A stretch of 64,000 nucleotides of DNA, taken from contig NZ_SMAK01000001.1 of the NCBI RefSeq assembly GCF_004346195.1, positions 1 through 64,000 of the forward strand, given 5' to 3'. The position numbers were made by a program, and so were the translations under genes. This document shows, one piece after another, positions 1-64,000 of the stretch. Source of the DNA: Tepidamorphus gemmatus. Lineage in GTDB: Bacteria; Pseudomonadota; Alphaproteobacteria; Rhizobiales; Tepidamorphaceae. Positions within the stretch are counted from its first letter, which is position 1, and each line of letters begins with the position of its first letter. The notes beneath the pieces are model-generated. The model did not search any database. It was not told the origin of the DNA and worked only from the letters and a program-made list of their open reading frames with translations.

Positions 1-57
1 CCGACACGGCGCGGGCGGCATAGGCCACACATCCCGACGCCGCCCGCGCCATGTCGG
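1..57. repeat. Long inverted repeat / hairpin at window edge
   Basis: Bases 1-19 and 39-57 are reverse complements with a single mismatch (18 of 19), separated by a 19-base loop. As RNA the mismatch can form a G-U pair. The arms are almost pure G and C. It lies just beyond the end of the minus-strand pyridoxal kinase gene, so it could be a factor-independent or bidirectional terminator, although no T-run follows in the visible sequence, or a palindromic intergenic element cut by the window border. Nothing in bases 58-91 looks coding. Confidence 0.6.
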
Positions 58-91
58 ATCGCGAAAACCGCTTGCGCAACGTGACGGCATC

Positions 92-940
92 TCACAGCTC
101 CGAGACCTCCGCCTGGCCGAGCGGCCGGATGAACCGCGACTGCGCGGCGACGATCGCCGGCTCGTCGTCGCCCAGCCGACGTGTCGTTTCCAGCACGTCG
201 TGGACGATCGCGGCGGCCGTTGCCGTGGCAGGGACGACATGATCGCCGTTGACAAGGCCGGAGAGGATCAAGCCCGCCATCAGGTCGCCGGTGCCATGAA
301 CATGGACATCGATCTTCGGGGTCTCGATACGGGTGACGCTGTCGGGCGTAACCACGAGGTTCGCCATTCTGTCCGGCCGACGGGGCGGAGCGGACGTGAC
401 GACGACGACCGGCGGGCCGAGCCGCCGCGCCAGATGGACGATCTCGGCGTCGCCCAGTTGCGGCGCCCGTCCGGTCCGGTCCGCGTCCATCAGTGCCACC
501 AGCTCCGTCACGTTGGGGGTGACGATGTCGGCGATCGGCAGCAGATGGGTCCGGATGTCCTCGAGGATCTGCGCGGCAACGTAGAGCCGGCCAGCATCGC
601 CGGCAACCGGGTCGAGCAGCAGCGGCAGTCCCGGCGTCATCGCGCGCGCCTGCGCGACGATGTCCGCCGCCGCGACCGCCTGCGCCGGATCGGCCAGATA
701 ACCGACCAGCACCGCATCGACAGGATGCGGGCGGGGCGAGCCGAGACCGTCGCGCCCGATGGCGGCAAGGTCGGTGATCGCGCTGCGGGCCGGCGCGGGC
801 GCATGGCCGGGATGATGGGCGAGGACGACCGTCGGCAGCGACACCACCTCATGCCCGCGGCGCATCAGCGGGAAGGTCGTCGCCGCATTGCCGACGTGGC
901 CACGGCAAACCCACGAGGATATGGTGAGGATCCGGCTCAT
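92..940 (-). CDS. pdxY: Pyridoxal kinase (PdxY/PdxK family)
   Basis: The 282-aa protein has the ribokinase-like fold signature of vitamin B6 kinases, which phosphorylate pyridoxal to pyridoxal 5'-phosphate in the cytoplasm (salvage). The N-terminal RGHVGN segment matches the GHVGN substrate-binding motif near residue 14, LDPVAGD and TPNVTEL lie in the middle, and HGTGDLMAG near residue 215 holds the anion hole and catalytic Asp. Length fits the family (about 280-290). It ends 152 bases before the window's left hairpin arm starts to pair and its start is 14 bases from the stop of the oxidoreductase gene upstream, so the two probably form one minus-strand operon. PdxY versus a broader PfkB sugar kinase is the only real ambiguity. 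Confidence 0.85.
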   Translation of the reverse strand: MSRILTISSWVCRGHVGNAATTFPLMRRGHEVVSLPTVVLAHHPGHAPAPARSAITDLAAIGRDGLGSPRPHPVDAVLVGYLADPAQAVAAADIVAQARAMTPGLPLLLDPVAGDAGRLYVAAQILEDIRTHLLPIADIVTPNVTELVALMDADRTGRAPQLGDAEIVHLARRLGPPVVVVTSAPPRRPDRMANLVVTPDSVTRIETPKIDVHVHGTGDLMAGLILSGLVNGDHVVPATATAAAIVHDVLETTRRLGDDEPAIVAAQSRFIRPLGQAEVSEL

Positions 941-953
941 CGCCCTCGGGCCT

Positions 954-2123
954 TCAGATCACCGCCAGCTCGCGCACGGGGCGTGCCTCGGCGATCCGCC
1001 CGTAGCCGAACACCGACAGATCGAGGGTCACGAAGCCGCCGTTGACAATGAGCTCGGCCACGGCGCGCCCGGCGCCGGGCGCCTGCTGCAGGCCATGGCC
1101 TGAGAAGCCGTTGGCGAAGATCAGGTTGGGAATGTCAGGATGAGGTCCGATCACCGCATTCTGGTCTAGCGCGTTGTAATCATAGTGGCCGGCCCAGGCG
1201 CGTTCCAGCCGAATCGCTTCAAAGGCCGGAACGCGCGTCGCCAGTGCGGGCCAGATCGTCTCCTCGAACAGCGCGTAGTCGACCTCGAGATCGTTCGTTT
1301 CAGGATCCTGGTCCTGCGGCGGCGATATTCCGGTGATGTAGACGTCGCCTTCGGGCCGCACCCAGACGCCGGACGTGTCGACGAGCAGTGGCATTCGCCC
1401 GACCGGCTCGCGGCAGCGGAACACGAAGACCGAGCGTTTGCGCGGACCGACCGGCAGAGTCGTTCCGGCGAGCGCGGCAATTGCGCCGGCCTGCGGACCT
1501 GCCGCATTGACAAGCGTTCCGCAGCCGATTGCGGTCCCGTCGGCAAGGACGACACCGGCGATCCGACCGTTCGAGCGATCTATGCCTACGACCTCCGCCT
1601 CGATATAGGACGCTCCTGTGGATCGGGCGCCGCGTCGCAGAAGGTGCAGGAGCGCATGGGCGTCGAACCAGCCTTCGCCGGAGCGACCGAGCGAGCCGAG
1701 CGCAACGCCCTCGGGCGACAGCCACGGGAACCGCCGCACCAGCTCGTCCGGTTCGAGCAGGACCACATCGGCGCCCTCCGACGTCTGCACGGCATGATTC
1801 GCCGCCATGATCGCGCGTCCAGCAGGGGAGGCGAGCAGCAGATAGCCCTCCTCGCGGAAGCCGATGTCGGCATCCTCGCCGAACCGGTTGCGAATCGAGC
1901 GCAGGAATTCCAGCCCGAACCGGGAGAGGCGGATGTTCTCGGGCGTAGAGAACTGCTGGCGGATCGAGGCGGCCGACAGGGTGGTGGCCGAGCGCGCGTA
2001 TGTGGCATCGCGCTCGATGACGGCGACGGAGCCCCTGAAGTCCAGTTCGCCCTTCAGGAACCAAGCAATGGCGCTGCCGATGATGGCACCGCCGACGATC
2101 ACCACATCATATCTGTCAGCCAT
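954..2123 (-). CDS. FAD-dependent oxidoreductase, DAO (amine/D-amino-acid oxidase) family
   Basis: 389 aa. The N-terminus has a dinucleotide-binding Rossmann motif (VVIVGGAIIGSAIAWFL, residues about 7-23) followed by a conserved acidic residue in VIERD, as in sarcosine oxidase beta subunit and glycine oxidase relatives. The C-terminus has GPHPDIPNLIFANGFSGHG, the usual second FAD-contacting segment (FxGHGxQ). Such enzymes oxidise secondary amines or amino acids with release of an imine or aldehyde; the substrate cannot be read from sequence. It precedes pdxY on the same strand with a 13-base gap. The 152 bases between its start and the CoA lyase on the other strand must hold divergent promoters, but I see no clear boxes. 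Confidence 0.85.
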   Translation of the reverse strand: MADRYDVVIVGGAIIGSAIAWFLKGELDFRGSVAVIERDATYARSATTLSAASIRQQFSTPENIRLSRFGLEFLRSIRNRFGEDADIGFREEGYLLLASPAGRAIMAANHAVQTSEGADVVLLEPDELVRRFPWLSPEGVALGSLGRSGEGWFDAHALLHLLRRGARSTGASYIEAEVVGIDRSNGRIAGVVLADGTAIGCGTLVNAAGPQAGAIAALAGTTLPVGPRKRSVFVFRCREPVGRMPLLVDTSGVWVRPEGDVYITGISPPQDQDPETNDLEVDYALFEETIWPALATRVPAFEAIRLERAWAGHYDYNALDQNAVIGPHPDIPNLIFANGFSGHGLQQAPGAGRAVAELIVNGGFVTLDLSVFGYGRIAEARPVRELAVI

Positions 2124-2275
2124 ATCTGTCAGTCGTCTCGAAAGCGCCGCGTCCGGTCGGCCGGCGCCGCGAGGTCAGGTCGGCCTCGTCTGGCCCGGCA
2201 CATGCGACGGACGGTGGCACAAGCCGGATTGCCGGGCTAGTGTGCGCCGCGAAAAGGTGGAATGCGGAGGCAACA

Positions 2276-3163
2276 ATGCACAAGCCGATCCGGCCGCGGC
2301 GCAGTGTCCTGTACATGCCCGGCTCGAATGCGCGGGCACTCGAGAAGGCTCGCTCGATCCCGGCAGACGCCCTGATCCTCGATCTGGAGGATGCGGTGGC
2401 GCCGGATCAGAAGGCGACAGCTCGAATCCAGGTCGCCGAGGCGGTCAAGGCCGGCGGCTATGGCGGCCGCGAGCTAGTCATCCGGATCAACGCACTCGAT
2501 ACCCCGTGGGGGGCGCATGATCTGACGACGGCGGTCAATGCGAGGCCGGATGCGATCCTCGTGCCGAAGGTCGAGACGGTCACCGACCTGCGGGAGGTGG
2601 CCATCAAGGTGCGTGCCGGCGGACATCCGATTGCGATCTGGGCGATGATCGAGACGCCGCGGGCGCTGTTGCGGATCAACGAGATCGCCGCCTGCGCCAA
2701 CAATCCGGAAATTCCGCTGACCGTCTTCGTCATGGGCACCAACGATCTCGCCAAGGAGACCCGCGCCCGTCTCGTCCCGGGCCGCGCGCCGATGCTGCCC
2801 TGGCTGACGACCACCATCCTCGCGGCGCGCGCCTGCGGCATCGACGTGATCGACGGCGTCTTCAACGACTTTCGCGACATGGCGGGGTTCCGTGCCGAAT
2901 GCGAGCAGGGCCGCGATCTCGGCATGGACGGCAAGACGCTGATCCATCCCGACCAGGTTGCGATCGCCAACGAGCTGTTCGGGCCCTCGCCGGAGGAGGT
3001 GGAGCGCGCCCGCGCGATCATTGCCGCCTTCGCCCTGCCGGAGAACGCCGGCAAGGGTGCGATCTCGCTCGACGGGCGGATGGTCGAATTGCTGCATGCC
3101 GAAATGGCCAGGCGCACCGTCGCACTGGCCGAAGCCATCAGGAAGCTGGAAGCCGCCGCATGA
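2276..3163 (+). CDS. CoA ester lyase, CitE/malyl-CoA lyase family
   Basis: 295 aa from ATG 2276, chosen because GGAGG at 2266-2270 sits five bases upstream; an in-frame ATG at 2240 lacks this. The family is a TIM barrel: RSVLYMPGSNARALEKA binds CoA, DLEDAV (about residue 37) and MIETPRAL (about 130) carry the Mg-coordinating acids, and IHPDQV is a conserved C-terminal signature. Relatives cleave or hydrolyse L-malyl-CoA, beta-methylmalyl-CoA or citramalyl-CoA. The following mesaconyl-CoA hydratase makes a (methyl)malyl-CoA lyase or malyl-CoA thioesterase role in the ethylmalonyl-CoA route likely (inference). Length and motifs resemble the Mcl2/thioesterase branch more than the roughly 318-aa Mcl1 lyase. 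Its stop overlaps the next gene's start (ATGA). Confidence 0.85.
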   Translation: MHKPIRPRRSVLYMPGSNARALEKARSIPADALILDLEDAVAPDQKATARIQVAEAVKAGGYGGRELVIRINALDTPWGAHDLTTAVNARPDAILVPKVETVTDLREVAIKVRAGGHPIAIWAMIETPRALLRINEIAACANNPEIPLTVFVMGTNDLAKETRARLVPGRAPMLPWLTTTILAARACGIDVIDGVFNDFRDMAGFRAECEQGRDLGMDGKTLIHPDQVAIANELFGPSPEEVERARAIIAAFALPENAGKGAISLDGRMVELLHAEMARRTVALAEAIRKLEAAA

Positions 3164-3363
3164 TTCTCTATCGCTACCTTACCGGACCCGACGATTCGAC
3201 CTTCTGCAAGCGGGTCTCCGCCGCCCTCAACAATGGCTGGAAGCTCTCCGGCAATCCGACGCTGACCTTCGACCCGACCCAGGACCGCGTCATCTGCGGT
3301 CAGGCGATCATCAAGGAGGTGCCGGGCGAGTGGTCGGAGGACATCACCCTGTCGGACTATTGA
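3160..3363 (+). CDS. DUF1737-type small protein
   Basis: 67 aa. The start ATG overlaps the stop of the CoA ester lyase by four bases, so it is probably translationally coupled. It contains YRYLTGPDD, F-C-K-R-V and an NNGWKLSGNPTLTFD stretch, matching the short DUF1737 domain in which a Leu-Gly-Trp-type core is followed by a strand pair. No signal peptide or membrane segment. Function is unknown; its place between lyase and hydratase suggests an accessory or regulatory role for that pathway, which is inference only. The 119 bases to the next gene contain no other feature I can support. Confidence 0.75.
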   Translation: MILYRYLTGPDDSTFCKRVSAALNNGWKLSGNPTLTFDPTQDRVICGQAIIKEVPGEWSEDITLSDY

Positions 3364-3482
3364 GGGCGCTGCAACCGCCACGTCGCCCCGATCCCGGACA
3401 ACCGCTTGCGCGCCGTCCGGGATGATGAGGGTGACAGTCGGCGCCGCCACCAGCCAGTGACGACAGACAGGATCGAGATATC

Positions 3483-4535
3483 ATGTTGAGAGCCAGCACC
3501 GGCAACTTCTTCGAGGACTTCGAAGTCGGGCAGCGGATCCGCCACGCCACCCCGCGGACCGTGACGGCGGGCGACGTCGCGCTCTACACCGCCCTCTACG
3601 GCTCGCGCTTCGCCGTGCAGTCCTCCGATGCCTTCGCCAGGGCGATCGGCTATCCGCACGCACCGGTCGATGACCTCCTGGTGTTCCACGTGGTGTTCGG
3701 CAAGACCGTGCCGGACATCTCGCTCAATGCCGTCGCCAATCTCGGCTATGCCGGCTGCCGCTTCCTGCATGCGGTCTATCCCGGCGACACACTGTCGGCG
3801 GTCTCGGAGGTAATCGGCCTCAAGGAGAACTCCAATCGCCAGACCGGCGTCGTCTATGTGCGCAGCCAGGGCTTCAACCAGCACGGCACCGTGGTGCTCG
3901 ACTATGTGCGCTGGGTGATGGTCCGCAAGCGTGATGCGGACGCGCCAACTCCTGCGGCGGTTGTGCCGGAGGTCCCCGCCGCCCTCGCGCCGGACACGCT
4001 CGGGGACGCGGCACCCTATCTGTCCATCGGCGACTGGGACTTCGGTCTGTCCGGTAGTTCCCGCCGGTTCGCCGATTACCGCATCGGCGAACGGATCGAC
4101 CATATCGACGGCATGACGGTCGAGGAGGCAGAGCACCAGCTTGCCACCCGCCTCTACCAGAACACCGCCAGGGTTCACTTCAACCAGCACAGCGAGGGAC
4201 AGGGCCGCTTCGGTCGGCGGCTGATCTATGGCGGACACGTCATCAGCCTTGCCCGCGCGCTGTCCTTCAATGGACTGCAGAATGCCTTCCATGTCGCCGC
4301 CATCAACGGCGGGCGCCATGTCGGGCCGCTGTTCGCCGGCGAGACGGTCTATTGCTGGTCGGAGGTGATGGACATGGGCGAACTGCCCGGCCGCGACGAT
4401 CTCGGCGCGCTCAGGCTGCGGACGGTTGCCACCAAGGACCGGCCCTGCGCGGATTTCCCCTTCACCGACGCCGACAACCGCTACGACCCGGCCGTAGTCC
4501 TCGACCTCGACTACTGGGTGCTGGTGCCGAGATAG
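3483..4535 (+). CDS. mch: Mesaconyl-CoA (beta-methylmalyl-CoA) hydratase, MaoC family
   Basis: 350 aa with two hot-dog domains: an N-terminal one starting NFFEDFEVGQRIRHATPRTVT and a C-terminal one from about residue 185 (FADYRIGERIDHIDGMTVEEAEHQ). This tandem arrangement and length (about 340-350) are those of Mch, which interconverts mesaconyl-C1-CoA and beta-methylmalyl-CoA in the ethylmalonyl-CoA pathway. The stretch GRRLIYGGHVISLARALSFNG is a MaoC-type substrate-tunnel signature. It follows the CoA ester lyase that would act on its product, supporting the assignment. Alternative: a generic MaoC hydratase acting on another branched acyl-CoA. The 140 bases to sdhC contain a weak TTGCCT...TATAGA pair at 4595-4621. 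Confidence 0.85.
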   Translation: MLRASTGNFFEDFEVGQRIRHATPRTVTAGDVALYTALYGSRFAVQSSDAFARAIGYPHAPVDDLLVFHVVFGKTVPDISLNAVANLGYAGCRFLHAVYPGDTLSAVSEVIGLKENSNRQTGVVYVRSQGFNQHGTVVLDYVRWVMVRKRDADAPTPAAVVPEVPAALAPDTLGDAAPYLSIGDWDFGLSGSSRRFADYRIGERIDHIDGMTVEEAEHQLATRLYQNTARVHFNQHSEGQGRFGRRLIYGGHVISLARALSFNGLQNAFHVAAINGGRHVGPLFAGETVYCWSEVMDMGELPGRDDLGALRLRTVATKDRPCADFPFTDADNRYDPAVVLDLDYWVLVPR

Positions 4536-4675
4536 CGGTGCGCAGGCCGCATGGCGACTGGCCGAGGCCCGCAACGGATACCCGCATGGACGCATTGCCT
4601 GAGGCGGTTGCGGGCTATAGAAGGCGGTGCTAGGCAACCGCCGTCCGACACGGCGGCGTACCGAAGCGGATGACC

Positions 4676-5074
4676 ATGGCAGACGCGAATATCCGGGCCG
4701 CGCGGCCCCTATCTCCCCATCTCCAGATTTTCCGTCCCATCATCACGATGATGATGTCGATCTTCCACCGGATCACCGGGGCGGCGCTGTATTTCGGCAT
4801 GGCGCTGTTCGCGATCTGGCTGGTGGCGGCCGCGAGCGGGGCGGACGCCTTCGACACGGTGAACGGCCTGTTGGGCTCGATCCTAGGGCAGATCGTGCTG
4901 TTCGGCTTCACCTGGGCGCTGATCCATCACATGCTCGGCGGCCTGCGCCACTTCGTCTGGGACTGCGGCCACGGTTTCGCGCTGAAGACGGCGAACGCGA
5001 TGGCCTGGGCGACGCTGATCGGCTCGATCTCGCTGACGGTCGTGATCTGGATCGTCGGATATCTGGTGAAGTGA
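4676..5074 (+). CDS. sdhC: Succinate dehydrogenase cytochrome b556 subunit
   Basis: 132 aa. I prefer ATG 4676 to ATG 4670 because GAAGCGG at 4663-4669 gives a six-base spacing and family members start [15 protein letters not shown] and SIFHRITG near the N-terminus are the SdhC ubiquinone-site signatures (Ser and Arg), and three membrane helices follow. The His-rich [23 protein letters not shown] segment contains the heme b ligand. It anchors complex II in the inner membrane. Eight bases separate it from sdhD; sdhA and sdhB follow with one gene interposed. Confidence 0.93.
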
Positions 5075-5081
5075 GGCGCAG

Positions 5082-5468
5082 ATGAGCGCGAACATGCAAA
5101 CCCCGCTGCGCCGCGTGCGCGGCCTCGGCTCGGCCCGTGACGGGACGGACCATTTCTGGAAGCAGCGTCTCACCGCGCTCGCCAACGTGCCGCTGGTGAT
5201 CTTCTTCGTGCTGCTTGTCGTTATCCTCGCGGGTGAGACCTATCCGACGGTCGTCGCGACGCTGGGCTCGCCGGTCGTCGCGATCCTGCTGCTGCTGGCA
5301 CTGCTGTCGGTAACGCTGCACATGCGGCTCGGCATGCAGGTGATCATCGAGGACTATGTGCACGCCGAAGGGCCGAAGGTGCTGCTGCTGATGCTCAACA
5401 CGTTCTTCTGCGTCCTCGTCGGCGTCGCCGGTGCCTTCGCCCTTCTCAAGCTCGCCTTCGGAGGCTGA
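5082..5468 (+). CDS. sdhD: Succinate dehydrogenase membrane anchor subunit
   Basis: 128 aa, three predicted membrane helices (about residues 28-52, 60-82 and 100-124). The segment [18 protein letters not shown] carries the second heme-b His and the Asp-Tyr pair that lines the quinone pocket in SdhD. The N-terminal [24 protein letters not shown] is typical of the alphaproteobacterial subunit. The stop is directly followed by the sdhA start (ATG at 5470), so translation is coupled. Together with SdhC it binds heme b and ubiquinone. Confidence 0.93.
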
Positions 5469-5469
5469 C

Positions 5470-7317
5470 ATGGCTGACACTGGCAAGAATGGCGGAAACG
5501 ACGGCGGACCCGGCGCGCCGATGATCAACGGCCGCGCCTATCCGTTCATCGACCACACCTATGACGTCGTGGTGGTGGGCGCCGGTGGCTCGGGCCTGCG
5601 TGCGACGCTCGGCTGCGCCGAGGCGGGACTGAAGACAGCCTGCATCACCAAGGTGTTCCCGACGCGCAGCCATACCGTTGCAGCCCAGGGCGGCATCGCC
5701 GCCTCGCTCGGCAACATGGGGCCGGACGACTGGCGTTGGCACATGTACGACACGGTGAAGGGCTCCGACTGGCTCGGTGACCAGGACGCGATCGAGTATC
5801 TGTGTCGCCATGCGCCGGCGGCCGTCTACGAGCTCGAGCATTACGGCCTGCCGTTCTCGCGCACCGAGGACGGCAGGATCTATCAGCGCCCGTTCGGCGG
5901 CATGACCACCCATTACGGCAAGGGTACCGCACAGCGCACCTGCGCCGCCGCCGACCGTACCGGCCATGCCATGCTACACACGCTCTACGGCCAGTCGCTG
6001 CGCCATGCGAGCGAGTTCTTCATCGAATACTTTGCCATCGACCTGATCATGGAGGATGGCGCCTGCCGGGGCGTCGTCGCCCTGTGCATGGATGACGGCA
6101 CGCTGCACCGCTTCCGTGCCCATCGCACCATCCTGGCGACGGGTGGCTACGGTCGCGCCTATTTCTCCTGCACCTCGGCCCATACCTGCACCGGCGACGG
6201 CAACGCCATGGTGCTCAGGGCTGGCCTGCCGCTGCAGGACATGGAGTTCGTCCAGTTCCACCCGACCGGCATCTACGGCGCCGGCTGCCTGATTACCGAG
6301 GGCGCGCGCGGCGAAGGCGGCTATCTGGTCAACTCGGAGGGTGAGCGGTTCATGGAGCGCTATGCTCCACACGCCAAGGATCTTGCCTCGCGCGACGTGG
6401 TCTCGCGCGCCATGACCATCGAGATTCGCGAGGGCCGCGGGGTGGGCAAGAACAAGGATCACATCTTCCTGCACCTCGACCATCTCGATCCGGCGGTACT
6501 GGCCGAGCGGTTGCCGGGCATCTCGGAATCGGCGCGCATCTTCGCCGGCGTCGATGTCACCCGCGAGCCGATCCCGGTGCTGCCGACCGTCCATTACAAC
6601 ATGGGCGGCATCCCGACGAACTATCACGGCGAGGTGCTGACCAAGATCGGCGACGACCCCGACGCGATCGTGCCCGGCCTGATGGCGGTCGGCGAGGCAG
6701 CCTGTGTCTCGGTGCACGGCGCCAACCGGCTCGGCTCGAATTCGCTGATCGACCTCGTGGTGTTCGGTCGCGCGGTCGGGCTGCGCTGCGCTGCAACGGT
6801 CGAACGCGGCGAGCGGCACCGCGACCTGCCGAAGGACGCCGGCCAAAATGCGCTGGAACGGCTCGACCGCTTCCGCTACGCCTCCGGCGGCACGCCGACC
6901 GCCCAGCTGCGACTGCGGATGCAGAAGGTCATGCAGACCAACTGCGCAGTATTCCGCACCGGCGAGGTTCTCGAGGAGGGCAAGCAGCTGATCCACGAGG
7001 TGTGGGCGGCCGGCGACGATATCCGCGTTACAGACCGCTCGCTGATCTGGAACACCGACCTGATCGAGACGCTCGAATACGACAATCTCATCGCGCAGGC
7101 GGTGGTGACGATGGAGGGCGCGGCGAACCGCACCGAGAGCCGCGGCGCCCATGCCCGCGAGGACTTCCCCGATCGCGACGACCGCAACTGGATGAAGCAC
7201 ACGCTGGCCTGGGCGGACCCGCATAGCCGGACGGTGCGGATCGATTACCGGCCGGTTCATACCTACACCATGTCGAACGACATCCAGTACATCGAGCCGA
7301 AGGCGCGGGTGTACTGA
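5470..7317 (+). CDS. sdhA: Succinate dehydrogenase flavoprotein subunit
   Basis: 615 aa from ATG 5470, with GGAGG eight bases upstream; an in-frame ATG at 5431 lies inside sdh[17 protein letters not shown] binds FAD, and the His in [10 protein letters not shown] is the covalent FAD attachment site. [21 protein letters not shown] and the Arg-rich C-terminal half contain the substrate-binding His and Arg residues. It oxidises succinate to fumarate and passes electrons to SdhB. Unusually, sdhB does not follow directly: an FkbM-type methyltransferase gene lies in between, 16 bases downstream. Confidence 0.97.
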
Positions 7318-7333
7318 AGGGGGAGCCGGAAGC

Positions 7334-8194
7334 GTGGCGATCCTCGCGGTGGCGACCGGCCGACCGGACGCGCCGAGCGACTTCGGCAACCGCCGTTCCG
7401 GTGCGATGCAGCGTGCCCTCTGGCGTCTCGCCGATGACCGCCGGTTCGGGCCGCTCACGCGCGCCCGGCTGCGCATGCTGGTCGGCCGTCTCGCACCCGG
7501 CCCGTTCGACATCGAGGCAGAGGCGATCCGGTTGCGGGCCTATCCCGCCGAGAACCATTCGGATCGTGTGGCCGTTGCCCGCGGCCGGCTGCCCGATCGC
7601 GACGAGCGGGCGGCGATCGCGCCCTATCTGCCCGAGGGCGGCGTGTTCGTCGATGTCGGGGCCAATGTCGGGCTGTACAGCCTGTGGGCCGCTCTGCGCG
7701 TGGGACCGTCGGGCACGGTGCTCGCGATCGAGCCGCATCCGCAGACGGCGGAGCGTCTTGCGTTCAACATCGCGGCGAACGGTCTAGCCAATGTCCGTCT
7801 GCTCACGACCGGCATCGGTGCGGTAGCAGGAACCGCCCGACTGCATTCGAGCGCCGGCGGCAATGTCGGCCAGTCCTCGCTGCTCGAGGATGTCGCGTTC
7901 CGGCCGGATGGCGCCTACGAGATCGCCGTCCATCCACTGCTCACGGCGATCCGCGAGGCGGGGCTGACGCACCTCGATGTTCTCAAGGTCGATGTCGAGG
8001 GCTACGAGGACCGGGTGATCGTTCCCTTCCTCCGCGACGCCCCGCAGACGCTGCTGCCGCGTGCGGTGCTGGTGGAGACCGATGTCGCCGGATGTTGGGC
8101 GTCCGACTGCCTTGCCGCATTGCAAGCGCGGGGGTATGACGCCGTATTGAACACGGCAGCCAACGCCGTCCTCGCCCGAACCGGTCCAGCTTGA
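7334..8194 (+). CDS. FkbM family SAM-dependent methyltransferase
   Basis: 286 aa beginning at GTG 7334 (GGGGGAG upstream at 7319-7325). Residues about 103-114 ([12 protein letters not shown]) are the SAM motif [13 protein letters not shown] holds the acidic ribose-binding residue, and [12 protein letters not shown] (about 215) is the FkbM-specific C-terminal signature. Family members O-methylate sugars, polyketides or glycolipids; the substrate here is not predictable. The N-terminal 85 residues are Arg/Ala-rich and not recognisable. The gene sits between sdhA (16-base gap) and sdhB (23-base gap), co-directional, so it must be co-transcribed with complex II genes. Base composition is like its neighbours, so there is no sign of recent transfer. 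Confidence 0.85.
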
Positions 8195-8217
8195 AGCATT
8201 CCCCGACAGGAGCCGAC

Positions 8218-8997
8218 ATGGTCCAGCTCACGCTTCCCAAGAACTCGCAGATCACCGAGGGCAAGGTCTGGGACAAGCCGGAAGGGGCGAAGAATACCCG
8301 CGAGTTCCGGGTCTATCGATGGAATCCCGAGGACGGCGTCAATCCGCACATCGATGTCTTCTACGTCGATCTCGACGACTGCGGGCCGATGGTGCTCGAT
8401 GCGCTGCTGTGGATCAAGAACACCGTCGATCCGACCCTGACACTGCGCCGGTCCTGCCGGGAGGGCGTGTGCGGCTCCTGCGCGATGAACATCGACGGGA
8501 TGAACACGCTCGCCTGCACCAAGGGCATGGACGAGATCGACGGTCCGGTGAAGGTCTATCCGCTGCCGCACATGCCGGTCATCAAGGACCTGGTGCCGGA
8601 CCTGACCAACTTCTACGCCCAGCTCCGCTCGATCGAGCCCTGGCTCAAGACGGTGACGCCGGAGCCGGAGAAGGAATGGCGTCAGAGCCACGAGGACCGG
8701 GCGAAGCTCGATGGCCTCTACGAGTGCATCCTGTGCGCCTGCTGCTCGACCTCGTGCCCCTCCTACTGGTGGAACGGCGACCGCTATCTCGGACCGGCAG
8801 TGCTGCTGCAGTCCTATCGCTGGATCGTCGACAGCCGCGACGAGGCGACCGGCGAGCGGCTCGACAATCTCGAGGATCCGTTCCGCCTGTATCGCTGCCA
8901 CACAATTATGAATTGCGCACAGACCTGCCCGAAGGGGCTCAATCCGGCCAAGGCCATCGCCGAGATCAAGAAGAAGATGGTCGAACGGCGCATCTAG
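8218..8997 (+). CDS. sdhB: Succinate dehydrogenase iron-sulfur subunit
   Basis: 259 aa from ATG 8218, preceded by AGGAG at 8207-8211. Ligands for all three clusters are visible: [16 protein letters not shown] plus a later Cys for [2Fe-2S] (about residues 78-95), [12 protein letters not shown] for [4Fe-4S] (about 170-181), and [17 protein letters not shown] for [3Fe-4S] (about 227-243). It relays electrons from SdhA to the quinone site in SdhC/SdhD. In-frame ATG 8191 overlaps the upstream methyltransferase and lacks a Shine-Dalgarno sequence. Confidence 0.96.
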
Positions 8998-9016
8998 CGG
9001 TGAATTCCCAGAAGGT

Positions 9017-9150
9017 TGTTCATCCGGCTCTGACCAAGGATGCTGAGGGTGTCGAAGCCTTGCATGTCTCGGAGAGAAGCCGGATGAACGTCCATCAGGA
9101 TGCCCGACTGACGCCGAAGGGTGGGGAGGCCATGGTGCGGCGCGCGGCCG
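9017..9150 (+). mobile_element. Truncated IS481-type insertion sequence end
   Basis: The frame from ATG 9084 reads MNVHQDARLTPKGGEAMVRR, which matches the conserved N-terminus of IS481-family transposases (MNVHxNARLTPxGR...). After about 20 codons the similarity stops (near 9150) and the GST gene end begins at 9157, so the helix-turn-helix rest and the DDE domain are gone. Upstream, GTTCATCCGGCT at 9018-9029 is perfectly repeated in inverse at 9078-9089 across the start codon; TGTTC at 9017 could be the outer IS end. This is a one-ended relic, not a functional element. Confidence 0.6.
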
Positions 9151-9156
9151 CCGGCC

Positions 9157-9792
9157 TCAGGCGCCCGGCAGCGGGTGTCCCGGCATCAGGTCATAGGGAT
9201 GTCGCCAGCCCGGCAGTTCCCTGATGCGACCGAGCCACTGGTCGATCGTCGGATAGGCCTCGGCGAAATTGACGCCGATCTCGTCTTCGAAGAACAGATA
9301 GCCGCACAGCGACAGGTCGGCGATGGTGGCGCGCCGGCCGAGCAGCCAGTTGTTTTCGGCCAGGTGTGCCGCGAGCACGGAGAAGGCATTGGACATCCGG
9401 CCGCGGAAGAATTCGAGCACGGCGGGGTCGGGCTCCTTAACGAAGGTGCGCAGGAACCGGTAGGTCGCCGTATAGCTGGTCAGCTTGTGGTTGTCGAACA
9501 GCAGCCAGCGCAGCACATCGCGCCGTTCGGCGTCGTTGTGCCAGCCGAACTTGCCGGTCCTTTCCGCCAGATAGTCGAGGATGACGCCGGATTGGCTGAG
9601 CGTGACGTCGCCGTGCACCAGCACAGGCACCTCGCCCATGATGTTGAGGCGCCGGTATTCCGGCGTGCGCGTCTCGCCGTTGAAGAAATCGACGAAGCGC
9701 GATCCCCAGTCGCAGCCGGTCAGTTCCAGCATCAGCGCTGCCTTGTAGGCATTGCCGGACTGGGCGAAGCAGTAGAGATGGTATTCGGCCAT
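9157..9792 (-). CDS. Glutathione S-transferase family protein
   Basis: 211 aa from ATG 9792, preceded on its strand by GGGAGGG about five bases upstream; the longer frame to 10083 runs antisense through a lipoprotein gene and is rejected. The N-terminal thioredoxin-like half has LYCFAQSGNAYKAALMLEL (glutathione-activating Ser region), MGEVPVLVHGD with the cis-Pro, and LSQSGVILDYLAER contacting glutathione. The C-terminal half is all-helical with ATIADLSLCGYLFF, the N-capping/hydrophobic staple motif. Likely a cytosolic detoxification enzyme; substrate unknown. Its end lies seven bases from the insertion-sequence relic. Confidence 0.85.
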   Translation of the reverse strand: MAEYHLYCFAQSGNAYKAALMLELTGCDWGSRFVDFFNGETRTPEYRRLNIMGEVPVLVHGDVTLSQSGVILDYLAERTGKFGWHNDAERRDVLRWLLFDNHKLTSYTATYRFLRTFVKEPDPAVLEFFRGRMSNAFSVLAAHLAENNWLLGRRATIADLSLCGYLFFEDEIGVNFAEAYPTIDQWLGRIRELPGWRHPYDLMPGHPLPGA

Positions 9793-9830
9793 GGCGCCCT
9801 CCCGGGCCGCGCGCCCCCGTGGGCGCGGTG

Positions 9831-10358
9831 TCAGCGGTTCATGGACACGGCGCCGCCCAGCTCGAGGCGGCCGTCGTAGCGGGTTGCGCCGGACTTCGCG
9901 AGGCGCGCGACCGGGTTGCCCTCGTTGTCCTTCAGCACGACCAGATTGCCCTCGATGTTCCAGGCTCCGACGCTCGTCAGTTCCGGCGAACTGCAGCCGC
10001 GCGTCGACGCGCGATAGCCGCCCGTCCAACTGGTCAGGGTCACGAACAGCTGGCAGTTGTCGCCGGGGCCTGTCAGGCCCCACTGCCCGAGAACCGCCTC
10101 CTGGGTCGGCGCTTCCTGCGCCGGCGGCAAGGCTGCGATCTGCGGCGGCGCAGCTGGCTGCTCCTGCACCTGTGGCAGCGGCTCCATCTGCTGTGGCGGC
10201 GGCATGGTCGGCTGGGCCGGCGGCAGAGGCTCAGCGAGCACCGCGCCGGTCGGTGCCGGCGGCAGCGGCTGCACGCGTTGCGACGTGCTGCTGCACGCGG
10301 TGACAGCCTGAAGAACAAGCCCGATGGCAGCCCACGTCGCCGCGATGCTGAGGCGCAT
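9831..10358 (-). CDS. Omp19-like outer-membrane lipoprotein, AprI/Inh protease-inhibitor fold
   Basis: 175 aa from ATG 10358 (MRLSIAATW...). A lipoprotein signal ends VTAC, with the lipid-modified Cys at about residue 22, followed by a long Pro/Gln-rich linker (about 30-82). The C-terminal domain (WGLTG...CQLFVTL...GCSSPEL...WNIEGNLVVLKDNEGNPVARL...RYDGRL) matches the beta-barrel inhibitor fold of Brucella Omp19 and AprI/Inh, including the Cys pair. Brucella Omp19 (about 177 aa) inhibits proteases and is surface exposed. Length and layout agree closely. The frame extends upstream to 10406 but that part lacks signal-peptide character. Confidence 0.78.
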   Translation of the reverse strand: MRLSIAATWAAIGLVLQAVTACSSTSQRVQPLPPAPTGAVLAEPLPPAQPTMPPPQQMEPLPQVQEQPAAPPQIAALPPAQEAPTQEAVLGQWGLTGPGDNCQLFVTLTSWTGGYRASTRGCSSPELTSVGAWNIEGNLVVLKDNEGNPVARLAKSGATRYDGRLELGGAVSMNR

Positions 10359-10449
10359 TTCGCATTTCCCGCCGCAAGTCTCGACCGCGCCGAACCTACC
10401 CGGCATGACAGTTCACCACAAGCCCGAGCAGGGGCCGCGCCGGTCCCGG

Positions 10450-10614
10450 CTATTCCGGCAGCGCGTCGGGGGTCATGTCGGTCGGGCCGAGGCCGCCCGG
10501 CAGCGACTGCTGTGTGGCCGCCTCGCTGGGAGGCGGCGGGCTGCTGCCGTTGCACGCGGCAAGCGCGAGCATCGCGAGCGTCGCGGCGCACAGGCTGAAG
10601 ATCCGATGGTTCAT
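10450..10614 (-). CDS. Very small lipoprotein
   Basis: 54 aa. The N-terminus MNHRIFSLCAATLAMLALAAC is a clean type II signal peptide with lipobox LAAC (Cys 21). The mature part is only 34 residues, Pro/Ser-rich then acidic (SSPPPPSEAATQQ...ALPE). A GAGGGAT Shine-Dalgarno lies six bases before the ATG. The long frame continuing to 11427 is antisense to the GNAT gene and is not used. It lies 91 bases upstream of the Omp19-like gene on the same strand, so the two lipoproteins may share a transcript. No known family recognised. Confidence 0.65.
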   Translation of the reverse strand: MNHRIFSLCAATLAMLALAACNGSSPPPPSEAATQQSLPGGLGPTDMTPDALPE

Positions 10615-10815
10615 CCAACTATCCCTCGTGTCCAGGACGGAGGCGACGGCGCTGACGCCGGTCGGCCGACGGGTACGACCACGCGCACCTGCCCGAACTG
10701 ACCGGCCCGGCTGGCCTGTCGCTGCCCGTGTCGGGGCCTTGTAGCGCCGGGGCGTTTCCGGAGTGTCAACACCAAGGGCGGGGCAAACCGCACCGGAAGG
10801 CCGCTCGCTGTGCAT

Positions 10816-10863
10816 TTGTGCATTGCAACAGGCACACTTGAACATCGCTTGTGCGCCGCACAA
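10816..10863. promoter_or_regulatory. Paired TTGTGC-N3-GCA repeats upstream of GNAT gene
   Basis: A perfect palindrome TTGTGCGCCGCACAA lies at 10849-10863, and a degraded copy TTGTGCATTGCA starts at 10816, 33 bases (three helical turns) upstream. They lie in the 291-base intergenic region between the divergent small lipoprotein and the GNAT gene, 43 to 90 bases before the GNAT start codon. Spacing and symmetry suggest a dimeric repressor or activator site, but I know no regulator with this exact consensus. Confidence 0.4.
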
Positions 10864-10905
10864 ATTCCTCTCGTTTCGGATCGGATCCCCCGAGGAGTCT
10901 GCGCC

Positions 10906-11490
10906 ATGTCGCATTCTGCACCGCGGGAGGGCGTCATCCGGAGGGTCTTGGCCACGGAGCGGCAGGATTTCCGTGACCATCTGCTGCGCCTCGGGCGCGA
11001 AAGCCGCCGGACCAGGTTCGGCGGCAGCGTGTCGGACGCCTATGTCGCGGCGCATGCGGAGCGCGTTTTCGAGGGCGACGCTCTCGTCTATGGCTGGTTC
11101 CTCGACGGAATCATCCGTGCCGCTGCCGAGCTGCACCCGATCGGCCATCGGTTGAAAGCGACCGCCGAAGCGGCATTCAGCGTAGAGGAGCCCTGGCAGG
11201 ACGGCGGCGTCGGGTCGGCGCTGCTCGGCCGGATCATGCGCTCGGCCCGCAATCGCGGCATCAGCCGGCTGGTGCTGAGCTGCCTGCCGGACAATGTGCG
11301 CATGCAGCGAATCGCCAACAAGCACGGTGCCCGGCTGGAATGGCAGGAGGGCGATGTAATCGGCTCGATCAATCCGCCGCTGCCGACGCCCTTGTCGATG
11401 TGGCGCGAGCTCCTTGACGAAAGCCACGGGTTCCTGACGGTCCTGTTCGATCCGCTGCGCCCGTCGCGGCCGCTCGAAGCCGCCGAGTAG
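10906..11490 (+). CDS. GNAT family N-acetyltransferase
   Basis: 194 aa from ATG 10906, with GAGGAG at 10892-10897 eight bases upstream. The core EEPWQDGGVGSALLGRIMRSARNRGI (about residues 86-111) is the acetyl-CoA pyrophosphate loop, Q/D-x-G-V-G-S, and IANKHGARLEW is the usual C-terminal helix-strand. Upstream segment FRDHLLRLGRESRRTRFGG resembles GNAT proteins attached to stress or lysine-acetylating enzymes. It would transfer an acetyl group to an unknown amine. It stands alone on the plus strand; paired TTGTGC repeats precede it. Confidence 0.75.
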   Translation: MSHSAPREGVIRRVLATERQDFRDHLLRLGRESRRTRFGGSVSDAYVAAHAERVFEGDALVYGWFLDGIIRAAAELHPIGHRLKATAEAAFSVEEPWQDGGVGSALLGRIMRSARNRGISRLVLSCLPDNVRMQRIANKHGARLEWQEGDVIGSINPPLPTPLSMWRELLDESHGFLTVLFDPLRPSRPLEAAE

Positions 11491-11643
11491 CGGCCGGGAG
11501 ATGCGGAAGCGGGCGGGCAGCCAGCCGGCGTGCAGGAGAGCGGGATGCCGAGACCGGCGATCACATCCATCATCAGTGCGCTGCGCGCCGCAACTCGGTC
11601 GGCTGTGCTGGCGAGGCGTTCCGTGACGGCCTCGTTGAGCAAC

Positions 11644-12531
11644 TCAGTCCCGTGAATTCAAGGAAAGCCGGCTGTATTCGAGAACGGCAATCCCGGCGAG
11701 AACCCAGAAGCCGCCGACCAGGAAGCCGGCCGCGACATCACTGGCGTGATGGACGCTCAGATAGATTCGGCTGAAGCCGATCGCGGCGATCAGGATCGCC
11801 ACCCAGTAGATCACCGCGAAGCGGCGGTGGCCGGTCGGCAGGCCGCGGGCGATCACATAGGCGATGATGCCGTAGACAGCCATCGCCCCGGTCGCGTGGC
11901 CGGAGGGGAAGGAGGGCGACCAGGCGACCACGTCAAGCTCGAAGTCCGGACGTCCCCTGTCGATCAGGAACTTGCCGGTCCATGTGGTCACCTGCGAGCC
12001 CGCCACGGTCACCCACACCGCGTGGATGCCCGCGGCTGGCCCGCGCGCCCACAGGAAGCCCGTCGCAACGATGGCGGCCGCCGTCAGGGTGGCCATGTCG
12101 CCGAGTTCGGTGATCCAGGTGAACACTGTGATCAGGTAGGGATTGCGATAGCTGGCGACGAACGCGGCGATGGCATCGTCGGCGGCGTCGATCTCGTAGG
12201 ATTCGAGAACCTCCTCGACGAGGCCGGCGAACAGCAGCGCCAGGTAGACGGCCGCAGCCACCAGCAGTGTCAGGGCGAGACCGTCGAATCGGCGCGGCTC
12301 GACCCGGCGCTGCAGCCAGGACCACAGCCGCGGGAAGCGACGGGCCAGCCGCGCGCGGAGCGGCCGGGTCGGTCGCGCAAGACCACGGCCGGCGGCATAG
12401 GCGCGGACTGCCAGACGCCTGCCATGGCCGACGAGCCGCCATCCCAGCCAGTGCCCGAACAGGGCCGCGCACACGGCACCGCCCAGGACCAGCGCGGCGT
12501 CAAGGTTCGACAGTCCTTCCGGTGCGGTCAT
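11644..12531 (-). CDS. PAP2-family membrane phosphatase
   Basis: 295 aa membrane protein. The three PAP2 phosphatase motifs are present in order: KFLIDRGRP (about residue 185), PSFPSGHAT (about 208) and SRIYLSVHHASDV (about 252), giving the catalytic His residues. At least six membrane helices surround them, and an Arg-rich N-terminal segment (about 38-80) precedes. Such enzymes dephosphorylate lipids (phosphatidate, undecaprenyl diphosphate) at the periplasmic face of the inner membrane. Its start overlaps the stop of a small upstream reading frame by ATGA. Confidence 0.85.
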   Translation of the reverse strand: MTAPEGLSNLDAALVLGGAVCAALFGHWLGWRLVGHGRRLAVRAYAAGRGLARPTRPLRARLARRFPRLWSWLQRRVEPRRFDGLALTLLVAAAVYLALLFAGLVEEVLESYEIDAADDAIAAFVASYRNPYLITVFTWITELGDMATLTAAAIVATGFLWARGPAAGIHAVWVTVAGSQVTTWTGKFLIDRGRPDFELDVVAWSPSFPSGHATGAMAVYGIIAYVIARGLPTGHRRFAVIYWVAILIAAIGFSRIYLSVHHASDVAAGFLVGGFWVLAGIAVLEYSRLSLNSRD

Positions 12532-12800
12532 CTGGGGCGGCGGCAGTCGGCGTCGATGTCGCGTCCGTCCGGATCGAGGTCGAACGCTGGATGGTCGAAC
12601 GCGGGATGGTCGTCGGGACGATCATGCGGCCGTTGGCGCGCGGCACCGTTGTCACGGCCGCTCGCTGCCAAGGCCAGCGCATGGACGGCATCGACCAGCG
12701 ACCGGTTTGCAGCCGCGCCCGCAACCGGCGCCACGGCGCGCCCGCAGACTCGCCCTGAGCGGCCGGTGTCGGCGGCGACGAGTCCGATGTGGTCGATCAT
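12528..12800 (-). CDS. Possible small protein, coupled to the PAP2 gene
   Basis: 90-codon frame whose TGA overlaps the PAP2 ATG (ATGA) and whose ATG is preceded by AAGGGA about six bases upstream. The start MIDHIGLVAADTGRS looks like the first strand of a glyoxalase/VOC domain, but the rest (Arg, Asp, His-rich, with a repeated HPAFD unit) does not continue any fold I recognise. It may be a real short protein, or a decayed VOC gene. The coupling geometry is the main argument for it. Confidence 0.3.
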   Translation of the reverse strand: MIDHIGLVAADTGRSGRVCGRAVAPVAGAAANRSLVDAVHALALAASGRDNGAARQRPHDRPDDHPAFDHPAFDLDPDGRDIDADCRRPR

Positions 12801-12891
12801 TGCGCGTCCCTTTGCCTCAGCGGCGCCAGCACGCCTGAGACTAGCCTGCCGGACGCAGGAGCGGGAGTGCCTGCCATAATGGTCTGCATTC

Positions 12892-12929
12892 TTGTCAAAT
12901 GAACATTCGATCAATAGAATGACTGTTCA
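12892..12929 (+). promoter_or_regulatory. Promoter with overlapping operator for the TetR-Rieske gene
   Basis: TTGTCA at 12892-12897 and TAGAAT at 12915-12920 are separated by 17 bases, a good sigma70-type promoter in an unusually AT-rich patch. TGAACA at 12900-12905 and TGTTCA at 12924-12929 are inverted repeats, with inner ATTC (12905-12908) and GAAT (12917-12920) also inverted. The reverse-strand half reads ATTGAACAGTC, reminiscent of BetI-type sites (ATTGAACGTC). The operator would cover the -10 box and the probable start site, as expected for autorepression by the encoded TetR domain. Confidence 0.55.
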
Positions 12930-12950
12930 ATAGACGGATGGGAAACTGCC

Positions 12951-14735
12951 ATGCTCGACACGCCCGGCCAGCACGCCCGCACGCGTCTTTCGCAGGACGC
13001 GCGCCGGGAACAGCTCATCGATGCGGCGATCCGCGCCATCGCCGAAAATGGCCTGTCCAACGTCACCCTCAACAAGGTGGCGCGCCGCGCGGGCCTGACC
13101 GCCGGCATGGTCAATTTCCATTTCCAGTCCAAGCAGGAGCTGCTGCATGCCACTCTGGCGCGCATCGCCAGCGAATACCGCGAGGCGTGCGAGGCGGCCG
13201 TCGCGGCCGCCGGCACGTCGCCCGCCGCCGGGCTGATGGCGCTGGTGCGGGCAAGCTTCGATCCGCGTATTGCCAGCACGGAGAAACTTGCCGTCTGGTA
13301 TGCCTTCTGGGGCGAAAGCCGGGCGCTTGACGACTACATGTCGATCTGTGGCGCCTCCGACCAGGCCTTCTACGAATCCGCCCGGGAGCTGATCGAGGCG
13401 CTGGCAGCGCAGATGTCGGCGACGGTGCACGCACGGGCCGCAGCCCTCGGTTTCTGCGGAATCATCGACGCTCTGTCGCAGGAGGCACTGGTGCAGCGAG
13501 ATCGGTTCGACCGCGCCGAGGCGATCGAGACCTGCCGCCGCTATCTCGAGAACCTGTTCCCCGGCGCGTTCGGCGCGATCGAGCCGCTGTCCGCCGCGAC
13601 ACCGGCCGAGCCCGCGAGCGCGGAGGAGCAGGACTATCTCGACCGGCTGACGCTGCCGGCCTGGACCTACTGCGACCGTGACTTCAGCGCCCGGGAGGTG
13701 GCCCGGCTGCACCTGCCGGCCTGGCAGCTTGTCTGCCACATCAGCGAGATGCCGAAGCCAGGAGACTACGTGACGCTGAACGTGCTCGGCAGGCAGGCCG
13801 TCGCGATCCGCGGCGAGGATGGCGAAATCCGCGCCTTCCACAATGTCTGCCGGCATCGCGGGCACCCGGTGGCGCAAGGCCGCAGCGGCAATAGCGGCGG
13901 CATGCTGCGCTGCCCCTATCACGCCTGGTGCTACGACAACCGCGGCGTACTGAAGGGCATCGCCGCCTCACGGACCTTCCCCAAGCTCGACCGGAATACG
14001 CTGGGGCTGTTTCCGGTCGAATGCGAGGTGTTTCTCGGCTTCGTGTTCGTGCGCTTCGCTCCGGGCGGTCCCTCGGTCGCGGAGCGGTATGCCCCCTATC
14101 TCGAGGAGCTTGCCCCGTACCGCATCGAGGAGATGCAGCCGATCGCCGACTACTGGGAAGGCGCGGTGGAGGCCGACTGGAAGAACGTCTGGGACAACTA
14201 CCTTGAAGACTATCACTTTCCGACCGGGCATCCCGGCCTGTCGGCCCTGATGGGCAAGGAGTACGACCGCGAGCCGGATTATCGGACCCGCACCATCCGC
14301 CTCAGCCATCGCCTGCGCGATAAGGTCGAGGGGTCGTGGGCAACCCGCATGTATTCCAAGGTGCTGCCGCCATGCGACCACCTGCCCGAGGGCCAGCGTC
14401 GGCGCTGGACCTATTTCTACTTGTTCCCCGCAGTGTCCTTGGAGACCTACCCGGATCTCGTGGATGTCTTCCATATCGTTCCGCTCGGTCCGGGCCGCTC
14501 CCTGCTGCGGTGGCGCGCCTATGGCCTGCCCGGCGCCGACCGCGCCCTGCGTGCGGCGCAGTGGCTCAACCAGCGGATCAACTATGCCGTCCATGACGAG
14601 GACAATGCGCTGATCGAGGCCGTGCAGCGGAACCTGGCGGGCGGCGTCTACCAGCGCGGCGTACTCTCCGACAAGGAGATCAACGTCAAGGCGTTTCACG
14701 ACTGGATCCGCGAGGCGATGCCAGAGGCCCGCTAG
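12951..14735 (+). CDS. TetR (BetI-like) regulator fused to a Rieske-type aromatic-ring/quaternary-ammonium oxygenase
   Basis: 594 aa in one uninterrupted frame. Residues about 15-63 are a TetR helix-turn-helix (VTLNKVARRAGLTAGMVNFHF, read as overlapping parts) and 64-205 a BetI-like ligand domain (EKLAVWYAFWGESRA, ETCRRYLENLF). After a short linker (about 212-228) comes a full Rieske oxygenase alpha subunit: [2Fe-2S] ligands C300-R-H302 and C321-P-Y-H324; mononuclear iron ligands H422 and H427 in YLEDYHFPTGH and a probable D551 (EDNALIEAVQ). The bridging position three before H422 is Glu 419, as in carnitine oxygenase CntA, rather than the usual Asp; GbcA-like glycine-betaine demethylases are also close. 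BetI senses choline, so regulator and catalyst point to the same substrate class (inference). No reductase gene is adjacent. GGATGGG lies ten bases before the ATG. Confidence 0.85.
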   Translation: MLDTPGQHARTRLSQDARREQLIDAAIRAIAENGLSNVTLNKVARRAGLTAGMVNFHFQSKQELLHATLARIASEYREACEAAVAAAGTSPAAGLMALVRASFDPRIASTEKLAVWYAFWGESRALDDYMSICGASDQAFYESARELIEALAAQMSATVHARAAALGFCGIIDALSQEALVQRDRFDRAEAIETCRRYLENLFPGAFGAIEPLSAATPAEPASAEEQDYLDRLTLPAWTYCDRDFSAREVARLHLPAWQLVCHISEMPKPGDYVTLNVLGRQAVAIRGEDGEIRAFHNVCRHRGHPVAQGRSGNSGGMLRCPYHAWCYDNRGVLKGIAASRTFPKLDRNTLGLFPVECEVFLGFVFVRFAPGGPSVAERYAPYLEELAPYRIEEMQPIADYWEGAVEADWKNVWDNYLEDYHFPTGHPGLSALMGKEYDREPDYRTRTIRLSHRLRDKVEGSWATRMYSKVLPPCDHLPEGQRRRWTYFYLFPAVSLETYPDLVDVFHIVPLGPGRSLLRWRAYGLPGADRALRAAQWLNQRINYAVHDEDNALIEAVQRNLAGGVYQRGVLSDKEINVKAFHDWIREAMPEAR

Positions 14736-14985
14736 GATCGCGCCGGTCGATGGTGCGGCCGGCCCGCCGTCGGGCGCGACAACCGGCCGCCGCAGGCGCA
14801 GCTGATGCCTCCTCGCGCGCGGAAAACCGACTGCGACCGGTCCGAACATTCCGCTCCGAGGGTTCTGGCGAGAGGCCCGGCGTGCTATCTCTCGGGCCGC
14901 ACGACGGCCGGGCCGATCGGCTCCGACTGTCATGTGCCGGTCTTCCTCCGCTCCGGCAGGGGTCCCGTCCAGCGAGGTCGCGTTC

Positions 14986-16209
14986 ATGGAGGCCACCGCA
15001 CGCCCGCACCCCGGAGCTGCATTCGACACCGGCCTGCGCCGCTTTCCGAATGCGCGGGCGGTGGCGCTGGAGCTGTGGCCGGACGAGCCAGTCTACTGCT
15101 TCCGGCCGCAGGTGCTGGCCGCCGATGCCGAGGCGTTCCGCGCTGCCTATCCGGGTCGCACCGCCTATGCAGTCAAGACCAACCCGCATCCGCTGGTGCT
15201 CAACACGCTGGCGCGGATCGGCATCGATGCCTTCGACGTCGCCTCGCCGGCAGAATTCCGCATGGCCCGTCAGGCAGCGCCCGCTGCCGACCTCCTGTAC
15301 ATGCATCCGGTGAAGGCGGCGACCGCCATCCGCGAAGCGCTCACGGCCTATCGCATCCGCCACTTCTCGCTCGACCATGAAGGCGAAGCAGCGAAGATCC
15401 TGCGCGAGGCCCGGGGCGCGGGGGTGCCGGTCAGCGAGCTGACATTGTTCGTCAGACTGGCGACCAGAGGCCACGCGGCCTACAACCTGTCGCGCAAGTT
15501 CGGCGCGGCGCCCGGCCATGCGGTGGAACTGCTGCAGCGGGTGGCGCGGCTCGGCGCGCAGGCGGGTCTGTGTTTCCATGTCGGCAGCCAGGTCGAGGAG
15601 CCCGACGCCTATGAGCGCGCGCTGAAGAGCGCGCAATGGGTGCGTCAGCGCGCCGGTGTGCCGGTGGCTGCCCTCGATATCGGCGGCGGCTTTCCCGCCC
15701 GCTATGGCCACGACCGCCGACGCCCGGCACCGGCGGTGCCACCGCTCGCCCGGCTGATGCCGCGGATCGTCAAGGCCATCGAACGCTACGGCTTCGCCGA
15801 CCTGCCGCTGGTCGCCGAGCCGGGCCGGGCGCTGGTCGCCCGCTCGCTGTCGGTGCTGGTCCGGGTGCTGCTGCGCAAGGGGCAACGGCTCTACATCAAC
15901 GATGGCGTCTGGGGGAGCCTGTCCGATGCCTGGACCGGCAAGCTGACGCTGCCGGTGCATCTGATCCCGGAACCCGATCGGGCGCGGCCGGCAGGCGATC
16001 CCCGCAAGCACGCCGCCTTCCGGATCATGGGTGCCACCTGCGACTCCGTCGACATCCTGTCACGGCCGTTCTGGTTGCCGGAGACCGTTGCCGCCGGCGA
16101 CTGGATCGAGGTCGGCCATATCGGTGCCTACTCGCTGTCGCTGCGCACCGACTTCAACGGGCTCTACCCCGATACCTTCGTCGAGGTGGAGAGCCCGTTC
16201 CGCAGCTGA
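14986..16209 (+). CDS. Fold-type III PLP-dependent amino-acid decarboxylase (ornithine/lysine decarboxylase-like)
   Basis: 407 aa from ATG 14986; the frame is open from 14932 but family members begin near here. TAYAVKTNPHPLVLNTL carries the PLP-binding Lys, HVGSQ, DIGGGFP and EPGRALVA are the PLP phosphate and pyridine contacts, and GATCDSVDIL has the catalytic Cys of the dimer interface. Known members convert ornithine or lysine to putrescine or cadaverine. It is co-directional with the TetR-Rieske gene 250 bases upstream; that gap shows no clear gene or terminator, so a shared transcript is possible but not shown. Confidence 0.85.
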   Translation: MEATARPHPGAAFDTGLRRFPNARAVALELWPDEPVYCFRPQVLAADAEAFRAAYPGRTAYAVKTNPHPLVLNTLARIGIDAFDVASPAEFRMARQAAPAADLLYMHPVKAATAIREALTAYRIRHFSLDHEGEAAKILREARGAGVPVSELTLFVRLATRGHAAYNLSRKFGAAPGHAVELLQRVARLGAQAGLCFHVGSQVEEPDAYERALKSAQWVRQRAGVPVAALDIGGGFPARYGHDRRRPAPAVPPLARLMPRIVKAIERYGFADLPLVAEPGRALVARSLSVLVRVLLRKGQRLYINDGVWGSLSDAWTGKLTLPVHLIPEPDRARPAGDPRKHAAFRIMGATCDSVDILSRPFWLPETVAAGDWIEVGHIGAYSLSLRTDFNGLYPDTFVEVESPFRS

Positions 16210-16234
16210 CCACCCCGTTTCCGGCTGGCCGCGC

Positions 16235-16525
16235 TCAGGAACGGCGGTCGCCCGACCGCCCCGCCGTCACCGGGCTCAGCCGCGACATCGGACAGGGGAT
16301 CTCCGACATCGCCCAGGATGTGTTGTTTAAGTACGTGCCGCACGTGGCGACCCGACCGCGGATGCATGCCGTCTGGCCGATCAGGTAGGCGCGTCCATCG
16401 ACCCGGCAGTAGCATTCCCCTCCGGCGGCATCAACCGGCATCCCGGCAGGCTGTCCCTGTCCGGCCCGCGCAGCGGGGGCGCCGGCGGTTTCGGCACCTG
16501 CCGCGCCGGCGAGCACGATACCCAC
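16235..16525 (-). CDS. Small Cys-containing secreted protein, unknown function
   Basis: 96 aa counted from GTG 16525. The core ECYCRVDGRAYLIGQTAC and LNNTSWAMSEIPC has five or six Cys in a pattern I associate with short periplasmic proteins of Hyphomicrobiales. The frame stays open upstream of the GTG and reads a hydrophobic LVAATVAATVGIVLAGAAGAE, a plausible signal peptide, but no ATG, GTG or TTG precedes it before the stop codon; only CTG at 16552 would include it. So either a CTG start or a damaged start is possible. Confidence 0.5.
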   Translation of the reverse strand: MGIVLAGAAGAETAGAPAARAGQGQPAGMPVDAAGGECYCRVDGRAYLIGQTACIRGRVATCGTYLNNTSWAMSEIPCPMSRLSPVTAGRSGDRRS

Positions 16526-16654
16526 CGTTGCGGCGACAGTGGCCGCAACCAGGTTTGCGCAGACGCGCCGTGCAGCCCGATCAGCTATCCCATGGTGCCT
16601 AGCCTAGCACGATCGGGCGCACTCGCGCAGCGAAAACGCCGCGGCGGTGCGCGA

Positions 16655-16870
16655 TCAGCCGGCGACCTGCAGTTCGACCGCCTTGGGCCCCTTGCCGCGC
16701 TTGTCGGGCTGTGTCTCGTAGGAGATACGCATGCCCTGGTCCAGCGCCGGAATGCCGGAACGCTGCACGTCGGATACGTGGACGAACACGTCGCTACCGC
16801 CACCATCCGGCGAAATGAATCCGTAACCCTTGGATTGATTGAAGAATTTTACCGTGCCGGTCTGGCGCAT
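16655..16870 (-). CDS. Cold-shock domain protein (CspA family)
   Basis: 71 aa. The single OB-fold has KGYGFI (RNP1, about residues 15-20) and VFVHV (RNP2, about 28-32) for single-stranded nucleic-acid binding. It acts as an RNA chaperone. The start ATG 16870 is set by MRQTGTVKFFN and by GGAAGAGG upstream; GAGGTACCTC, a 10-base palindrome, lies between them and could fold over the ribosome site. The 235 bases upstream (16871-17105) hold the likely long 5' leader typical of csp genes and no other gene that I can support. Confidence 0.92.
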   Translation of the reverse strand: MRQTGTVKFFNQSKGYGFISPDGGGSDVFVHVSDVQRSGIPALDQGMRISYETQPDKRGKGPKAVELQVAG

Positions 16871-17105
16871 GGAGGTACCTCTTCCGATTCCGCTCGGCCC
16901 GCAAGCCTGTCCGGGGGCCAGTTGTCCAGAGGCGAACGAGCAGAACGCAATCGGAAACGAACTTCCACATGCTGGCAATCAGGTCCGGAATGTAGTTTCA
17001 TTTCCGGCAATCCGTCCGGCCACCTCTGCGTCAAAGGATGCCCAAGCCTCAGGACTTGGCAAGCGAAATTGAGATGACAGGTGGCTGTCGATTCGATTGG
17101 CGAGG

Positions 17106-17459
17106 TCAGGGCAAGCGGATCACGTAAACCTTGCGTGTGGTTTCCACCACTTCCCATGTGCCCACGAAGCCGGGACGGATGACCAGGTGGTCGCCCGGTC
17201 CGAAGGTCTGCGGCGCGCCGCCGTCGGCCTGGACGACGGAGCGACCTGACAGGATCGAGCAGAACTCCCACTCCTCGTAAGCGATCCGCCATTTGCCCGG
17301 CGTCGCCTCCCAGAGGCCGCTGAAGACCTTGCCGTCCGGCGTTTCCTCGAGGTTCCAGGTGGTGAAGCGCGGCGATCCGGACAGCACCCGTTCGGGTGGC
17401 GGTGCACCGTGGTCCGGCGTCACGGCGGCAAGGTCGAAGCGCAAGAGGTGTTCGATCAT
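17106..17459 (-). CDS. Cupin domain protein (cupin_3, DUF861-like)
   Basis: 117 aa, a single beta-barrel. GLWEATPGKWRIAYEEWEFCSILSGRSVVQADGG, read in parts, and FGPGDHLVIRPGFVGTWEV are the two cupin motifs of the EutQ/(S)-ureidoglycine aminohydrolase-like cupin_3 group; the first motif has Tyr/Glu rather than the paired His of metal dioxygenases, as usual in this group. No neighbour suggests a substrate. It reads away from the hydrolase gene, with 172 bases of shared upstream region. Confidence 0.8.
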   Translation of the reverse strand: MIEHLLRFDLAAVTPDHGAPPPERVLSGSPRFTTWNLEETPDGKVFSGLWEATPGKWRIAYEEWEFCSILSGRSVVQADGGAPQTFGPGDHLVIRPGFVGTWEVVETTRKVYVIRLP

Positions 17460-17631
17460 CGGTCCGGTCCTCGGCGGAGTGGCGGGCCATGATATGCCGC
17501 GCAGCGAGGTCCGTCGCCCTCTGCCTGCGCTGCGACGGGGCGATCAGGATTCCTGCCGGCTTCCGTCCGGACGCCGGATCGGCTAGGCATGGCCGGGAAC
17601 CGCTGTTGCGATCCTTCGGTCGGGAGATCCC

Positions 17632-18294
17632 ATGACAGGCGACACAACCTCGACGCTGCGGGCAGCCATCGTGCCGGTGACGCCGTTCCAGCAGAACTGC
17701 ACGCTGCTGTTCGACGAGGCCAGCAGGCGTGGTGTCGTTGTCGATCCGGGCGGCGATCTCGACCGGATCGACGAGGCGATCGCCAAACTTGGCCTAACCA
17801 TCGAGGGCATCCTTCTCACCCACGGCCACATCGACCACGCCGCAGGCGCCGACGAACTGCGCGAGCGGCTCGGCGTGACGATCACCGGACCGCACCGGGC
17901 CGACCGAATGTTGCTTGCGAACCTGTCGGCGCAGGGTGCCATGTATGGGATTATCGGTGCCCGCGACGTGGAGCCGGACCGCTGGCTCGAGGAGGGCGAC
18001 ACGGTGACGGTGGCGGGTCGTACCTTGGAGGTGCTGCACTGCCCCGGCCACAGCCCCGGCTCGGTGGTCTACTTTGATCGCGCGGCGCGGTTCGCGCTGG
18101 TCGGCGATGTGCTGTTCCGCGGTTCGGTCGGGCGCACCGATCTGCCCGGCGGCAGCTTCGAGCAGCTCTCCGAGGCGATCCACCGGAAGCTGTTTCCGCT
18201 CGGCGACGACGTCGTGTTCCTGTGCGGGCACGGACCCGGCGGTACGCTGGGCGAGGAGCGCCGCAGCAACCCGTTCGTCGGCATGGGCGCCTGA
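17632..18294 (+). CDS. Metallo-beta-lactamase-fold hydrolase (glyoxalase II-like)
   Basis: 220 aa from ATG 17632 with GGGAG upstream. LTHGHIDHAAG (about residue 61) is the HxHxDH zinc motif; HCPGHSPGSVVYF gives the third His, VGDVLFRGSVGRTDLPGG the bridging Asp, and CGHGPGGTLGEERRSNPF the C-terminal His of the YcbL-type group. These short glyoxalase II relatives hydrolyse thioesters such as S-lactoylglutathione; the exact substrate is unproven. The gene converges with the MaoC gene 18 bases downstream. Confidence 0.88.
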   Translation: MTGDTTSTLRAAIVPVTPFQQNCTLLFDEASRRGVVVDPGGDLDRIDEAIAKLGLTIEGILLTHGHIDHAAGADELRERLGVTITGPHRADRMLLANLSAQGAMYGIIGARDVEPDRWLEEGDTVTVAGRTLEVLHCPGHSPGSVVYFDRAARFALVGDVLFRGSVGRTDLPGGSFEQLSEAIHRKLFPLGDDVVFLCGHGPGGTLGEERRSNPFVGMGA

Positions 18295-18312
18295 GCGGAC
18301 GCCCGTCGCCGC

Positions 18313-18801
18313 TCAGCGCGCGGCGGCGGCCGCTTCTACCGCCGCGCGGGTGTACAGCATGTGCAGGCAGGCGAAGGTGAGGACCGTCTCGCCGCGCTGG
18401 TTCAGCGTTTCGTGGCGCGTGGTGACGACGCCCCTGTCCGGCTTCGACCGCGACGGCGTTACCGCCGCGATCTGAAGCCGCGAGGTCAGGGTGTCGTCGG
18501 GATGGACCGGTTTCACCCAGCGGATCTCGTTCATGCCCGGCGAGCCGATGATGGCGCGAGGCCACAGGCCTAGGTCGAAGAAAAGCCGCATCGACACGCT
18601 CAGCGTGTGAAGGCCGGACGCGATCAGGCCGCCAAAGGCGGAAGCGCGCGCCGCGTCCGGATCGAGGTGGAAGTATTGCGGATCGAACTGGCGGGCGAAC
18701 GCGATGATGTCACCCTCGTTGATTGTCATGGCGCCGGTCTCGAAGCTCATGCCGGGGGCAAGGTCGTCGAGGCAGTAGTCGCCGGCGCGGCTCATGGTCA
18801 T
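18313..18801 (-). CDS. MaoC-like acyl dehydratase
   Basis: 162 aa from ATG 18801 (AGGA five bases before); ATG 18795 is almost equally good. A single hot-dog fold with DPQYFHLDPDAARASAFGGLIASGLHTLSV, read in overlapping parts, carries the hydratase-2 Asp/His dyad. Enzymes of this type hydrate (R)-specific enoyl-CoAs. Unlike the two-domain Mch at 3.5 kb it is a single domain. The old yellow enzyme gene is 60 bases upstream on the same strand, suggesting an operon. Confidence 0.85.
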   Translation of the reverse strand: MTMSRAGDYCLDDLAPGMSFETGAMTINEGDIIAFARQFDPQYFHLDPDAARASAFGGLIASGLHTLSVSMRLFFDLGLWPRAIIGSPGMNEIRWVKPVHPDDTLTSRLQIAAVTPSRSKPDRGVVTTRHETLNQRGETVLTFACLHMLYTRAAVEAAAAAR

Positions 18802-18861
18802 CGCTTTCCTGACGGATGGGGTACGGGACACCCGGGCATCCGGGTGCGTGATGGTGTCCGG

Positions 18862-19977
18862 CTATTCCGCTGCCTCGCGCAGCATCTGCCGGCCCGGCCA
18901 GGCGGCGGCCGACGTCCGGGCATATTGCGTCGGCAGCGCGATGTCGGCTCCGAGCGCTTCGGCGGCGCGCCAACCCCAACGCGGATCAAACAGCATCGCG
19001 CGGCCGATCGCCACCATGTCGGCCTTGCCGTCGGCGAGGATCGTCTCGGCCTGATGCGGATCGACGATCAGGCCGACCGCTCGGGTGGCAATTCCCGTCT
19101 CGGCCTTTACCTTGGCAGCGAACGGCACCTGATATCCGGGCGAGATCGGCACGCGGATCGTGGTGGTGATGCCGCCAGAGGACACACAGACATAATCGAG
19201 TCCGATCGCCTTCAGCCGGCGGACGAGCGCCACTGCGTCATCGGGCGTGATGCCCTCCTCGGACCAGTCGCTGCCGGTGATGCGCGCACCCAGCGCGATC
19301 CCCGGCCCTACGGCTTCGCGCACGGCCTCGGCCACCGACAGCGGGAAGGCCATGCGGCGCTCCGCATCGCCGCCCCAGTCGTCGTCTCGCCGGTTGGCGA
19401 TCGGTGACAGGAAGGAGTGCATCAGGTAGCCGTGCGCCATGTGCAGCTCGATCATGTCGAAGCCGATCCGCTCAGCCCGGCGCGCGGCCTTGACGAACGC
19501 CTTGCGGATGCGGGCGATGCCGGCCGCGTCGAGCGGCTCGGGAACGTGCCAGCCCGGACCGATCGGCAGGGGCGAGGCGGCATAGGTCTGCCACGGATCC
19601 TCGCCGGCCGCGAGCGCGTTGCCGCCTTCCCACGGCCGCTGGGAGGAGGCCTTGCGCCCGGCATGGGCGAGCTGGATGCCGAATTTCGTCCCCGGCAGCG
19701 CCACCGAGCGGGCGGCGGCGATCACCCGGCGAAGCGCATATTCGTTCGCGTCGGAATAAAGTCCGACACACCCATGGGTGATGCGTCCGAGACGTTCGAC
19801 CGCCGTTGCCTCGACGACCACCAGGCCCGCGCCCGACATGGCGAGCGTCATCAGGTGCTGCAGGTGCCAGTCATTCACCGAGCCGTCGTCGGCCGAGTAC
19901 TGGCACATCGGCGGAACGACGATGCGGTTCGGCAGCATGACGGGACCGACCTTCAGTTCGCTGAACAGCACGGACAT
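18862..19977 (-). CDS. NADH:flavin oxidoreductase, old yellow enzyme (YqjM/NamA type)
   Basis: 371 aa from ATG 19977 (MSVLFSELKVG). It has the FMN TIM-barrel signatures of the YqjM branch: PPMCQYSA with the redox-tuning Cys, GIQLAHAGRKAS, the proton-relay segment HMAHGYLMHSFLSP and, near the C-terminus, VAIGRAMLFDPRWGW. It reduces activated C=C bonds of enones with NAD(P)H. Physiological substrate unknown. It probably shares a transcript with the MaoC gene downstream. A longer start at 19989 is possible. Confidence 0.9.
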   Translation of the reverse strand: MSVLFSELKVGPVMLPNRIVVPPMCQYSADDGSVNDWHLQHLMTLAMSGAGLVVVEATAVERLGRITHGCVGLYSDANEYALRRVIAAARSVALPGTKFGIQLAHAGRKASSQRPWEGGNALAAGEDPWQTYAASPLPIGPGWHVPEPLDAAGIARIRKAFVKAARRAERIGFDMIELHMAHGYLMHSFLSPIANRRDDDWGGDAERRMAFPLSVAEAVREAVGPGIALGARITGSDWSEEGITPDDAVALVRRLKAIGLDYVCVSSGGITTTIRVPISPGYQVPFAAKVKAETGIATRAVGLIVDPHQAETILADGKADMVAIGRAMLFDPRWGWRAAEALGADIALPTQYARTSAAAWPGRQMLREAAE

Positions 19978-20030
19978 CGCGAGCCTCACGGCGGTGGCAG
20001 GATCAGCGGCGATATAGACCGGTTGCCGCG

Positions 20031-22082
20031 TCAGGCCAACCCGCGCTTTTCCAGCAGCGCCTGCGGACTCGGTGCCCGGCCGCGGAAGGCCCGGTAGGCT
20101 TCTGCCGGCTCCTTGCGGAAGCCGGCGGCGTAGACGTGGTCGCGCAGCCGGCGGGCGGTTGCCGGATCGAACACGTCACCCGCCTCCTCGAAGGCGCGGA
20201 AGCCGTCCGCATCGAGCACTTCCGACCACATGTAGCTGTAGTAGCCGGCTGCGTAGCCATCGCCGGAGAAGATGTGGGCAAAGTGCGGCGGACGGTGGCG
20301 CATCACGATCGCCTTCGGCATGCCGATGCGTGCGAGGCTCTCCGTCTCGAACCGGCCGATATCCAGTCCGGAAACCTCGCCGAGCAGGTGGAGCTCCATG
20401 TCGACGAGCGCCGAGGCGACATACTCCACCGTCGCGAAGCCCTGGTTGAAGGTGCGGGCGGCCTTGAGTCGCTCCAGCATCTGAGCCGGCATCGGCTCGC
20501 CCGACCGGTAGTGAACGGCGAAGCGTTCGAGAATCTCCGGTCGTTCGAGCCAGTGTTCGTAGAGCTGCGAGGGGAATTCGACGAAATCGCGTGAGACATT
20601 GGTTCCGGCGAGCAGCGGATAGGTGACATCCGACATCAAGCCGTGCAGCGCGTGGCCGAACTCGTGGAACAGGGTGCGGGCGTCGTCGAAGGAGAGCAGC
20701 GTCGGCTGTCCATCGCCGGCCTTGGCGAAGTTCATCACGTTTACGATGATCGGCCGGATGTCTCCGGCAAGCTTCTCCTGACCGCGGAACCCGCTCATCC
20801 AGGCACCGCTGCGCTTCGAGGGTCTGGCGAAATAGTCGCCGAGAAAGAGGCCGACATGGCCCCCGTCGGCGTCACGTACCTCCCAGACGCGCACATCCGG
20901 GTGGTAGCGGGGCAGGTCGGGCCGTTCCGTGAAGCTGAGGCCGAACAGCCGGTTCGCGGTATGGAAGGCCGCCTCGATGACCTTGTCGAGCTGCAGGTAG
21001 GGCTTCAGCCGGCCCTCGTCGAGATCGAACTCGGCGGCGCGCAGCTTCTCGGCGTAGTAGCGCCAGTCCCAGGCAGCGATCTCGAAATTGCCGCCCTCGG
21101 CGGTGGCAAGGGCCTGAAGCCGTGCCTGCTCGGCCTCTGCCCGCGCGCGAGCTGGCGTCCATACCGTGCGCAACAGGTCGAGCGCCGCCTCCGGCGTGCC
21201 GGCCATGGAGTCCGCCAGCCTGAAATGGGCGAAGCTGTTGTAGCCGAGCAGCTTCGCCCGCTCCGCCCGCAACGCCACCATCTCGGCGATGATGGCGCGA
21301 TTGTCGGTTTCGCCGCCGCTCTCGCCGCGCCCGGTCCAGGCGCGGAACGCCTGCTCGCGCAGGTCGCGCCGCGCCGAATACTGCAGGAACGGCTCGATAC
21401 TCGAGCGCGACAGGGTGATGACGTAGCGGCCGGGATGTCCGCGTTCTCCGGCTGCCTGGGCGGCGGCCGAGCGCAGTTCGTCGGGCAGACCGGCGAGATC
21501 GGCCTCGTCCAGCACCATTTCCCACGACTTCTCATCGGCCAGCACATTCTGAGCGAACTGCGTACCGAGGCTTGCCAGCCGTTCGGCAATCTTGCGGAGG
21601 CGCGCCTTGCTGGCCTCCGGCAGTGCGGCGCCGTTGCGGGTGAAGGCGAGGTGATACCGCTCCAGCACGCGCCGCGCCTCGGCATCGAGATCGAGCGAGC
21701 CGGCATCCGCCGCGAGCCTGTCGATCCGCCGGAACAGATCCTCGTTCAGGAACATGGCGGTGCGATGGCGCGCCATCAGCGGCGCGAGCTCGCGCTCCAC
21801 CGCCTGGAGTTCGTCGTTGGTGTCGGCGCCAGCGAGGTTGTAGAAGACGGCGGCCGCCTGGCGAAGGGCGCGGCCGCTCAGTTCGAGCGCAGCGATAGTG
21901 TTGGCGAAGGTCGGTGGCTCGGGATTGCCCGCAATCGCCGCGATCTCGGCGTCGTGTGCGGCGAGAGCGGCCTTCAGCGCCGGGGCGAAATGTGCCGTCC
22001 GGATCCGGTCGAAGGGCGGCATGCCGAATGGCGTGTCCCAGGTCTCAAGCAGGGGATTCGTGGCGATGTCGTGGCTGGTCAA
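20031..22082 (-). CDS. M3 family oligopeptidase (peptidyl-dipeptidase Dcp-like)
   Basis: 683 aa from TTG 22082, chosen because GGAG lies seven bases upstream and family members begin about ten residues before NPLLETWDTPFG; ATG 22124 and 22166 lack a Shine-Dalgarno. The zinc site FHEFGHALHGL (HExxH) is near residue 470, followed by the third Glu ligand and the GDGYAAGYYSYMWSEV substrate loop near residue 610. Length 680 is typical of Dcp. It cleaves dipeptides from the C-terminus of oligopeptides, most likely in the cytoplasm since no signal peptide is visible. Confidence 0.9.
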   Translation of the reverse strand: MTSHDIATNPLLETWDTPFGMPPFDRIRTAHFAPALKAALAAHDAEIAAIAGNPEPPTFANTIAALELSGRALRQAAAVFYNLAGADTNDELQAVERELAPLMARHRTAMFLNEDLFRRIDRLAADAGSLDLDAEARRVLERYHLAFTRNGAALPEASKARLRKIAERLASLGTQFAQNVLADEKSWEMVLDEADLAGLPDELRSAAAQAAGERGHPGRYVITLSRSSIEPFLQYSARRDLREQAFRAWTGRGESGGETDNRAIIAEMVALRAERAKLLGYNSFAHFRLADSMAGTPEAALDLLRTVWTPARARAEAEQARLQALATAEGGNFEIAAWDWRYYAEKLRAAEFDLDEGRLKPYLQLDKVIEAAFHTANRLFGLSFTERPDLPRYHPDVRVWEVRDADGGHVGLFLGDYFARPSKRSGAWMSGFRGQEKLAGDIRPIIVNVMNFAKAGDGQPTLLSFDDARTLFHEFGHALHGLMSDVTYPLLAGTNVSRDFVEFPSQLYEHWLERPEILERFAVHYRSGEPMPAQMLERLKAARTFNQGFATVEYVASALVDMELHLLGEVSGLDIGRFETESLARIGMPKAIVMRHRPPHFAHIFSGDGYAAGYYSYMWSEVLDADGFRAFEEAGDVFDPATARRLRDHVYAAGFRKEPAEAYRAFRGRAPSPQALLEKRGLA

Positions 22083-22257
22083 GGCGGTGCTCCAGTCGGG
22101 CTCTGATCGGTTGGCTGTCTCCATATAGGCGCGAACGGTGAGAGTCCCGAGCGGCGCGGCATTCAAACGCGCGTTGCAGAACGGCTTGCCTCAGCGCGGC
22201 GCTCGGCTATGAATGCCGGCCATCCGCGACAGGTCGGGCAAGACAGGGGAGACGTTC

Positions 22258-24369
22258 ATGAGTTCCGTCGTCGACGTGCGCAGGGACGGCGACATCGCCG
22301 TCGTAACCATCGACAATCCGCCGGTGAATGCGCTCGGCCATGCGGTCCGCAGCGGTCTTCATGCGGCGATGCGGGAGCTGCGCGACGACGCCTCGGTCAA
22401 GGCCGTGGTGCTCGCCGGCGCGGGGCGCACCTTCCCCGCCGGGGCCGACATCACCGAGTTCGGCAACCCGCTGCAGCCGCCGGGTCTCGGCGAGGTGATC
22501 GAACAGATCGAGGCAATGCCGAAGCCGGTGATCGCCGCCCTGCACGGGACGCCGCTCGGCGGCGGCTTCGAGCTGGCGCTTGGCTGTCATTGGCGCGTCG
22601 CGGCGAAGGGCACCCGGCCGGGGCTGCCGGAGGTCAAGCTCGGCATTCTGCCCGGAGCGGGCGGAACCCAGCGCTTGCCGCGCCTGATCGGCCCGGTGGA
22701 GGCGCTGCCGATCATCGTCGGTGGCGAGCCGATCCCGGCCGAACGGGCCTTGCAGCTCGGAGCGATCGACGAGATCGCCGAGGGAGACGTGATCGAGGCA
22801 GCGATCGCCTTCGCGCGCAGGGTCCTTGCGGAGAAGCGACCGATCGTGCGCGTCAGCGAGCGCGAGGACAAGATCGCCGCGGCGCGCGCCGACCGGTCCG
22901 CCTTCGAGGCGGCTGCGGCGGAGGCCACCGCGCGGACCAGGGGGCTCGAGGCGCCGGTTGCCTGCGCAAAGGCGGTCGGATTCGCCATCGACCTGCCGTT
23001 TGCGGAAGGGCTGAAGCGGGAGCACGCGCTCTTCCTCGACCTCGTCAAGAGCGACCAGTCGAAGGCGCAGCGCCATCTGTTCTTCGCCGAGCGCGAGGCG
23101 GCCAAGGTTGCCGACATGCCGAAGGACACGAAGCCGCGGCCGGTTGTGCGCGCCGCCGTGATCGGCGCCGGCACGATGGGCGGCGGCATCTCGATGTGCT
23201 TCGCCAATGCCGGCATTCCGGTGACGATCGTCGACGCCACCGAGGAGGCTCTCCAGCGCGGCCTCGGCACCATCGAGAAGAACTACGGAATCTCGGTGTC
23301 GCGCGGCCGCATGAGCGCTGACGACCTGACGGCGCGCATGGGGCTGATCTCCGGCACCACCGACATGACCGCCGTCGCCGACGCCGATATCATCATCGAG
23401 GCGGTGTTCGAGGAGATGGAGGTCAAGCGCGACATCTTCGGCAGGCTCGACAGGATCGCCAAGCCCTCGGCGGTGCTGGCCACCAACACGTCCTATCTCG
23501 ACGTCAACGAGATCGCGCGGGCCACGGGCCGGCCGGGCTCGGTGCTGGGCATGCACTTCTTCAGCCCGGCCAATGTCATGAAGCTGCTCGAGATCGTTCG
23601 CGGCAAGGCGACCGAGCCCGAGGTCCTGGCGACCGCGATCGACGTCGCGCGCAAGCTGAAGAAGGTTCCGGTGGTCGTCGGGGTCTGCTTCGGCTTCGTC
23701 GGCAACCGGATGCTGCGGGCGCGGTCGCTGGAGTCCGAGCGCTTACTGCTCGAAGGGGCAAGCCCGGCCCAGGTCGACAGGGCGCTGACCGATTTCGGCT
23801 TCCCGATGGGTCCCTTCGCGATGATCGACCTCGCCGGCCTCGACATCGGCTGGCGCATCCGAAAGGCGATGGGGCCGACTGCTGACGGCGGTCCGGCCCC
23901 GATCGCCGATCAGCTGTGCGAGATGGGCCGCTTCGGCCAGAAGACCGGCCGCGGCTTCTACATCTACGAGAAGGGCGCGCGTGGCGGGACGCCGGATCCT
24001 GAGGTTGCTGCGCTGATCGAGAGGACGGCGGCCGACATGGGCATCGTCCGGCGCGAGATCAGCGACGAGGAGATCGTCGAGCGGCTGATATACCCCATGA
24101 TCAGCGAGGGTGCGAAGATCCTCGACGAGGGGATCGCCCAGCGGCCGGGCGACATCGACATCGTCTGGGTCAATGGCTACGGCTTCCCGGTGCGGCTCGG
24201 GGGACCGATGCACTGGGCGGACACGGTCGGTCTGGCGCATATCCGCGACCGGCTGCGGCACTGGGCGCAGTTCAATCCTGCGCTTCAGCCGGCGCCGCTG
24301 CTCGAGCGCCTCGCGGATGAAGGCCGCGGCTTTGCCTCGCTGCGCACGGGCAGGGACAAGGCAGCCTGA
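22258..24369 (+). CDS. Bifunctional enoyl-CoA hydratase / 3-hydroxyacyl-CoA dehydrogenase
   Basis: 703 aa from ATG 22258 with GGGGAG upstream. Residues about 1-190 are a crotonase domain with the oxyanion-hole segment FPAGADITEF and both catalytic Glu residues (GGGFELALG, LPEVKLGILPGAGGTQRL). Residues from about 298 are the NAD-binding dehydrogenase (AVIGAGTMGGGISM), with catalytic His in GMHFFSPANVMKLLE, then two C-terminal helical domains. It performs two beta-oxidation steps. No thiolase gene is beside it, which fits the FadJ/short FadB-like class. It diverges from the M3 peptidase; the gap has a CAAAC-N4-GTTGC sequence at 22164-22177. Confidence 0.93.
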   Translation: MSSVVDVRRDGDIAVVTIDNPPVNALGHAVRSGLHAAMRELRDDASVKAVVLAGAGRTFPAGADITEFGNPLQPPGLGEVIEQIEAMPKPVIAALHGTPLGGGFELALGCHWRVAAKGTRPGLPEVKLGILPGAGGTQRLPRLIGPVEALPIIVGGEPIPAERALQLGAIDEIAEGDVIEAAIAFARRVLAEKRPIVRVSEREDKIAAARADRSAFEAAAAEATARTRGLEAPVACAKAVGFAIDLPFAEGLKREHALFLDLVKSDQSKAQRHLFFAEREAAKVADMPKDTKPRPVVRAAVIGAGTMGGGISMCFANAGIPVTIVDATEEALQRGLGTIEKNYGISVSRGRMSADDLTARMGLISGTTDMTAVADADIIIEAVFEEMEVKRDIFGRLDRIAKPSAVLATNTSYLDVNEIARATGRPGSVLGMHFFSPANVMKLLEIVRGKATEPEVLATAIDVARKLKKVPVVVGVCFGFVGNRMLRARSLESERLLLEGASPAQVDRALTDFGFPMGPFAMIDLAGLDIGWRIRKAMGPTADGGPAPIADQLCEMGRFGQKTGRGFYIYEKGARGGTPDPEVAALIERTAADMGIVRREISDEEIVERLIYPMISEGAKILDEGIAQRPGDIDIVWVNGYGFPVRLGGPMHWADTVGLAHIRDRLRHWAQFNPALQPAPLLERLADEGRGFASLRTGRDKAA

Positions 24370-24513
24370 GCGGGTCGCAGCTTCGCCATGCAGGCGCGTG
24401 CGACGGGCCGCGCCTGCCGATCGCATCTTGCGGACGGCCGCGAGGCCGATCCGGGATCGGCAGAGGTGCCACTGGCGTCGCCTGTGGCGCAGGCCGGGGG
24501 CTGCTTGCGGGTC

Positions 24514-25220
24514 TCACGGCGTGATCGCGACCTTCAGCACGCCGTCGCGCTGGTTGGCGAACAGGTCGTAGGCGGCCTCGATGTCGTCGAGCCGGAAGCG
24601 ATGGGTGAGCAGCGGCCGGGTGTCGAGGCGGCCCGAGGCGATCACCTCCATCAGCCGACGCATCCGCTCCTTGCCGCCCGGGCAGGGCGTGGTGACGATG
24701 GTATGGTCGCCGAGCACTGCGAGGAACGGCCCGAGCGGGATCTTGAGATCGCCGGAATAGATGCCGAGCGAAGACAGCGTTCCGCCCGGCCGCAGCACTC
24801 TCAGCGCCGCCTCGGAGGTCTCCTGCCGGCCGAGCGCCTCGATCGCCACGTCGACGCCTCGGCCGTCGGTCAGCCGCATGATCTCGTCGACGGGATCGAC
24901 CCTGGTGAAGTCGAGGACGTGATCGGCTCCCATCCGGCGGGCGATCTCCATGCGGCCCGCGACGGCATCGACGCCGATGATCATCGTCGCACCCATCAAC
25001 CGTGCGCCCGCGGTCGCGCACAGACCGATCGGCCCCTGCGCGAACACCGCCACCGTGTCGCCGATCTTGACGCGGCCGCTCTCGGCGCCCGCAAATCCGG
25101 TCGACATGATGTCCGGGCACATCGGCACCTGTTCGTGACCGATCGTCAGGCCCCTTGCGACGGGGTACTCGCCCTTGAGGATATGAACATCGGTTCCGCA
25201 GATGGTCGTGGTGGTGATGC
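24514..25220 (-). pseudogene. Decayed zinc-dependent alcohol dehydrogenase, N-terminally truncated and internally deleted
   Basis: The minus-strand frame reads ITTTTICGTDVHILKG, EYPVARGLTIGHE and then jumps to QVPMCPDIMSTGFAGAE, followed by an intact coenzyme domain (VFAQGPIGLCATAGARL, VDVAIEALGRQE, LDDIEAAYDLFANQRDGVLKV). In normal family members of about 350 aa some 85-95 residues separate GHE from the CPDIMSTG segment, including the structural zinc Cys lobe; these are absent, in frame, at about position 25131. The first 30 or so residues are also missing and unrelated sequence replaces them. The remaining frame is open (start as far as 25344), but a folded, active enzyme is unlikely. Confidence 0.7.
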
Positions 25221-25396
25221 TGGCTGGCGGCGCGGTCAACGGCAAGCGCGTGCACGGTGACTGGCCGGGACTTGCGCCGGCGCGCCTGTACGAGGGCAGC
25301 GACCTCAGGGCGACGACTGATCTGCGCGCCGTGTTCAAGGGCATCTTGGAGGATCATATCGGTGTGCCGAGGCGCCTGCTCGACATGACGGTCCGG

Positions 25397-26260
25397 TCAT
25401 TCGCCGGCAGGCGCCGCGCTGCGGCAGGGAGCAATGGTCAGGCCCGGCGGCAGCCGAGTATCGGCATCACCGCAGGCGGTCGACAGACGGCTCTGGCGCA
25501 ATCCCTTCGTCCCCGTCAGATCGGCACCGGAAAGGTTGGTGCGCTGCAGCGTCGTCTGGTCGAGATTGGCGCCGGCGAGGTCGGCGCCGGTCAGATTGGC
25601 GTGCGACAAGCGCGCGCCTCTGAGGTCGGCGTCAACGAACCGTGCGCCCTGGGCCTGTATCCTGTCGAGATCGGCCTGCGGCAATCGCGCACCGGTGAAG
25701 TCGGCGCCCGCTGCACGGGCGCGTTCGAGCCTCGCGCCGTCGAGCTTGGCGTTCCGGAAGACCGCGCCGGTCAGCACGCTGCGCTTGAGACCGGTATTGC
25801 GCAGGTCCGCGTCGCTGAAATCGGCGCCGGACAGATCGGCGCGGTCGAGGTCGGCATTGCGGATGTCGGCGTCGCGAAACACGGCGCCGGTGGCCCGACC
25901 CTTCTCGAGATCGGAGGCGAGCATCAGCGCGCCGGTGAAGTTCGCCCCGGCGACGTCGGCCTCCTCCATCTCGGCCCGCTGCAGATCGGCCTTGGCGAAA
26001 TCCGCGTCGGGGAGACGCGCATACTTCAGGTCGGCGTCGCGCAGCACGCTGCGGGCGAGGCGGGCCTGCGGCAGATCGAGCTCGCGCAGGCTGGCAAAGC
26101 GCAGGTCGCATTGTTCACAGACACCTTCGACCCTCAGGCGCTCGATCATGGGGCCGGCGTCGGTGCGTTCACCTGTCTGGTCAGCCCAATCCGACCAGTA
26201 GAGCAATCCCCCTGCGATGACCACGAGCAGGAGGAACCCGATCAGGACGATCTTCTTCAT
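25397..26260 (-). CDS. Membrane-anchored pentapeptide-repeat protein
   Basis: 287 aa from ATG 26260 with AGGAT upstream. Residues about 4-22 are a single hydrophobic anchor (VLIGFLLLVVIAGGLLYW), then a VCEQC cysteine pair (about 48-51) and some 35 tandem A(D/N)Lxx units from about 52 to 258 (for example ANLTGADLAGANLDQ), which fold as a right-handed quadrilateral beta-helix. The C-terminal tail has two Cys. The anchor with short cytoplasmic end suggests a periplasmic helix. Function unknown. The antisense strand is also open across the whole gene because of the repetitive codons; it is not coding. Confidence 0.85.
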   Translation of the reverse strand: MKKIVLIGFLLLVVIAGGLLYWSDWADQTGERTDAGPMIERLRVEGVCEQCDLRFASLRELDLPQARLARSVLRDADLKYARLPDADFAKADLQRAEMEEADVAGANFTGALMLASDLEKGRATGAVFRDADIRNADLDRADLSGADFSDADLRNTGLKRSVLTGAVFRNAKLDGARLERARAAGADFTGARLPQADLDRIQAQGARFVDADLRGARLSHANLTGADLAGANLDQTTLQRTNLSGADLTGTKGLRQSRLSTACGDADTRLPPGLTIAPCRSAAPAGE

Positions 26261-26515
26261 GTCGCCATCCTGTTGCACGCGCGGCCGGCCGGTGGGCCGG
26301 GCGATGCCGGGATGCCTGCGAGAACATCCCGGCAGCGGACTATGCTGCGCCCGACGCTGCTGCGCCAGTGTCTGCATGGCCGCTGCGGTCATCGGGAGCG
26401 CGCCGGGCGCGGCGCGATATGCGGTGGTCGGCACGGCATGGCCTTGGCGCGGCACATGCACGGCGGGACGTGGCAACGCAAGAGCGTGCCGAACCGGAGC
26501 AAGGTGACCGTCCCG

Positions 26516-27532
26516 ATGCGCTACACCGTTCCATCGCGGGTCGACTGGGTGGATATCGCCAAGGGCATCTGCATCATCCTGGTGGTGCTGATGCATTCGA
26601 CGCTGGGCGTGGAGAAGGCCGTCGGGGCGGACGGCTGGCTGCACGGTCTGGTGGCCTTCGCCCGGCCGTTCCGGATCCCCGCCTTCTTCCTGATCGCCGG
26701 ACTGTTCCTGGCTCGCCGCATCGACCAGCCCTGGCGGGCGTATGCCGACAGCAAGGTCCTGCACTTCGCCTATTTCTACGTGCTGTGGCTGGTGATCCAG
26801 TGCCTGGTCAAGTGCGGATTGGAGGCCGAGCGTTGGGATCTCGTGCCGCTGCACATGCTCGAGGGGCTGGTGCAGCCCTATGGCACGCTTTGGTTCATCT
26901 ACATGCTGCCCGTCTTCTTCGTCGCGACCCGGCTGCTGCGCGACGTCCCGGCTCCCGTCGTGCTGGTCGGGGCAGCGATGCTGCAGATCGCACCGATCGA
27001 AACCGGGTGGCTTCCCGTTGACGAATTCGCCGACCGGTTCGTGTTCTTCTATGCGGGCCATGCGCTGGCGCCGTTCATCTTCCGGTTCGCCGAGACGGTG
27101 CGCAGCGACCATCGGCCGGCGGCAGCCGCGTTGTTGGTCTGGGCGGTGATCAACGGGATCGCCGTCTGGGCCGGTGTGGCGGGGCTGCCGGGCGTGGCGC
27201 TGGCGCTCGGGGCAGCAGGTGCCGCAGCGGTCGTCGCCGCTTCGGTGCTGCTGGTGCCGACCATCGCCGCCGTGCCGCTGCGCTATTGCGGCGCGCACTC
27301 GATCGTCATCTATCTGGCCTTCGTGCTGCCGATGGCGGCGACGCGAATCGCTCTGGTCACAACCGGCCTCGTGCCCGATGTCGGCACCATGTCGCTGATC
27401 GTCACCGTCGTCGCGGTCACGGGGCCGCTGATGCTGGAACGGATCGTGCGCGGCACCCGCCTCGACCTGCTGTTCGTGCGTCCGGCCTGGGCGCGGCTGG
27501 GAGATCGCCGGACTCTGGTGGCGGCTGAGTAG
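26516..27532 (+). CDS. Acyltransferase-3 family integral membrane protein
   Basis: 338 aa from ATG 26516. VDWVDIAKGICIILVVLMHST is the N-terminal signature of the family (the His lies in the first helix), and about ten hydrophobic helices follow, with PFRIPAFFLIAGLFLARR as the second motif. Members transfer acyl groups, often acetyl or succinyl, onto exported sugars, lipids or glucans. The longer frame back to 25202 is antisense to the pentapeptide gene and rejected. The 255 bases upstream serve two divergent genes and contain no recognised element. Confidence 0.85.
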   Translation: MRYTVPSRVDWVDIAKGICIILVVLMHSTLGVEKAVGADGWLHGLVAFARPFRIPAFFLIAGLFLARRIDQPWRAYADSKVLHFAYFYVLWLVIQCLVKCGLEAERWDLVPLHMLEGLVQPYGTLWFIYMLPVFFVATRLLRDVPAPVVLVGAAMLQIAPIETGWLPVDEFADRFVFFYAGHALAPFIFRFAETVRSDHRPAAAALLVWAVINGIAVWAGVAGLPGVALALGAAGAAAVVAASVLLVPTIAAVPLRYCGAHSIVIYLAFVLPMAATRIALVTTGLVPDVGTMSLIVTVVAVTGPLMLERIVRGTRLDLLFVRPAWARLGDRRTLVAAE

Positions 27533-27600
27533 CGAGGTAGCGGAATAGCGGACGGCGAAGGGGGTCGCCAAGCCGGCCGGCTCGCGGCATAGTCGCGGCC

Positions 27601-30600
27601 ATGCCAGAGACCCAACCCAACGCCCAGCCACAGCCGATCGGGCCCGGAGACCACCTGTTCCTGGTGGACGGATCGTCCTTCGTGTTCCGCGCCTTCTTCC
27701 AGTCGATGAACCAGGCTGCGAAGTACAACTATCGCTCCGATGGCCTGCCGACCGGCGCGGTGCGGCTGTTCTGCACCAAGCTGTACCAGTTCATCCGCGA
27801 AGGGGCGGTCGGCATCCGGCCGACGCATCTGGCCATCGTCTTCGACAAGTCCGAAGAGACGTTCCGCAAGGACCTCTATGCGGACTACAAGGCGAACCGG
27901 AAGGAGCCGCCGCCCGATCTGGTGCCGCAGTTCCCGCTCATGCGCGCGGCGGTGAGGGCATTCGGGCTCGAGCCGATCGAGAAGGCGGGATACGAGGCCG
28001 ACGATCTGATCGCCACCTATGCCTGTCAGGCGGCGGCGGCCGGGGCGGACGTCCTGATCATCTCGGCCGACAAGGACCTGATGCAGATCGTCACGCCGCG
28101 CATCCAGTTCTACGATTTCGAATCCGGGACCAGGGGCAAGCCCGGCTATCGGCCCGAGCGCAAGATCGACGTCGCCGGCGTGATCGACTACTTCGGCGTT
28201 CCGCCGGACAAGGTTACCGACGTGCAGGCGCTGGTCGGTGACGCCTCCGACAACGTGCCCGGCGTTCCCGGAATCGGTATCAAGACCGCCGCGCAGCTGA
28301 TCGCCGAATTCGGTGACCTCGAGACGCTGCTGGCGCGCGCCGGTGAGATCAAGCAGCCGAAGCGGCGGGAGAACCTGATCGCCCATGCCGACCAGGCGCG
28401 GATGTCGAAGGCGCTCGTGACCCTCGACTGCCATGTCCCGCTGGATGTCGATCTGGCAGCCTTGCGCATGCCCGAGATCGACGCCACCCGTCTCGTCGCC
28501 TTCCTCAAGGCGATGGAATTCACCACGCTGACCAGGCGGGTGGCCGAGGCCTACGGCATCGACATGGACGCCGTCGCGCCGGATCCCGACTATGCGGCGG
28601 GCGCCTACCGGTTCGAGATTGGGCGGAAGGGTTCTGGCGAGACCGGCACCGACGCGGACGCCGAGGCGGGGGCGGCGCCGGCGCCGGGCGGCGAGGAACC
28701 CGCCGGCGCGACGCCGCCCGGCACCGAGGCCGCGCCAGGGACGCCGGCGGCGGCGGCGGAGCGGCTGATCGCCGAGGCGCGGGCTGCGGCCTGGGACCGC
28801 TCCGCCTACGAGATCCTGCGCACGCGTACAGACCTCGAGCACTGGATCGGCATGGCGCGCGAGGCGGGAGTGGTCGCCGTCGACACCGAGACGACCAGCC
28901 TCGATTCGATGCGGGCCGAGCTCGTCGGCGTCTCGCTCGCCGTGGCGCCCGGCCGGGCCGCCTATGTGCCGCTCGGCCACACGGGCGGCGACGACCTCCT
29001 GGGCGGCGGGCTGCTGGCGGACCAGATCCCGTTGGCAGACGCGCTCGCCGCGCTGAAGCCGCTGCTCGAGGACCCGTCGATCCTCAAGATCGGGCAGAAC
29101 ATCAAATATGACATGATCGTGTTCGCCCGGCACGGCGTCGCAGTCGGGCCCATCGACGACACGATGCTGCTGTCCTACGCGCTGGACGGGGGCGTCAGCG
29201 GCGGCCACGGCATGGACGAACTCGCCCGCCGCTGGCTGAACCACACCTGCATCAGCTACGACGAGGTGACCGGCACCGGAAAGGCGCGGATCGGCTTCGA
29301 GCGTGTGGCGATCGACAAGGCGGCCGATTACGCGGCGGAGGATGCCGACGTGACGCTGCGCCTGTGGCGGGTGCTGAAGGCGCGACTGGTCGCCGAGCGC
29401 ATGGTCACGGTCTACGAGACGCTCGAGCGTCCGATGGTCGGCGTCCTTGCCCGCATGGAACAGCGCGGCATCTCGATCGACCGGCAGATCCTGTCGCGGC
29501 TGTCGGGCGAGTTCGCGCAGGCGATGGCGGGACTGGAAGCGGAGATCCACGAGCTTGCCGGCGAGACGTTCAACCTCGGTTCGCCCAAGCAGCTTGGCGA
29601 TATCCTGTTCGGCAAGATGGGGCTGCCGGGTGCCAGGAAGACCAAGACCGGCGCCTGGGCGACCGGCGCCGACATCCTCGAGGAACTGGCGGATGCGGGC
29701 CACGAGCTGCCCCGCAAGATTCTCGAATGGCGCCAGCTCTCCAAGCTGAAGTCCACCTATACCGACCTGCTGCCGGGCTTCGTGCACCCGCAGACCGGAC
29801 GGGTCCACACCGACTTCGCGCTGGCGGCGACCACGACGGGCCGGTTGTCCTCGTCGGATCCCAACCTGCAGAACATCCCGGTCCGCACCGAGGCGGGCCG
29901 CAAGATCCGCCGCGCCTTCGTCGCTGCGCCAGGCTACCGGCTGGTCTCGGCCGACTACAGCCAGATCGAGCTGAGGGTGCTTGCCCACATTGCCGACATT
30001 CCGCAGCTTAAGCAGGCCTTCGCCGAGGGGCTCGACATCCACGCGCTGACCGCATCGGAGATGTTCGGCGTCCCGGTGGAGGGCATGGACCCGATGGTGC
30101 GGCGCCGCGCCAAGGCGATCAATTTCGGCATCATCTACGGCATCTCCGCCTTTGGTCTGGCCAACCAGCTCGGCATCTCCCGGGACGAGGCGCGCGACTA
30201 CATCGCGCGATATTTCGAGCGATTCCCCGGTATCCGCGACTACATGGAGGCGATGAAGGCGCAGGCGCGCGACAAGGGCTTCGTCACCACCTTGTTCGGG
30301 CGCAAGTGCCACTATCCACTGAGCGAAGCGCGCTCGTCGGCGGAGCGCAGCTTCATGGAGCGCCAGGCGATCAACGCGCCGATCCAGGGCTCGGCCGCCG
30401 ACATCATCCGTCGGGCAATGGTCCGCATCGAGGACCAACTCGATGCTGCGGGCGCCGAGGCGCGGATGCTCCTTCAGGTCCACGACGAACTGGTGTTCGA
30501 GGTGCCGGAGGACGGCGTCGAGGCCGCCCTGCCGGTGATCGTCCGGACGATGGAGACGGCGGCCGAACCGGCCGTTTCGCTGTCGGTGCCGCTCAAGGTC

Positions 30601-30639
30601 GACGCGCGGGCCGCCGGCAACTGGGAGGAGGCGCACTGA
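27601..30639 (+). CDS. polA: DNA polymerase I
   Basis: 1012 aa with all three domains. Residues about 20-310 are the 5'-3' exonuclease (VDGSSFVFRAFF, GVPGIGIKTAAQL helix-hairpin-helix). An Ala/Gly/Pro/Glu-rich linker spans about 340-397. The 3'-5' proofreading domain has an intact DTET (about 426-429). The polymerase domain has motif A DYSQIELRVLAHIA (about 785), motif B RRRAKAINFGIIYG (about 834) and motif C LLQVHDELVFE (about 960). It fills gaps and removes RNA primers in repair and lagging-strand maturation. The linker makes the protein somewhat longer than E. coli PolA (928). Confidence 0.97.
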   Translation: MPETQPNAQPQPIGPGDHLFLVDGSSFVFRAFFQSMNQAAKYNYRSDGLPTGAVRLFCTKLYQFIREGAVGIRPTHLAIVFDKSEETFRKDLYADYKANRKEPPPDLVPQFPLMRAAVRAFGLEPIEKAGYEADDLIATYACQAAAAGADVLIISADKDLMQIVTPRIQFYDFESGTRGKPGYRPERKIDVAGVIDYFGVPPDKVTDVQALVGDASDNVPGVPGIGIKTAAQLIAEFGDLETLLARAGEIKQPKRRENLIAHADQARMSKALVTLDCHVPLDVDLAALRMPEIDATRLVAFLKAMEFTTLTRRVAEAYGIDMDAVAPDPDYAAGAYRFEIGRKGSGETGTDADAEAGAAPAPGGEEPAGATPPGTEAAPGTPAAAAERLIAEARAAAWDRSAYEILRTRTDLEHWIGMAREAGVVAVDTETTSLDSMRAELVGVSLAVAPGRAAYVPLGHTGGDDLLGGGLLADQIPLADALAALKPLLEDPSILKIGQNIKYDMIVFARHGVAVGPIDDTMLLSYALDGGVSGGHGMDELARRWLNHTCISYDEVTGTGKARIGFERVAIDKAADYAAEDADVTLRLWRVLKARLVAERMVTVYETLERPMVGVLARMEQRGISIDRQILSRLSGEFAQAMAGLEAEIHELAGETFNLGSPKQLGDILFGKMGLPGARKTKTGAWATGADILEELADAGHELPRKILEWRQLSKLKSTYTDLLPGFVHPQTGRVHTDFALAATTTGRLSSSDPNLQNIPVRTEAGRKIRRAFVAAPGYRLVSADYSQIELRVLAHIADIPQLKQAFAEGLDIHALTASEMFGVPVEGMDPMVRRRAKAINFGIIYGISAFGLANQLGISRDEARDYIARYFERFPGIRDYMEAMKAQARDKGFVTTLFGRKCHYPLSEARSSAERSFMERQAINAPIQGSAADIIRRAMVRIEDQLDAAGAEARMLLQVHDELVFEVPEDGVEAALPVIVRTMETAAEPAVSLSVPLKVDARAAGNWEEAH

Positions 30640-30648
30640 GGTGCGCCT
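30629..30648 (+). terminator. Stem-loop over the polA stop codon
   Basis: AGGCGCAC at 30629-30636 and GTGCGCCT at 30641-30648 form an 8-bp perfect stem with loop TGAG that contains the polA stop. No T-run follows, so it is not a classic factor-independent terminator; it may help stop transcription or protect the 3' end. Confidence 0.4.
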
Positions 30649-31021
30649 GCCCGCTCGCCCGCCGGACAGTGTCTGCGCGCCGTGAGCCAGACCTCTGGCG
30701 ATCTCGGGTTGCCGCGCGATGAACCGCGACAGCGTGCGGGCAGGCGTGCAGGCGTCGATGCAGGCATACCGCGTCTGGTCCGGGAAGCCGGCACTGGAAG
30801 GGGCCTCGGCCGTCGATGTGACTGAGGCTGCGTGGGGCAGGGCGCAGCGCCGTGGTCAAGCGGCGGCGCAGACAGGGCGCGGGTGCGCCGGCAGGACCAG
30901 GGCAGGCGGCTTCACCTCTGCGTTCGCGCAGCACGGCCATGCACCGCCTTGCGTTGATCGGTGCGGGAGCGCGGCTAGAGTAAGGGGGGCACGTCGCGTG
31001 CAAACAAGGGAGGAAATGCCG
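30649..31021. other. Intergenic region before the orphan TRAP binding protein
   Basis: About 370 bases of GC-rich sequence. A plus-strand frame from 30719 runs into the downstream gene, but its translation (Arg, Gly, Ala-rich) has no domain character and the Tat signal of the downstream protein starts at 31022, so I take it as non-coding. The region must contain the promoter of the TRAP gene; a GGGAGG ribosome site lies at 31008-31013. No repeats or RNA gene recognised. Confidence 0.5.
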
Positions 31022-32137
31022 ATGAGCGAACGGTCGACCTCGATTCCGTCCATGGATCGTCGCAGGGTCCTGGGTCTGGCCGGGGCCGGCGCGGCCGCGA
31101 CTCTGACTGCCCCGGCCGTCGTGCGCGCCCAGGAACGGATCACCTGGACGATGCCGATCGCCTGGCCGAAGAACACGCCCGGCGTCGGCGTCAATGCGCA
31201 GCGCGTCGCCGACATGATCGGCGAGATGTCGGGCGGGCGACTGACCGTCAACCTGTTCGGTGCGGGCGAACTGGTGCCGCCGTTCGAGGTGTTCGACGCG
31301 GTGTCGCAGGGCACCGCCCAGATCGGGCACGGGACCGCCTATTTCTGGCAGGGCAAGAACCCGGCATTCCACTTTTTCACGGGCGTTCCTTTCGGACTGA
31401 CGGCGCAGGAGCATGCCGGCTGGCTCTATTTCGGCGGGGCGCAGGAGCTGTGGAACCGTGCCTACGAGCCGTTCGGCGTGATCCCGTTCTACGCAGGGTC
31501 GTCGGGACCGCAGGCCGGCGGCTGGTTCGGCAAGGAGATCAACAGCCTCGACGATCTCAAGGGCTTCAAGATGCGGATCGCGGGGCTCGGCGGCGAGGTG
31601 ATGCGCCGGCTGGGGGTGAATGTCGTGCTGCTGCCGCCGGGCGAGATCTTCGCGGCGCTGCAGGGCGGCACCATCGACGCGGCGGAGTGGATCGGGCCGT
31701 GGAACGATCTTGCCTTCGGTCTCTACAAGGTGGTCAAGTATTACTACATGCCGGCCTTCCACGAGACGGGGCCGGCCCTGGAGGTGATCGTCAACAAGGC
31801 AGCCTACGAGGCGCTTCCGGACGATCTGAAGGCGATTGTCCGACGTGCGGCGATGGCGGCTGCCGACCAGACCTTCGCCGATTTCACCTATCACAATGCC
31901 GAGTCGTTCGGCCCGATCCTCGAGCAGGCGGGCGTGCAGTTGCGGACCTGGCCGGACGACGTGGTGATGGCGCTGGCCAAGGAATCCGAAAAGGTGCTCG
32001 CCGAGCTCGGCAATGCCAACGCGCTGGCGAAGGAGATCTACGACTCCTTCGTCGCCTATCGCCGCAAGGCCGCCGCCTACGCCAAGGCGAGCGATCAGCG
32101 GATGCTGGAGATGCGTTCGATGGCGCTCGGAGTGTAG
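31022..32137 (+). CDS. TRAP transporter solute-binding protein (TakP-like), orphan
   Basis: 371 aa from ATG 31022 (GGGAGG eight bases upstream; ATG 31016 is too close). DRRRVLGLAGAGAAATLTAP is a twin-arginine signal, with cleavage after VVRAQ, so the protein is exported folded to the periplasm. The mature part (WTMPIAWPKNTPGVGVNAQR, QIGHGTAYFWQGKNPAFHFF, AAEWIGPWNDL) is the TakP branch that binds 2-oxo acids or similar with a cation. No dctQ or dctM genes are adjacent on either side, so it must use membrane partners encoded elsewhere. The TRAP operon at 35.5-38.3 kb has its own binding protein. Confidence 0.87.
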   Translation: MSERSTSIPSMDRRRVLGLAGAGAAATLTAPAVVRAQERITWTMPIAWPKNTPGVGVNAQRVADMIGEMSGGRLTVNLFGAGELVPPFEVFDAVSQGTAQIGHGTAYFWQGKNPAFHFFTGVPFGLTAQEHAGWLYFGGAQELWNRAYEPFGVIPFYAGSSGPQAGGWFGKEINSLDDLKGFKMRIAGLGGEVMRRLGVNVVLLPPGEIFAALQGGTIDAAEWIGPWNDLAFGLYKVVKYYYMPAFHETGPALEVIVNKAAYEALPDDLKAIVRRAAMAAADQTFADFTYHNAESFGPILEQAGVQLRTWPDDVVMALAKESEKVLAELGNANALAKEIYDSFVAYRRKAAAYAKASDQRMLEMRSMALGV

Positions 32138-32167
32138 CGAACCGTTGCCCGCGGGGCCGCGGCCGCC

Positions 32168-33556
32168 TCAAGCGCCGAAGCGGTCGCGGATCATCGCGTA
32201 CAGCGCACGGATCGTCTGCGCCTCGCCGCCCTCGGGCCGGGCGGGGCGGCTGGACTGGTTCCAGCAATAGGCGTCGAGATGCGCCCACGCTGTGCCGTCT
32301 CCGACGAAACGGCACAGGAAAATCGCCGCCGTGATCGCGCCGGCGAAGGGTGAGGCGCCGGCGTTATTGATGTCCGCCACCTTCGAATCGATCATAGACC
32401 CATAGGGGCGCCACAGCGGCAGCCGCCAAACCGGGTCGGCGACAGAGTCGCCGGCGCGCGCAATGGCCGCGGCGAGCCGATCGTCCGGACTGAACAGCGC
32501 CGGCAGATCGGGGCCGAGCGCGACCCGCGCGGCGCCGGTAAGGGTGGCGATGTCGATGACAAGCTCGGGCGACTCCTCGCAGGCGAGGCTCAGCGCGTCG
32601 GCGAGCACGAGACGGCCCTCCGCGTCGGTATTGCCGATCTCGACGGTCGTGCCGTTGCGACCGCGCAGCACGTCGCCCGGCCGGAAGGCATTGGCACCGA
32701 TCGCGTTCTCCACCGCAGGGATCAGTACGCGCAGACGGACCTCGAGGCCCGCCGACATGATCATCGCGGCAAGGCCGAGCACGCAGGCGGCGCCGCCCAT
32801 GTCCTTCTTCATCAACAGCATCGCCGCCGACGGCTTGATGTCGAGCCCGCCGGTGTCGAAGCAGACTCCCTTGCCGACGAGCGTCAGCTTCGGCGCGGTG
32901 GCCGCGCCCCAGGTCAGGTCGATGAGCCGCGGCGCCCTGTCGCTGGCACGGCCGACCGCATGGATCATCGGCAGCCGCGCCTCGAGCAGGGCGTCGCCGG
33001 TCGTCACCTCGATCGTCGCACCATGGCGGACGGCGAGCGCACGTGCGGCGGCCTCGAGTTCGGCCGGTCCCATGTCGTTGGCCGGTGTGTTGATCAGGTC
33101 GCGGGCAAGGTGGACTCCGGCCGCGATCCGCTCGATCTCGGCCGCATCGACACCGTCCGGAGCCACGAGCGAAACCCGCCCGGCGGTTGCCTTGCGATAG
33201 GTATCGAAGCGATAGGCACCGAGCAGCACCGCCAGCGCGGCGAGGGCGGCATCGTCGGGCGCGTTGGCGAACCGGTAGGTGCCGGCCGGCAGCTGGTCGA
33301 CGAGCTTGCCAGGCAGCAGCGGCGTGCGCTCGATGTCGCCCGGCTTGCCGAGGCCGAAGAGGACGAGGCCGAGGCCGCCGTCGGTATCCGGCAGGAGCGC
33401 CACGCGGCCAGCCTTCGGCTCGAAGCCGCTTGCCCTCGCGAAGGCCCGCTGGGTCTCGGTCAGCTCCGCGAGACAGGCGTCGATGGCACCGGCATCGACA
33501 AAGCGGATCGGCACGGCGCGATCGGCCTCGGTCGGGGGCAGCAGGCGGTCGGTCAT
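32168..33556 (-). CDS. M17 leucyl aminopeptidase family protein
   Basis: 462 aa. The C-terminal catalytic domain shows GKGVCFDTGGLDIKPSAAM with metal ligands and catalytic Lys region, MKKDMGGAA, and NTDAEGRLVLADAL (about residues 285-298) with metal-binding Asp and Glu and catalytic Arg. The N-terminal domain is shorter and divergent from PepA of E. coli (503 aa), as in the second M17 group common in alphaproteobacteria. It removes N-terminal residues from peptides in the cytosol. It converges with the TRAP gene (30-base gap). Confidence 0.9.
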   Translation of the reverse strand: MTDRLLPPTEADRAVPIRFVDAGAIDACLAELTETQRAFARASGFEPKAGRVALLPDTDGGLGLVLFGLGKPGDIERTPLLPGKLVDQLPAGTYRFANAPDDAALAALAVLLGAYRFDTYRKATAGRVSLVAPDGVDAAEIERIAAGVHLARDLINTPANDMGPAELEAAARALAVRHGATIEVTTGDALLEARLPMIHAVGRASDRAPRLIDLTWGAATAPKLTLVGKGVCFDTGGLDIKPSAAMLLMKKDMGGAACVLGLAAMIMSAGLEVRLRVLIPAVENAIGANAFRPGDVLRGRNGTTVEIGNTDAEGRLVLADALSLACEESPELVIDIATLTGAARVALGPDLPALFSPDDRLAAAIARAGDSVADPVWRLPLWRPYGSMIDSKVADINNAGASPFAGAITAAIFLCRFVGDGTAWAHLDAYCWNQSSRPARPEGGEAQTIRALYAMIRDRFGA

Positions 33557-33595
33557 CGGCGGCTCCGGATCGGGAATCGTCTTCGGCCCGGACCC

Positions 33596-33655
33596 TAGAG
33601 CAAATCCGCGAGAGGTGGAAACCGGTTCTCGGTCAGGAATTGCGACGAAACAGGG
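33596..33655. repeat. Dispersed intergenic palindromic repeat of the rhizobial type
   Basis: The block starts TAGAGCAAATCC, contains GGTGGAAACCGGTT and ends GGAATTGCGACGAAACAG. This order (AGAGCA..., GTGG-A-ACCGGTT, ...TGCGxCxAAACA) is a pattern I know from many Hyphomicrobiales intergenic regions. It folds as nested arms: GCAAATCC (33600-33607) with GGAATTGC (33636-33643), one mismatch, and CGAGA (33609-33613) with TCTCG (33627-33631). It lies between the aminopeptidase and the TPR gene. I found no second copy in this window by eye. The rest of the 284-base gap shows nothing else. Confidence 0.55.
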
Positions 33656-33840
33656 GGTTAGGGAAGATCATCGGGCTTGCGGGACACTGACGGGCTCAGG
33701 GCAACCGACCCCACGACGACAGCCGGGTCTGGCGCCCGCAAGCCGCCGGCGCGGTGACTTAACCGACTGTTAGGGTTACCGGAGTATTGACGGCACGACA
33801 GGTCGGGTGATGCCCGGGCAGGTAGCGGACAAGGGTGTAG

Positions 33841-34620
33841 ATGTCGGTGCGCGCGTATCGTTCGATGTTCACCTCGGTCGCGGTGCTGGCCGCGGCGCTG
33901 GCAGTTGCCGGCTGCAAGACGACTGGCGAGCACACCGGCTCGATCGGCAGGACGGCGCTTGCTACGGCGGAGCCGTCGCCCGAGCTGAAGCGGGCCGCCG
34001 AGCTGCAGAAGCGGTACGAACGCAATCCGAAGGACCCCGAAGCGGCACTTGCCTTAAGCGACAGCCTGAAGGCGCTCGGGCGCGACGCCGATGCGCTCGC
34101 GGTACTCAAGTCCGCGGCCGATGCCAATCCGTCCAACGCCAAGGTGCTCGCCGCCTATGGGCGCACCTCGCTGAAGCTGGGCAATGCCGGCGAGGCCAAT
34201 GTCGTGCTGCAGAAGGCGCAGGCTGCCGGGGCGCAGGATGCCAAGGTGCTGTCGGCGCAGGGGGCTGCCCTCGACCAGCTCGGCAAGAACGAGGAGGCGC
34301 GCCAGCTCTATGCCCGCGCCCTCGCGCTGGCGCCGGACGATCCTGCGATCCTCAGCAATCTCGGTCTGTCCTATGCCCTGTCGAACCGCATCGGAGACGC
34401 CGAGGCGACGCTGCGCCGGGCCGCTGCGGCGCCCGGCGCGGATGCCCGGGTGCGACAGAATCTCGCTCTGGTGTTGGGCCTGCAGGGCAAGTTCGAGGAG
34501 GCAGAACGGATCGCGCGCCAGGATCTGCCACCCGAGGACGTCCAGGCCAACATGGCCTATCTGCGCAGCATGATGAGCAGCCCCGCCCGCTGGCAGAAGA
34601 TCAAGGCGATGAACGGCTGA
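33841..34620 (+). CDS. TPR lipoprotein (TadD-like)
   Basis: 259 aa. A lipoprotein signal ends AVAGCK (Cys about 25), followed by at least four tetratricopeptide repeats (about residues 60-225; NPKDPEAALALSDSLKALGRDADAL, read in parts, and LAPDDPAILSNLGLSYALSNRIGDAEATL). TadD is an outer-membrane-associated pilotin of the Tad pilus; the Tad genes themselves are not in the window, so this is a family call only. The final segment SPARWQKIKAMNG matches the end seen in rhizobial TadD-like proteins. Confidence 0.78.
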   Translation: MSVRAYRSMFTSVAVLAAALAVAGCKTTGEHTGSIGRTALATAEPSPELKRAAELQKRYERNPKDPEAALALSDSLKALGRDADALAVLKSAADANPSNAKVLAAYGRTSLKLGNAGEANVVLQKAQAAGAQDAKVLSAQGAALDQLGKNEEARQLYARALALAPDDPAILSNLGLSYALSNRIGDAEATLRRAAAAPGADARVRQNLALVLGLQGKFEEAERIARQDLPPEDVQANMAYLRSMMSSPARWQKIKAMNG

Positions 34621-34778
34621 AGGCGGTTCACGCAGAAACCCTGTCGCCGCCGACGCCGCCCGTCGTCCGCGACGGGACATCCGGCATCATTCCGGACGGC
34701 GCAAGGCCGATCCGCGATGGGGCGGGCATCGCAGGCGTGCCGGCTCTGCCATCGCGCTGCTCGTCTCCGGGAAGCATC

Positions 34779-35498
34779 CTAGGCGAACAGGTCCGGATTG
34801 GCCTCGACGATCTGTGGCAGCCGCTCGATCGAACCGGACAGGTGGTGGCGCATGGCGCTCGCGGCGGCGTCCGGGTCGCCGGCCTCGATCGCAGCGACCA
34901 CGGCGCGATGGCCGGCGAGCACGGACGCAAGCTTCTCGCGGCGCGGCAGATCGAGCGACCGCAGCCGGGCGAGATTGCCGCAGCGAGCGGTGATGTGCCG
35001 GTGCAGATTGGACTGTCCGACGCCCTCGAACAGCGCCTCGTGGAAGGCCTCGTCAAGCTGCTTGAACAGGGCGACCTGCTCGACGTCGTCGGCGAGCGCC
35101 TCCTGCATCTTCACCAGCCCCTTGACCTTGAGGATCGTCGCCGGATCGCCGATCTCGGCGAGCCGCCGGGCGACGTCGCGTTCGACCGCGGTGCGCAGGA
35201 AGTGCTCCTCGCGGATGCGGGCGATGCCGATCCGGGTGACGACCGTGCGCGACTGGGGGAAGGACACCACCAACCCGTCCTGCTCCAGCCGCAGAATCGC
35301 CTCGCGAACCGGCGACTGGCTGACGCCGAAGGCATCGGCGAGATCACCGCGCGACAGCGTGGTGTCGGGCGGAAGCTCGATGGCCACGATACGGCGCCGG
35401 ATCTCCTCGTAGACGCGGGCAGAGGCCGGCACGTGCGAGGTCCGGACCGTTTCGTTCGTGAAGGGCAGGGCTCCGGGCCGGTGGGTGGTCTCGTTCAT
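34779..35498 (-). CDS. GntR/FCD transcriptional regulator of the sugar-acid cluster
   Basis: 239 aa from ATG 35498 with GGGAT upstream. N-terminal winged helix (YEEIRRRIVAIELPPDTTLSRGDLADAFGVSQSPVREAILRL, read in parts, about residues 29-73), then an all-helical FCD ligand domain whose metal-binding His/Asp residues are visible (AFHEALF, GHRAVVAAIEAGDPDAAASAMRHHL). FCD regulators sense sugar acids or carboxylates. It ends the minus-strand TRAP operon (gap 50 bases) and probably controls the divergent promoter at about 38.37 kb. Confidence 0.88.
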   Translation of the reverse strand: MNETTHRPGALPFTNETVRTSHVPASARVYEEIRRRIVAIELPPDTTLSRGDLADAFGVSQSPVREAILRLEQDGLVVSFPQSRTVVTRIGIARIREEHFLRTAVERDVARRLAEIGDPATILKVKGLVKMQEALADDVEQVALFKQLDEAFHEALFEGVGQSNLHRHITARCGNLARLRSLDLPRREKLASVLAGHRAVVAAIEAGDPDAAASAMRHHLSGSIERLPQIVEANPDLFA

Positions 35499-35548
35499 CT
35501 GATCCCGTTCGGCGGGCCGGCGGCGGGGTCGGCTGGTGATCATGGCGA

Positions 35549-36832
35549 TTACATCAAGCTGCGCGGAAGATACAGCGCCAGCTCAGGAAATGCCGCGAGA
35601 ATCACGAAGAACAGGATCATCGCCATGAAGAAGGGCAGAGATGCCCGAGAGAAGGTGCCAACCTTGCAGCCGAGCGCGCCGCAGACGGTGAACATGATCA
35701 CGCCGACCGGCGGGGTCACGCCGCCGAAGTTGATGAGGGTGACGATCAGGATGCCCATGTGGATCGGATCATAGCCGGCGCCGACCAGCACCGGCATGAC
35801 GATCGGGGTAACCAGCAGGATGTTGGCGGCGCCCTCCAGGAACATGCCGCTGATGATCAGAAGGATGATCACCAGGACGAGGATGAACACCGGATCGGAG
35901 GTCAGCGTCGTTACCAGCTCGGTGATCTGCTGCGGGCCGCGCTCGAGGGTGACGGCATAGCCGAGCACGGCGGCCATCATGATCAGCAGCATTACCATCC
36001 CGAGGTCGCTGACGGATCCGCGGAACGCCTCGTAGGTCCGGGCCCAGTCCAGTTCCCGGTAGACCACGGTACCGATGAACAGCGCATAGGCGACGAGGAA
36101 TACGCCGGCTTCGGTGGCAGTGAAGAAGCCGAAGCGGAAGCCGACGATGAGGATCACCGGAAAGAGCAGCGACCAGACGCTGTCGAGGAAGCTGCGTGCA
36201 AGCTCCCGGCCCGAGGGAATCCGGTCGAGATCCGGCGCGTAGCCATGGCGTCTTGCGACGATCCAGGTGGTCAGCATCAGCACGCCAGTCAGCGCGATGC
36301 CCGGGAGGATGCCGGCCAGGAACAACCGGCCGATAGACACCTCGTTGATGAAGCCGAACAGAATGAGCCCGATGCTCGGGGGGATGGTCGCGGTGATGAT
36401 CGAGCCGAAGGCGAGAATCGCCGCAGTATGGCCCTTCGAATAGCCCTGTTCGAGCATGCCGGGTCCGAGTACGCGGGATTCCATCGCCGCGTCGGCGACC
36501 GCCGAGCCGGAGATGCCGCCCATCATGAAGCTCAGCATGATCGACACCTGGGCGAGACCGCCCGCCATCCAGCCGGTCAGCAGGCGCGAGAAGCGGATCA
36601 GCCGCTCGGTGATGCCGGTCGCATTCATCAGGTTGCCGGCCAGGATGAAGAACGGCACCGCGAGCAGCGGGAAATTCTGCGTCGCGGTGACCATCTTCTG
36701 CAGCACCACCGTGGGCGGCATGGTACCGGTCATCGTGAAGACCGGAATGGCCGCAAGCGCCAGCGCGAAGGCGACCGGCAGGCCGATGACCAGGAAGGCG
36801 ACGAACAGGCCGCCGATCAGAAGCAGCATCAT
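35549..36832 (-). CDS. dctM: TRAP transporter large permease
   Basis: 427 aa, about 12 membrane helices. PFFILAGNLMNATGITERLIRFSR, GGLAQVSIMLSFMMGGISGSAVADAA and PPSIGLILFGF (read in parts) are hallmark DctM segments that carry the sodium and substrate elevator core. It couples Na+ gradient to uptake of the substrate handed over by DctP. It overlaps the small permease gene by four bases, typical for coupled translation. Confidence 0.93.
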   Translation of the reverse strand: MMLLLIGGLFVAFLVIGLPVAFALALAAIPVFTMTGTMPPTVVLQKMVTATQNFPLLAVPFFILAGNLMNATGITERLIRFSRLLTGWMAGGLAQVSIMLSFMMGGISGSAVADAAMESRVLGPGMLEQGYSKGHTAAILAFGSIITATIPPSIGLILFGFINEVSIGRLFLAGILPGIALTGVLMLTTWIVARRHGYAPDLDRIPSGRELARSFLDSVWSLLFPVILIVGFRFGFFTATEAGVFLVAYALFIGTVVYRELDWARTYEAFRGSVSDLGMVMLLIMMAAVLGYAVTLERGPQQITELVTTLTSDPVFILVLVIILLIISGMFLEGAANILLVTPIVMPVLVGAGYDPIHMGILIVTLINFGGVTPPVGVIMFTVCGALGCKVGTFSRASLPFFMAMILFFVILAAFPELALYLPRSLM

Positions 36833-37281
36833 GTCGTGCTCCGCCCGCGAATGGCCGCATAGAGCTGCACCAGCAGGGTCCGCAGCATCAGGACCAGCCC
36901 GAATGGCATCGCAGCGTGGATGTAGGAGGCGGGCATCTGGGTCGCGCCCACAAGGCTGCGATGCATCAGGGCCGTGTTGCGGAGCGAATGGAACAGCAGG
37001 AAGCCGAGCAGGCCGATCATCACCAGCAGATTGGCGATCGCCAGGATGCGTGCGGCGGCGGGTGATAGCCGGTCGAGCACCATCGACAGGCCGAAGTGGC
37101 GGTCCTGCTGGAGTGCAAGGTCTGCGGCGAGCATCACCAGCCAGACGAACATCAGCTGGGCAATCTCCACCGACCAGATGATCGGCGCGCCATAGGCCCG
37201 GGTTATCGCGGCAACGCCGACCAGGAGCACGATTGCCGCGAGCAGAAGGGCGGCGCAGGCAAATTCGACGCGCTGATACAT
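36829..37281 (-). CDS. dctQ: TRAP transporter small permease
   Basis: 150 aa with four membrane helices (about residues 8-28, 42-62, 82-102 and 120-140). WSVEIAQLMFVWLVMLAADLALQQDRHFGL, read in parts, holds the conserved WxxE...F motif and the DRHFG-type loop of DctQ. Position between the binding protein and DctM genes, with the 4-base overlap, completes a standard tripartite set. Confidence 0.9.
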   Translation of the reverse strand: MYQRVEFACAALLLAAIVLLVGVAAITRAYGAPIIWSVEIAQLMFVWLVMLAADLALQQDRHFGLSMVLDRLSPAAARILAIANLLVMIGLLGFLLFHSLRNTALMHRSLVGATQMPASYIHAAMPFGLVLMLRTLLVQLYAAIRGRSTT

Positions 37282-37326
37282 CCGACCGCCCGGGTCCGCC
37301 CGTTGTCGCCTCCGTTCCCGGATATC

Positions 37327-38307
37327 CTATCGGCCGAGCACCGTCCTGACGATCTCCGCCTCCCTGGTGAGATCGAGCGTCTCATAGACGCCGGCAGCGG
37401 CCGCCTTGAATGGCGCAAGATCGACGTCGGCGACCGTGACGCCGGACGCGGCGATGTCCCCAAGTGCCTTCTCGCCAAGTTCAATGGTAAGGGCAGAGGC
37501 ATAGCGACCGTTCTCGACGGCGAGATCGCGGATGATCTTCTGGTTGTCGGGCGAGATCTGGTCCCAGGCATCCTTGCCGACCACCAGCGCGGTGACGAGC
37601 TGGATGTGTCCGGTCTTGGTGACATTGCTGACGACTTCGTACAGCTTGGCGCCCCAGATGGCGGTCGGCTGGGCCTCGGCGGCGTCCAGTGTTCCGAGCT
37701 GCAAGGCGGAATAGACCTCGCCCCACGGCATCGGTGTCGGCTCAGCGCCCATCGCCCGGATCGTCTCGATCCACACCGGAGCACCAATGGTGCGCATCCT
37801 GAGCCCCTTCAGATCCTCCGGCGAGGCGACCGGCTTCTTGGTCAGCGTGTGGCGCGGGCCCTGGTACCAGTTGGAGGCAAGCATGACCAGGTTGGCCTTT
37901 TCGGCCAGCTCGTTGCCCCAGGCGATGTATTCCTCTGAGAGGGCGAACTTGTCGGCGTCGTCATACGTGTCGAACAGGAACGGTGCCGACATGATGGCAA
38001 GCGAGGGAACGAAGCTCGACAGGCGTGCCACGTCGGTGACGGTGCCGACATTGGCGCCGGCACGCGCCTGATCGAGCATTTCGGTCGTGTCGCCGAGCTG
38101 CGAGTTGTGGAAGACCTCGATGATCACCTCGCCGTTCGTGGCCTTCTCGACATCCGTCTTGAACTTCTCGAGGCCCTGTCCCATCGGGTCGGTGGGCGCA
38201 AGCACCGTGCCGATGCGCAGCGTCGTGGCAGCGGACGCAGGCGCGGCGAGGCCGATGGCGGCCGCGATGGCGGTGCATGCGAAGAGGGTCTTCAAACTGA
38301 TGGTCAT
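37327..38307 (-). CDS. dctP: TRAP transporter solute-binding protein
   Basis: 326 aa. Sec signal peptide ending APASAA (cleavage near residue 26). The mature protein has the DctP fold: FHNSQLGDTTEMLDQARAG, the substrate carboxylate-binding Arg in LKGLRMRTIG (about residue 172) and LGTLDAAEAQPTAIWGAKLYEV (read in parts). The substrate is a carboxylate; the neighbouring lactonase and dehydratase suggest an aldonic or related sugar acid (inference). First gene of the minus-strand operon dctP-dctQ-dctM-gntR. Confidence 0.92.
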   Translation of the reverse strand: MTISLKTLFACTAIAAAIGLAAPASAATTLRIGTVLAPTDPMGQGLEKFKTDVEKATNGEVIIEVFHNSQLGDTTEMLDQARAGANVGTVTDVARLSSFVPSLAIMSAPFLFDTYDDADKFALSEEYIAWGNELAEKANLVMLASNWYQGPRHTLTKKPVASPEDLKGLRMRTIGAPVWIETIRAMGAEPTPMPWGEVYSALQLGTLDAAEAQPTAIWGAKLYEVVSNVTKTGHIQLVTALVVGKDAWDQISPDNQKIIRDLAVENGRYASALTIELGEKALGDIAASGVTVADVDLAPFKAAAAGVYETLDLTREAEIVRTVLGR

Positions 38308-38359
38308 GCGTCTTCTCCCCGGAATGTGCGGCCGCAGCCCACTAACTGATATTTTAGTT

Positions 38360-38397
38360 GTATTGAGATACTACGTAGGCTAGCTGTAGTCTGTCAA
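38360..38397 (-). promoter_or_regulatory. dctP promoter with palindromic operator
   Basis: On the minus strand TTGACA (38397-38392) and TAGTAT (38373-38368) are separated by 18 bases, a near-consensus promoter 60 bases ahead of dctP. The perfect palindrome GTATTGAGATAC (38360-38371, GTAT-N4-ATAC) overlaps the -10 box, where a GntR/FCD dimer could repress. AACT (38344-38347) and AGTT (38355-38358) form a second, imperfect inverted repeat. The region is AT-rich against a GC-rich background. The divergent lactonase promoter probably shares the operator. Confidence 0.55.
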
Positions 38398-38490
38398 TGC
38401 GGAATCTGGCGGCAGCGGGTGCAGCGGCCCGGCCGGCGCGCCGGTCGAACCGCGCGCAACAGACGGGTGGACAGGGGGGATGCGGTCGGC

Positions 38491-39369
38491 ATGACGGGCA
38501 ATCTGCACTTCGAGGTCGTGTCGTCCGTGCGCGCCGCGCTCGGCGAGAGCCCCGTCTGGTGCGACCGCGGGACGGGCGTCTGGTGGGTCGACATCGACGG
38601 ACACGCGCTGTTGCGCAGCCGCTGTCCGGGCGGGGAGACCGACAGATGGACGACACCGGAGACTCCGGGTTTCGTGGTTCTGACCGAAGCCGGATCTCCC
38701 GCTGTGGGCATGGAGAGCGGCATCTTCCTGTTCGACCCGGATACCGGCGGTTTCGAGCGGGTGGTGCCGCAGGGCACTGCCGGTCTGCGGTTCAACGACG
38801 CCACGGTCGATGCCGAAGGGGTTCTGTGGGCCGGTACCATGGCGATCGCCGATGCTGCTCCGGTCGGCACCGTGTACCGGATCGCGGCCGATGCCGTCGC
38901 CGCGCCGGTGCTGGACGGGTTCATCACGCCCAACGGTCTCGCCGTCGATGCCAGCCGCCGACGGCTCTATGTGTCGGACTCCCATCCCTCCGTGCAGACG
39001 GTTTGGACCTGCGATCTCGATGCGACCGGGCGACCCGGCCCGCCTGTGCCGTTCGTCGCGATGCACGCCATGGCCGGGCGTCCGGACGGCGCCTCGCTCG
39101 ACCGGGACGGCAACTACTGGATCGCCGCCGTCGGCGGCGGCGTCGTTTACGTGTTCACGCCCGACGGCGCGCATCTCGATACCGTTGCCACGCCGTTCGC
39201 GGCACCGACCAAGATTGCCTTCGGTGGCCCGGATGCGGCGCTTGCCCTGCTCACCTCGAAGGGTGGGCCAGCGCCGGAGGGGGCGCTCGCCGTCGCCAGG
39301 CTGAGCGGAACGCCCTGGTCGGGGTGTGCACCGGCCCGCTGGCGGCTGAACGGCGGCAGGTCGGCATGA
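38491..39369 (+). CDS. SMP-30/gluconolactonase family lactonase
   Basis: 292 aa from ATG 38491. Six-bladed beta-propeller signatures: LGESPVWCDRGTGVWWVDI (first metal-binding Glu), GLRFNDATVDAEGVLWAGTM (Asn), ITPNGLAVDASRRRLYVSDS (Asn, Asp). These bind the divalent metal that opens sugar lactones to aldonic acids. It is the first gene of a plus-strand set with the dehydratase and RraA-like gene; a GGGGGGA stretch ten bases upstream is a distant ribosome site. Confidence 0.9.
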   Translation: MTGNLHFEVVSSVRAALGESPVWCDRGTGVWWVDIDGHALLRSRCPGGETDRWTTPETPGFVVLTEAGSPAVGMESGIFLFDPDTGGFERVVPQGTAGLRFNDATVDAEGVLWAGTMAIADAAPVGTVYRIAADAVAAPVLDGFITPNGLAVDASRRRLYVSDSHPSVQTVWTCDLDATGRPGPPVPFVAMHAMAGRPDGASLDRDGNYWIAAVGGGVVYVFTPDGAHLDTVATPFAAPTKIAFGGPDAALALLTSKGGPAPEGALAVARLSGTPWSGCAPARWRLNGGRSA

Positions 39370-39409
39370 GCGTCGGGCAGGCGGGCATCGACGGGAGGAA
39401 GGCCAGGTC

Positions 39410-41143
39410 ATGACGAGAAAGACGCCAGGCGAACTGCGCAGCGCTCGATGGTTCGCCCCCGACGATCTCAGATCGTTCGGCCATCGGTCGCGGCTGATGC
39501 AGATGGGGCTTGGCCCCGAGGACTGGGCGGGCCGTCCGGTGATCGCCATCATCAACACCTGGTCGGAAGCGCAACCTTGCCACATGCACTTCCGCGAGCG
39601 CGCCGCCGACATCAAGCGGGGTGTTCTGCAGGCCGGCGGCCTGCCGATGGAATTGCCGGCGCTGTCACTGTCGGAGAGCCTGGTGAAGCCGACCACCATG
39701 CTCTACCGCAACATGCTGGCGATGGAGACCGAGGAGCTGCTGCGATGCCACCCGATCGACGGCGTGGTGCTGATGGGCGGCTGCGACAAGACCACGCCGG
39801 CGCTGATCATGGGCGCAATCAGCGCCGGCCTGCCGATGATCTTCTTTCCCGCCGGGCCGATGTTGCGCGGCAACTTCCGCGGACAGTCTCTCGGCTCGGG
39901 ATCGGATGCCTGGAAGTACTGGGACGAGCGTCGCGCCGGCAATCTCGGCGCGGAGGACTGGGCAGGGCTGGAGGGCGGCATCGCCCGGTCCTACGGCCAC
40001 TGCATGACCATGGGCACCGCGAGCACGATGACCGCCATCGCCGAGGCGATTGGATTGACGTTGCCGGGCGCCAGTTCGATTCCCGCAGCCGATTCGGCCC
40101 ACACGCGGCTCGCCAGCGCCTGCGGTCGGCGCATCGTCGAGATGGTCTGGGAGGACCTGCGGCCGGCGCGGATCGTCACCGCGGCGTCGGTCCGCAATGC
40201 GGCGACCGTTGCGATGGCGACCGGCTGCTCGACCAATGCCGTCATCCACCTGATTGCGATGGCGCGACGGGCAGGTGTCGCCTTGACGCTCGACGACCTC
40301 GACGGCATCGGCCGCACGACGCCGGTCATCGCAAACATCCGCCCGAGCGGCAGCCGCTACCTGATGGAAGACTTCTACTATGCCGGCGGCCTGAGGGCGC
40401 TGATGAACCGGCTCGGCGACAGGCTCGACCCCACCCCGCTGACGGTGTCGGGGCGGCCGATCGGGGAGACGATCGCCGGCGCCGAGGTCTACAATGACGA
40501 CGTCATTCGCAGTCTCGACGATCCCGTCTATCCCGAAGGGGCGCTGGCGGTGCTCAAGGGCAATCTCGCGCCCGACGGCTGTGTCATCAAGCCATGCGCC
40601 TGCGATCCGGGGCTGTTGCGCAACGAGGGCCGTGCGCTGGTGTTCGACAGCTATCCCGAGATGAAGGCGGCGGTGGAGGACCCGGACCTCGACGTTGAGC
40701 CGACGGACGTGCTGGTGCTGCGCAATGCCGGCCCGCAGGGAGGGCCGGGGATGCCGGAATGGGGCATGCTACCGATCCCGACACGGCTGCTGCGGCGCAA
40801 TATCCGCGACATGATCCGCATCTCGGATGCCCGGATGAGCGGGACGTCCTACGGCGCCTGCATCCTGCATGTGGCGCCAGAAGCATTCATCGGCGGCCCG
40901 CTCTGTCTGCTCAGGACCGGCGACATCGTGCGGGTCGATGTGCCGGCGAGATCGATCGACATGCTGGTCACGGAGGAGGAACTGGCCCGCCGCCGCGCTG
41001 CGTGGACGCCTCCTGAACCCTACTATCCGCGCGGCTACGGCCAGATGTTCGCCCGGCACGTGTCGCAGGCCAACGAAGGGTGCGATTTCGATTTTCTCGA
41101 GACCCGGCCCGGGGCGGACATCCCCGAGCCCGACATCTACTGA
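39410..41143 (+). CDS. Sugar-acid dehydratase, IlvD/Edd family (L-arabonate dehydratase-like)
   Basis: 577 aa. The three Fe-S ligands of the family are visible: Cys in NTWSEAQPC (about residue 56), GGCDKTTP (about 124) and YGHCMTMGTASTM (about 197), and the Mg/substrate segment SIPAADSAHTRLA follows. Length and the SYLMEDFYYAGG-like region (SRYLMEDFYYAGG) fit the L-arabonate/D-xylonate dehydratase branch rather than dihydroxy-acid dehydratase. It removes water from an aldonic acid to give a 2-keto-3-deoxy acid. It starts 41 bases after the lactonase gene, and RraA follows after 37 bases. Confidence 0.9.
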   Translation: MTRKTPGELRSARWFAPDDLRSFGHRSRLMQMGLGPEDWAGRPVIAIINTWSEAQPCHMHFRERAADIKRGVLQAGGLPMELPALSLSESLVKPTTMLYRNMLAMETEELLRCHPIDGVVLMGGCDKTTPALIMGAISAGLPMIFFPAGPMLRGNFRGQSLGSGSDAWKYWDERRAGNLGAEDWAGLEGGIARSYGHCMTMGTASTMTAIAEAIGLTLPGASSIPAADSAHTRLASACGRRIVEMVWEDLRPARIVTAASVRNAATVAMATGCSTNAVIHLIAMARRAGVALTLDDLDGIGRTTPVIANIRPSGSRYLMEDFYYAGGLRALMNRLGDRLDPTPLTVSGRPIGETIAGAEVYNDDVIRSLDDPVYPEGALAVLKGNLAPDGCVIKPCACDPGLLRNEGRALVFDSYPEMKAAVEDPDLDVEPTDVLVLRNAGPQGGPGMPEWGMLPIPTRLLRRNIRDMIRISDARMSGTSYGACILHVAPEAFIGGPLCLLRTGDIVRVDVPARSIDMLVTEEELARRRAAWTPPEPYYPRGYGQMFARHVSQANEGCDFDFLETRPGADIPEPDIY

Positions 41144-41179
41144 CTGAGATCCTGATCCGATCCTGAACGGGACCCCGAC

Positions 41180-41896
41180 ATGACGCTCAAGCCTGAGACC
41201 CGCGCCCGCCTCGCAGGCGTCTCCTGTGCCACGCTGACCACGGCGCTGTTCAAGCGCGGCCTGCGCAACGTCTTCCTGCAGGATGTACGCCCCGTGGCGC
41301 CAAAGGGGCGCAACATGGTCGGGCCGGCCTTCACGCTGCGCTATATTCCGGCGCGGGAGGACCTCAACACGCTTGCCGTGTTCGAGGATCCGAATCATCC
41401 GCAGCGCCGGGCCGTCGAGACCTGTCCGGCGGGCCACGTGCTCGTGATGGACAGCCGCCGCGATCCGCGCGCGGCGTCGGCGGGCGACATCCTGGTGCGA
41501 CGCCTCATGGTCCGCGGCGTTGCCGGCGTGGTGACCGACGGCGGCTTCCGGGACAGCCCGACGATCGCGCGGCTCGACATTCCCGCCTATCACAATCGCC
41601 CGTCGGCACCGACCAACCTGATCCAGCATCAGGCAATCGAGATCGACGGGCCGATCGGCTGCGGCGGGGTGGCGGTCTTCCCCGGCGATGTCGTGGTCGG
41701 CGACGACGAGGGGGTGGTGATCATTCCGGCGGCGATCGCCGACGAGATCGCGGTCGAGGCCGAGCAGATGACGCTGTTCGAGGATTTCGTCGCCAGCCGC
41801 GTCGATGCCGGCCAGTCGATCATCGGGCTCTACCCGCCGACCCGGCCCGAGACCCGCACGGCCTTCGAGGCCTGGAAGCGCGATCGCGGCCTCTGA
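41180..41896 (+). CDS. RraA-like / HMG-CHA aldolase family protein
   Basis: 238 aa. The fold signature GDILVRRLMVRGVAGVVTDGGFRDSPTI contains the Gly-rich stretch and the RD pair that bind pyruvate and divalent metal in 4-hydroxy-4-methyl-2-oxoglutarate aldolases; CGGVAVFPGDVVVGDDEGVVIIP is the second signature. True RraA proteins inhibit RNase E. As the last gene after lactonase and dehydratase with no other aldolase nearby, an aldol cleavage of the 2-keto-3-deoxy acid product is the better reading (inference). Length (238) exceeds E. coli RraA (161) and suits the metabolic members. Confidence 0.8.
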   Translation: MTLKPETRARLAGVSCATLTTALFKRGLRNVFLQDVRPVAPKGRNMVGPAFTLRYIPAREDLNTLAVFEDPNHPQRRAVETCPAGHVLVMDSRRDPRAASAGDILVRRLMVRGVAGVVTDGGFRDSPTIARLDIPAYHNRPSAPTNLIQHQAIEIDGPIGCGGVAVFPGDVVVGDDEGVVIIPAAIADEIAVEAEQMTLFEDFVASRVDAGQSIIGLYPPTRPETRTAFEAWKRDRGL

Positions 41897-42001
41897 GCGC
41901 GGCACTGCCGCCGCGCCCATGGTTGTTCAGGCACGCGCTGCGCGACGCGGGCGCCTTGCACCGCCGCCGGACGCAAGTCGGGCCGGGCCGCATCGGGCCG
42001 C

Positions 42002-42041
42002 CCCAAAAAGCCCCCGGCTCCGGACGAGGTCCGCCGGAGCC
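42002..42041 (-). terminator. Factor-independent terminator for the cysteine hydrolase operon
   Basis: On the minus strand GGCTCCGG and CCGGAGCC (42041-42034 and 42023-42016) form an 8-bp stem with a 10-base loop, followed by GGGGGCTTTTT (to about 42005). It lies 57 bases after the stop of the hydrolase gene at 42098. The rest of the 200-base gap to the RraA gene has no gene. Confidence 0.7.
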
Positions 42042-42097
42042 CGCTGGCTCCTGCGGGCCCCTCTCCGAAGCCGGGCGCAGTTGGGCCTGGCGGCACC

Positions 42098-42691
42098 CTA
42101 TACAGCCAGGCTCGGCTTGCGTCCGGCGAACCGGGCAACGATCTCAGCGGTCGTCGCCACCTCGCAAAGCAATCCGGCGATCGCTGTCGCCACGTCGTGC
42201 ACCTGTCCCTCAGACTGCTCGCCGAGTCCGCGGCTGGCGCTGGCATCTGCCACCAGCAGGGCACGGTGTCCGCGGTGATGAGCGTCGAACAAGGTGGCGA
42301 GGCAGTTGGTCTCGCAGGTCAGTCCGGCCAGCACGAAATCCGGCCTCGACAGCGACTCCAGCAAGGCGGCGAAGGATTCGTTCGCATAGCAGGAGGGCTG
42401 AGACCGCTCGAACACCATCTCGTGCGGCCACGGCCGGAATTCCTCGATCCATTCGGCGAACGGCGTCGCCCGGTTGAAGAACGGCTCGCGCTTGAGCAGA
42501 CGGAAGTGAGCGATCGGGAATCCGCGCTTGCGGGCGAATTCGAGCAGCCGCATGCAATTGCCCGTCCAGGGCTGGCGATGCCGCAGTGCATGGGCCCGAC
42601 CGTCGACGACATATTCCCGCTGCAGGTCGACGAACAGGAACAGCGGGGTCCCGAAATCGTCGGAGACGCGGGGAAAGCGAATGACGCTCAT
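42098..42691 (-). CDS. Isochorismatase-like cysteine hydrolase
   Basis: 197 aa from ATG 42691 with GAGGAGGG upstream; the frame is open to 42784 but overlaps the GNAT gene. LFLFVDLQREYV carries the catalytic Asp, and VLAGLTCETNCLATLFDAHHRGHRALLVADAS (read in parts) the catalytic Cys and the cis-peptide region; a central Lys is in RLLKREPFF. Such hydrolases act on amides (nicotinamide, ureas, N-carbamoyl amines) or on isochorismate. It is last of three minus-strand genes with two GNAT-like proteins, 14 bases after the middle one. Confidence 0.83.
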   Translation of the reverse strand: MSVIRFPRVSDDFGTPLFLFVDLQREYVVDGRAHALRHRQPWTGNCMRLLEFARKRGFPIAHFRLLKREPFFNRATPFAEWIEEFRPWPHEMVFERSQPSCYANESFAALLESLSRPDFVLAGLTCETNCLATLFDAHHRGHRALLVADASASRGLGEQSEGQVHDVATAIAGLLCEVATTAEIVARFAGRKPSLAV

Positions 42692-42705
42692 CGGGCCCTC
42701 CTCGG

Positions 42706-43341
42706 TCAGGCTGCTTCTCTGCCGTGCATCGGCGAGGTGACGGGACGGGCGACCGAGCGCTCGAGTACGCCCGGCTTGTGCCATTCGCCCTCGGGACGGA
42801 TCAGCTCGTACGGGTCGCTGTCGAGGGTCAGCGGATCAGGGTGCGGTTCGACCTCGAGCAGCATCTCCGTATAGGAGTAGTCGGAGAAGACGAGCTTGCG
42901 GTTGTCGCCCATCGGCCTGGCGCCGAACCGGCTCCAGAACTTCACCAGCCGGTCCTGTGCATGGCCGTAGATCTGCGTGTAGCCCTTCTTGCGGGCGAGT
43001 TCGATGCCCGCCCAGACGATGTCGAAGGACAGGCGCGAATTGCGGAACTCGTGGCGCACCGCCAGGCGCTCGAGCTTGGCGAAGGAGGCGAAGAAGCGGG
43101 CGCGCAGGCAGGCGGCCGGTTCGTCTCCCATGTAGCCGATCAGATGCGTGGCGCTGAAGTCGTTGCCGTCGAACTCCTCCAGGTAGGGGCAGGTCTGCTC
43201 GCTCATGAACACTGCCGCGCGGATCGCCACCACCTTCATCATGTCGTCCAGCGTCCGGGCGACCTTGATGCCGTAGGGTTTGCGCGGGGCCTCGGGGTCG
43301 GCGTCCGATTGGCCATAGCTTGCATAGATGGGCGGTTTCAT
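42706..43341 (-). CDS. GNAT family acetyltransferase with VF-x-EQ N-terminal motif
   Basis: 211 aa. The segment RAAVFMSEQTCPYLEEFDGND (read to 20 residues) resembles ElaA-type and autoinducer-synthase-type GNAT proteins, which have R-x-x-V-F-x-x-E-Q. LERLAVRHEFRNSRLSFDIVWAGIELARKKGY (read in parts) contains the acetyl-CoA loop, although it reads RNSRLS instead of the usual Q/RxxGxG/A, a noteworthy deviation. SRFGARPMG is the C-terminal GNAT strand. Acyl donor and acceptor are unknown; an acyl-amino-acid or signal-like product is possible. It lies 14 bases from each neighbour on the same strand. Confidence 0.72.
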   Translation of the reverse strand: MKPPIYASYGQSDADPEAPRKPYGIKVARTLDDMMKVVAIRAAVFMSEQTCPYLEEFDGNDFSATHLIGYMGDEPAACLRARFFASFAKLERLAVRHEFRNSRLSFDIVWAGIELARKKGYTQIYGHAQDRLVKFWSRFGARPMGDNRKLVFSDYSYTEMLLEVEPHPDPLTLDSDPYELIRPEGEWHKPGVLERSVARPVTSPMHGREAA

Positions 43342-43355
43342 CCGAAGTCTCCCTG

Positions 43356-43973
43356 TTATTCGGTGTCCACCAGCCCGCTACCCCGGTTGGCGATGCGAAC
43401 GTAGCGATGCAGGTCCGGAAAGCCCGAATGGACCGGCCGGAAGCCGAGATTGGCCATCAACCGGGCGCCCGGTACGGTCGTCGGAGGGGCGTAGAGGTTG
43501 GCGGTGGCATAGCGGTCCGCCTGGAGGAAGCGGCTGATCGCGCAGATGCCCGCAGAGGCCATGCCGGGCGCCACCACGGCCCACTTGTAGATCGCCGCTG
43601 GCGCCTCGCCGGTGCGCACCGTGAGGCTTGGATCGGGATAGCCGGTGTTGAACTCGCCGAGCAGCAGGGCCTCGAGGCCCTCCGCACTCAGATGCAGCAT
43701 CGCGTAGACCCCGCGGGTCCGCCCTTCCGAACGGAACACCCAGGCGCTCTCGCTGTTGCGCGTGATCACGCGTGCCACCGCTTCCACGGCCGAGGCCAGC
43801 ACCGGGATCTGACTGGTCGCGAAGTCGAGCAGGGCCGGGATCTCGTCGTGTCCCACCGGCGCGACCACCAGCCCGGGCCGGCTGATGCGCACCAGGTGAT
43901 CGAACTCACGCCGCTGCATATTTGCACCGTCGTGATGTTCGGGCCCGATCGGCAGCCTCACGGGGCGAAGCAT
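43356..43973 (-). CDS. GNAT-like protein of unknown substrate
   Basis: 205 aa from ATG 43973 (GGAG six bases upstream). The body has a GNAT-like strand pattern: WVFRSEGRTRGVYAMLHLSAEG, YKWAVVAPGMASAGICAISRF and a C-terminal GARLMANLGFRPVHSGFPDLHRYVR (read in parts), the last being the typical G-x-x-L-x-x-LGF ending. The Q/RxxGxxG loop is not clearly present. First of three minus-strand genes, divergent from the LysR regulator. Probably acts with the second GNAT protein. Confidence 0.6.
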   Translation of the reverse strand: MLRPVRLPIGPEHHDGANMQRREFDHLVRISRPGLVVAPVGHDEIPALLDFATSQIPVLASAVEAVARVITRNSESAWVFRSEGRTRGVYAMLHLSAEGLEALLLGEFNTGYPDPSLTVRTGEAPAAIYKWAVVAPGMASAGICAISRFLQADRYATANLYAPPTTVPGARLMANLGFRPVHSGFPDLHRYVRIANRGSGLVDTE

Positions 43974-44037
43974 CGTTTACTCCAGCGGAAGCTATTGTAA
44001 TTATGGTAGTATACGCGTGAGTACGCGGAAGCAGAAA

Positions 44038-45126
44038 ATGTCGCAGAGGGATGATGCAAAAATGGAGCACCTGCTGCGGGACGCCGCGTTGCGAAACGTC
44101 TCCTGGGACGACGTGCGCATTTTCCTGATCTGTGCCGAGACACGCAGCTTCCGCAAGGCTGCAACGATACTCAAGGTAAGTTCGTCGACAGTGGTACGCC
44201 GCATCGACCGGCTCGAGCACAGCCTTGGCATCCTGCTGTTCCGGCGGATTCCCGACGGGGTGGTGCTGACCGAGGAGGCGCGCGCTATCGTCGATCATGC
44301 CAAGCGCATGGAGCTGGCGATCTACGACGTCTTCCGGCGGGTCGAGCCGCAGGATGCGACGACCCTCGGCGTGGTGCGCGTTTCGATCACCGAGGGTCTC
44401 GGAACCTATTGGGTGATGCCGCGCCTGGTACAGTTCCAGAGGCAGTTTCCGTTCCTGATCATAGACCTGCGCTGTGCGATGGAGAGTGCCGACGTGCTGC
44501 GCATGGAGGCCGACATCGCGATCCAGTTCGTGCGGCCAACCGCCCCCGAGCTCATCGTCAGCAAGCTCGGGCGACTGCATGTCTATCCGTTTGCAGCGCC
44601 GAGCTACTCGGAAATATACGGTCTGCCGAGGTCGGTGGAGGAGATGGCGCGACACCGGCTCGTAGACCAGGCGGCGCCGCAGCTCGACAGCGGCGCCTGG
44701 GCGCGGCTGCTGGGAGTCGAGGACGTCGAAGGAATCGTCTCGCTGAGGACCAATTCCAGCGCGGCGCTGCTCTATGCGGTCGAGAAAGGCGCCGGGATCG
44801 GCGCGCTGCCAAGCTATGCGCCCCTGCTCGGCGCGCCGGTCGTGCCGGTCGATATCGGCGTCCATCATTCGATGGACATCTGGATGACCTATCATCCTTC
44901 CGCGCAGCGGTTGAAGCGTGTCGGTCTTGTCACCGACTGGATCAGGAAGATCTTCGATCCCAAGGCGCATCCCTGGTTCCGCGACGAATTCATCCATCCG
45001 GACGCGCTCGGCGCCGCGCTGACCGCGGACGTGTCGGAGAACATCGGCGTCGGGTTCGCGGCCGCCGCCCCGCTCGCGGGCGAGGCGACCCGTTGGACGG
45101 GTCTGCCGATGCGGCGCAGTCGCTGA
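44038..45126 (+). CDS. LysR-type transcriptional regulator
   Basis: 362 aa from ATG 44038 (GGAAG six bases before); GTG 44017 and ATG 44062 are alternatives. The winged helix is SWDDVRIFLICAETRSFRKAATILKVSSSTVVRRIDRLEHSLG (read in parts): the motif SSSTVVRRI replaces the usual SQPAVSRQI. The effector domain follows from about residue 95. The protein is about 60 residues longer than a typical LysR (300) because of a C-terminal extension (from about 315). It reads away from the hydrolase/GNAT operon with only 64 bases between, the usual layout for control of that operon. Confidence 0.85.
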   Translation: MSQRDDAKMEHLLRDAALRNVSWDDVRIFLICAETRSFRKAATILKVSSSTVVRRIDRLEHSLGILLFRRIPDGVVLTEEARAIVDHAKRMELAIYDVFRRVEPQDATTLGVVRVSITEGLGTYWVMPRLVQFQRQFPFLIIDLRCAMESADVLRMEADIAIQFVRPTAPELIVSKLGRLHVYPFAAPSYSEIYGLPRSVEEMARHRLVDQAAPQLDSGAWARLLGVEDVEGIVSLRTNSSAALLYAVEKGAGIGALPSYAPLLGAPVVPVDIGVHHSMDIWMTYHPSAQRLKRVGLVTDWIRKIFDPKAHPWFRDEFIHPDALGAALTADVSENIGVGFAAAAPLAGEATRWTGLPMRRSR

Positions 45127-45299
45127 CATTCCCGACAACCCCTGACATCGCCGGCGACGGGCGGGCAAGGCGCCGCGGATGGCTTCGACCGACCCTGCCA
45201 ATCGACCGGATCTGTTGCCTTCAGGGCACTTTGCGGTGCAGCGACCGGTGGTATCAAATTGCCGAATCGGGCATCGCTCAGGCGATTCAGGGGTGGAAC

Positions 45300-45920
45300 A
45301 TGGACATTGGGACTGTCGAGGTATCCAGAGCTCATGCCGGTCTCGTGAACCGGCGGACGCTACTGCTCGGCGGACTGTCGCTGTCGCTGGCGGGCTGCAC
45401 GGCCGAGACCATGGAAAGCTGGTCCTCCTATGCGTCGGCGGAGGGATCGCTCGATCCCAAGTTCCGGCGCACCCGTGTCCAGTACGCCACGCGCGAGAAG
45501 CCGGGCACCATCGTCGTCGATACCTCGAACCGGTATCTCTACGTCGTGGAGGAGGGCGGCATGGCGACCCGCTACGGCGTCGGTGTCGGCCGGGCCGGTT
45601 TCGCGTGGAGCGGCCGGGCGGTGGTTGGCCGCAAGGAGGAATGGCCCGTCTGGACGCCGCCGCCGCGGATGATCGCCCGCCAGCCCGAGCTGCGGAAATA
45701 TGCCGGCGGCATGCCCGGTGGTCCGGACAATCCGCTCGGTGCGCGCGCGCTCTACCTCTATCGCGGCGGCCGTGACACGCTCTATCGTCTGCACGGCACC
45801 AACCAGCCGGCTTCGATCGGCCAGGCAATGTCGAGCGGCTGCATCAGGTTGCTGAATTCCGATATCGAGCACCTCTACGACCGCACGAAGATCGGAACGC
45901 CGGTGGTGGTGCTGGCCTGA
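45300..45920 (+). CDS. L,D-transpeptidase (YkuD domain), lipoprotein
   Basis: 206 aa from ATG 45300. The N-terminal RRTLLLGGLSLSLAGCTAE is a lipobox signal with twin Arg. The YkuD domain ends HGTNQPASIGQAMSSGCIRLLN with catalytic His, Ser, Cys and Arg, giving the L,D-transpeptidase active site that attacks peptidoglycan tetrapeptides. Such proteins make 3-3 crosslinks or attach lipoproteins. The 173-base upstream region has no recognised element. Confidence 0.9.
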   Translation: MDIGTVEVSRAHAGLVNRRTLLLGGLSLSLAGCTAETMESWSSYASAEGSLDPKFRRTRVQYATREKPGTIVVDTSNRYLYVVEEGGMATRYGVGVGRAGFAWSGRAVVGRKEEWPVWTPPPRMIARQPELRKYAGGMPGGPDNPLGARALYLYRGGRDTLYRLHGTNQPASIGQAMSSGCIRLLNSDIEHLYDRTKIGTPVVVLA

Positions 45921-45998
45921 GACGCGAGCCGCCTGACCCCCGGGGCGTTCGCGTCGGCTCACGCGGCGGCTGGTCTGCGGCCGTGACGCGCGCACGGA

Positions 45999-47117
45999 TC
46001 AGCCGGCTGCAACCCGCCTGAGATGATTGTCCCAGCTCAGCGTCTGCGACGCGGACAGGATGCTGTCCGCCGCGCCGTCCGCGCCGGCCTCGATCAGGCG
46101 GCCGTCGCCCGAGGAGACGAGGAAGCCGCCGGGCCGCCGTGCCGGGGCGACGCCGCAGCCGTCGGCGATCTCGGTCGTCCCGAGGCAGTCGCCCGTTGCC
46201 GCGTCCCAATAGGCGACGATGCCGCCGCGCGGGCTCGACGTGGCGACGATGGTTCCGGAGGCGTCCACGGCGACGCTGCCGATGTAGTTCCGGAGGCGCC
46301 GCAGCACGTCGGGTGGTCCGGCGAACATCTCGATGGCATGGCCGCGGCGATGGCGGCCGACCAGCGGCGGCCGGTCGGCGTCGGAACCGTGATACTGGCC
46401 TCCGACCCAGACATGGCCGGCGGCGTCGACCGCCAGGTGGTGGAAGGCCAGCTTGTGCAGCGCTGGGTCAAGCCGGGCAAGCTCCAGCAGGTCTCCGGTC
46501 GCCGCGTCCACATAGGCGAGGGCCGGCGCCATCTCGTCGAGGTTGAGCGGCAGCTTGCCGTAGTCGGGATGCAGCAGCAGCCCGCCGTTGGCAATGCACA
46601 GCGTCCGACCGTCCGGCAGCAGCACAACCTCGTGCGGGTCCAGGCCGCCGCTGTCGAATTCGCCGATCCGCCGCAGCCCGTCCGCCGGATCATACAGGCC
46701 GAGCACGCCGCGTCCGCCAACATAGTCGTTCTCGGTGGCGACCAGCAGCCGGCCGCGGTCGGCGAAGGTGCCGTGACCGAAGAAGTGCCGGTCCTGCGCG
46801 GCGGCAACCGCCTGCAGCGGCGTCCGGCCGGTCAGATCGAACGCGACGGCGAAGCGCCCGGGCTGGCGCGCGAAGGCCACCGCGCCGGAGCCGTCCGGCC
46901 GCACCGCGAAGGAATGGCCGCGGTCACCGAGCGGTACCACCAGAACGTCGCGTCCGCGGCCATCGACCACCGCCACCTCGAACCGGCCGGCTGCCTTGCG
47001 CGCCGCGAGATAGCTCGGTGCCTCCGGTCCCTCCACGCCCCAGGCAGCTGCCGTCGACAGGCCCGCCGAGGCTGCCATCGCCAGGAACAGGCGCCGATCA
47101 ATCGCCGTCGAGTGCAT
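45999..47117 (-). CDS. DUF1513 beta-propeller protein of the iron operon
   Basis: 372 aa. A Tat-like signal (RRLFLAMAASAGLSTAAAW) precedes a WD-like propeller built from short repeats: GHGTFADRGRLLVATENDY, GLDPHEVVLLPDGRTLCIANGG, NYIGSVAVDASGTIVATSSPRGG. DUF1513 proteins occur with imelysins and di-heme oxidoreductases in iron-regulated clusters; the biochemical role is unknown. Last gene of a four-gene minus-strand operon, starting inside the end of the preceding gene (20-base overlap). Confidence 0.87.
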   Translation of the reverse strand: MHSTAIDRRLFLAMAASAGLSTAAAWGVEGPEAPSYLAARKAAGRFEVAVVDGRGRDVLVVPLGDRGHSFAVRPDGSGAVAFARQPGRFAVAFDLTGRTPLQAVAAAQDRHFFGHGTFADRGRLLVATENDYVGGRGVLGLYDPADGLRRIGEFDSGGLDPHEVVLLPDGRTLCIANGGLLLHPDYGKLPLNLDEMAPALAYVDAATGDLLELARLDPALHKLAFHHLAVDAAGHVWVGGQYHGSDADRPPLVGRHRRGHAIEMFAGPPDVLRRLRNYIGSVAVDASGTIVATSSPRGGIVAYWDAATGDCLGTTEIADGCGVAPARRPGGFLVSSGDGRLIEAGADGAADSILSASQTLSWDNHLRRVAAG

Positions 47118-48183
47118 TGAAGCCGACCCTTGTCCCGAGCGCCGGGGCGAGCTGCTCGTTGACCGTATTGCGGATGCTGTTGAGAGCGATCACCGTATAG
47201 ATCATCGCGGCCCGGTCGGGTCCGCCGGACACCGACTCGCCGACCGGTTCACGCAGGGTCTCGAGCGATTCGCGCGCCTTGCGCAGTTCGAGATCAATCG
47301 AACCGTCGATCCAGCGGCGCTCCGCGTCCAGCATCCGCGGAACGCCGATCGCGCCGTAGAAGGATGCGATCGCCCGCACATTGGTGGCAATCAGCTGCAG
47401 GGTCAGCCCGCTCCGCCACAGCGGGGCAAGCTTCGGATTGGCTGTCTCCGGCTCGCGCCCGAGGAATGGCGCGATCATTGCCTCCGAGAGGAACTGCAGC
47501 GCGGTCGTCATCGCCTTGAGACTCTCGGCGACGACCTCTTCGGCCGTCCGGTAGACCGCGCTTTGCGGACCGGGATGCGCGAACTCGCGGGCCGTGTCGG
47601 AGCCGGCCGCCCAGGCAGCGCGGATGTCCTCGGCTGTCTGGCTGAGATTGACGGCGATTGCCGCTGCGAAGCCGCACCGGAAGCGACCGGCCGGCTCGCC
47701 GGTCAGCAATGCGTCGGACCCAGTTCCGAACAGCACGAACTCCAGGGCGGGCAGGCCCTGCACGGCGACACTCTTGCCGCGCAAGGTTGCAGCGTCGAGA
47801 ACGTCGGTGGAGCCCTTCGCCAGTATCTGCTCGAGCTGGCGGATCGTGACACCGCGAGGGTCCGGCCAGAAGAAGATCCGTTCGTAGCGGTTCTCCTCCA
47901 CCAGCGGTCCGAAGCGCAGCACGGAGACCCGCGCCCAGGCGCCAACGGCATCGCCGAAGCGCTGCCGGGCGACCTCCAGCCGGGCCGCGCTCGGCTCGCG
48001 GCAGAGCAACTCGACGGCGCCGGAGACCGCGGCGGTCGCCGCGGCGAATTGCTGCGTGGCGGGCTGGATGTAGCGTTCGATGAGGCGATTGCCTATGTCG
48101 GACGTCTCATCGGCATGCGCCGCGCCGCCGCAGAGCAGGCAGGATGCGGTGACCAGCACGACCGAGATGACGTGACGAAGCAC
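47098..48183 (-). CDS. Imelysin-like periplasmic protein (second copy)
   Basis: 361 aa. Signal peptide with cleavage near HADE (about residue 25). The all-helical imelysin/ICMP domain follows. The first imelysin in this operon has GYHAIEFLLWG with the GxHxxE motif, but here the equivalent segment is GLPALEFVLFG, so the His is replaced by Pro, which would alter a metal-ligand candidate. The start is immediately next to the stop of the di-heme gene (no gap), and its end overlaps the DUF1513 gene, showing tight coupling. Confidence 0.85.
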   Translation of the reverse strand: MLRHVISVVLVTASCLLCGGAAHADETSDIGNRLIERYIQPATQQFAAATAAVSGAVELLCREPSAARLEVARQRFGDAVGAWARVSVLRFGPLVEENRYERIFFWPDPRGVTIRQLEQILAKGSTDVLDAATLRGKSVAVQGLPALEFVLFGTGSDALLTGEPAGRFRCGFAAAIAVNLSQTAEDIRAAWAAGSDTAREFAHPGPQSAVYRTAEEVVAESLKAMTTALQFLSEAMIAPFLGREPETANPKLAPLWRSGLTLQLIATNVRAIASFYGAIGVPRMLDAERRWIDGSIDLELRKARESLETLREPVGESVSGGPDRAAMIYTVIALNSIRNTVNEQLAPALGTRVGFNALDGD

Positions 48184-49707
48184 TTAGAGCGACTCCAGGA
48201 AACGGACCAGCGCGGCCCGATCGTCCGGCGACATTCTGACAACGGCATCCCTGGCGGCCCGCGCCTCGCCGTCGTGCCAGAGCACAGCCTCGAGCAAGGT
48301 CCTGGCGCGGCCATCGTGCAAGAAGCCCGCCTCCGGGCTCACAATATGGGTCAGGCCGATTCCCCACAATGGCGGCGTGCGCCACTCTCGGCCGGTCGCA
48401 TCGCCTTCCGGGCGGCCGTCTGCCAACGATTCGCCCATGTCGTGCAGCAACAGGTCGGTGTAGGGCCAGATGAGCTGGAAGCGGTGAGCCGCGCGCGCCG
48501 CGTCGCGGCGGGTGACGTATTTCGGCCGGTGGCAGGCGGCACAGCCGGCCGCGTGGAACATTTCCTTGCCGCGCAGCACCTGCGGATCGTCGAGGTCGCG
48601 CCGTTCGGGCACCGCCAGATTGGCGGCGTAGAACACGACCAGATCGAACAGCTCGGCGGGCACCTCGTCATCGCCCAGATGGCGCTGGATGCCGGTCGGC
48701 ATCGCCCGGCAAGCGGCCTGTGCCTCGGTGCAGTCGCCGTAGGGATCCGGTACGGCCGGGCTCGACAGTCCCATGTCGCCTGCGAAGGCGTGCGCGGACT
48801 GGCTGCGCACCGTCGGCTGGATCGCCTTCCAGCCGAATCGGCCGAGCACCACCTCGCCGGTCTCGGAGTCCCGCACCCAGTTCGGGCGGCCGGAAATGCC
48901 GTCGCCGTCCAGATCGTCGGGATCGGCGGCGGCGAGGATGTCGGACTCGGCAATCGCCTCCAGCAGTCCGAGGCCCAGCATCTGCTGGGCCACCCGCGGC
49001 GAGGTCATCACGTCCGCGCGCATCGGGCCGTAGCCGAGATCGGTCAACTCGAAGCGCGGCCTGCGCAGCATCACCGTCTCACCGCCCGACAGTGCTACCG
49101 GATGCTCATCCCAGGTCGTGCGTATGCGTGCCTCGGCCGGTATGCCCGGAACGGCGAAGTCCTGGAGCTGGGTTCCATAGACCGGTTCGGGAATGACGAG
49201 GGCGCGGCGCTCGGCGAGCATCGCCGTCTCGACGGCATCGAGCGGGGGTACGGACAGGCGGATCAGCATCGTCACCGCATCGTCGTCCGGTCCGTCCGGC
49301 GCATGACCGCGTCCATCCTTGAGGTGGCAGCCCTGGCAGGAACGGGCATTGAACAGCGGGCCGAGTCCGTCCGAGGCGAGGGTGGAGGAGGGCGCCGACA
49401 CCCAGTCCTTGCGGAACAGGCCGTTGCCGACCTGGAACGCCTGCCGCTCTTCGAACGACAGATTGGCGGAGGGATGCGAGAAGATGTCCCGGTTGAGCAT
49501 CTTGCGCACCGTCGCTGCGCCCGCGGGCATCCGCTCGAACGGCTCTGGCGCGGCGAAATCGGTGGCCGGCGCGGTGACCTTGCGTACCCGCGCGGCATCC
49601 TGCGGAGTCAGGTCGTCACGCTCCGCGGATGCGATCGCCGTCGCCGCGACGATCCCCGCCGCGACGATGGAGAGGGTGGCCAAGGCCGCAGCGACATGCC
49701 GGTGCAT
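48184..49707 (-). CDS. Di-heme oxidoreductase, putative peroxidase/thiol oxidoreductase family
   Basis: 507 aa from ATG 49707; the frame extends to 49821 but that overlaps the upstream gene. Signal peptide (ALATLSIVAAGIVAATAIASA) then two c-type heme sites, CQGCH (about residue 126) and CAACH (about 395). This is the DUF1111/di-heme family found beside imelysins; it is periplasmic. A role in electron transfer linked to iron oxidation state is likely but unproven. It lies 58 bases after the first imelysin gene. Confidence 0.9.
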   Translation of the reverse strand: MHRHVAAALATLSIVAAGIVAATAIASAERDDLTPQDAARVRKVTAPATDFAAPEPFERMPAGAATVRKMLNRDIFSHPSANLSFEERQAFQVGNGLFRKDWVSAPSSTLASDGLGPLFNARSCQGCHLKDGRGHAPDGPDDDAVTMLIRLSVPPLDAVETAMLAERRALVIPEPVYGTQLQDFAVPGIPAEARIRTTWDEHPVALSGGETVMLRRPRFELTDLGYGPMRADVMTSPRVAQQMLGLGLLEAIAESDILAAADPDDLDGDGISGRPNWVRDSETGEVVLGRFGWKAIQPTVRSQSAHAFAGDMGLSSPAVPDPYGDCTEAQAACRAMPTGIQRHLGDDEVPAELFDLVVFYAANLAVPERRDLDDPQVLRGKEMFHAAGCAACHRPKYVTRRDAARAAHRFQLIWPYTDLLLHDMGESLADGRPEGDATGREWRTPPLWGIGLTHIVSPEAGFLHDGRARTLLEAVLWHDGEARAARDAVVRMSPDDRAALVRFLESL

Positions 49708-49765
49708 GGTCACGGGGTGTCGTCCATTGAGGCGGGCGTCGGCGACCGGCCGGCCCGCCTGCAAT

Positions 49766-51031
49766 TCATTGGAACACGGCTTGCGGATTGTCGAGACTGT
49801 CGGAACCCTCGATCTCCACACCTGAGATATCGAGTGCGGCGATGATGCGCTCGATCGTGCGCGTCTGGTCGATCAGCGCGTCGATGGCCGCCTGGACAAT
49901 GGCGTTGCCCTCCGCATTTCCCTCGCCGATCAGCTGGTCGTAGGCTTCGCCAGCATCGGCGCGATCGCGGATCACCTGCATCGCTGCCAGCGTGGCGTCG
50001 AGCTTGCTGCGCATCTCCGCGTCGAGCGCCGGATCGACCGCCTGCACCAGATCGGAGAGACTCGGACCCTCGACCATCGAGCCGTCGATCCGCTCGTAAC
50101 GCCCCAGATAGACGTTCCGTATCCCGAGGACGTCGTAATAGTGCGAGTTGTGGGTGTTGTCGGAGAAGCAGTCGTGCTCCTCCTCCGGATCGTGCAGCAT
50201 GAGGCCGAGCTTCATGCGCTCGCCGGCGAGCTCGCCGTAGGAGAGCGAACCCAGGCCGGTCAGGATTGCCGCGAGCCCGTCCCTGGGGTCACCGTCGAGG
50301 AGGGTTGCGCGTGCTTCACCACCCTCCTGCCAGTTGCCGACCATCTCGGTCAGGTCGCTGACCAGCAACTGGGACACCGCGCTCAGATAGTCGCCACGGC
50401 GCTCGCAGTTGCCGCCGGTGCAGGCGGTCCTGTCGTAATCGGTGTGGGGACGCTGGCCAGCACCCGGTCCGGTACCGTTCAGATCCTGGCCCCACAACAG
50501 GAATTCGATGGCGTGATAGCCGCTCGCGACGTTCGCCTCGATACCGCCGATCTCCTGCAGAGTCTGGGAAATGAGCTGCGGGGTGATGTCGGTGGCGTCG
50601 ACGACGCGACCACCCACCGTGATCGACGGATTGGCGATGATATTGGCCGCGTAATATGCATTGGTATCGGATTCCGTGCCGTAGGAGGCGTCGACATAGT
50701 CGATCAGTCCTTCGTCGAGCGGCCAGGCATTCACCCGGCCCTCCCAGTCGTCGACAATCGGATTGCCGAAGCGGAAGGCCTCGGTCTGCTGGTAGGGCAC
50801 GCGGGCGGCGATCCAGGCCTGCCTTGCCGCGGCGAGGCTGTCCTGCGATGGCGAGGCGAGCAGGTGCTGTACCGCGTCGTCCAGTGTCTTGGCGGTTTCG
50901 AGCGAATCCTCGTAGCCGGCGAGCGCGATGTCCGCATAGGTCTCCAGGACTTCCCGTATGTCGGCGGCGGCTGGCAGCGCGGCGAGGCTCCACAGCCCCC
51001 CGGCGACGAGCGTGATCGGAATCGGTCGCAT
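49766..51031 (-). CDS. Imelysin family iron-regulated protein (IrpA-like)
   Basis: 421 aa. Signal peptide ending PAAAD (about residue 23). VASGYHAIEFLLWGQD (about residue 168) is the GxHxxE metal-binding motif, and the DYLSAVSQLLVSDL helix, SHYYDVLGIRNVYLG and NPQAVFQ ending are typical of IrpA/ICMP. These periplasmic or outer-membrane-associated proteins are induced under iron limitation. It opens the four-gene operon; a TGA-N9-TCA box lies about 31-45 bases upstream. Confidence 0.9.
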   Translation of the reverse strand: MRPIPITLVAGGLWSLAALPAAADIREVLETYADIALAGYEDSLETAKTLDDAVQHLLASPSQDSLAAARQAWIAARVPYQQTEAFRFGNPIVDDWEGRVNAWPLDEGLIDYVDASYGTESDTNAYYAANIIANPSITVGGRVVDATDITPQLISQTLQEIGGIEANVASGYHAIEFLLWGQDLNGTGPGAGQRPHTDYDRTACTGGNCERRGDYLSAVSQLLVSDLTEMVGNWQEGGEARATLLDGDPRDGLAAILTGLGSLSYGELAGERMKLGLMLHDPEEEHDCFSDNTHNSHYYDVLGIRNVYLGRYERIDGSMVEGPSLSDLVQAVDPALDAEMRSKLDATLAAMQVIRDRADAGEAYDQLIGEGNAEGNAIVQAAIDALIDQTRTIERIIAALDISGVEIEGSDSLDNPQAVFQ

Positions 51032-51061
51032 GGCGTATCCTCGACGATGGTCGCGAAATGC

Positions 51062-51076
51062 TGAAGGATAAAGTCA
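51062..51076 (-). promoter_or_regulatory. Candidate RirA iron-responsive box upstream of the imelysin operon
   Basis: TGAAGGATAAAGTCA fits the TGA-N9-TCA consensus of the rhizobial iron-responsive operator bound by RirA. The start of the first imelysin gene is 31 bases away. A random match of the six fixed bases in 100 bases is about 2-3 percent, so position and context give most of the support. Confidence 0.5.
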
Positions 51077-51175
51077 TATTTTCGCCGGAAATTCCCACCG
51101 CCGGGCCGTCATGTCAATGGCGGCGAACCGGCAACCGCTCACCTGCGTCAGGCTGTCGCCCCGGCGACCCCCCGG

Positions 51176-54100
51176 TCAGCCGCGATCGTCGCTGGCGGCG
51201 ATCAGCGAGGCGTTGCCGCCGGCCGCGGCGGTATTGACCGAGATCACCTGCTCCTGCGCGAAGCGGGTGAGGTAATCAGGTCCGCCGGCCTTCGGGCCGG
51301 TACCGGAAAGTCCCGAGCCGCCGAACGGCTGGGTGCCGACCACCGCACCGATCATGTTGCGGTTGACGTAGATGTTGCCGATGGCGAGCGCGTCGGCAAC
51401 CTGTCGGTGGACGGCGTCGATGCGGCTGTGGACGCCGAGCGTCAGGCCGTAGCCGGTCGCCGCGATCGACCGGATCACTCGGTCGAGCTCGCCGGATTTC
51501 CAGCGGACCACATGCAGGATCGGACCGAAGATCTCTTCGGTCAGCTCCTCCGCGGACCTCAGGGCGACGATGTGCGGCGCCATCCAGGTGCCGCCGGCCA
51601 GTACGCCTCCGGGCAGGCTGCCGGCGAACAGCACCTCCTGTTCGCGCTGCATGCGCGCGACATGGGCGGCGAGCCTGTCGCGTGCCTCGGCGTCGATGAC
51701 GGGGCCGATATCGGTCGCCGGATCGCGGGGATCGCCGAGTTTCAGTTCCCGCGCGGCTCCGGCGATCATCTCGATCATCCGGTCGGCGACCTCGTCCTGC
51801 AGGAACAGGAGCCGCAGCGCCGAGCAGCGCTGTCCGGCGGATCGGAAGGCCGAGGTGATGACGTCGTCGGACACCTGTTCGGGGAGCGCGGTGGCATCGA
51901 CGATCATGGCGTTGATGCCGCCGGTTTCCGCGATCAGCGGCACGATCGGTCCGTCCTTGGCGGCAAGCGCGCGGTTGATTCGCCAGGCGGTCTTGGTCGA
52001 TCCGGTGAAGGCGACGCCGGCGACCTGGCGATGCGCGACGAGGTGCGCGCCGACAGTGCCGTCGCCGGGCACGAGATTGACGGCATTCGCCGGAATGCCG
52101 GCTTCGTGCATCAGGCGGACCGCGAGTGCCGCGATCAAGGGCGTCTGCTCGGCGGGCTTGGCCACCACGGTGTTGCCGGCTGCCAGGGCGGCGACGACCT
52201 GACCGGTGAAGATGGCCAGCGGGAAGTTCCACGGGCTGATGCAGACGAACACGCCGCGGCCGCGGTGGCGCCAGCGGTTGTCCTCGCCGGTCGGCCCCGG
52301 CATCAGGCGGTCGACGGTGAACAGGCGGCGGGCTTCGGCGGCATAGTAGCGGCAGAAGTCGACGGCCTCGCGCACCTCGGCCAGACCGTCGGCCAGCGTC
52401 TTGCCCGCTTCGACGGCAAGCAGCGCCATCAGACGGTCGCGGTTGTCCTCGTAGAGGCCGGCGATGCGGTCGAGCAGACGGGCGCGCTCCGCGGCCGGCG
52501 TGCGCGACCAGGACGCGAATCCGCATGCGGCTGCCTCGATGGCGCTGTCGGCTGCATCGGGAGCGGCGTCGAACGCGGTTCCCGCGACCGTATGGCCGTC
52601 GATCGGGCTCACAACCTTGCGCTCGAGCCCGCCGAGCGGGCGTGCGTCGACCAGCGGTTCGGCCGGCGCGGCGGGCAGGGTCGCAGCCGCGATACCGCGG
52701 GTCAGCGCGGCAAGCGTCGCCCGATGCCCGAACTCCAGGCCCCGCGAATTTGCCCGCGACGGGCGGTACAGATCGGCGGGAAGCGCGATGCCGGTGTGAT
52801 GCACCGGATGGTCGGGGCCAAGGGCAGCGGCGGGCCGGACCAGCAGTCGCTCGACGGGGATGTCGCGATCGCCGACCATCGAGACGAACGAGGAGTTGGC
52901 GCCGTTCTCGAGCAGCCGGCGGACCAGATAGGCGAGCAGGTCCTTGTGTCCGCCGACCGGCGCGTAGACGCGGCAGGCGGCGGCCGGTCGCAGGATGGCG
53001 AGCGTCTCGTAGAGCGCCTCGCCCATGCCATGCAGGCGCTGGAACTCGAAGCCGCCGGCACCTCCGGCGATCTCGAGCACGGTGGCGACGGTCAGCGCGT
53101 TGTGGGTGGCGATCTGCGGATAGAGCCGCGGCCGGGCAGCGAGCAGCCGCGCGGCGCAGGCCACGTAGCACAGATCCGTGGCCGGTTTGCGGGTGAAGAC
53201 CGGGAAGCCGTCGAGACCACGTTCCTGGGCGCGCTTCACCTCGGTGTCCCAGTAGGCCCCCTTGACCAGGCGGACCATCAGACGGCGGTCATGAGCCTCG
53301 GCTGCCTCGCGGATCCAGTCGATGACCTGCGGTGCGCGCTTCTGGTAGGCCTGGACGGCGAGACCGAAGCCGTCCCAGCCGGCGAGCGAGGGATCGGCCA
53401 GCGCCGCGCCGAACACGTCAAGCGAGAGTTCCAGCCGGTCGGCCTCCTCGGCGTCAACGGTCAGGTTGAGGTCGAAGTTCCTGGCCAGCCGCGCCAGCTC
53501 GATCAACCGGGGGACAAGCTCGCGCATCACCCGGTCGCGCTGCACCGCCTCGTAACGGGGGTGCAGCGCGGAAAGCTTGACCGAGATGCCCGGCCGTTCG
53601 GGCAGCGGCCGGTTGCCGGCCTTGCGGCCGATTGCGTCGATGGCGGCGGCGTAGGCGGCGAAGTAGCGTTCGGCGTCCGCTGCGGTGCGTGCGCCTTCGC
53701 CCAGCATGTCGAAGGAATGCCGCACGCCGCGGTTCTCTGCCGAGCGTGCCCGCGCCAGAGCCGCGCCGATCGTCTCGCCCAGCACGAACTGGTGACCGAG
53801 GACGCGCATCGCCCGGCGCGTCGCCGTCCGCACGGCCGGCAGGCCGAGCCGCTTGACGAGGCTTGAAAGGATGCCCTCCGGCGTCTCGCCCGGCTGCACG
53901 ATGCGGCTCGACAGGCCGAGCGCCCAGGTCGAGGCGGAGACGAGCCAGGTGTCGCTGTGGCCCTCGTGCGCGGCCCAGTCGCCGGCGCCGAGCTTGTCCT
54001 CGATGAGGCGGTCCGCCGTCTCCGCGTCCGGCACCCTGAGCAGCGCCTCGGCCAGCACCATCAGCGCCAGGCCTTCGCGCGTCGACAGGCCGTATTCGCG

Positions 54101-54331
54101 CAGGAAATCCTCGACGCCACCGAGACCGCCGGAGCGCGCGCGGATCCCTTCGATCAGCGCGCGGGCGGTGTCGTCGATCCGATCCTCCGCATCCGGCGCC
54201 AGCCGCGTCTCCGCCAGCAACCGCCGCACCAGCGGTCCGTCCTCCGGTGCATAGGCCGCCGAAAAGGGAGCCGGGCCTGTTGCCTGAGCTGGCGGAGCGG
54301 GCGATTGCGAGGGGGTAACAGATGCTGACAC
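51176..54331 (-). CDS. putA: Bifunctional proline dehydrogenase / delta-1-pyrroline-5-carboxylate dehydrogenase
   Basis: 1051 aa. The proline dehydrogenase barrel holds RLVKGAYWDTEVKRAQERGL (about residues 357-377) and the FAD site. The C-terminal aldehyde dehydrogenase has ISPWNFPLAIFTGQ, the catalytic Glu in LIAETGG (about 800) and the nucleophile in GQRCSAL (about 833). It oxidises proline to glutamate in two steps with channelling. No N-terminal ribbon-helix-helix DNA-binding domain is visible, so it is a PutA without autorepressor function; the divergent Lrp-type regulator fits as its control. Confidence 0.96.
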   Translation of the reverse strand: MSASVTPSQSPAPPAQATGPAPFSAAYAPEDGPLVRRLLAETRLAPDAEDRIDDTARALIEGIRARSGGLGGVEDFLREYGLSTREGLALMVLAEALLRVPDAETADRLIEDKLGAGDWAAHEGHSDTWLVSASTWALGLSSRIVQPGETPEGILSSLVKRLGLPAVRTATRRAMRVLGHQFVLGETIGAALARARSAENRGVRHSFDMLGEGARTAADAERYFAAYAAAIDAIGRKAGNRPLPERPGISVKLSALHPRYEAVQRDRVMRELVPRLIELARLARNFDLNLTVDAEEADRLELSLDVFGAALADPSLAGWDGFGLAVQAYQKRAPQVIDWIREAAEAHDRRLMVRLVKGAYWDTEVKRAQERGLDGFPVFTRKPATDLCYVACAARLLAARPRLYPQIATHNALTVATVLEIAGGAGGFEFQRLHGMGEALYETLAILRPAAACRVYAPVGGHKDLLAYLVRRLLENGANSSFVSMVGDRDIPVERLLVRPAAALGPDHPVHHTGIALPADLYRPSRANSRGLEFGHRATLAALTRGIAAATLPAAPAEPLVDARPLGGLERKVVSPIDGHTVAGTAFDAAPDAADSAIEAAACGFASWSRTPAAERARLLDRIAGLYEDNRDRLMALLAVEAGKTLADGLAEVREAVDFCRYYAAEARRLFTVDRLMPGPTGEDNRWRHRGRGVFVCISPWNFPLAIFTGQVVAALAAGNTVVAKPAEQTPLIAALAVRLMHEAGIPANAVNLVPGDGTVGAHLVAHRQVAGVAFTGSTKTAWRINRALAAKDGPIVPLIAETGGINAMIVDATALPEQVSDDVITSAFRSAGQRCSALRLLFLQDEVADRMIEMIAGAARELKLGDPRDPATDIGPVIDAEARDRLAAHVARMQREQEVLFAGSLPGGVLAGGTWMAPHIVALRSAEELTEEIFGPILHVVRWKSGELDRVIRSIAATGYGLTLGVHSRIDAVHRQVADALAIGNIYVNRNMIGAVVGTQPFGGSGLSGTGPKAGGPDYLTRFAQEQVISVNTAAAGGNASLIAASDDRG

Positions 54332-54415
54332 GGTCGTCTCCGGAATTGCGCATTCAGCATCCTAGCAGCATTATCGCAGCGAATATCGCGGATATAGGAG
54401 GAAGCTGTCGAGCAA

Positions 54416-54907
54416 ATGCCTACAAAAACCAGTATCAGTAGAGAATCCTCCGGACTCGATCGCCTCGACCGCCGTATCCTCTCGGTACTGCAGCTCGAGG
54501 GTCGGATCACCAATCTGGATCTCGCCGATCGCATCGGCCTGTCGCCGACCGCGACCGCGGAGCGCGTCAAGCGGCTCACCCGTGAGGGGTACATCCTCGG
54601 CTATTCGGCGCGACTCGACCCGCGCCTGCTCGGGCGCGGGCTGCTGGTGTTCGTCGAGGTCAAGCTGGACCGCACGACACCGGATGTGTTCAACATGTTC
54701 GCAGCGGCGGTCCGGCGGGCGCCGGAGGTGATGGAGTGCCACATGGTCGCCGGCGGTTTCGACTATCTGGTCAAGTCGCGCGTGGCCGACATGGCCGCCT
54801 ATCGCCGGTTCCTCGCCGACGTCCTCCTGGCGATGCCCGGGGTGCGCGAGACGCACACATATGCCGTGATGGAGGAGGTGAAGGCGGAGGGGCCGCTTCC
54901 TATCTGA
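54416..54907 (+). CDS. Lrp/AsnC family regulator, probable PutA regulator
   Basis: 163 aa. RLDRRILSVLQLEGRITNLDLADRIGLSPTATAERVKRLTREG (read in parts) is the Lrp helix-turn-helix; the C-terminal RAM domain has VMECHMVAGGFDYLVKSRVADM. AGGAGG at 54396-54401 is strong but 14 bases from the ATG, unusually far. It is divergent from putA with 84 bases between, as in Agrobacterium and Bradyrhizobium PutR systems, so it most likely activates putA in response to proline. Confidence 0.87.
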   Translation: MPTKTSISRESSGLDRLDRRILSVLQLEGRITNLDLADRIGLSPTATAERVKRLTREGYILGYSARLDPRLLGRGLLVFVEVKLDRTTPDVFNMFAAAVRRAPEVMECHMVAGGFDYLVKSRVADMAAYRRFLADVLLAMPGVRETHTYAVMEEVKAEGPLPI

Positions 54908-54948
54908 ACGTTGCGGCAATCCGGCCGTCCGAGCCAAGGGAAAGCGCG

Positions 54949-55143
54949 ATGACCAGGTCACCGAAGACGCCCACCGTCCCCGGAAGGACGCCGGCTGGCG
55001 AGAGCCCGTCCAAGCATCTCGACGAGCTTCTGGACGAAGGGCTGGAGGAAACCTTCCCCGCCAGCGATCCGCCGGTAGTGATCACGCCCGGGCACGAGGA
55101 CAGTCCCACAGGGGATCCGGGCGAGGGCGGCAGCAACCCCTAG
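54949..55143 (+). CDS. Small acidic protein, unknown function
   Basis: 64 aa. KHLDELLDEGLEETFPASDPP is a pattern I know from short proteins of alphaproteobacteria (LDxALEExFPASDPPA). The start has AAGGGAA seven bases upstream. It follows the regulator by 41 bases and its TAG stop overlaps, within a CTAG, the stop of the convergent CYTH gene. No domain or transmembrane segment. Confidence 0.7.
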   Translation: MTRSPKTPTVPGRTPAGESPSKHLDELLDEGLEETFPASDPPVVITPGHEDSPTGDPGEGGSNP

Positions 55144-55646
55144 CCGGTCGGTGCGGCCGCTGCAGCCTTTTCGGCAGCCGACCAGCCGGCGAAGGGTCGC
55201 TCCGACAGATCGGCATTGTAGAAGCGGGCGTCACCGGTCACCTCACGGCCGAGCCAGTCCGGCAGCGCCACCTCGGGCGCATCGTCGGCAAGCTCGAGCT
55301 CGGCGATGAGCAGACCGGCATTGTCGCCGCCGAACACGTCGACGGTCAGCACTCCGGCCGTGCAGGGGAGCCGGTAGCGGGTTTTCTCGATCACCGATCC
55401 GCTTCGCAACGCCTCCATGGCGACGGCATCGGCGACGGGGATCGCATAGTCGAACTCGTCGCGGATCATGCCGGGGACGGCCGACTTGACGGTGAGCCGC
55501 GCCTCGACGGCGTCGATGATGCGGACACGAACCGAGACCCGCCCGGTCCGGGCGAGGTAGAACTGGCGGATCGCGACGGATCCGACCGCCTCGTCCCGCC
55601 AGCGCTGGTCGGCGATGAGGAACTTGCGCTCGATCTCCCTGGCCAT
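55140..55646 (-). CDS. CYTH domain inorganic triphosphatase-like protein
   Basis: 168 aa from ATG 55646 with AGGAGG upstream; the frame open to 55982 is not used. EIERKF at residues 4-9 is the ExExK triphosphate-binding motif, followed by strands with alternating charged residues (SVRVRII, LTVKSA, KTRYRLPC, VDVFGG, AELEL) of the tunnel fold. It hydrolyses tripolyphosphate or a related triphosphate. The PPK2 gene lies upstream on the same strand, suggesting a polyphosphate link. Confidence 0.9.
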   Translation of the reverse strand: MAREIERKFLIADQRWRDEAVGSVAIRQFYLARTGRVSVRVRIIDAVEARLTVKSAVPGMIRDEFDYAIPVADAVAMEALRSGSVIEKTRYRLPCTAGVLTVDVFGGDNAGLLIAELELADDAPEVALPDWLGREVTGDARFYNADLSERPFAGWSAAEKAAAAAPTG

Positions 55647-55978
55647 TCGGGCCTCCTTGCGTGTCGCCGGGATCGGTCCCGCCGCGGACGGGCGGGGATG
55701 CTCAGCGCGCAGCACTGGCGCACGTAGCCCGCGCCGCGCCATGCATCGCCCGCCCCGTGCGTCTCGCGCCACTGCGCGATGGGCAGCATGAAGCCCGCCC
55801 GCCGGGGTGTCGCACCGATTGCAACGCCGATCGGCAGGACGGTGGCGCCGGTCGCGGCAGGGCTGGCCATCACGCCCATTCGCCGCGCGGCGGCGTTCCC
55901 GGCATCGAGGACGGCACTGATGTGCTCGACATGCGCTTCTGCCTCGAACGGTGCTGGCATCGGCCAGCGTCCTGACGG
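55647..55978 (-). other. Region between CYTH and PPK2 genes with a possible gene relic
   Basis: 332 bases without an assigned gene. A minus-strand frame from ATG 55960, 19 bases after the ppk2 stop, reads MPAPFEAEAHVEHISAVLDA then NAAARRMGVMASPAATG; this vaguely resembles the first 35 residues of AcoR-type sigma54 activators, but it then loses character and runs into the CYTH gene out of frame. I treat it as a possible relic, not a gene. Confidence 0.3.
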
Positions 55979-56851
55979 TCAATCACCCCGGTCGAGCAGG
56001 AACGCGGGTGCCGGCAGGACGATCTTCGGGTCTGGCACTCCGACCACCGACCCGTCCTTGTTCGGATAGTCGCACTCAACGAGCACGACCCGCAGGGCAT
56101 TGAGGCGGGTGCGCATCTTGTCGTTCGCCCGGATCACGGTCCATGGCGCGTGGGCGGTGTGGGTGCGTGTCAGCATTTCGTCACGGGCAATGGTGTATGA
56201 ATCGAACTTCTCGATCGCCGCCAGGTCGATGTCGGACAGTTTCCACTGCTTCAGCGGGTCGTGGCGTCGCGCGTGAAACCGCTTCAGCTGCATCTCGCGT
56301 CCGATGTTCAGCCAGATCTTGATGAGCTTGATGCCGTCCTCGACCAGCATCTTCTCGAAATCGCCGACGGTGCGAAGGAAATGCTCGGTCTGATCCGGCG
56401 TGCAGAATCCCATCACCCGCTCGACGCCGGCCCGGTTGTACCAGGACCGGTCGAACAGGGCGATGTCACCCCTGGGCGGCAGATGGCGGACATAGCGCTG
56501 GAAGTACCATTCGCCGCGTTCCCTGTCGGTCGGCTTCGCCAGCGCCACCACGTAGGCATGGCGCGGATTGAGGTGCTGGGTGAAGCGGGTGATCGTCCCG
56601 CCCTTGCCGGCGGCGTCGCGCCCCTCGAACAGCACCACCAGCCGCTCGCCGGCGTCGCGGGCGAAGGCCTGGTACTTCAGCAGTTCGATCTGCAGCAGCC
56701 GCAGCTCGCGTTCATAGTCCTTGCGCTTCATCCGCCTGGTGTAGGGGAAGCCGCCCGAGCGCAACGCTGCCGCCTCGATCCAGTCCGGCAGCTTCTCATC
56801 GTCGAGGGAGAATGCCTCCGCCTTGGGCGGCATGTTGCTGGATCTGGGCAT
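55979..56851 (-). CDS. ppk2: Polyphosphate kinase 2
   Basis: 290 aa from ATG 56851. VLFEGRDAAGKGGTI is the Walker A (about residue 70), FDRSWYNRAGVERVMGFC (about 130) the Walker B/lid region, and KQWKLSDIDLAA follows. This is the class I PPK2 fold that transfers phosphate between polyphosphate and nucleoside diphosphates. A long frame to 56995 is rejected because it overlaps the divergent phoR upstream region. The gene sits beside the Pho regulon, consistent with phosphate storage. Confidence 0.93.
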   Translation of the reverse strand: MPRSSNMPPKAEAFSLDDEKLPDWIEAAALRSGGFPYTRRMKRKDYERELRLLQIELLKYQAFARDAGERLVVLFEGRDAAGKGGTITRFTQHLNPRHAYVVALAKPTDRERGEWYFQRYVRHLPPRGDIALFDRSWYNRAGVERVMGFCTPDQTEHFLRTVGDFEKMLVEDGIKLIKIWLNIGREMQLKRFHARRHDPLKQWKLSDIDLAAIEKFDSYTIARDEMLTRTHTAHAPWTVIRANDKMRTRLNALRVVLVECDYPNKDGSVVGVPDPKIVLPAPAFLLDRGD

Positions 56852-56994
56852 CAGGGGCAGACCTCCGGGGACGCGACAGGAGTCGACAGTAGCCCGAAAA
56901 TGCCCGGAACGACACGGGCCGGCCGAGGCTCCGGGTTGGCGTTGGCGGCCGGCCGGATTAAACGAGGCAGCGACTTGTGCGCTGACCGGAGCCA

Positions 56995-58308
56995 ATGGCC
57001 GCGCCCGTGCGAATGTGCGTCGATCGATCGTCCTGGCGCGCTCTTGAGCGCCGTCTGCGCCACTCGCGAGCCGCGCTGGCGGTCACGGCGATCGCGTTCC
57101 TCGTGGTCTGGGCGGCTGGCGGTATCCACGGCGCCCTGGCCGCGGCCGCCTTCCTGGCCGTGGCGGTGGTGATCGTGCTGAGCCGCAGCGCCGATCCTGC
57201 GGTCGGGCCCTCCAATGCCGGTCCCGACCCTTCCGCAGATCCGGTGGCCGATTATGCCGTGGTGGCTCAGGGGCTGCCCGAGCCGTGTTTTCTCATCGAC
57301 GGGGCCGGCAGCCTGGTGTTCCAGAACGAGACGGCGCGCCGCCTGTTCGGGCCGCTGCCCGTCGGACAGCCGATCACCTCGCTGCTGCGCGATCCGGATG
57401 TCGGCAGCGCGATCGCCGCGGCGCTCTCGACAGGGCAGCAGGCGACCGTCACCTTCTTCGAGCGGGTGCCGAACGAGCGCTGGTTCGAATTGCGGGTGAC
57501 GGCGCTTGCGCGGCCGGGCGAGCCGCGTGACGCCAGGCGGGTGTTCCTGGTGCTGCTGCGCGATCTGACCGAGGCGCGCCGGGTGGAGCGGATGCGCGCC
57601 GACTTCGTCGCCAACGCCAGTCACGAGCTGCGCACGCCGCTTGCCTCGCTGTCCGGCTTCATCGAGACGCTGCAGGGTCCGGCGCGCAACGATCCGGCGG
57701 CGCGCGAGCGGTTTCTCGAGGTGATGGCCGAGCAGGCGCGGCGCATGTCGCGGCTGATCGACGACCTGATGTCGCTCAGTCGCATCGAGGTGAAGGCGCA
57801 TGTCGCGCCGGAGACGATCGTCGACCTCGCTCCAATCGTCGAGCATGTCGTCGATGCCATGCTGCCGCTGGCCAATGATAGCGGCGTCGAGCTGGTGGTC
57901 GCGATCGGCGACAGGCCGCTGCCGGTGCGCGGCGACCGTGACGAGCTGGCGCAGGTTTTCCAGAATCTCGTCCACAACGCGATCAAGTACGGGCACGAGG
58001 GGAAGCGCGTCGAAATCACGGCACGGGCCGAACGGCGGATGCCCGCCAAGCCGGCCAGGGCAATCGTCACGGTGGTCGATTTCGGCCAGGGCATCGCACC
58101 GGAGCATCTGCCGCGCCTGACCGAACGCTTCTATCGGGTGGACACGGCGACGAGCCGCGCGAAGGGTGGCACCGGGCTGGGCTTGGCGATCGTCAAGCAC
58201 ATCATCGCCCGCCATCGCGGCCAGCTGACGATCGAGAGCGAGCCCGGCAAGGGCGCCGCGTTCAGCGTCGCGATCGACCTGGAAGATGTTCCGTCACAAC
58301 CATCCTGA
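56995..58308 (+). CDS. phoR: Phosphate regulon sensor histidine kinase
   Basis: 437 aa. Two adjacent membrane helices (about residues 28-45 and 47-62), a PAS domain (about 88-190: LPEPCFLIDGAGSLVFQNETA, read in parts), then HisKA with phosphorylated His in NASHELRTPL (about 210) and HATPase with N box NLVHNAIKYG, G1 DFGQGIAP and G2 GTGLGLAIVKHI. It phosphorylates PhoB when phosphate is scarce. The start at 56995 has GGAG only four bases ahead; ATG 57013 is an alternative. Confidence 0.92.
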   Translation: MAAPVRMCVDRSSWRALERRLRHSRAALAVTAIAFLVVWAAGGIHGALAAAAFLAVAVVIVLSRSADPAVGPSNAGPDPSADPVADYAVVAQGLPEPCFLIDGAGSLVFQNETARRLFGPLPVGQPITSLLRDPDVGSAIAAALSTGQQATVTFFERVPNERWFELRVTALARPGEPRDARRVFLVLLRDLTEARRVERMRADFVANASHELRTPLASLSGFIETLQGPARNDPAARERFLEVMAEQARRMSRLIDDLMSLSRIEVKAHVAPETIVDLAPIVEHVVDAMLPLANDSGVELVVAIGDRPLPVRGDRDELAQVFQNLVHNAIKYGHEGKRVEITARAERRMPAKPARAIVTVVDFGQGIAPEHLPRLTERFYRVDTATSRAKGGTGLGLAIVKHIIARHRGQLTIESEPGKGAAFSVAIDLEDVPSQPS

Positions 58309-58326
58309 GATGGATATTTACGATAC

Positions 58327-58371
58327 CTGTCAAGGCATTAGAACGACATTCAATTGTCATCCTTTGTTCGT
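58327..58371 (+). promoter_or_regulatory. Candidate Pho boxes upstream of pstS
   Basis: TTGTCAT at 58354-58360 and TGTTCGT at 58365-58371 are 11 bases apart (7-4-7 spacing of the Pho box); CTGTCAA at 58327-58333 is a third half-site 27 bases before the first. The known consensus is CTGTCAT-N4-CTGTCAT. The region is AT-rich and lies 125 to 170 bases before the pstS start codon. PhoB encoded at the end of the block would bind here. Confidence 0.45.
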
Positions 58372-58495
58372 ATAAGCATCGCGATCGCCGCCTAAGGTTT
58401 CTGTACGCGGCCCCTTGGGGATATCCGGAGCGGAGCCGTGTTCCGCCGGCGAGGCCTGCCCCGCCGGCCCAACCGATCCTGACAGGGAGATCGTC

Positions 58496-59545
58496 GTGAA
58501 AGCAATTTCGTTCGCCAGCGTCGCCGCCACCGCGGCCACGGTGGCCCTTCTCGCGTCGCCGGCGTCGGCCCGCGACCAGATCCGCGTTGTCGGCTCGTCC
58601 ACCGTGTTTCCCTACTCCCAGGCGGTCGCCGAGCAGTATGCCAACGCCACCGGTGCCAAGGCACCGGTCGTCGAGTCGACCGGCACCGGCGGCGGCATGA
58701 AGATCTTCTGCGGTGGCGTCGGCCCGGATCACCCGGACGTCACCGGCGCCTCGCGCGCGATGAAGAAGTCGGAATGGGAGCTCTGCGAGTCGAACGGCGT
58801 CGTGGACATCACCGAATTGCAGATCGGCTTCGACGGTCTGTCGATCGCCGTGTCGCGCAACAACACCTTCGACTGGGACCTCACCGAGGCCGAGATCTTT
58901 GCCGCGCTCGCCGCAGAGGTCGTGGTGGACGGCGAGATCAAGCCGAACCCCTACAAGAAGTGGTCGCAGATCAATCCGAACCTGCCGGACATTGACATCG
59001 TCGTGTTCGGCCCGCCGCCGACCTCGGGCACGCGCGATGCATTCGTCGAGCTTGCGATGCACGACGGCTGCAACGCCTATCCGGAGATCAAGGCGCTGAA
59101 GGACAGCAACAAGGACCGCTGGAACGAGGTGTGCTCGCGGATGCGGCAGGACGGACCGTTCGTCGAGGCCGGAGAGAATGACAATCTGATCGTCCAGCGT
59201 CTGAATGCCGACCCCAACGTGCTGGGCATCTTCGGCTTCTCGTTCCTCTACGAGAACCAGGACACGCTGAAGGACGTGAAGGTCGATGGCGTGGACCCGT
59301 CGTTCGAGACCATCGCCGACGGTTCCTATGACATCGCCCGGCCGCTCTTCATCTATGTGAAGAATGCGCACCGCGGTGTCATCCCCGGCCTGGAGGAGTT
59401 CCTTGCGGAATACGTCTCCGACGCGGCGATCGGCAAGGGAGGATATCTGGCCGAGCGCGGCCTGACCGTGATGCCCGACGACCAGATCAAGGAGATGCAG
59501 GAGCGCGTCCGGCAGTCCATCAAGATGAGCGCTCCGGCCTCCTGA
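58496..59545 (+). CDS. pstS: Phosphate ABC transporter substrate-binding protein
   Basis: 349 aa from GTG 58496 (GGGAG seven bases before). The signal peptide runs to SPASA (about residue 25). VVGSSTVFPYSQAVAEQYA, ESTGTGGGMKIFC, DVTGASRAMK and GPPPTSGTRDAFVEL are PstS phosphate-contact loops (Ser, Thr, Arg, Asp). It captures phosphate in the periplasm for PstCAB. The protein has Cys pairs not typical of E. coli PstS but common in this group. First pst gene, 187 bases after phoR. Confidence 0.95.
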   Translation: MKAISFASVAATAATVALLASPASARDQIRVVGSSTVFPYSQAVAEQYANATGAKAPVVESTGTGGGMKIFCGGVGPDHPDVTGASRAMKKSEWELCESNGVVDITELQIGFDGLSIAVSRNNTFDWDLTEAEIFAALAAEVVVDGEIKPNPYKKWSQINPNLPDIDIVVFGPPPTSGTRDAFVELAMHDGCNAYPEIKALKDSNKDRWNEVCSRMRQDGPFVEAGENDNLIVQRLNADPNVLGIFGFSFLYENQDTLKDVKVDGVDPSFETIADGSYDIARPLFIYVKNAHRGVIPGLEEFLAEYVSDAAIGKGGYLAERGLTVMPDDQIKEMQERVRQSIKMSAPAS

Positions 59546-59564
59546 GGCCCTGCAACTGCCTGCC

Positions 59565-59593
59565 GGACCGCGCCGTCCCGATCGGCGCGGTCC
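59565..59593 (+). terminator. Stem-loop between pstS and pstC
   Basis: GGACCGCGCCG (59565-59575) and CGGCGCGGTCC (59583-59593) form a perfect 11-bp stem with a 7-base loop. No T-run follows, so it is likely a partial terminator or 3' stabiliser that leaves more pstS than downstream mRNA, a common arrangement in pst operons. Confidence 0.6.
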
Positions 59594-59630
59594 ACTTCAC
59601 GAATGCCCAGACCCCGGGCCGGAGGCTGTC

Positions 59631-61010
59631 GTGGCCGGTTACGCCTTCATCCTCATCCTGTTCATGTCGCTCCTCGCCTTCTACATCGGCAGGTCGGCGG
59701 GCAACCGTTTTCACGTGGCGGCTGGACGCGACACGCATTCGCTACCCGGTTACCACGGCGCCTTCGTGGCGGTGTGGGTGGGGATTCCGGTGCTGGTCCT
59801 GGTTCTGCTGTGGCTCGGGCTGCAGCGACCGGTCATCGACCAGCTGCTGATCGCCTCGCTTCCCGACGCGATGACGGCTGGAGCGGATCGGGCCCAGCTG
59901 AGCCTGTACATTTCCGAGATCCGCAACGTGGCGTCCGGGCGGATCTTCGCCGAGCCGACGGAGGCAATACGGATCGCCGCCAACTCCCTCGTCCGGTGGG
60001 AGGCGCTGGCGCGCTGGGCGATGCTCGTCGTCGCGATGGCCGTGATGCTGGTCGCGCTGATCATTGCCCGGTCCCGGCTGACGCCGCGCTTCAGGGCGCG
60101 CAATGCCGTCGAGCGCGTGCTCTCGGGACTGATGATCTTCTGCTCCCTGGTGGCGATCCTGACGACGCTCGGGATCATCGTCTCGCTGCTCTACGAGGCC
60201 TGGCAGTTCTTCCGGCTGGTGCCGGTAACGGAATTCCTGTTCGGTCTGAGGTGGGAACCGCAGATCGCCATTCGCGCCGACCAGGTCGCCGGACAGGGCG
60301 CATTCGGCGCGGTCCCGGTGTTCACGGGTACCCTGCTGATCGCCACCATCGCGATGCTCGTCGCCACCCCGATCGGCATCTTCACGGCGATCTATCTGGT
60401 CGAATACGCCAACGAGCGCACGCGCAAAATGGTCAAGCCGGTCATGGAGATCCTCGCCGGCGTGCCGACGGTCGTGTACGGCTTCTTCGCAGTGCTGGTT
60501 GTTGCTCCCGCCGTCCGCCAGACCGGCTCGCTGGTGGGGCTGGAAATCTCGCCGAACAGTGCGCTGACCGCCGGTGCGGTGATGGGCATCATGATCATCC
60601 CGTTCATCTCCTCGCTGTCAGACGATGCGCTGAAGGCGGTGCCCAGGGCGATGCGCGACGGCTCGCTGGCGCTGGGGGCGACGCGTGGCGAGACCGTGAC
60701 CAAGGTGCTCCTGCCAGCCGCGCTGCCCGGCATCATGGGCGGTATCCTGCTGGCGCTCAGCCGCGCCATCGGCGAGACGATGATCGTTGTCATGGCCGCC
60801 GGCCTGATCGCTTCGCTCACCTTCAATCCGCTCGATTCGGTGACGACGGTCACCGTCCAGATCGTGACGCTGCTGATTGGCGATACGGAGTTCGACAGCC
60901 CGAAGACGCTTGCCGCCTTTGCGCTCGGCCTGGTGCTGTTCGCGGTGACGCTGTGCCTCAACGTCATCGCGCTCAGGATCGTGCAGAAATACCGGGAGCA
61001 GTACGAATGA
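59631..61010 (+). CDS. pstC: Phosphate ABC transporter permease PstC
   Basis: 459 aa from GTG 59631. An N-terminal membrane region (two helices, about residues 1-70, with an extra segment to about 180 as in alphaproteobacteria) precedes the six-helix permease core: MEILAGVPTVVYGFFAV, LGATRGETVTKVLLPAALPGIMGG (EAA-like loop contacting PstB) and SRAIGETMIVVMAAG. Overlaps pstA by four bases. Confidence 0.95.
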   Translation: MAGYAFILILFMSLLAFYIGRSAGNRFHVAAGRDTHSLPGYHGAFVAVWVGIPVLVLVLLWLGLQRPVIDQLLIASLPDAMTAGADRAQLSLYISEIRNVASGRIFAEPTEAIRIAANSLVRWEALARWAMLVVAMAVMLVALIIARSRLTPRFRARNAVERVLSGLMIFCSLVAILTTLGIIVSLLYEAWQFFRLVPVTEFLFGLRWEPQIAIRADQVAGQGAFGAVPVFTGTLLIATIAMLVATPIGIFTAIYLVEYANERTRKMVKPVMEILAGVPTVVYGFFAVLVVAPAVRQTGSLVGLEISPNSALTAGAVMGIMIIPFISSLSDDALKAVPRAMRDGSLALGATRGETVTKVLLPAALPGIMGGILLALSRAIGETMIVVMAAGLIASLTFNPLDSVTTVTVQIVTLLIGDTEFDSPKTLAAFALGLVLFAVTLCLNVIALRIVQKYREQYE

Positions 61011-62299
61011 GTTCCTCCGACGCAAGCCTCTCGGCGAGTTTCGACTGGTCGAGCCAAACCGCTGCCGCACGCCGGCGCAAGCGCCATGCGGCAGACCGGC
61101 GCCTCCAGCTCTGCGGCATCGCGGCCATCACCGTCGCGCTCGGGCTGCTGGCGGTCCTGCTGATCTCGCTGATCTCGAACGGCTATCGCGCCTTCGTGCA
61201 GACGATGGTGACCATCCCGGTCTATGTGAACCCGGACCATGTCAATGCCGACGACCCCGCCCGCGGCAATTACAGGGCCATCGTCGCGCAGTCGCTGCAG
61301 GCGCTGTTCCCGGACGTCACCGACCCGGCCGAGCAGCGGCTCCTGGGGCAGATTCTCACGAACAACAGCCAGTTCTTCGTGCGCGATCGTGTTGTTGCCG
61401 ATCCCTCGCTGATCGGACGCACCTTCGAGCTGACGACGCCTGCGGCCGATCCATTCGACCAGCTCGAGAAGGGCGTCATCCGCCGCGACCTGCCGGAGAG
61501 CCAGCGTCGCGTCAGCGACCTGCAGATCGGCTGGTTCGACAAGCTGAAGGCCGAGGGACGGATCTCCACACCGTTCAACTGGGGCCTGTTTCTCAACGCC
61601 GACAGCCGCTTCCCGGAGCTTGCCGGCCTGTCGGGAGCGATCGTCGGATCGTTCTATGCGCTGCTTGTCTGCTTCCTGATCTCATTCCCGGTCGGGATCG
61701 CCGCAGCCGTCTATCTGGAGGAGTTCGCCCCGAAGAACCGATGGACCGACCTCGTCGAGGTGAACATCAACAACCTTGCCGCCGTACCCTCGATCGTCTT
61801 CGGCCTGCTCGGTCTGGCGGTGTTTCTCGGCTTCTTCGGGCTGCCGCGATCCGCACCGCTGGTCGGCGGCATGGTGCTGTCGCTGATGACGCTGCCGACG
61901 ATGATCATCGTCACCCGGGCATCGCTGAAGGCGGTGCCGCCGTCGATCCGCGAGGCCGCGCTCGGCTTGGGGGCGTCGCGTCATCAGGTGATCACCGACC
62001 ATGTGCTGCCGCTGGCGCTGCCCGGCATCCTGACCGGCACGATCATCGGGCTTGCCCAGGCGCTCGGCGAGACGGCGCCGCTGCTGCTGATCGGCATGAA
62101 CGCCTTCATCACCGCGCCGCCCGGCGGCCTGCTCGATGCCTCGACGGCCCTGCCGACGCAGATCTTCATCTGGGCGGACAGCCCCGAGCGGGGCTTCGTC
62201 GACCGGACATCGGCGGCGATCCTGGTCCTGCTCGGTTTCCTGGTCCTGATGAACGGGATCGCCATCTTCCTGCGCCAGCGCCTCGAGCGCACCTGGTAG
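61007..62299 (+). CDS. pstA: Phosphate ABC transporter permease PstA
   Basis: 430 aa. Residues about 10-170 form the alphaproteobacterial N-terminal extension (DUF3333-like, periplasmic loop with [21 protein letters not shown], read in parts), followed by the permease core: [45 protein letters not shown] (read in parts; EAA loop) and [14 protein letters not shown]. Pairs with PstC to form the membrane channel. Confidence 0.95.
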
Positions 62300-62321
62300 C
62301 CGGCGCTTCAAGGAGCACATG

Positions 62322-63146
62322 ATGAACGACGCCGCAGTGATGGAACGTCCGGCACATCTGACGACGGTGATCCCCGACCCGGACATGAACCCGGTCAAGG
62401 TGGAGGCGCGCGACGTGTGCGTCTTCTACGGTGCCAAGCAGGCGCTGTTCAATGTCTCGATCGACATTCCGGAGCGGTCGGTGACCGCCTTCATCGGCCC
62501 GTCGGGCTGCGGCAAGTCGACGTTCCTCAGATGCATCAACCGGATGAACGACACGATCGACGGGACGCGCGTTACCGGCCGCATCACGCTCGACGGACGC
62601 GACATCTACGAGCCGAGCCTCGATGTCGTGGAGCTGCGCGCCAGGGTCGGCATGGTGTTCCAGAAGCCGAACCCGTTTCCGAAGTCGATCTACGACAACG
62701 TTGCCTACGGCCCGCGCATCCACGGCCTTGCGCGCGGCAAGGCCGAGCTCGATGCAGTCGTCGAGGCGAGCCTCAGGAAGGCAGGGCTGTGGAACGAGGT
62801 GAAGGACCGGCTGGACGACCCCGGCACCGGTCTGTCGGGCGGCCAGCAGCAGCGCCTGTGCATCGCCCGCGCGATCGCCGTCAACCCGGAGGTGATCCTG
62901 ATGGACGAACCCTGTTCGGCGCTCGATCCGATCGCCACGGCCCGCATCGAGGAGCTGATCGACGAGCTCAAGGCCAACTACTGCATCATCATCGTCACCC
63001 ATTCGATGCAGCAGGCCGCGCGGGTGTCGCAGCGCACCGCGTTCTTCCATCTGGGTAACCTGGTCGAGGTGGGGCCGACGCAGCATGTCTTCACCAATCC
63101 CAGGGACACCCGCACCCACGACTACATCACCGGCCGCTTCGGCTGA
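62322..63146 (+). CDS. pstB: Phosphate ABC transporter ATP-binding protein
   Basis: 274 aa from ATG 62322 (AGGAG six bases before; ATG 62319 is also in frame). Walker [11 protein letters not shown] (about residue 60), signature [14 protein letters not shown] (about 172), Walker [14 protein letters not shown] (about 191) and the switch His in [11 protein letters not shown]. Powers phosphate uptake through PstCA. Note the DEPCSALDP wording typical of PstB. Confidence 0.97.
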
Positions 63147-63183
63147 GGCAACGCCATCCTCCCGGGCGGCGCAGGAGAGGACC

Positions 63184-63906
63184 ATGACCGAACACATCGT
63201 CTCGTCCTACGATGAGGAACTGCAGAAGCTTTCGCTGATGATCAGCCGCATGGGCGGCCATGCCGAGAAGCTGCTCACCGACGCCATCACGGCGCTCAAC
63301 CGCCGCGACCAGGCGCTGGCGATGCGCACCATCGCGGCCGACGACGAGATCGATCGGCTCGAGCGCGAGGTGGAGGACCTTGCCATCCTGATGATCGCCA
63401 AGCGTCAGCCAATGGCACTGGACCTGCGCCAGATCATGGCGGCGATCAAGATCTCGTCGGATCTGGAGCGGATCGGCGATCTGGCCAAGAACATCGCCAA
63501 GCGGGCGGTTGCCGTGCAGTCCGAGCCGGGCTCGCGCCAGACCGTGCTCGGCATCGACCACATGAGCCAGATTGCGCTCGAGCAGCTCAAGAACGTGCTC
63601 GACAGCTTCGCCCGCCGCGATGTCGATCTGGCGTTGGAGGTCTGGGGACGCGATGCCGAACTCGACGTGATGTACACGTCGATCTTCCGCGAGCTCCTGA
63701 CCTACATGATGGAGGATCCGCGCAACATCACCTTCGCCACGCATCTGTTGTTCGCGGCGAAGAACATCGAGCGGATCGGCGATCACGTCACCAACATCGC
63801 CGAAACGGTGGCCTATCTGGTGCGCGGCGAACCCTTGCTCGAGAAGCGGCCGAAGATGGACCAGTCCAGCTTCGCCACCGCCGATCTGCCGCAGACCGAT
63901 GACTGA
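63184..63906 (+). CDS. phoU: Phosphate signalling protein PhoU
   Basis: 240 aa, two mirrored three-helix bundles with E/D-x3-D metal-cluster motifs (EIDRLEREVEDLAILMIAKRQPMALDLRQIM, read in parts; ISSDLERIGDLAKNIAKRAV; KNIERIGDHVTNIAE). It links the Pst transporter to PhoR and keeps the Pho regulon off in high phosphate. It starts 37 bases after pstB and ends 10 bases before phoB. Confidence 0.96.
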   Translation: MTEHIVSSYDEELQKLSLMISRMGGHAEKLLTDAITALNRRDQALAMRTIAADDEIDRLEREVEDLAILMIAKRQPMALDLRQIMAAIKISSDLERIGDLAKNIAKRAVAVQSEPGSRQTVLGIDHMSQIALEQLKNVLDSFARRDVDLALEVWGRDAELDVMYTSIFRELLTYMMEDPRNITFATHLLFAAKNIERIGDHVTNIAETVAYLVRGEPLLEKRPKMDQSSFATADLPQTDD

Positions 63907-63916
63907 GCGGACGCAC

Positions 63917-64000
63917 ATGGCCAGGAATGCAAAGGTCCTGATTGTCGAGGACGAGGAACCGCTGACGCTGCTGTTGCGCTACAACCTCGAGGCCGAGGGC
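63917..64000 (+). CDS. phoB: Phosphate response regulator PhoB (cut by window end)
   Basis: Only the first 28 codons are present, MARNAKVLIVEDEEPLTLLL and RYNLEAEG. The acidic pair in VEDEE is the phosphorylation-site pocket start of the receiver domain, and the position right after phoU is the standard place for phoB in this order. The rest lies beyond base 64000, so the identification rests on these residues and context. Confidence 0.88.
   Translation, partial: MARNAKVLIVEDEEPLTLLLRYNLEAEG

Follow-up and report, generated by a model that had tools for sequence, protein, structure and literature searches.

The 64,000-nucleotide stretch of DNA that we analysed (hereafter the window; positions 1 to 64,000 of contig NZ_SMAK01000001.1 of the alphaproteobacterium Tepidamorphus gemmatus) carries, at 12951–14735 on the forward strand, a gene whose reading frame is free of internal stops and encodes 594 amino acids. 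Its start codon is backed by an MLD start conserved in three relatives (L012, L015, and L016). Four Pfam domains, all above their curated cut-offs and all on the same strand, make up the protein: a TetR_N helix-turn-helix (13014–13151; residues 22–67, E 5e-13, 49.1 bits against a cut-off of 24), the BetI-type C-terminal ligand and dimer domain TetR_C_6 (13221–13559; residues 91–203, E 2e-15, 57.3 bits against a cut-off of 27), a Rieske [2Fe-2S] domain (13722–13976; residues 258–342, E 2e-21), and a Ring_hydroxyl_A catalytic iron domain (14163–14723; residues 405–591, E 1e-37). The first two scores place the N-terminal half in the TetR family, BetI type. The C-terminal half has the marks of a Rieske non-haem iron oxygenase, namely the CxH...CxxH pattern, the 2-His-1-carboxylate triad, and the Rieske and Ring_hydroxyl_A domains. 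By sequence and alignment, its cluster ligands (C300-x-H302 and C321-x2-H324) and its iron ligands (H422-x4-H427 and D551) are complete, and E419 occupies the electron-bridging position. An initial annotation, made from the letters alone, had read a TetR regulator and a Rieske oxygenase with all its metal ligands in one 594-codon frame; reading frame, domain search, and alignment bear this out for both halves.

Structure prediction agrees. AlphaFold2, given an alignment of 43 proteins from the window and the loci described below, folds both halves confidently (mean pLDDT 92.9), falling below 50 only at residues 1–9 and at residues 210–218 (13578–13604, forward strand), and the model has two well-formed domains with this short, floppy linker between them. 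The recognition helix lies at about residues 51–57, including N55, as judged from the modelled helix and from covariation with the operator. The codon-position GC of the linker is like that of coding sequence. Residues 181–250 contain no in-frame ATG, GTG, or TTG, so a second start near the junction is not apparent, and we ruled out two proteins made from one frame by that route. The next gene downstream (14989–16206) is a lysine/ornithine-decarboxylase homologue that the relatives' loci lack. Elsewhere in the same genome, a stand-alone TetR paralogue of 37% identity (contig C5 of G000; L151 1648–2322) adjoins an acyl-CoA dehydrogenase gene.

The arrangement is recurrent, as a census of the architecture makes clear. 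One genome per species was scanned for 84,980 species, giving 79 loci that were checked by reading frame and domain; the same intact fusion occurs in 17 of the 79, from other assemblies. Whole-genome searches add three more (L089, L117, and L120), for a total of 20 further loci. These intact fusions, which we call class 1, are found in Inquilinus, a Pseudoxanthobacter-labelled metagenome-assembled genome (MAG), Rhizobiales/Hyphomicrobiales, Kiloniellaceae, Parvibaculaceae, and gammaproteobacterial or marine MAGs; many class-1 relatives, and all relatives of the second class described below, are MAGs. The Pseudoxanthobacter-labelled MAG holds the nearest relative (68% identity in the Rieske half). 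Among 385 evenly drawn Alphaproteobacteria, 22 had a match at E <1e-60, and in three of the 22, the window's own genome included, it was a fusion. The TetR–Rieske fusion is therefore rare yet spread over several families. In class 1 the two halves diverge equally (mean identity 46.9% for TetR and 49.6% for Rieske), and dN/dS in close pairs is 0.12–0.16 for TetR and 0.08–0.21 for Rieske, so both halves are under purifying selection. The 20 further fusions, together with this selection, rule out a sequencing or assembly artefact. In one record, named Mycobacterium sp. KBS0706 (L008), the fusion and its flanks differ very little from those of Inquilinus limosus, and the organism name looks wrong.

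Upstream of the gene, a consensus scan finds a sigma-70-like promoter (TTGTCA-17-TAGAAT, 12892–12920, forward strand; 10/12 matches, one found against 0.1 expected). We also ran a de novo search (expectation maximisation, palindromic model) over the regions in front of 22 genes, 17 of them fusions and five TetR genes of tandem pairs. It returned one 16-bp palindromic motif, TTGAAYGATCATTCAA-like, with the consensus TTGAATGATCATTCAA and a likelihood score of 245 versus 34–36 for shuffled DNA. Two copies of the motif are interleaved with the promoter: the predicted operator O1 (TCAAATGAACATTCGA, 12895–12910) fills the spacer between −35 and −10, and O2 (TAGAATGACTGTTCAA, 12915–12930), its centre 20 bp from that of O1, begins at the −10 element and overlaps it. 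A palindromic site had been noted near 12.89–12.93 kb, and that observation now extends to two copies of a motif predicted to be a conserved, promoter-overlapping operator. The same layout recurs in most class-1 relatives (L008, L010, L011, L012, L015, L016, L022, and L065). About half of the fusions have a second site 20–22 bp away, whereas the 14 unfused comparisons have none (Fisher p 0.0007, computed on hand-picked rows). We considered whether the paired operators might reflect how the fusion oligomerises, or trimers in particular, and dropped the idea, as the −35/−10 geometry of O1 and O2 explains the spacing equally well.

In the 3.78-Mb genome, a strict form of the motif matches the fusion promoter only (0.5 matches expected by chance), and a looser form adds three sites, all within coding frames, which leaves the fusion promoter as the only intergenic occurrence of the palindrome. 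Strong sites at the loci of class-1 relatives likewise lie mostly at the fusion's own promoter. Since the palindrome is confined in this way, in the window's genome and at most class-1 loci, the regulon is predicted to consist of the fusion gene alone.

What the oxygenase acts on can be narrowed in part. The best solved match to this half by Foldseek is CntA (6zgp; TM 0.83 on target, 24% identity), a group Va Rieske oxygenase. In CntA, Y203, the cation-pi tyrosine, and E205, the bridging glutamate, mark clade Va, whose substrates include carnitine, choline, and benzalkonium (PMC7948474); in alignment both are found in the fusion, as Y417 and E419 (DNYLEDYH). The fusion differs from CntA in that it is joined to a regulator, has no adjacent reductase gene, and lacks the Cys206/Cys209 pair that lies by the iron in CntA and Stc2 and in some group V members (PMC10952381); D420 and F423 stand in place of the Cys-x-x-Cys pair. 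The TetR half resembles BetI, the choline-sensing repressor, in its TetR_C_6 domain, and BetI is its closest NCBIfam regulator model. It nonetheless misses both BetI equivalog cut-offs (115.1 of 118 bits for NF001978 and 110.9 of 201.3 bits for TIGR03384), is fused to an oxygenase, and has no choline–glycine betaine genes seen beside it. The NCBIfam equivalog for the glycine betaine monooxygenase GbcA is missed as well (126 of 670 bits). With these cut-offs missed, we dropped the names BetI for the regulator and GbcA or CntA for the enzyme, and the exact substrate is unreadable from the two profiles.

The neighbours of the class-1 and class-2 loci include a PotF-like polyamine-type ABC importer, a class-III aminotransferase, a PuuC/betaine-aldehyde-dehydrogenase-like enzyme, a GcvT/TMAO-demethylase-like protein, and FAD oxidases. 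Judged by gene content, they suggest polyamine-type import, deamination, and C1 or demethylation chemistry besides quaternary amines. The quaternary-ammonium substrate proposed in the initial annotation therefore stands in part: the BetI-type C-terminal domain and the CntA-like bridging glutamate speak for it, and the missed BetI and glycine betaine cut-offs, with the polyamine-type neighbours, keep the choice wider. Our best guess is an amine that is methylated or quaternary and that may derive from a polyamine. No reductase for the oxygenase is encoded beside the fusion gene, and the genome's only FAD_binding_6 protein, on another contig, looks membrane-linked. In Dongia-type loci (L077, L078, L036, and L033), the oxygenase gene comes first and the TetR gene after it, and the position of CntA Y203 holds Asn, the clade Vb signature; given this Asn, both substrate clades may occur in the window's oxygenase subfamily.

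The reading that we favour, at a probability of roughly 0.6, and also the simplest, is that the fusion would be an autorepressing enzyme, the same molecule serving as repressor and oxygenase. By way of the predicted sites in its promoter, it probably shuts off its own gene. When the inducer is absent, dimers of the TetR halves would occupy O1 and O2 and keep RNA polymerase off the promoter; once an inducer filled their pocket, the protein would leave the DNA. That inducer is probably the oxygenase's substrate or product, and probably an amine that is methylated or quaternary. The protein set free in this way, or made afresh, would then act as the oxygenase, drawing electrons from an unlinked reductase, and the enzyme level would be set by one polypeptide counting itself. 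Counting against this reading are the missing neighbouring reductase and the demand that chains held in a Rieske trimer should also pair as TetR dimers on the operator DNA.

A rival account is that translationally coupled TetR and oxygenase genes merged by loss of a stop, leaving two independent halves whose only gain is a fixed 1:1 stoichiometry. Near relatives do have the two as separate tandem genes (L023, L025, L038, L045, and L060); in L045 the two frames share 4 nt, at the stop of TetR and the start of the oxygenase, and in L023, L025, and L060 the oxygenase start follows closely. These pairs have homologous halves and the same operator type before the TetR gene, but they are two genes, and no convincing second operator copy 20–22 bp off was seen in them. 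The fused state also switches several times on the Rieske tree, where it requires four changes, at least three of them forced by well-supported branches. On the rooted tree the fusions are basal, but the outgroups are long, and unrooted counts permit several gains; the changes may be fusions or fissions. Against a passive merger, the intact fusion persists across many families and down to about 37%–43% identity, with members from more than one Rieske subfamily, and we regard that account as rather unlikely.

In other relatives the fused enzyme half has decayed. This second class comprises about 20 loci, mostly from gammaproteobacterial MAGs (L026–L031, L037, L040, L041, L046–L054, L057, and L063). 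Their Rieske-like half is still recognised by Pfam in the members tested, and the predicted structure of one member (L030; pLDDT 84.6) retains its match to stachydrine demethylase and CntA. Most members are without at least one of the cluster ligands and without H-x4-H. Two (L049 and L051) keep all four cluster ligands and H-x4-H, with the bridging acid absent; owing to these we dropped the statement that all class-2 halves are dead, and use "degenerate" instead. The TetR half stays strongly conserved, ligand domain included: mean identity is 70% for TetR and 35.5% for Rieske, and in all 136 pairs TetR is the better conserved half. Beside the degenerate fusion, most class-2 loci encode a further oxygenase that is intact, stands alone, and belongs to the window's subfamily.

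An independent motif search places a predicted class-2 operator, TTATATGATCATATAA, at the promoter of that stand-alone oxygenase (score 258 versus 35 for shuffled DNA). Recognition helices and half-sites covary across the two classes, VNF pairing with TTGAA-type half-sites and VRF with TTATA, and a few INF and VNH helices fall on the TTGAA-like side; the covariation is largely one evolutionary change, though intermediates exist. Among these, L046 and L075 (N) have kept sites of the TTGAA type, and those of L041 (T) are hybrid. Mixed sites are also seen in L019 and L020 (VNH). Through this covariation the degenerate fusions are tied, in trans, to the working enzyme's promoter, and the class-2 switch appears, from its predicted sites, to control a separate working oxygenase copy. 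The enzyme copy would thus have escaped the switch: the Rieske half of the fusion lost its ligands, and the regulator would have taken control of the stand-alone gene. Within the class-2 TetR clade, the Rieske half is undetectable in four members (L034, L035, L085, and L080), and L034 and L035 retain the same operator at the oxygenase gene despite the loss.

These relatives bear on where the signal is sensed. The initial annotation had cast the regulator as a direct sensor of substrate turnover. In that account, the Rieske half would be the sensor, and its bound substrate, its assembly into trimers, or the redox state of its cluster and iron would release the TetR half from DNA, so that transcription would track occupancy or turnover. 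It can draw on the single chain, the short linker, and the two intact halves of class 1, and on the precedent of PutA, a catabolic enzyme whose fused DNA-binding domain makes it an autogenous repressor (PMC5293562). The relatives suggest otherwise: the class-2 Rieske half decays as the TetR half is kept, L034 and L035 have dispensed with it and kept the operator, and class-1 linkers range in length from about 10 to 41 residues, which is unfavourable to tight coupling. We therefore hold sensing by the enzyme half to be quite unlikely. Decay or loss of the Rieske half beside a conserved TetR ligand domain favours the TetR pocket, rather than enzyme turnover, as the main sensor, although class 1 could differ. 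That the TetR half is a vestige without DNA binding, merely decorating the enzyme, is very improbable: its DNA binding is predicted from sequence, but the helix-turn-helix is conserved and under purifying selection, and the conserved promoter operator covaries with the recognition helix.

As an autorepressing enzyme, the fusion would have company. To our knowledge, single-chain enzyme-repressors are few, PutA being the textbook case. The fusion shares with PutA a DNA-binding and a catalytic domain in one chain; the parts differ, being a ribbon-helix-helix with proline and P5C dehydrogenase domains in PutA and a TetR domain with its own ligand pocket and a Rieske oxygenase here, and a PutA-type redox or ligand switch in the fusion is putative. 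MocR/GabR regulators join a GntR-type helix-turn-helix to an enzyme-derived domain of the PLP aminotransferase fold. Class 2, with its degenerate enzyme half, resembles them, but the families are different and no origin is shared. In the open literature searched we found no TetR–Rieske protein described, in line with the initial claim that no protein of this architecture has been characterised; sequence databases probably list such proteins under automatic names. The principle, then, is already known from PutA-like autogenous enzyme-repressors, and what appears to be new is the TetR–Rieske domain pair and the gradation from intact through degenerate to lost enzyme halves.

Intact fusions, tandem pairs, degenerate fusions, and Rieske-less regulators coexist, with readable operators. 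The series makes it testable how enzyme–regulator fusions arise, whether the enzyme half senses, and how a pseudoenzyme emerges, and the fusion itself is a ready-made oxygenase, encoded by one gene and predicted to limit itself, that gives access to a putative methylated-amine pathway. A tentative, and on balance doubtful, extension is that this is a lineage in which a metabolic enzyme became a transcription-factor domain: a substrate sensor for the repressor at the outset, after duplication a sensing or assembly domain, no longer catalytic, within a trans regulator, and in some members discarded, with all stages in living genomes. One contig (G222:C12; L117) has an intact fusion (1387–3318) overlapped by a tandem stand-alone oxygenase copy (3294–4559), a plausible intermediate between the two classes. 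An alphaproteobacterial locus (L091; G011:C1:206067–207263, wider region L116 8038–9726) joins a window-like TetR half (53% identity) to a ligand-less Rieske half (31%), and on this sequence evidence is a second, independent conversion to a degenerate fusion. It adjoins a GcvT/amine-oxidase/aminotransferase cluster, and both the [2Fe-2S] and the iron ligands of its Rieske half are lost. A class-2-like TetR also occurs on a Paceibacterota-labelled MAG contig (L086), probably through a binning error.
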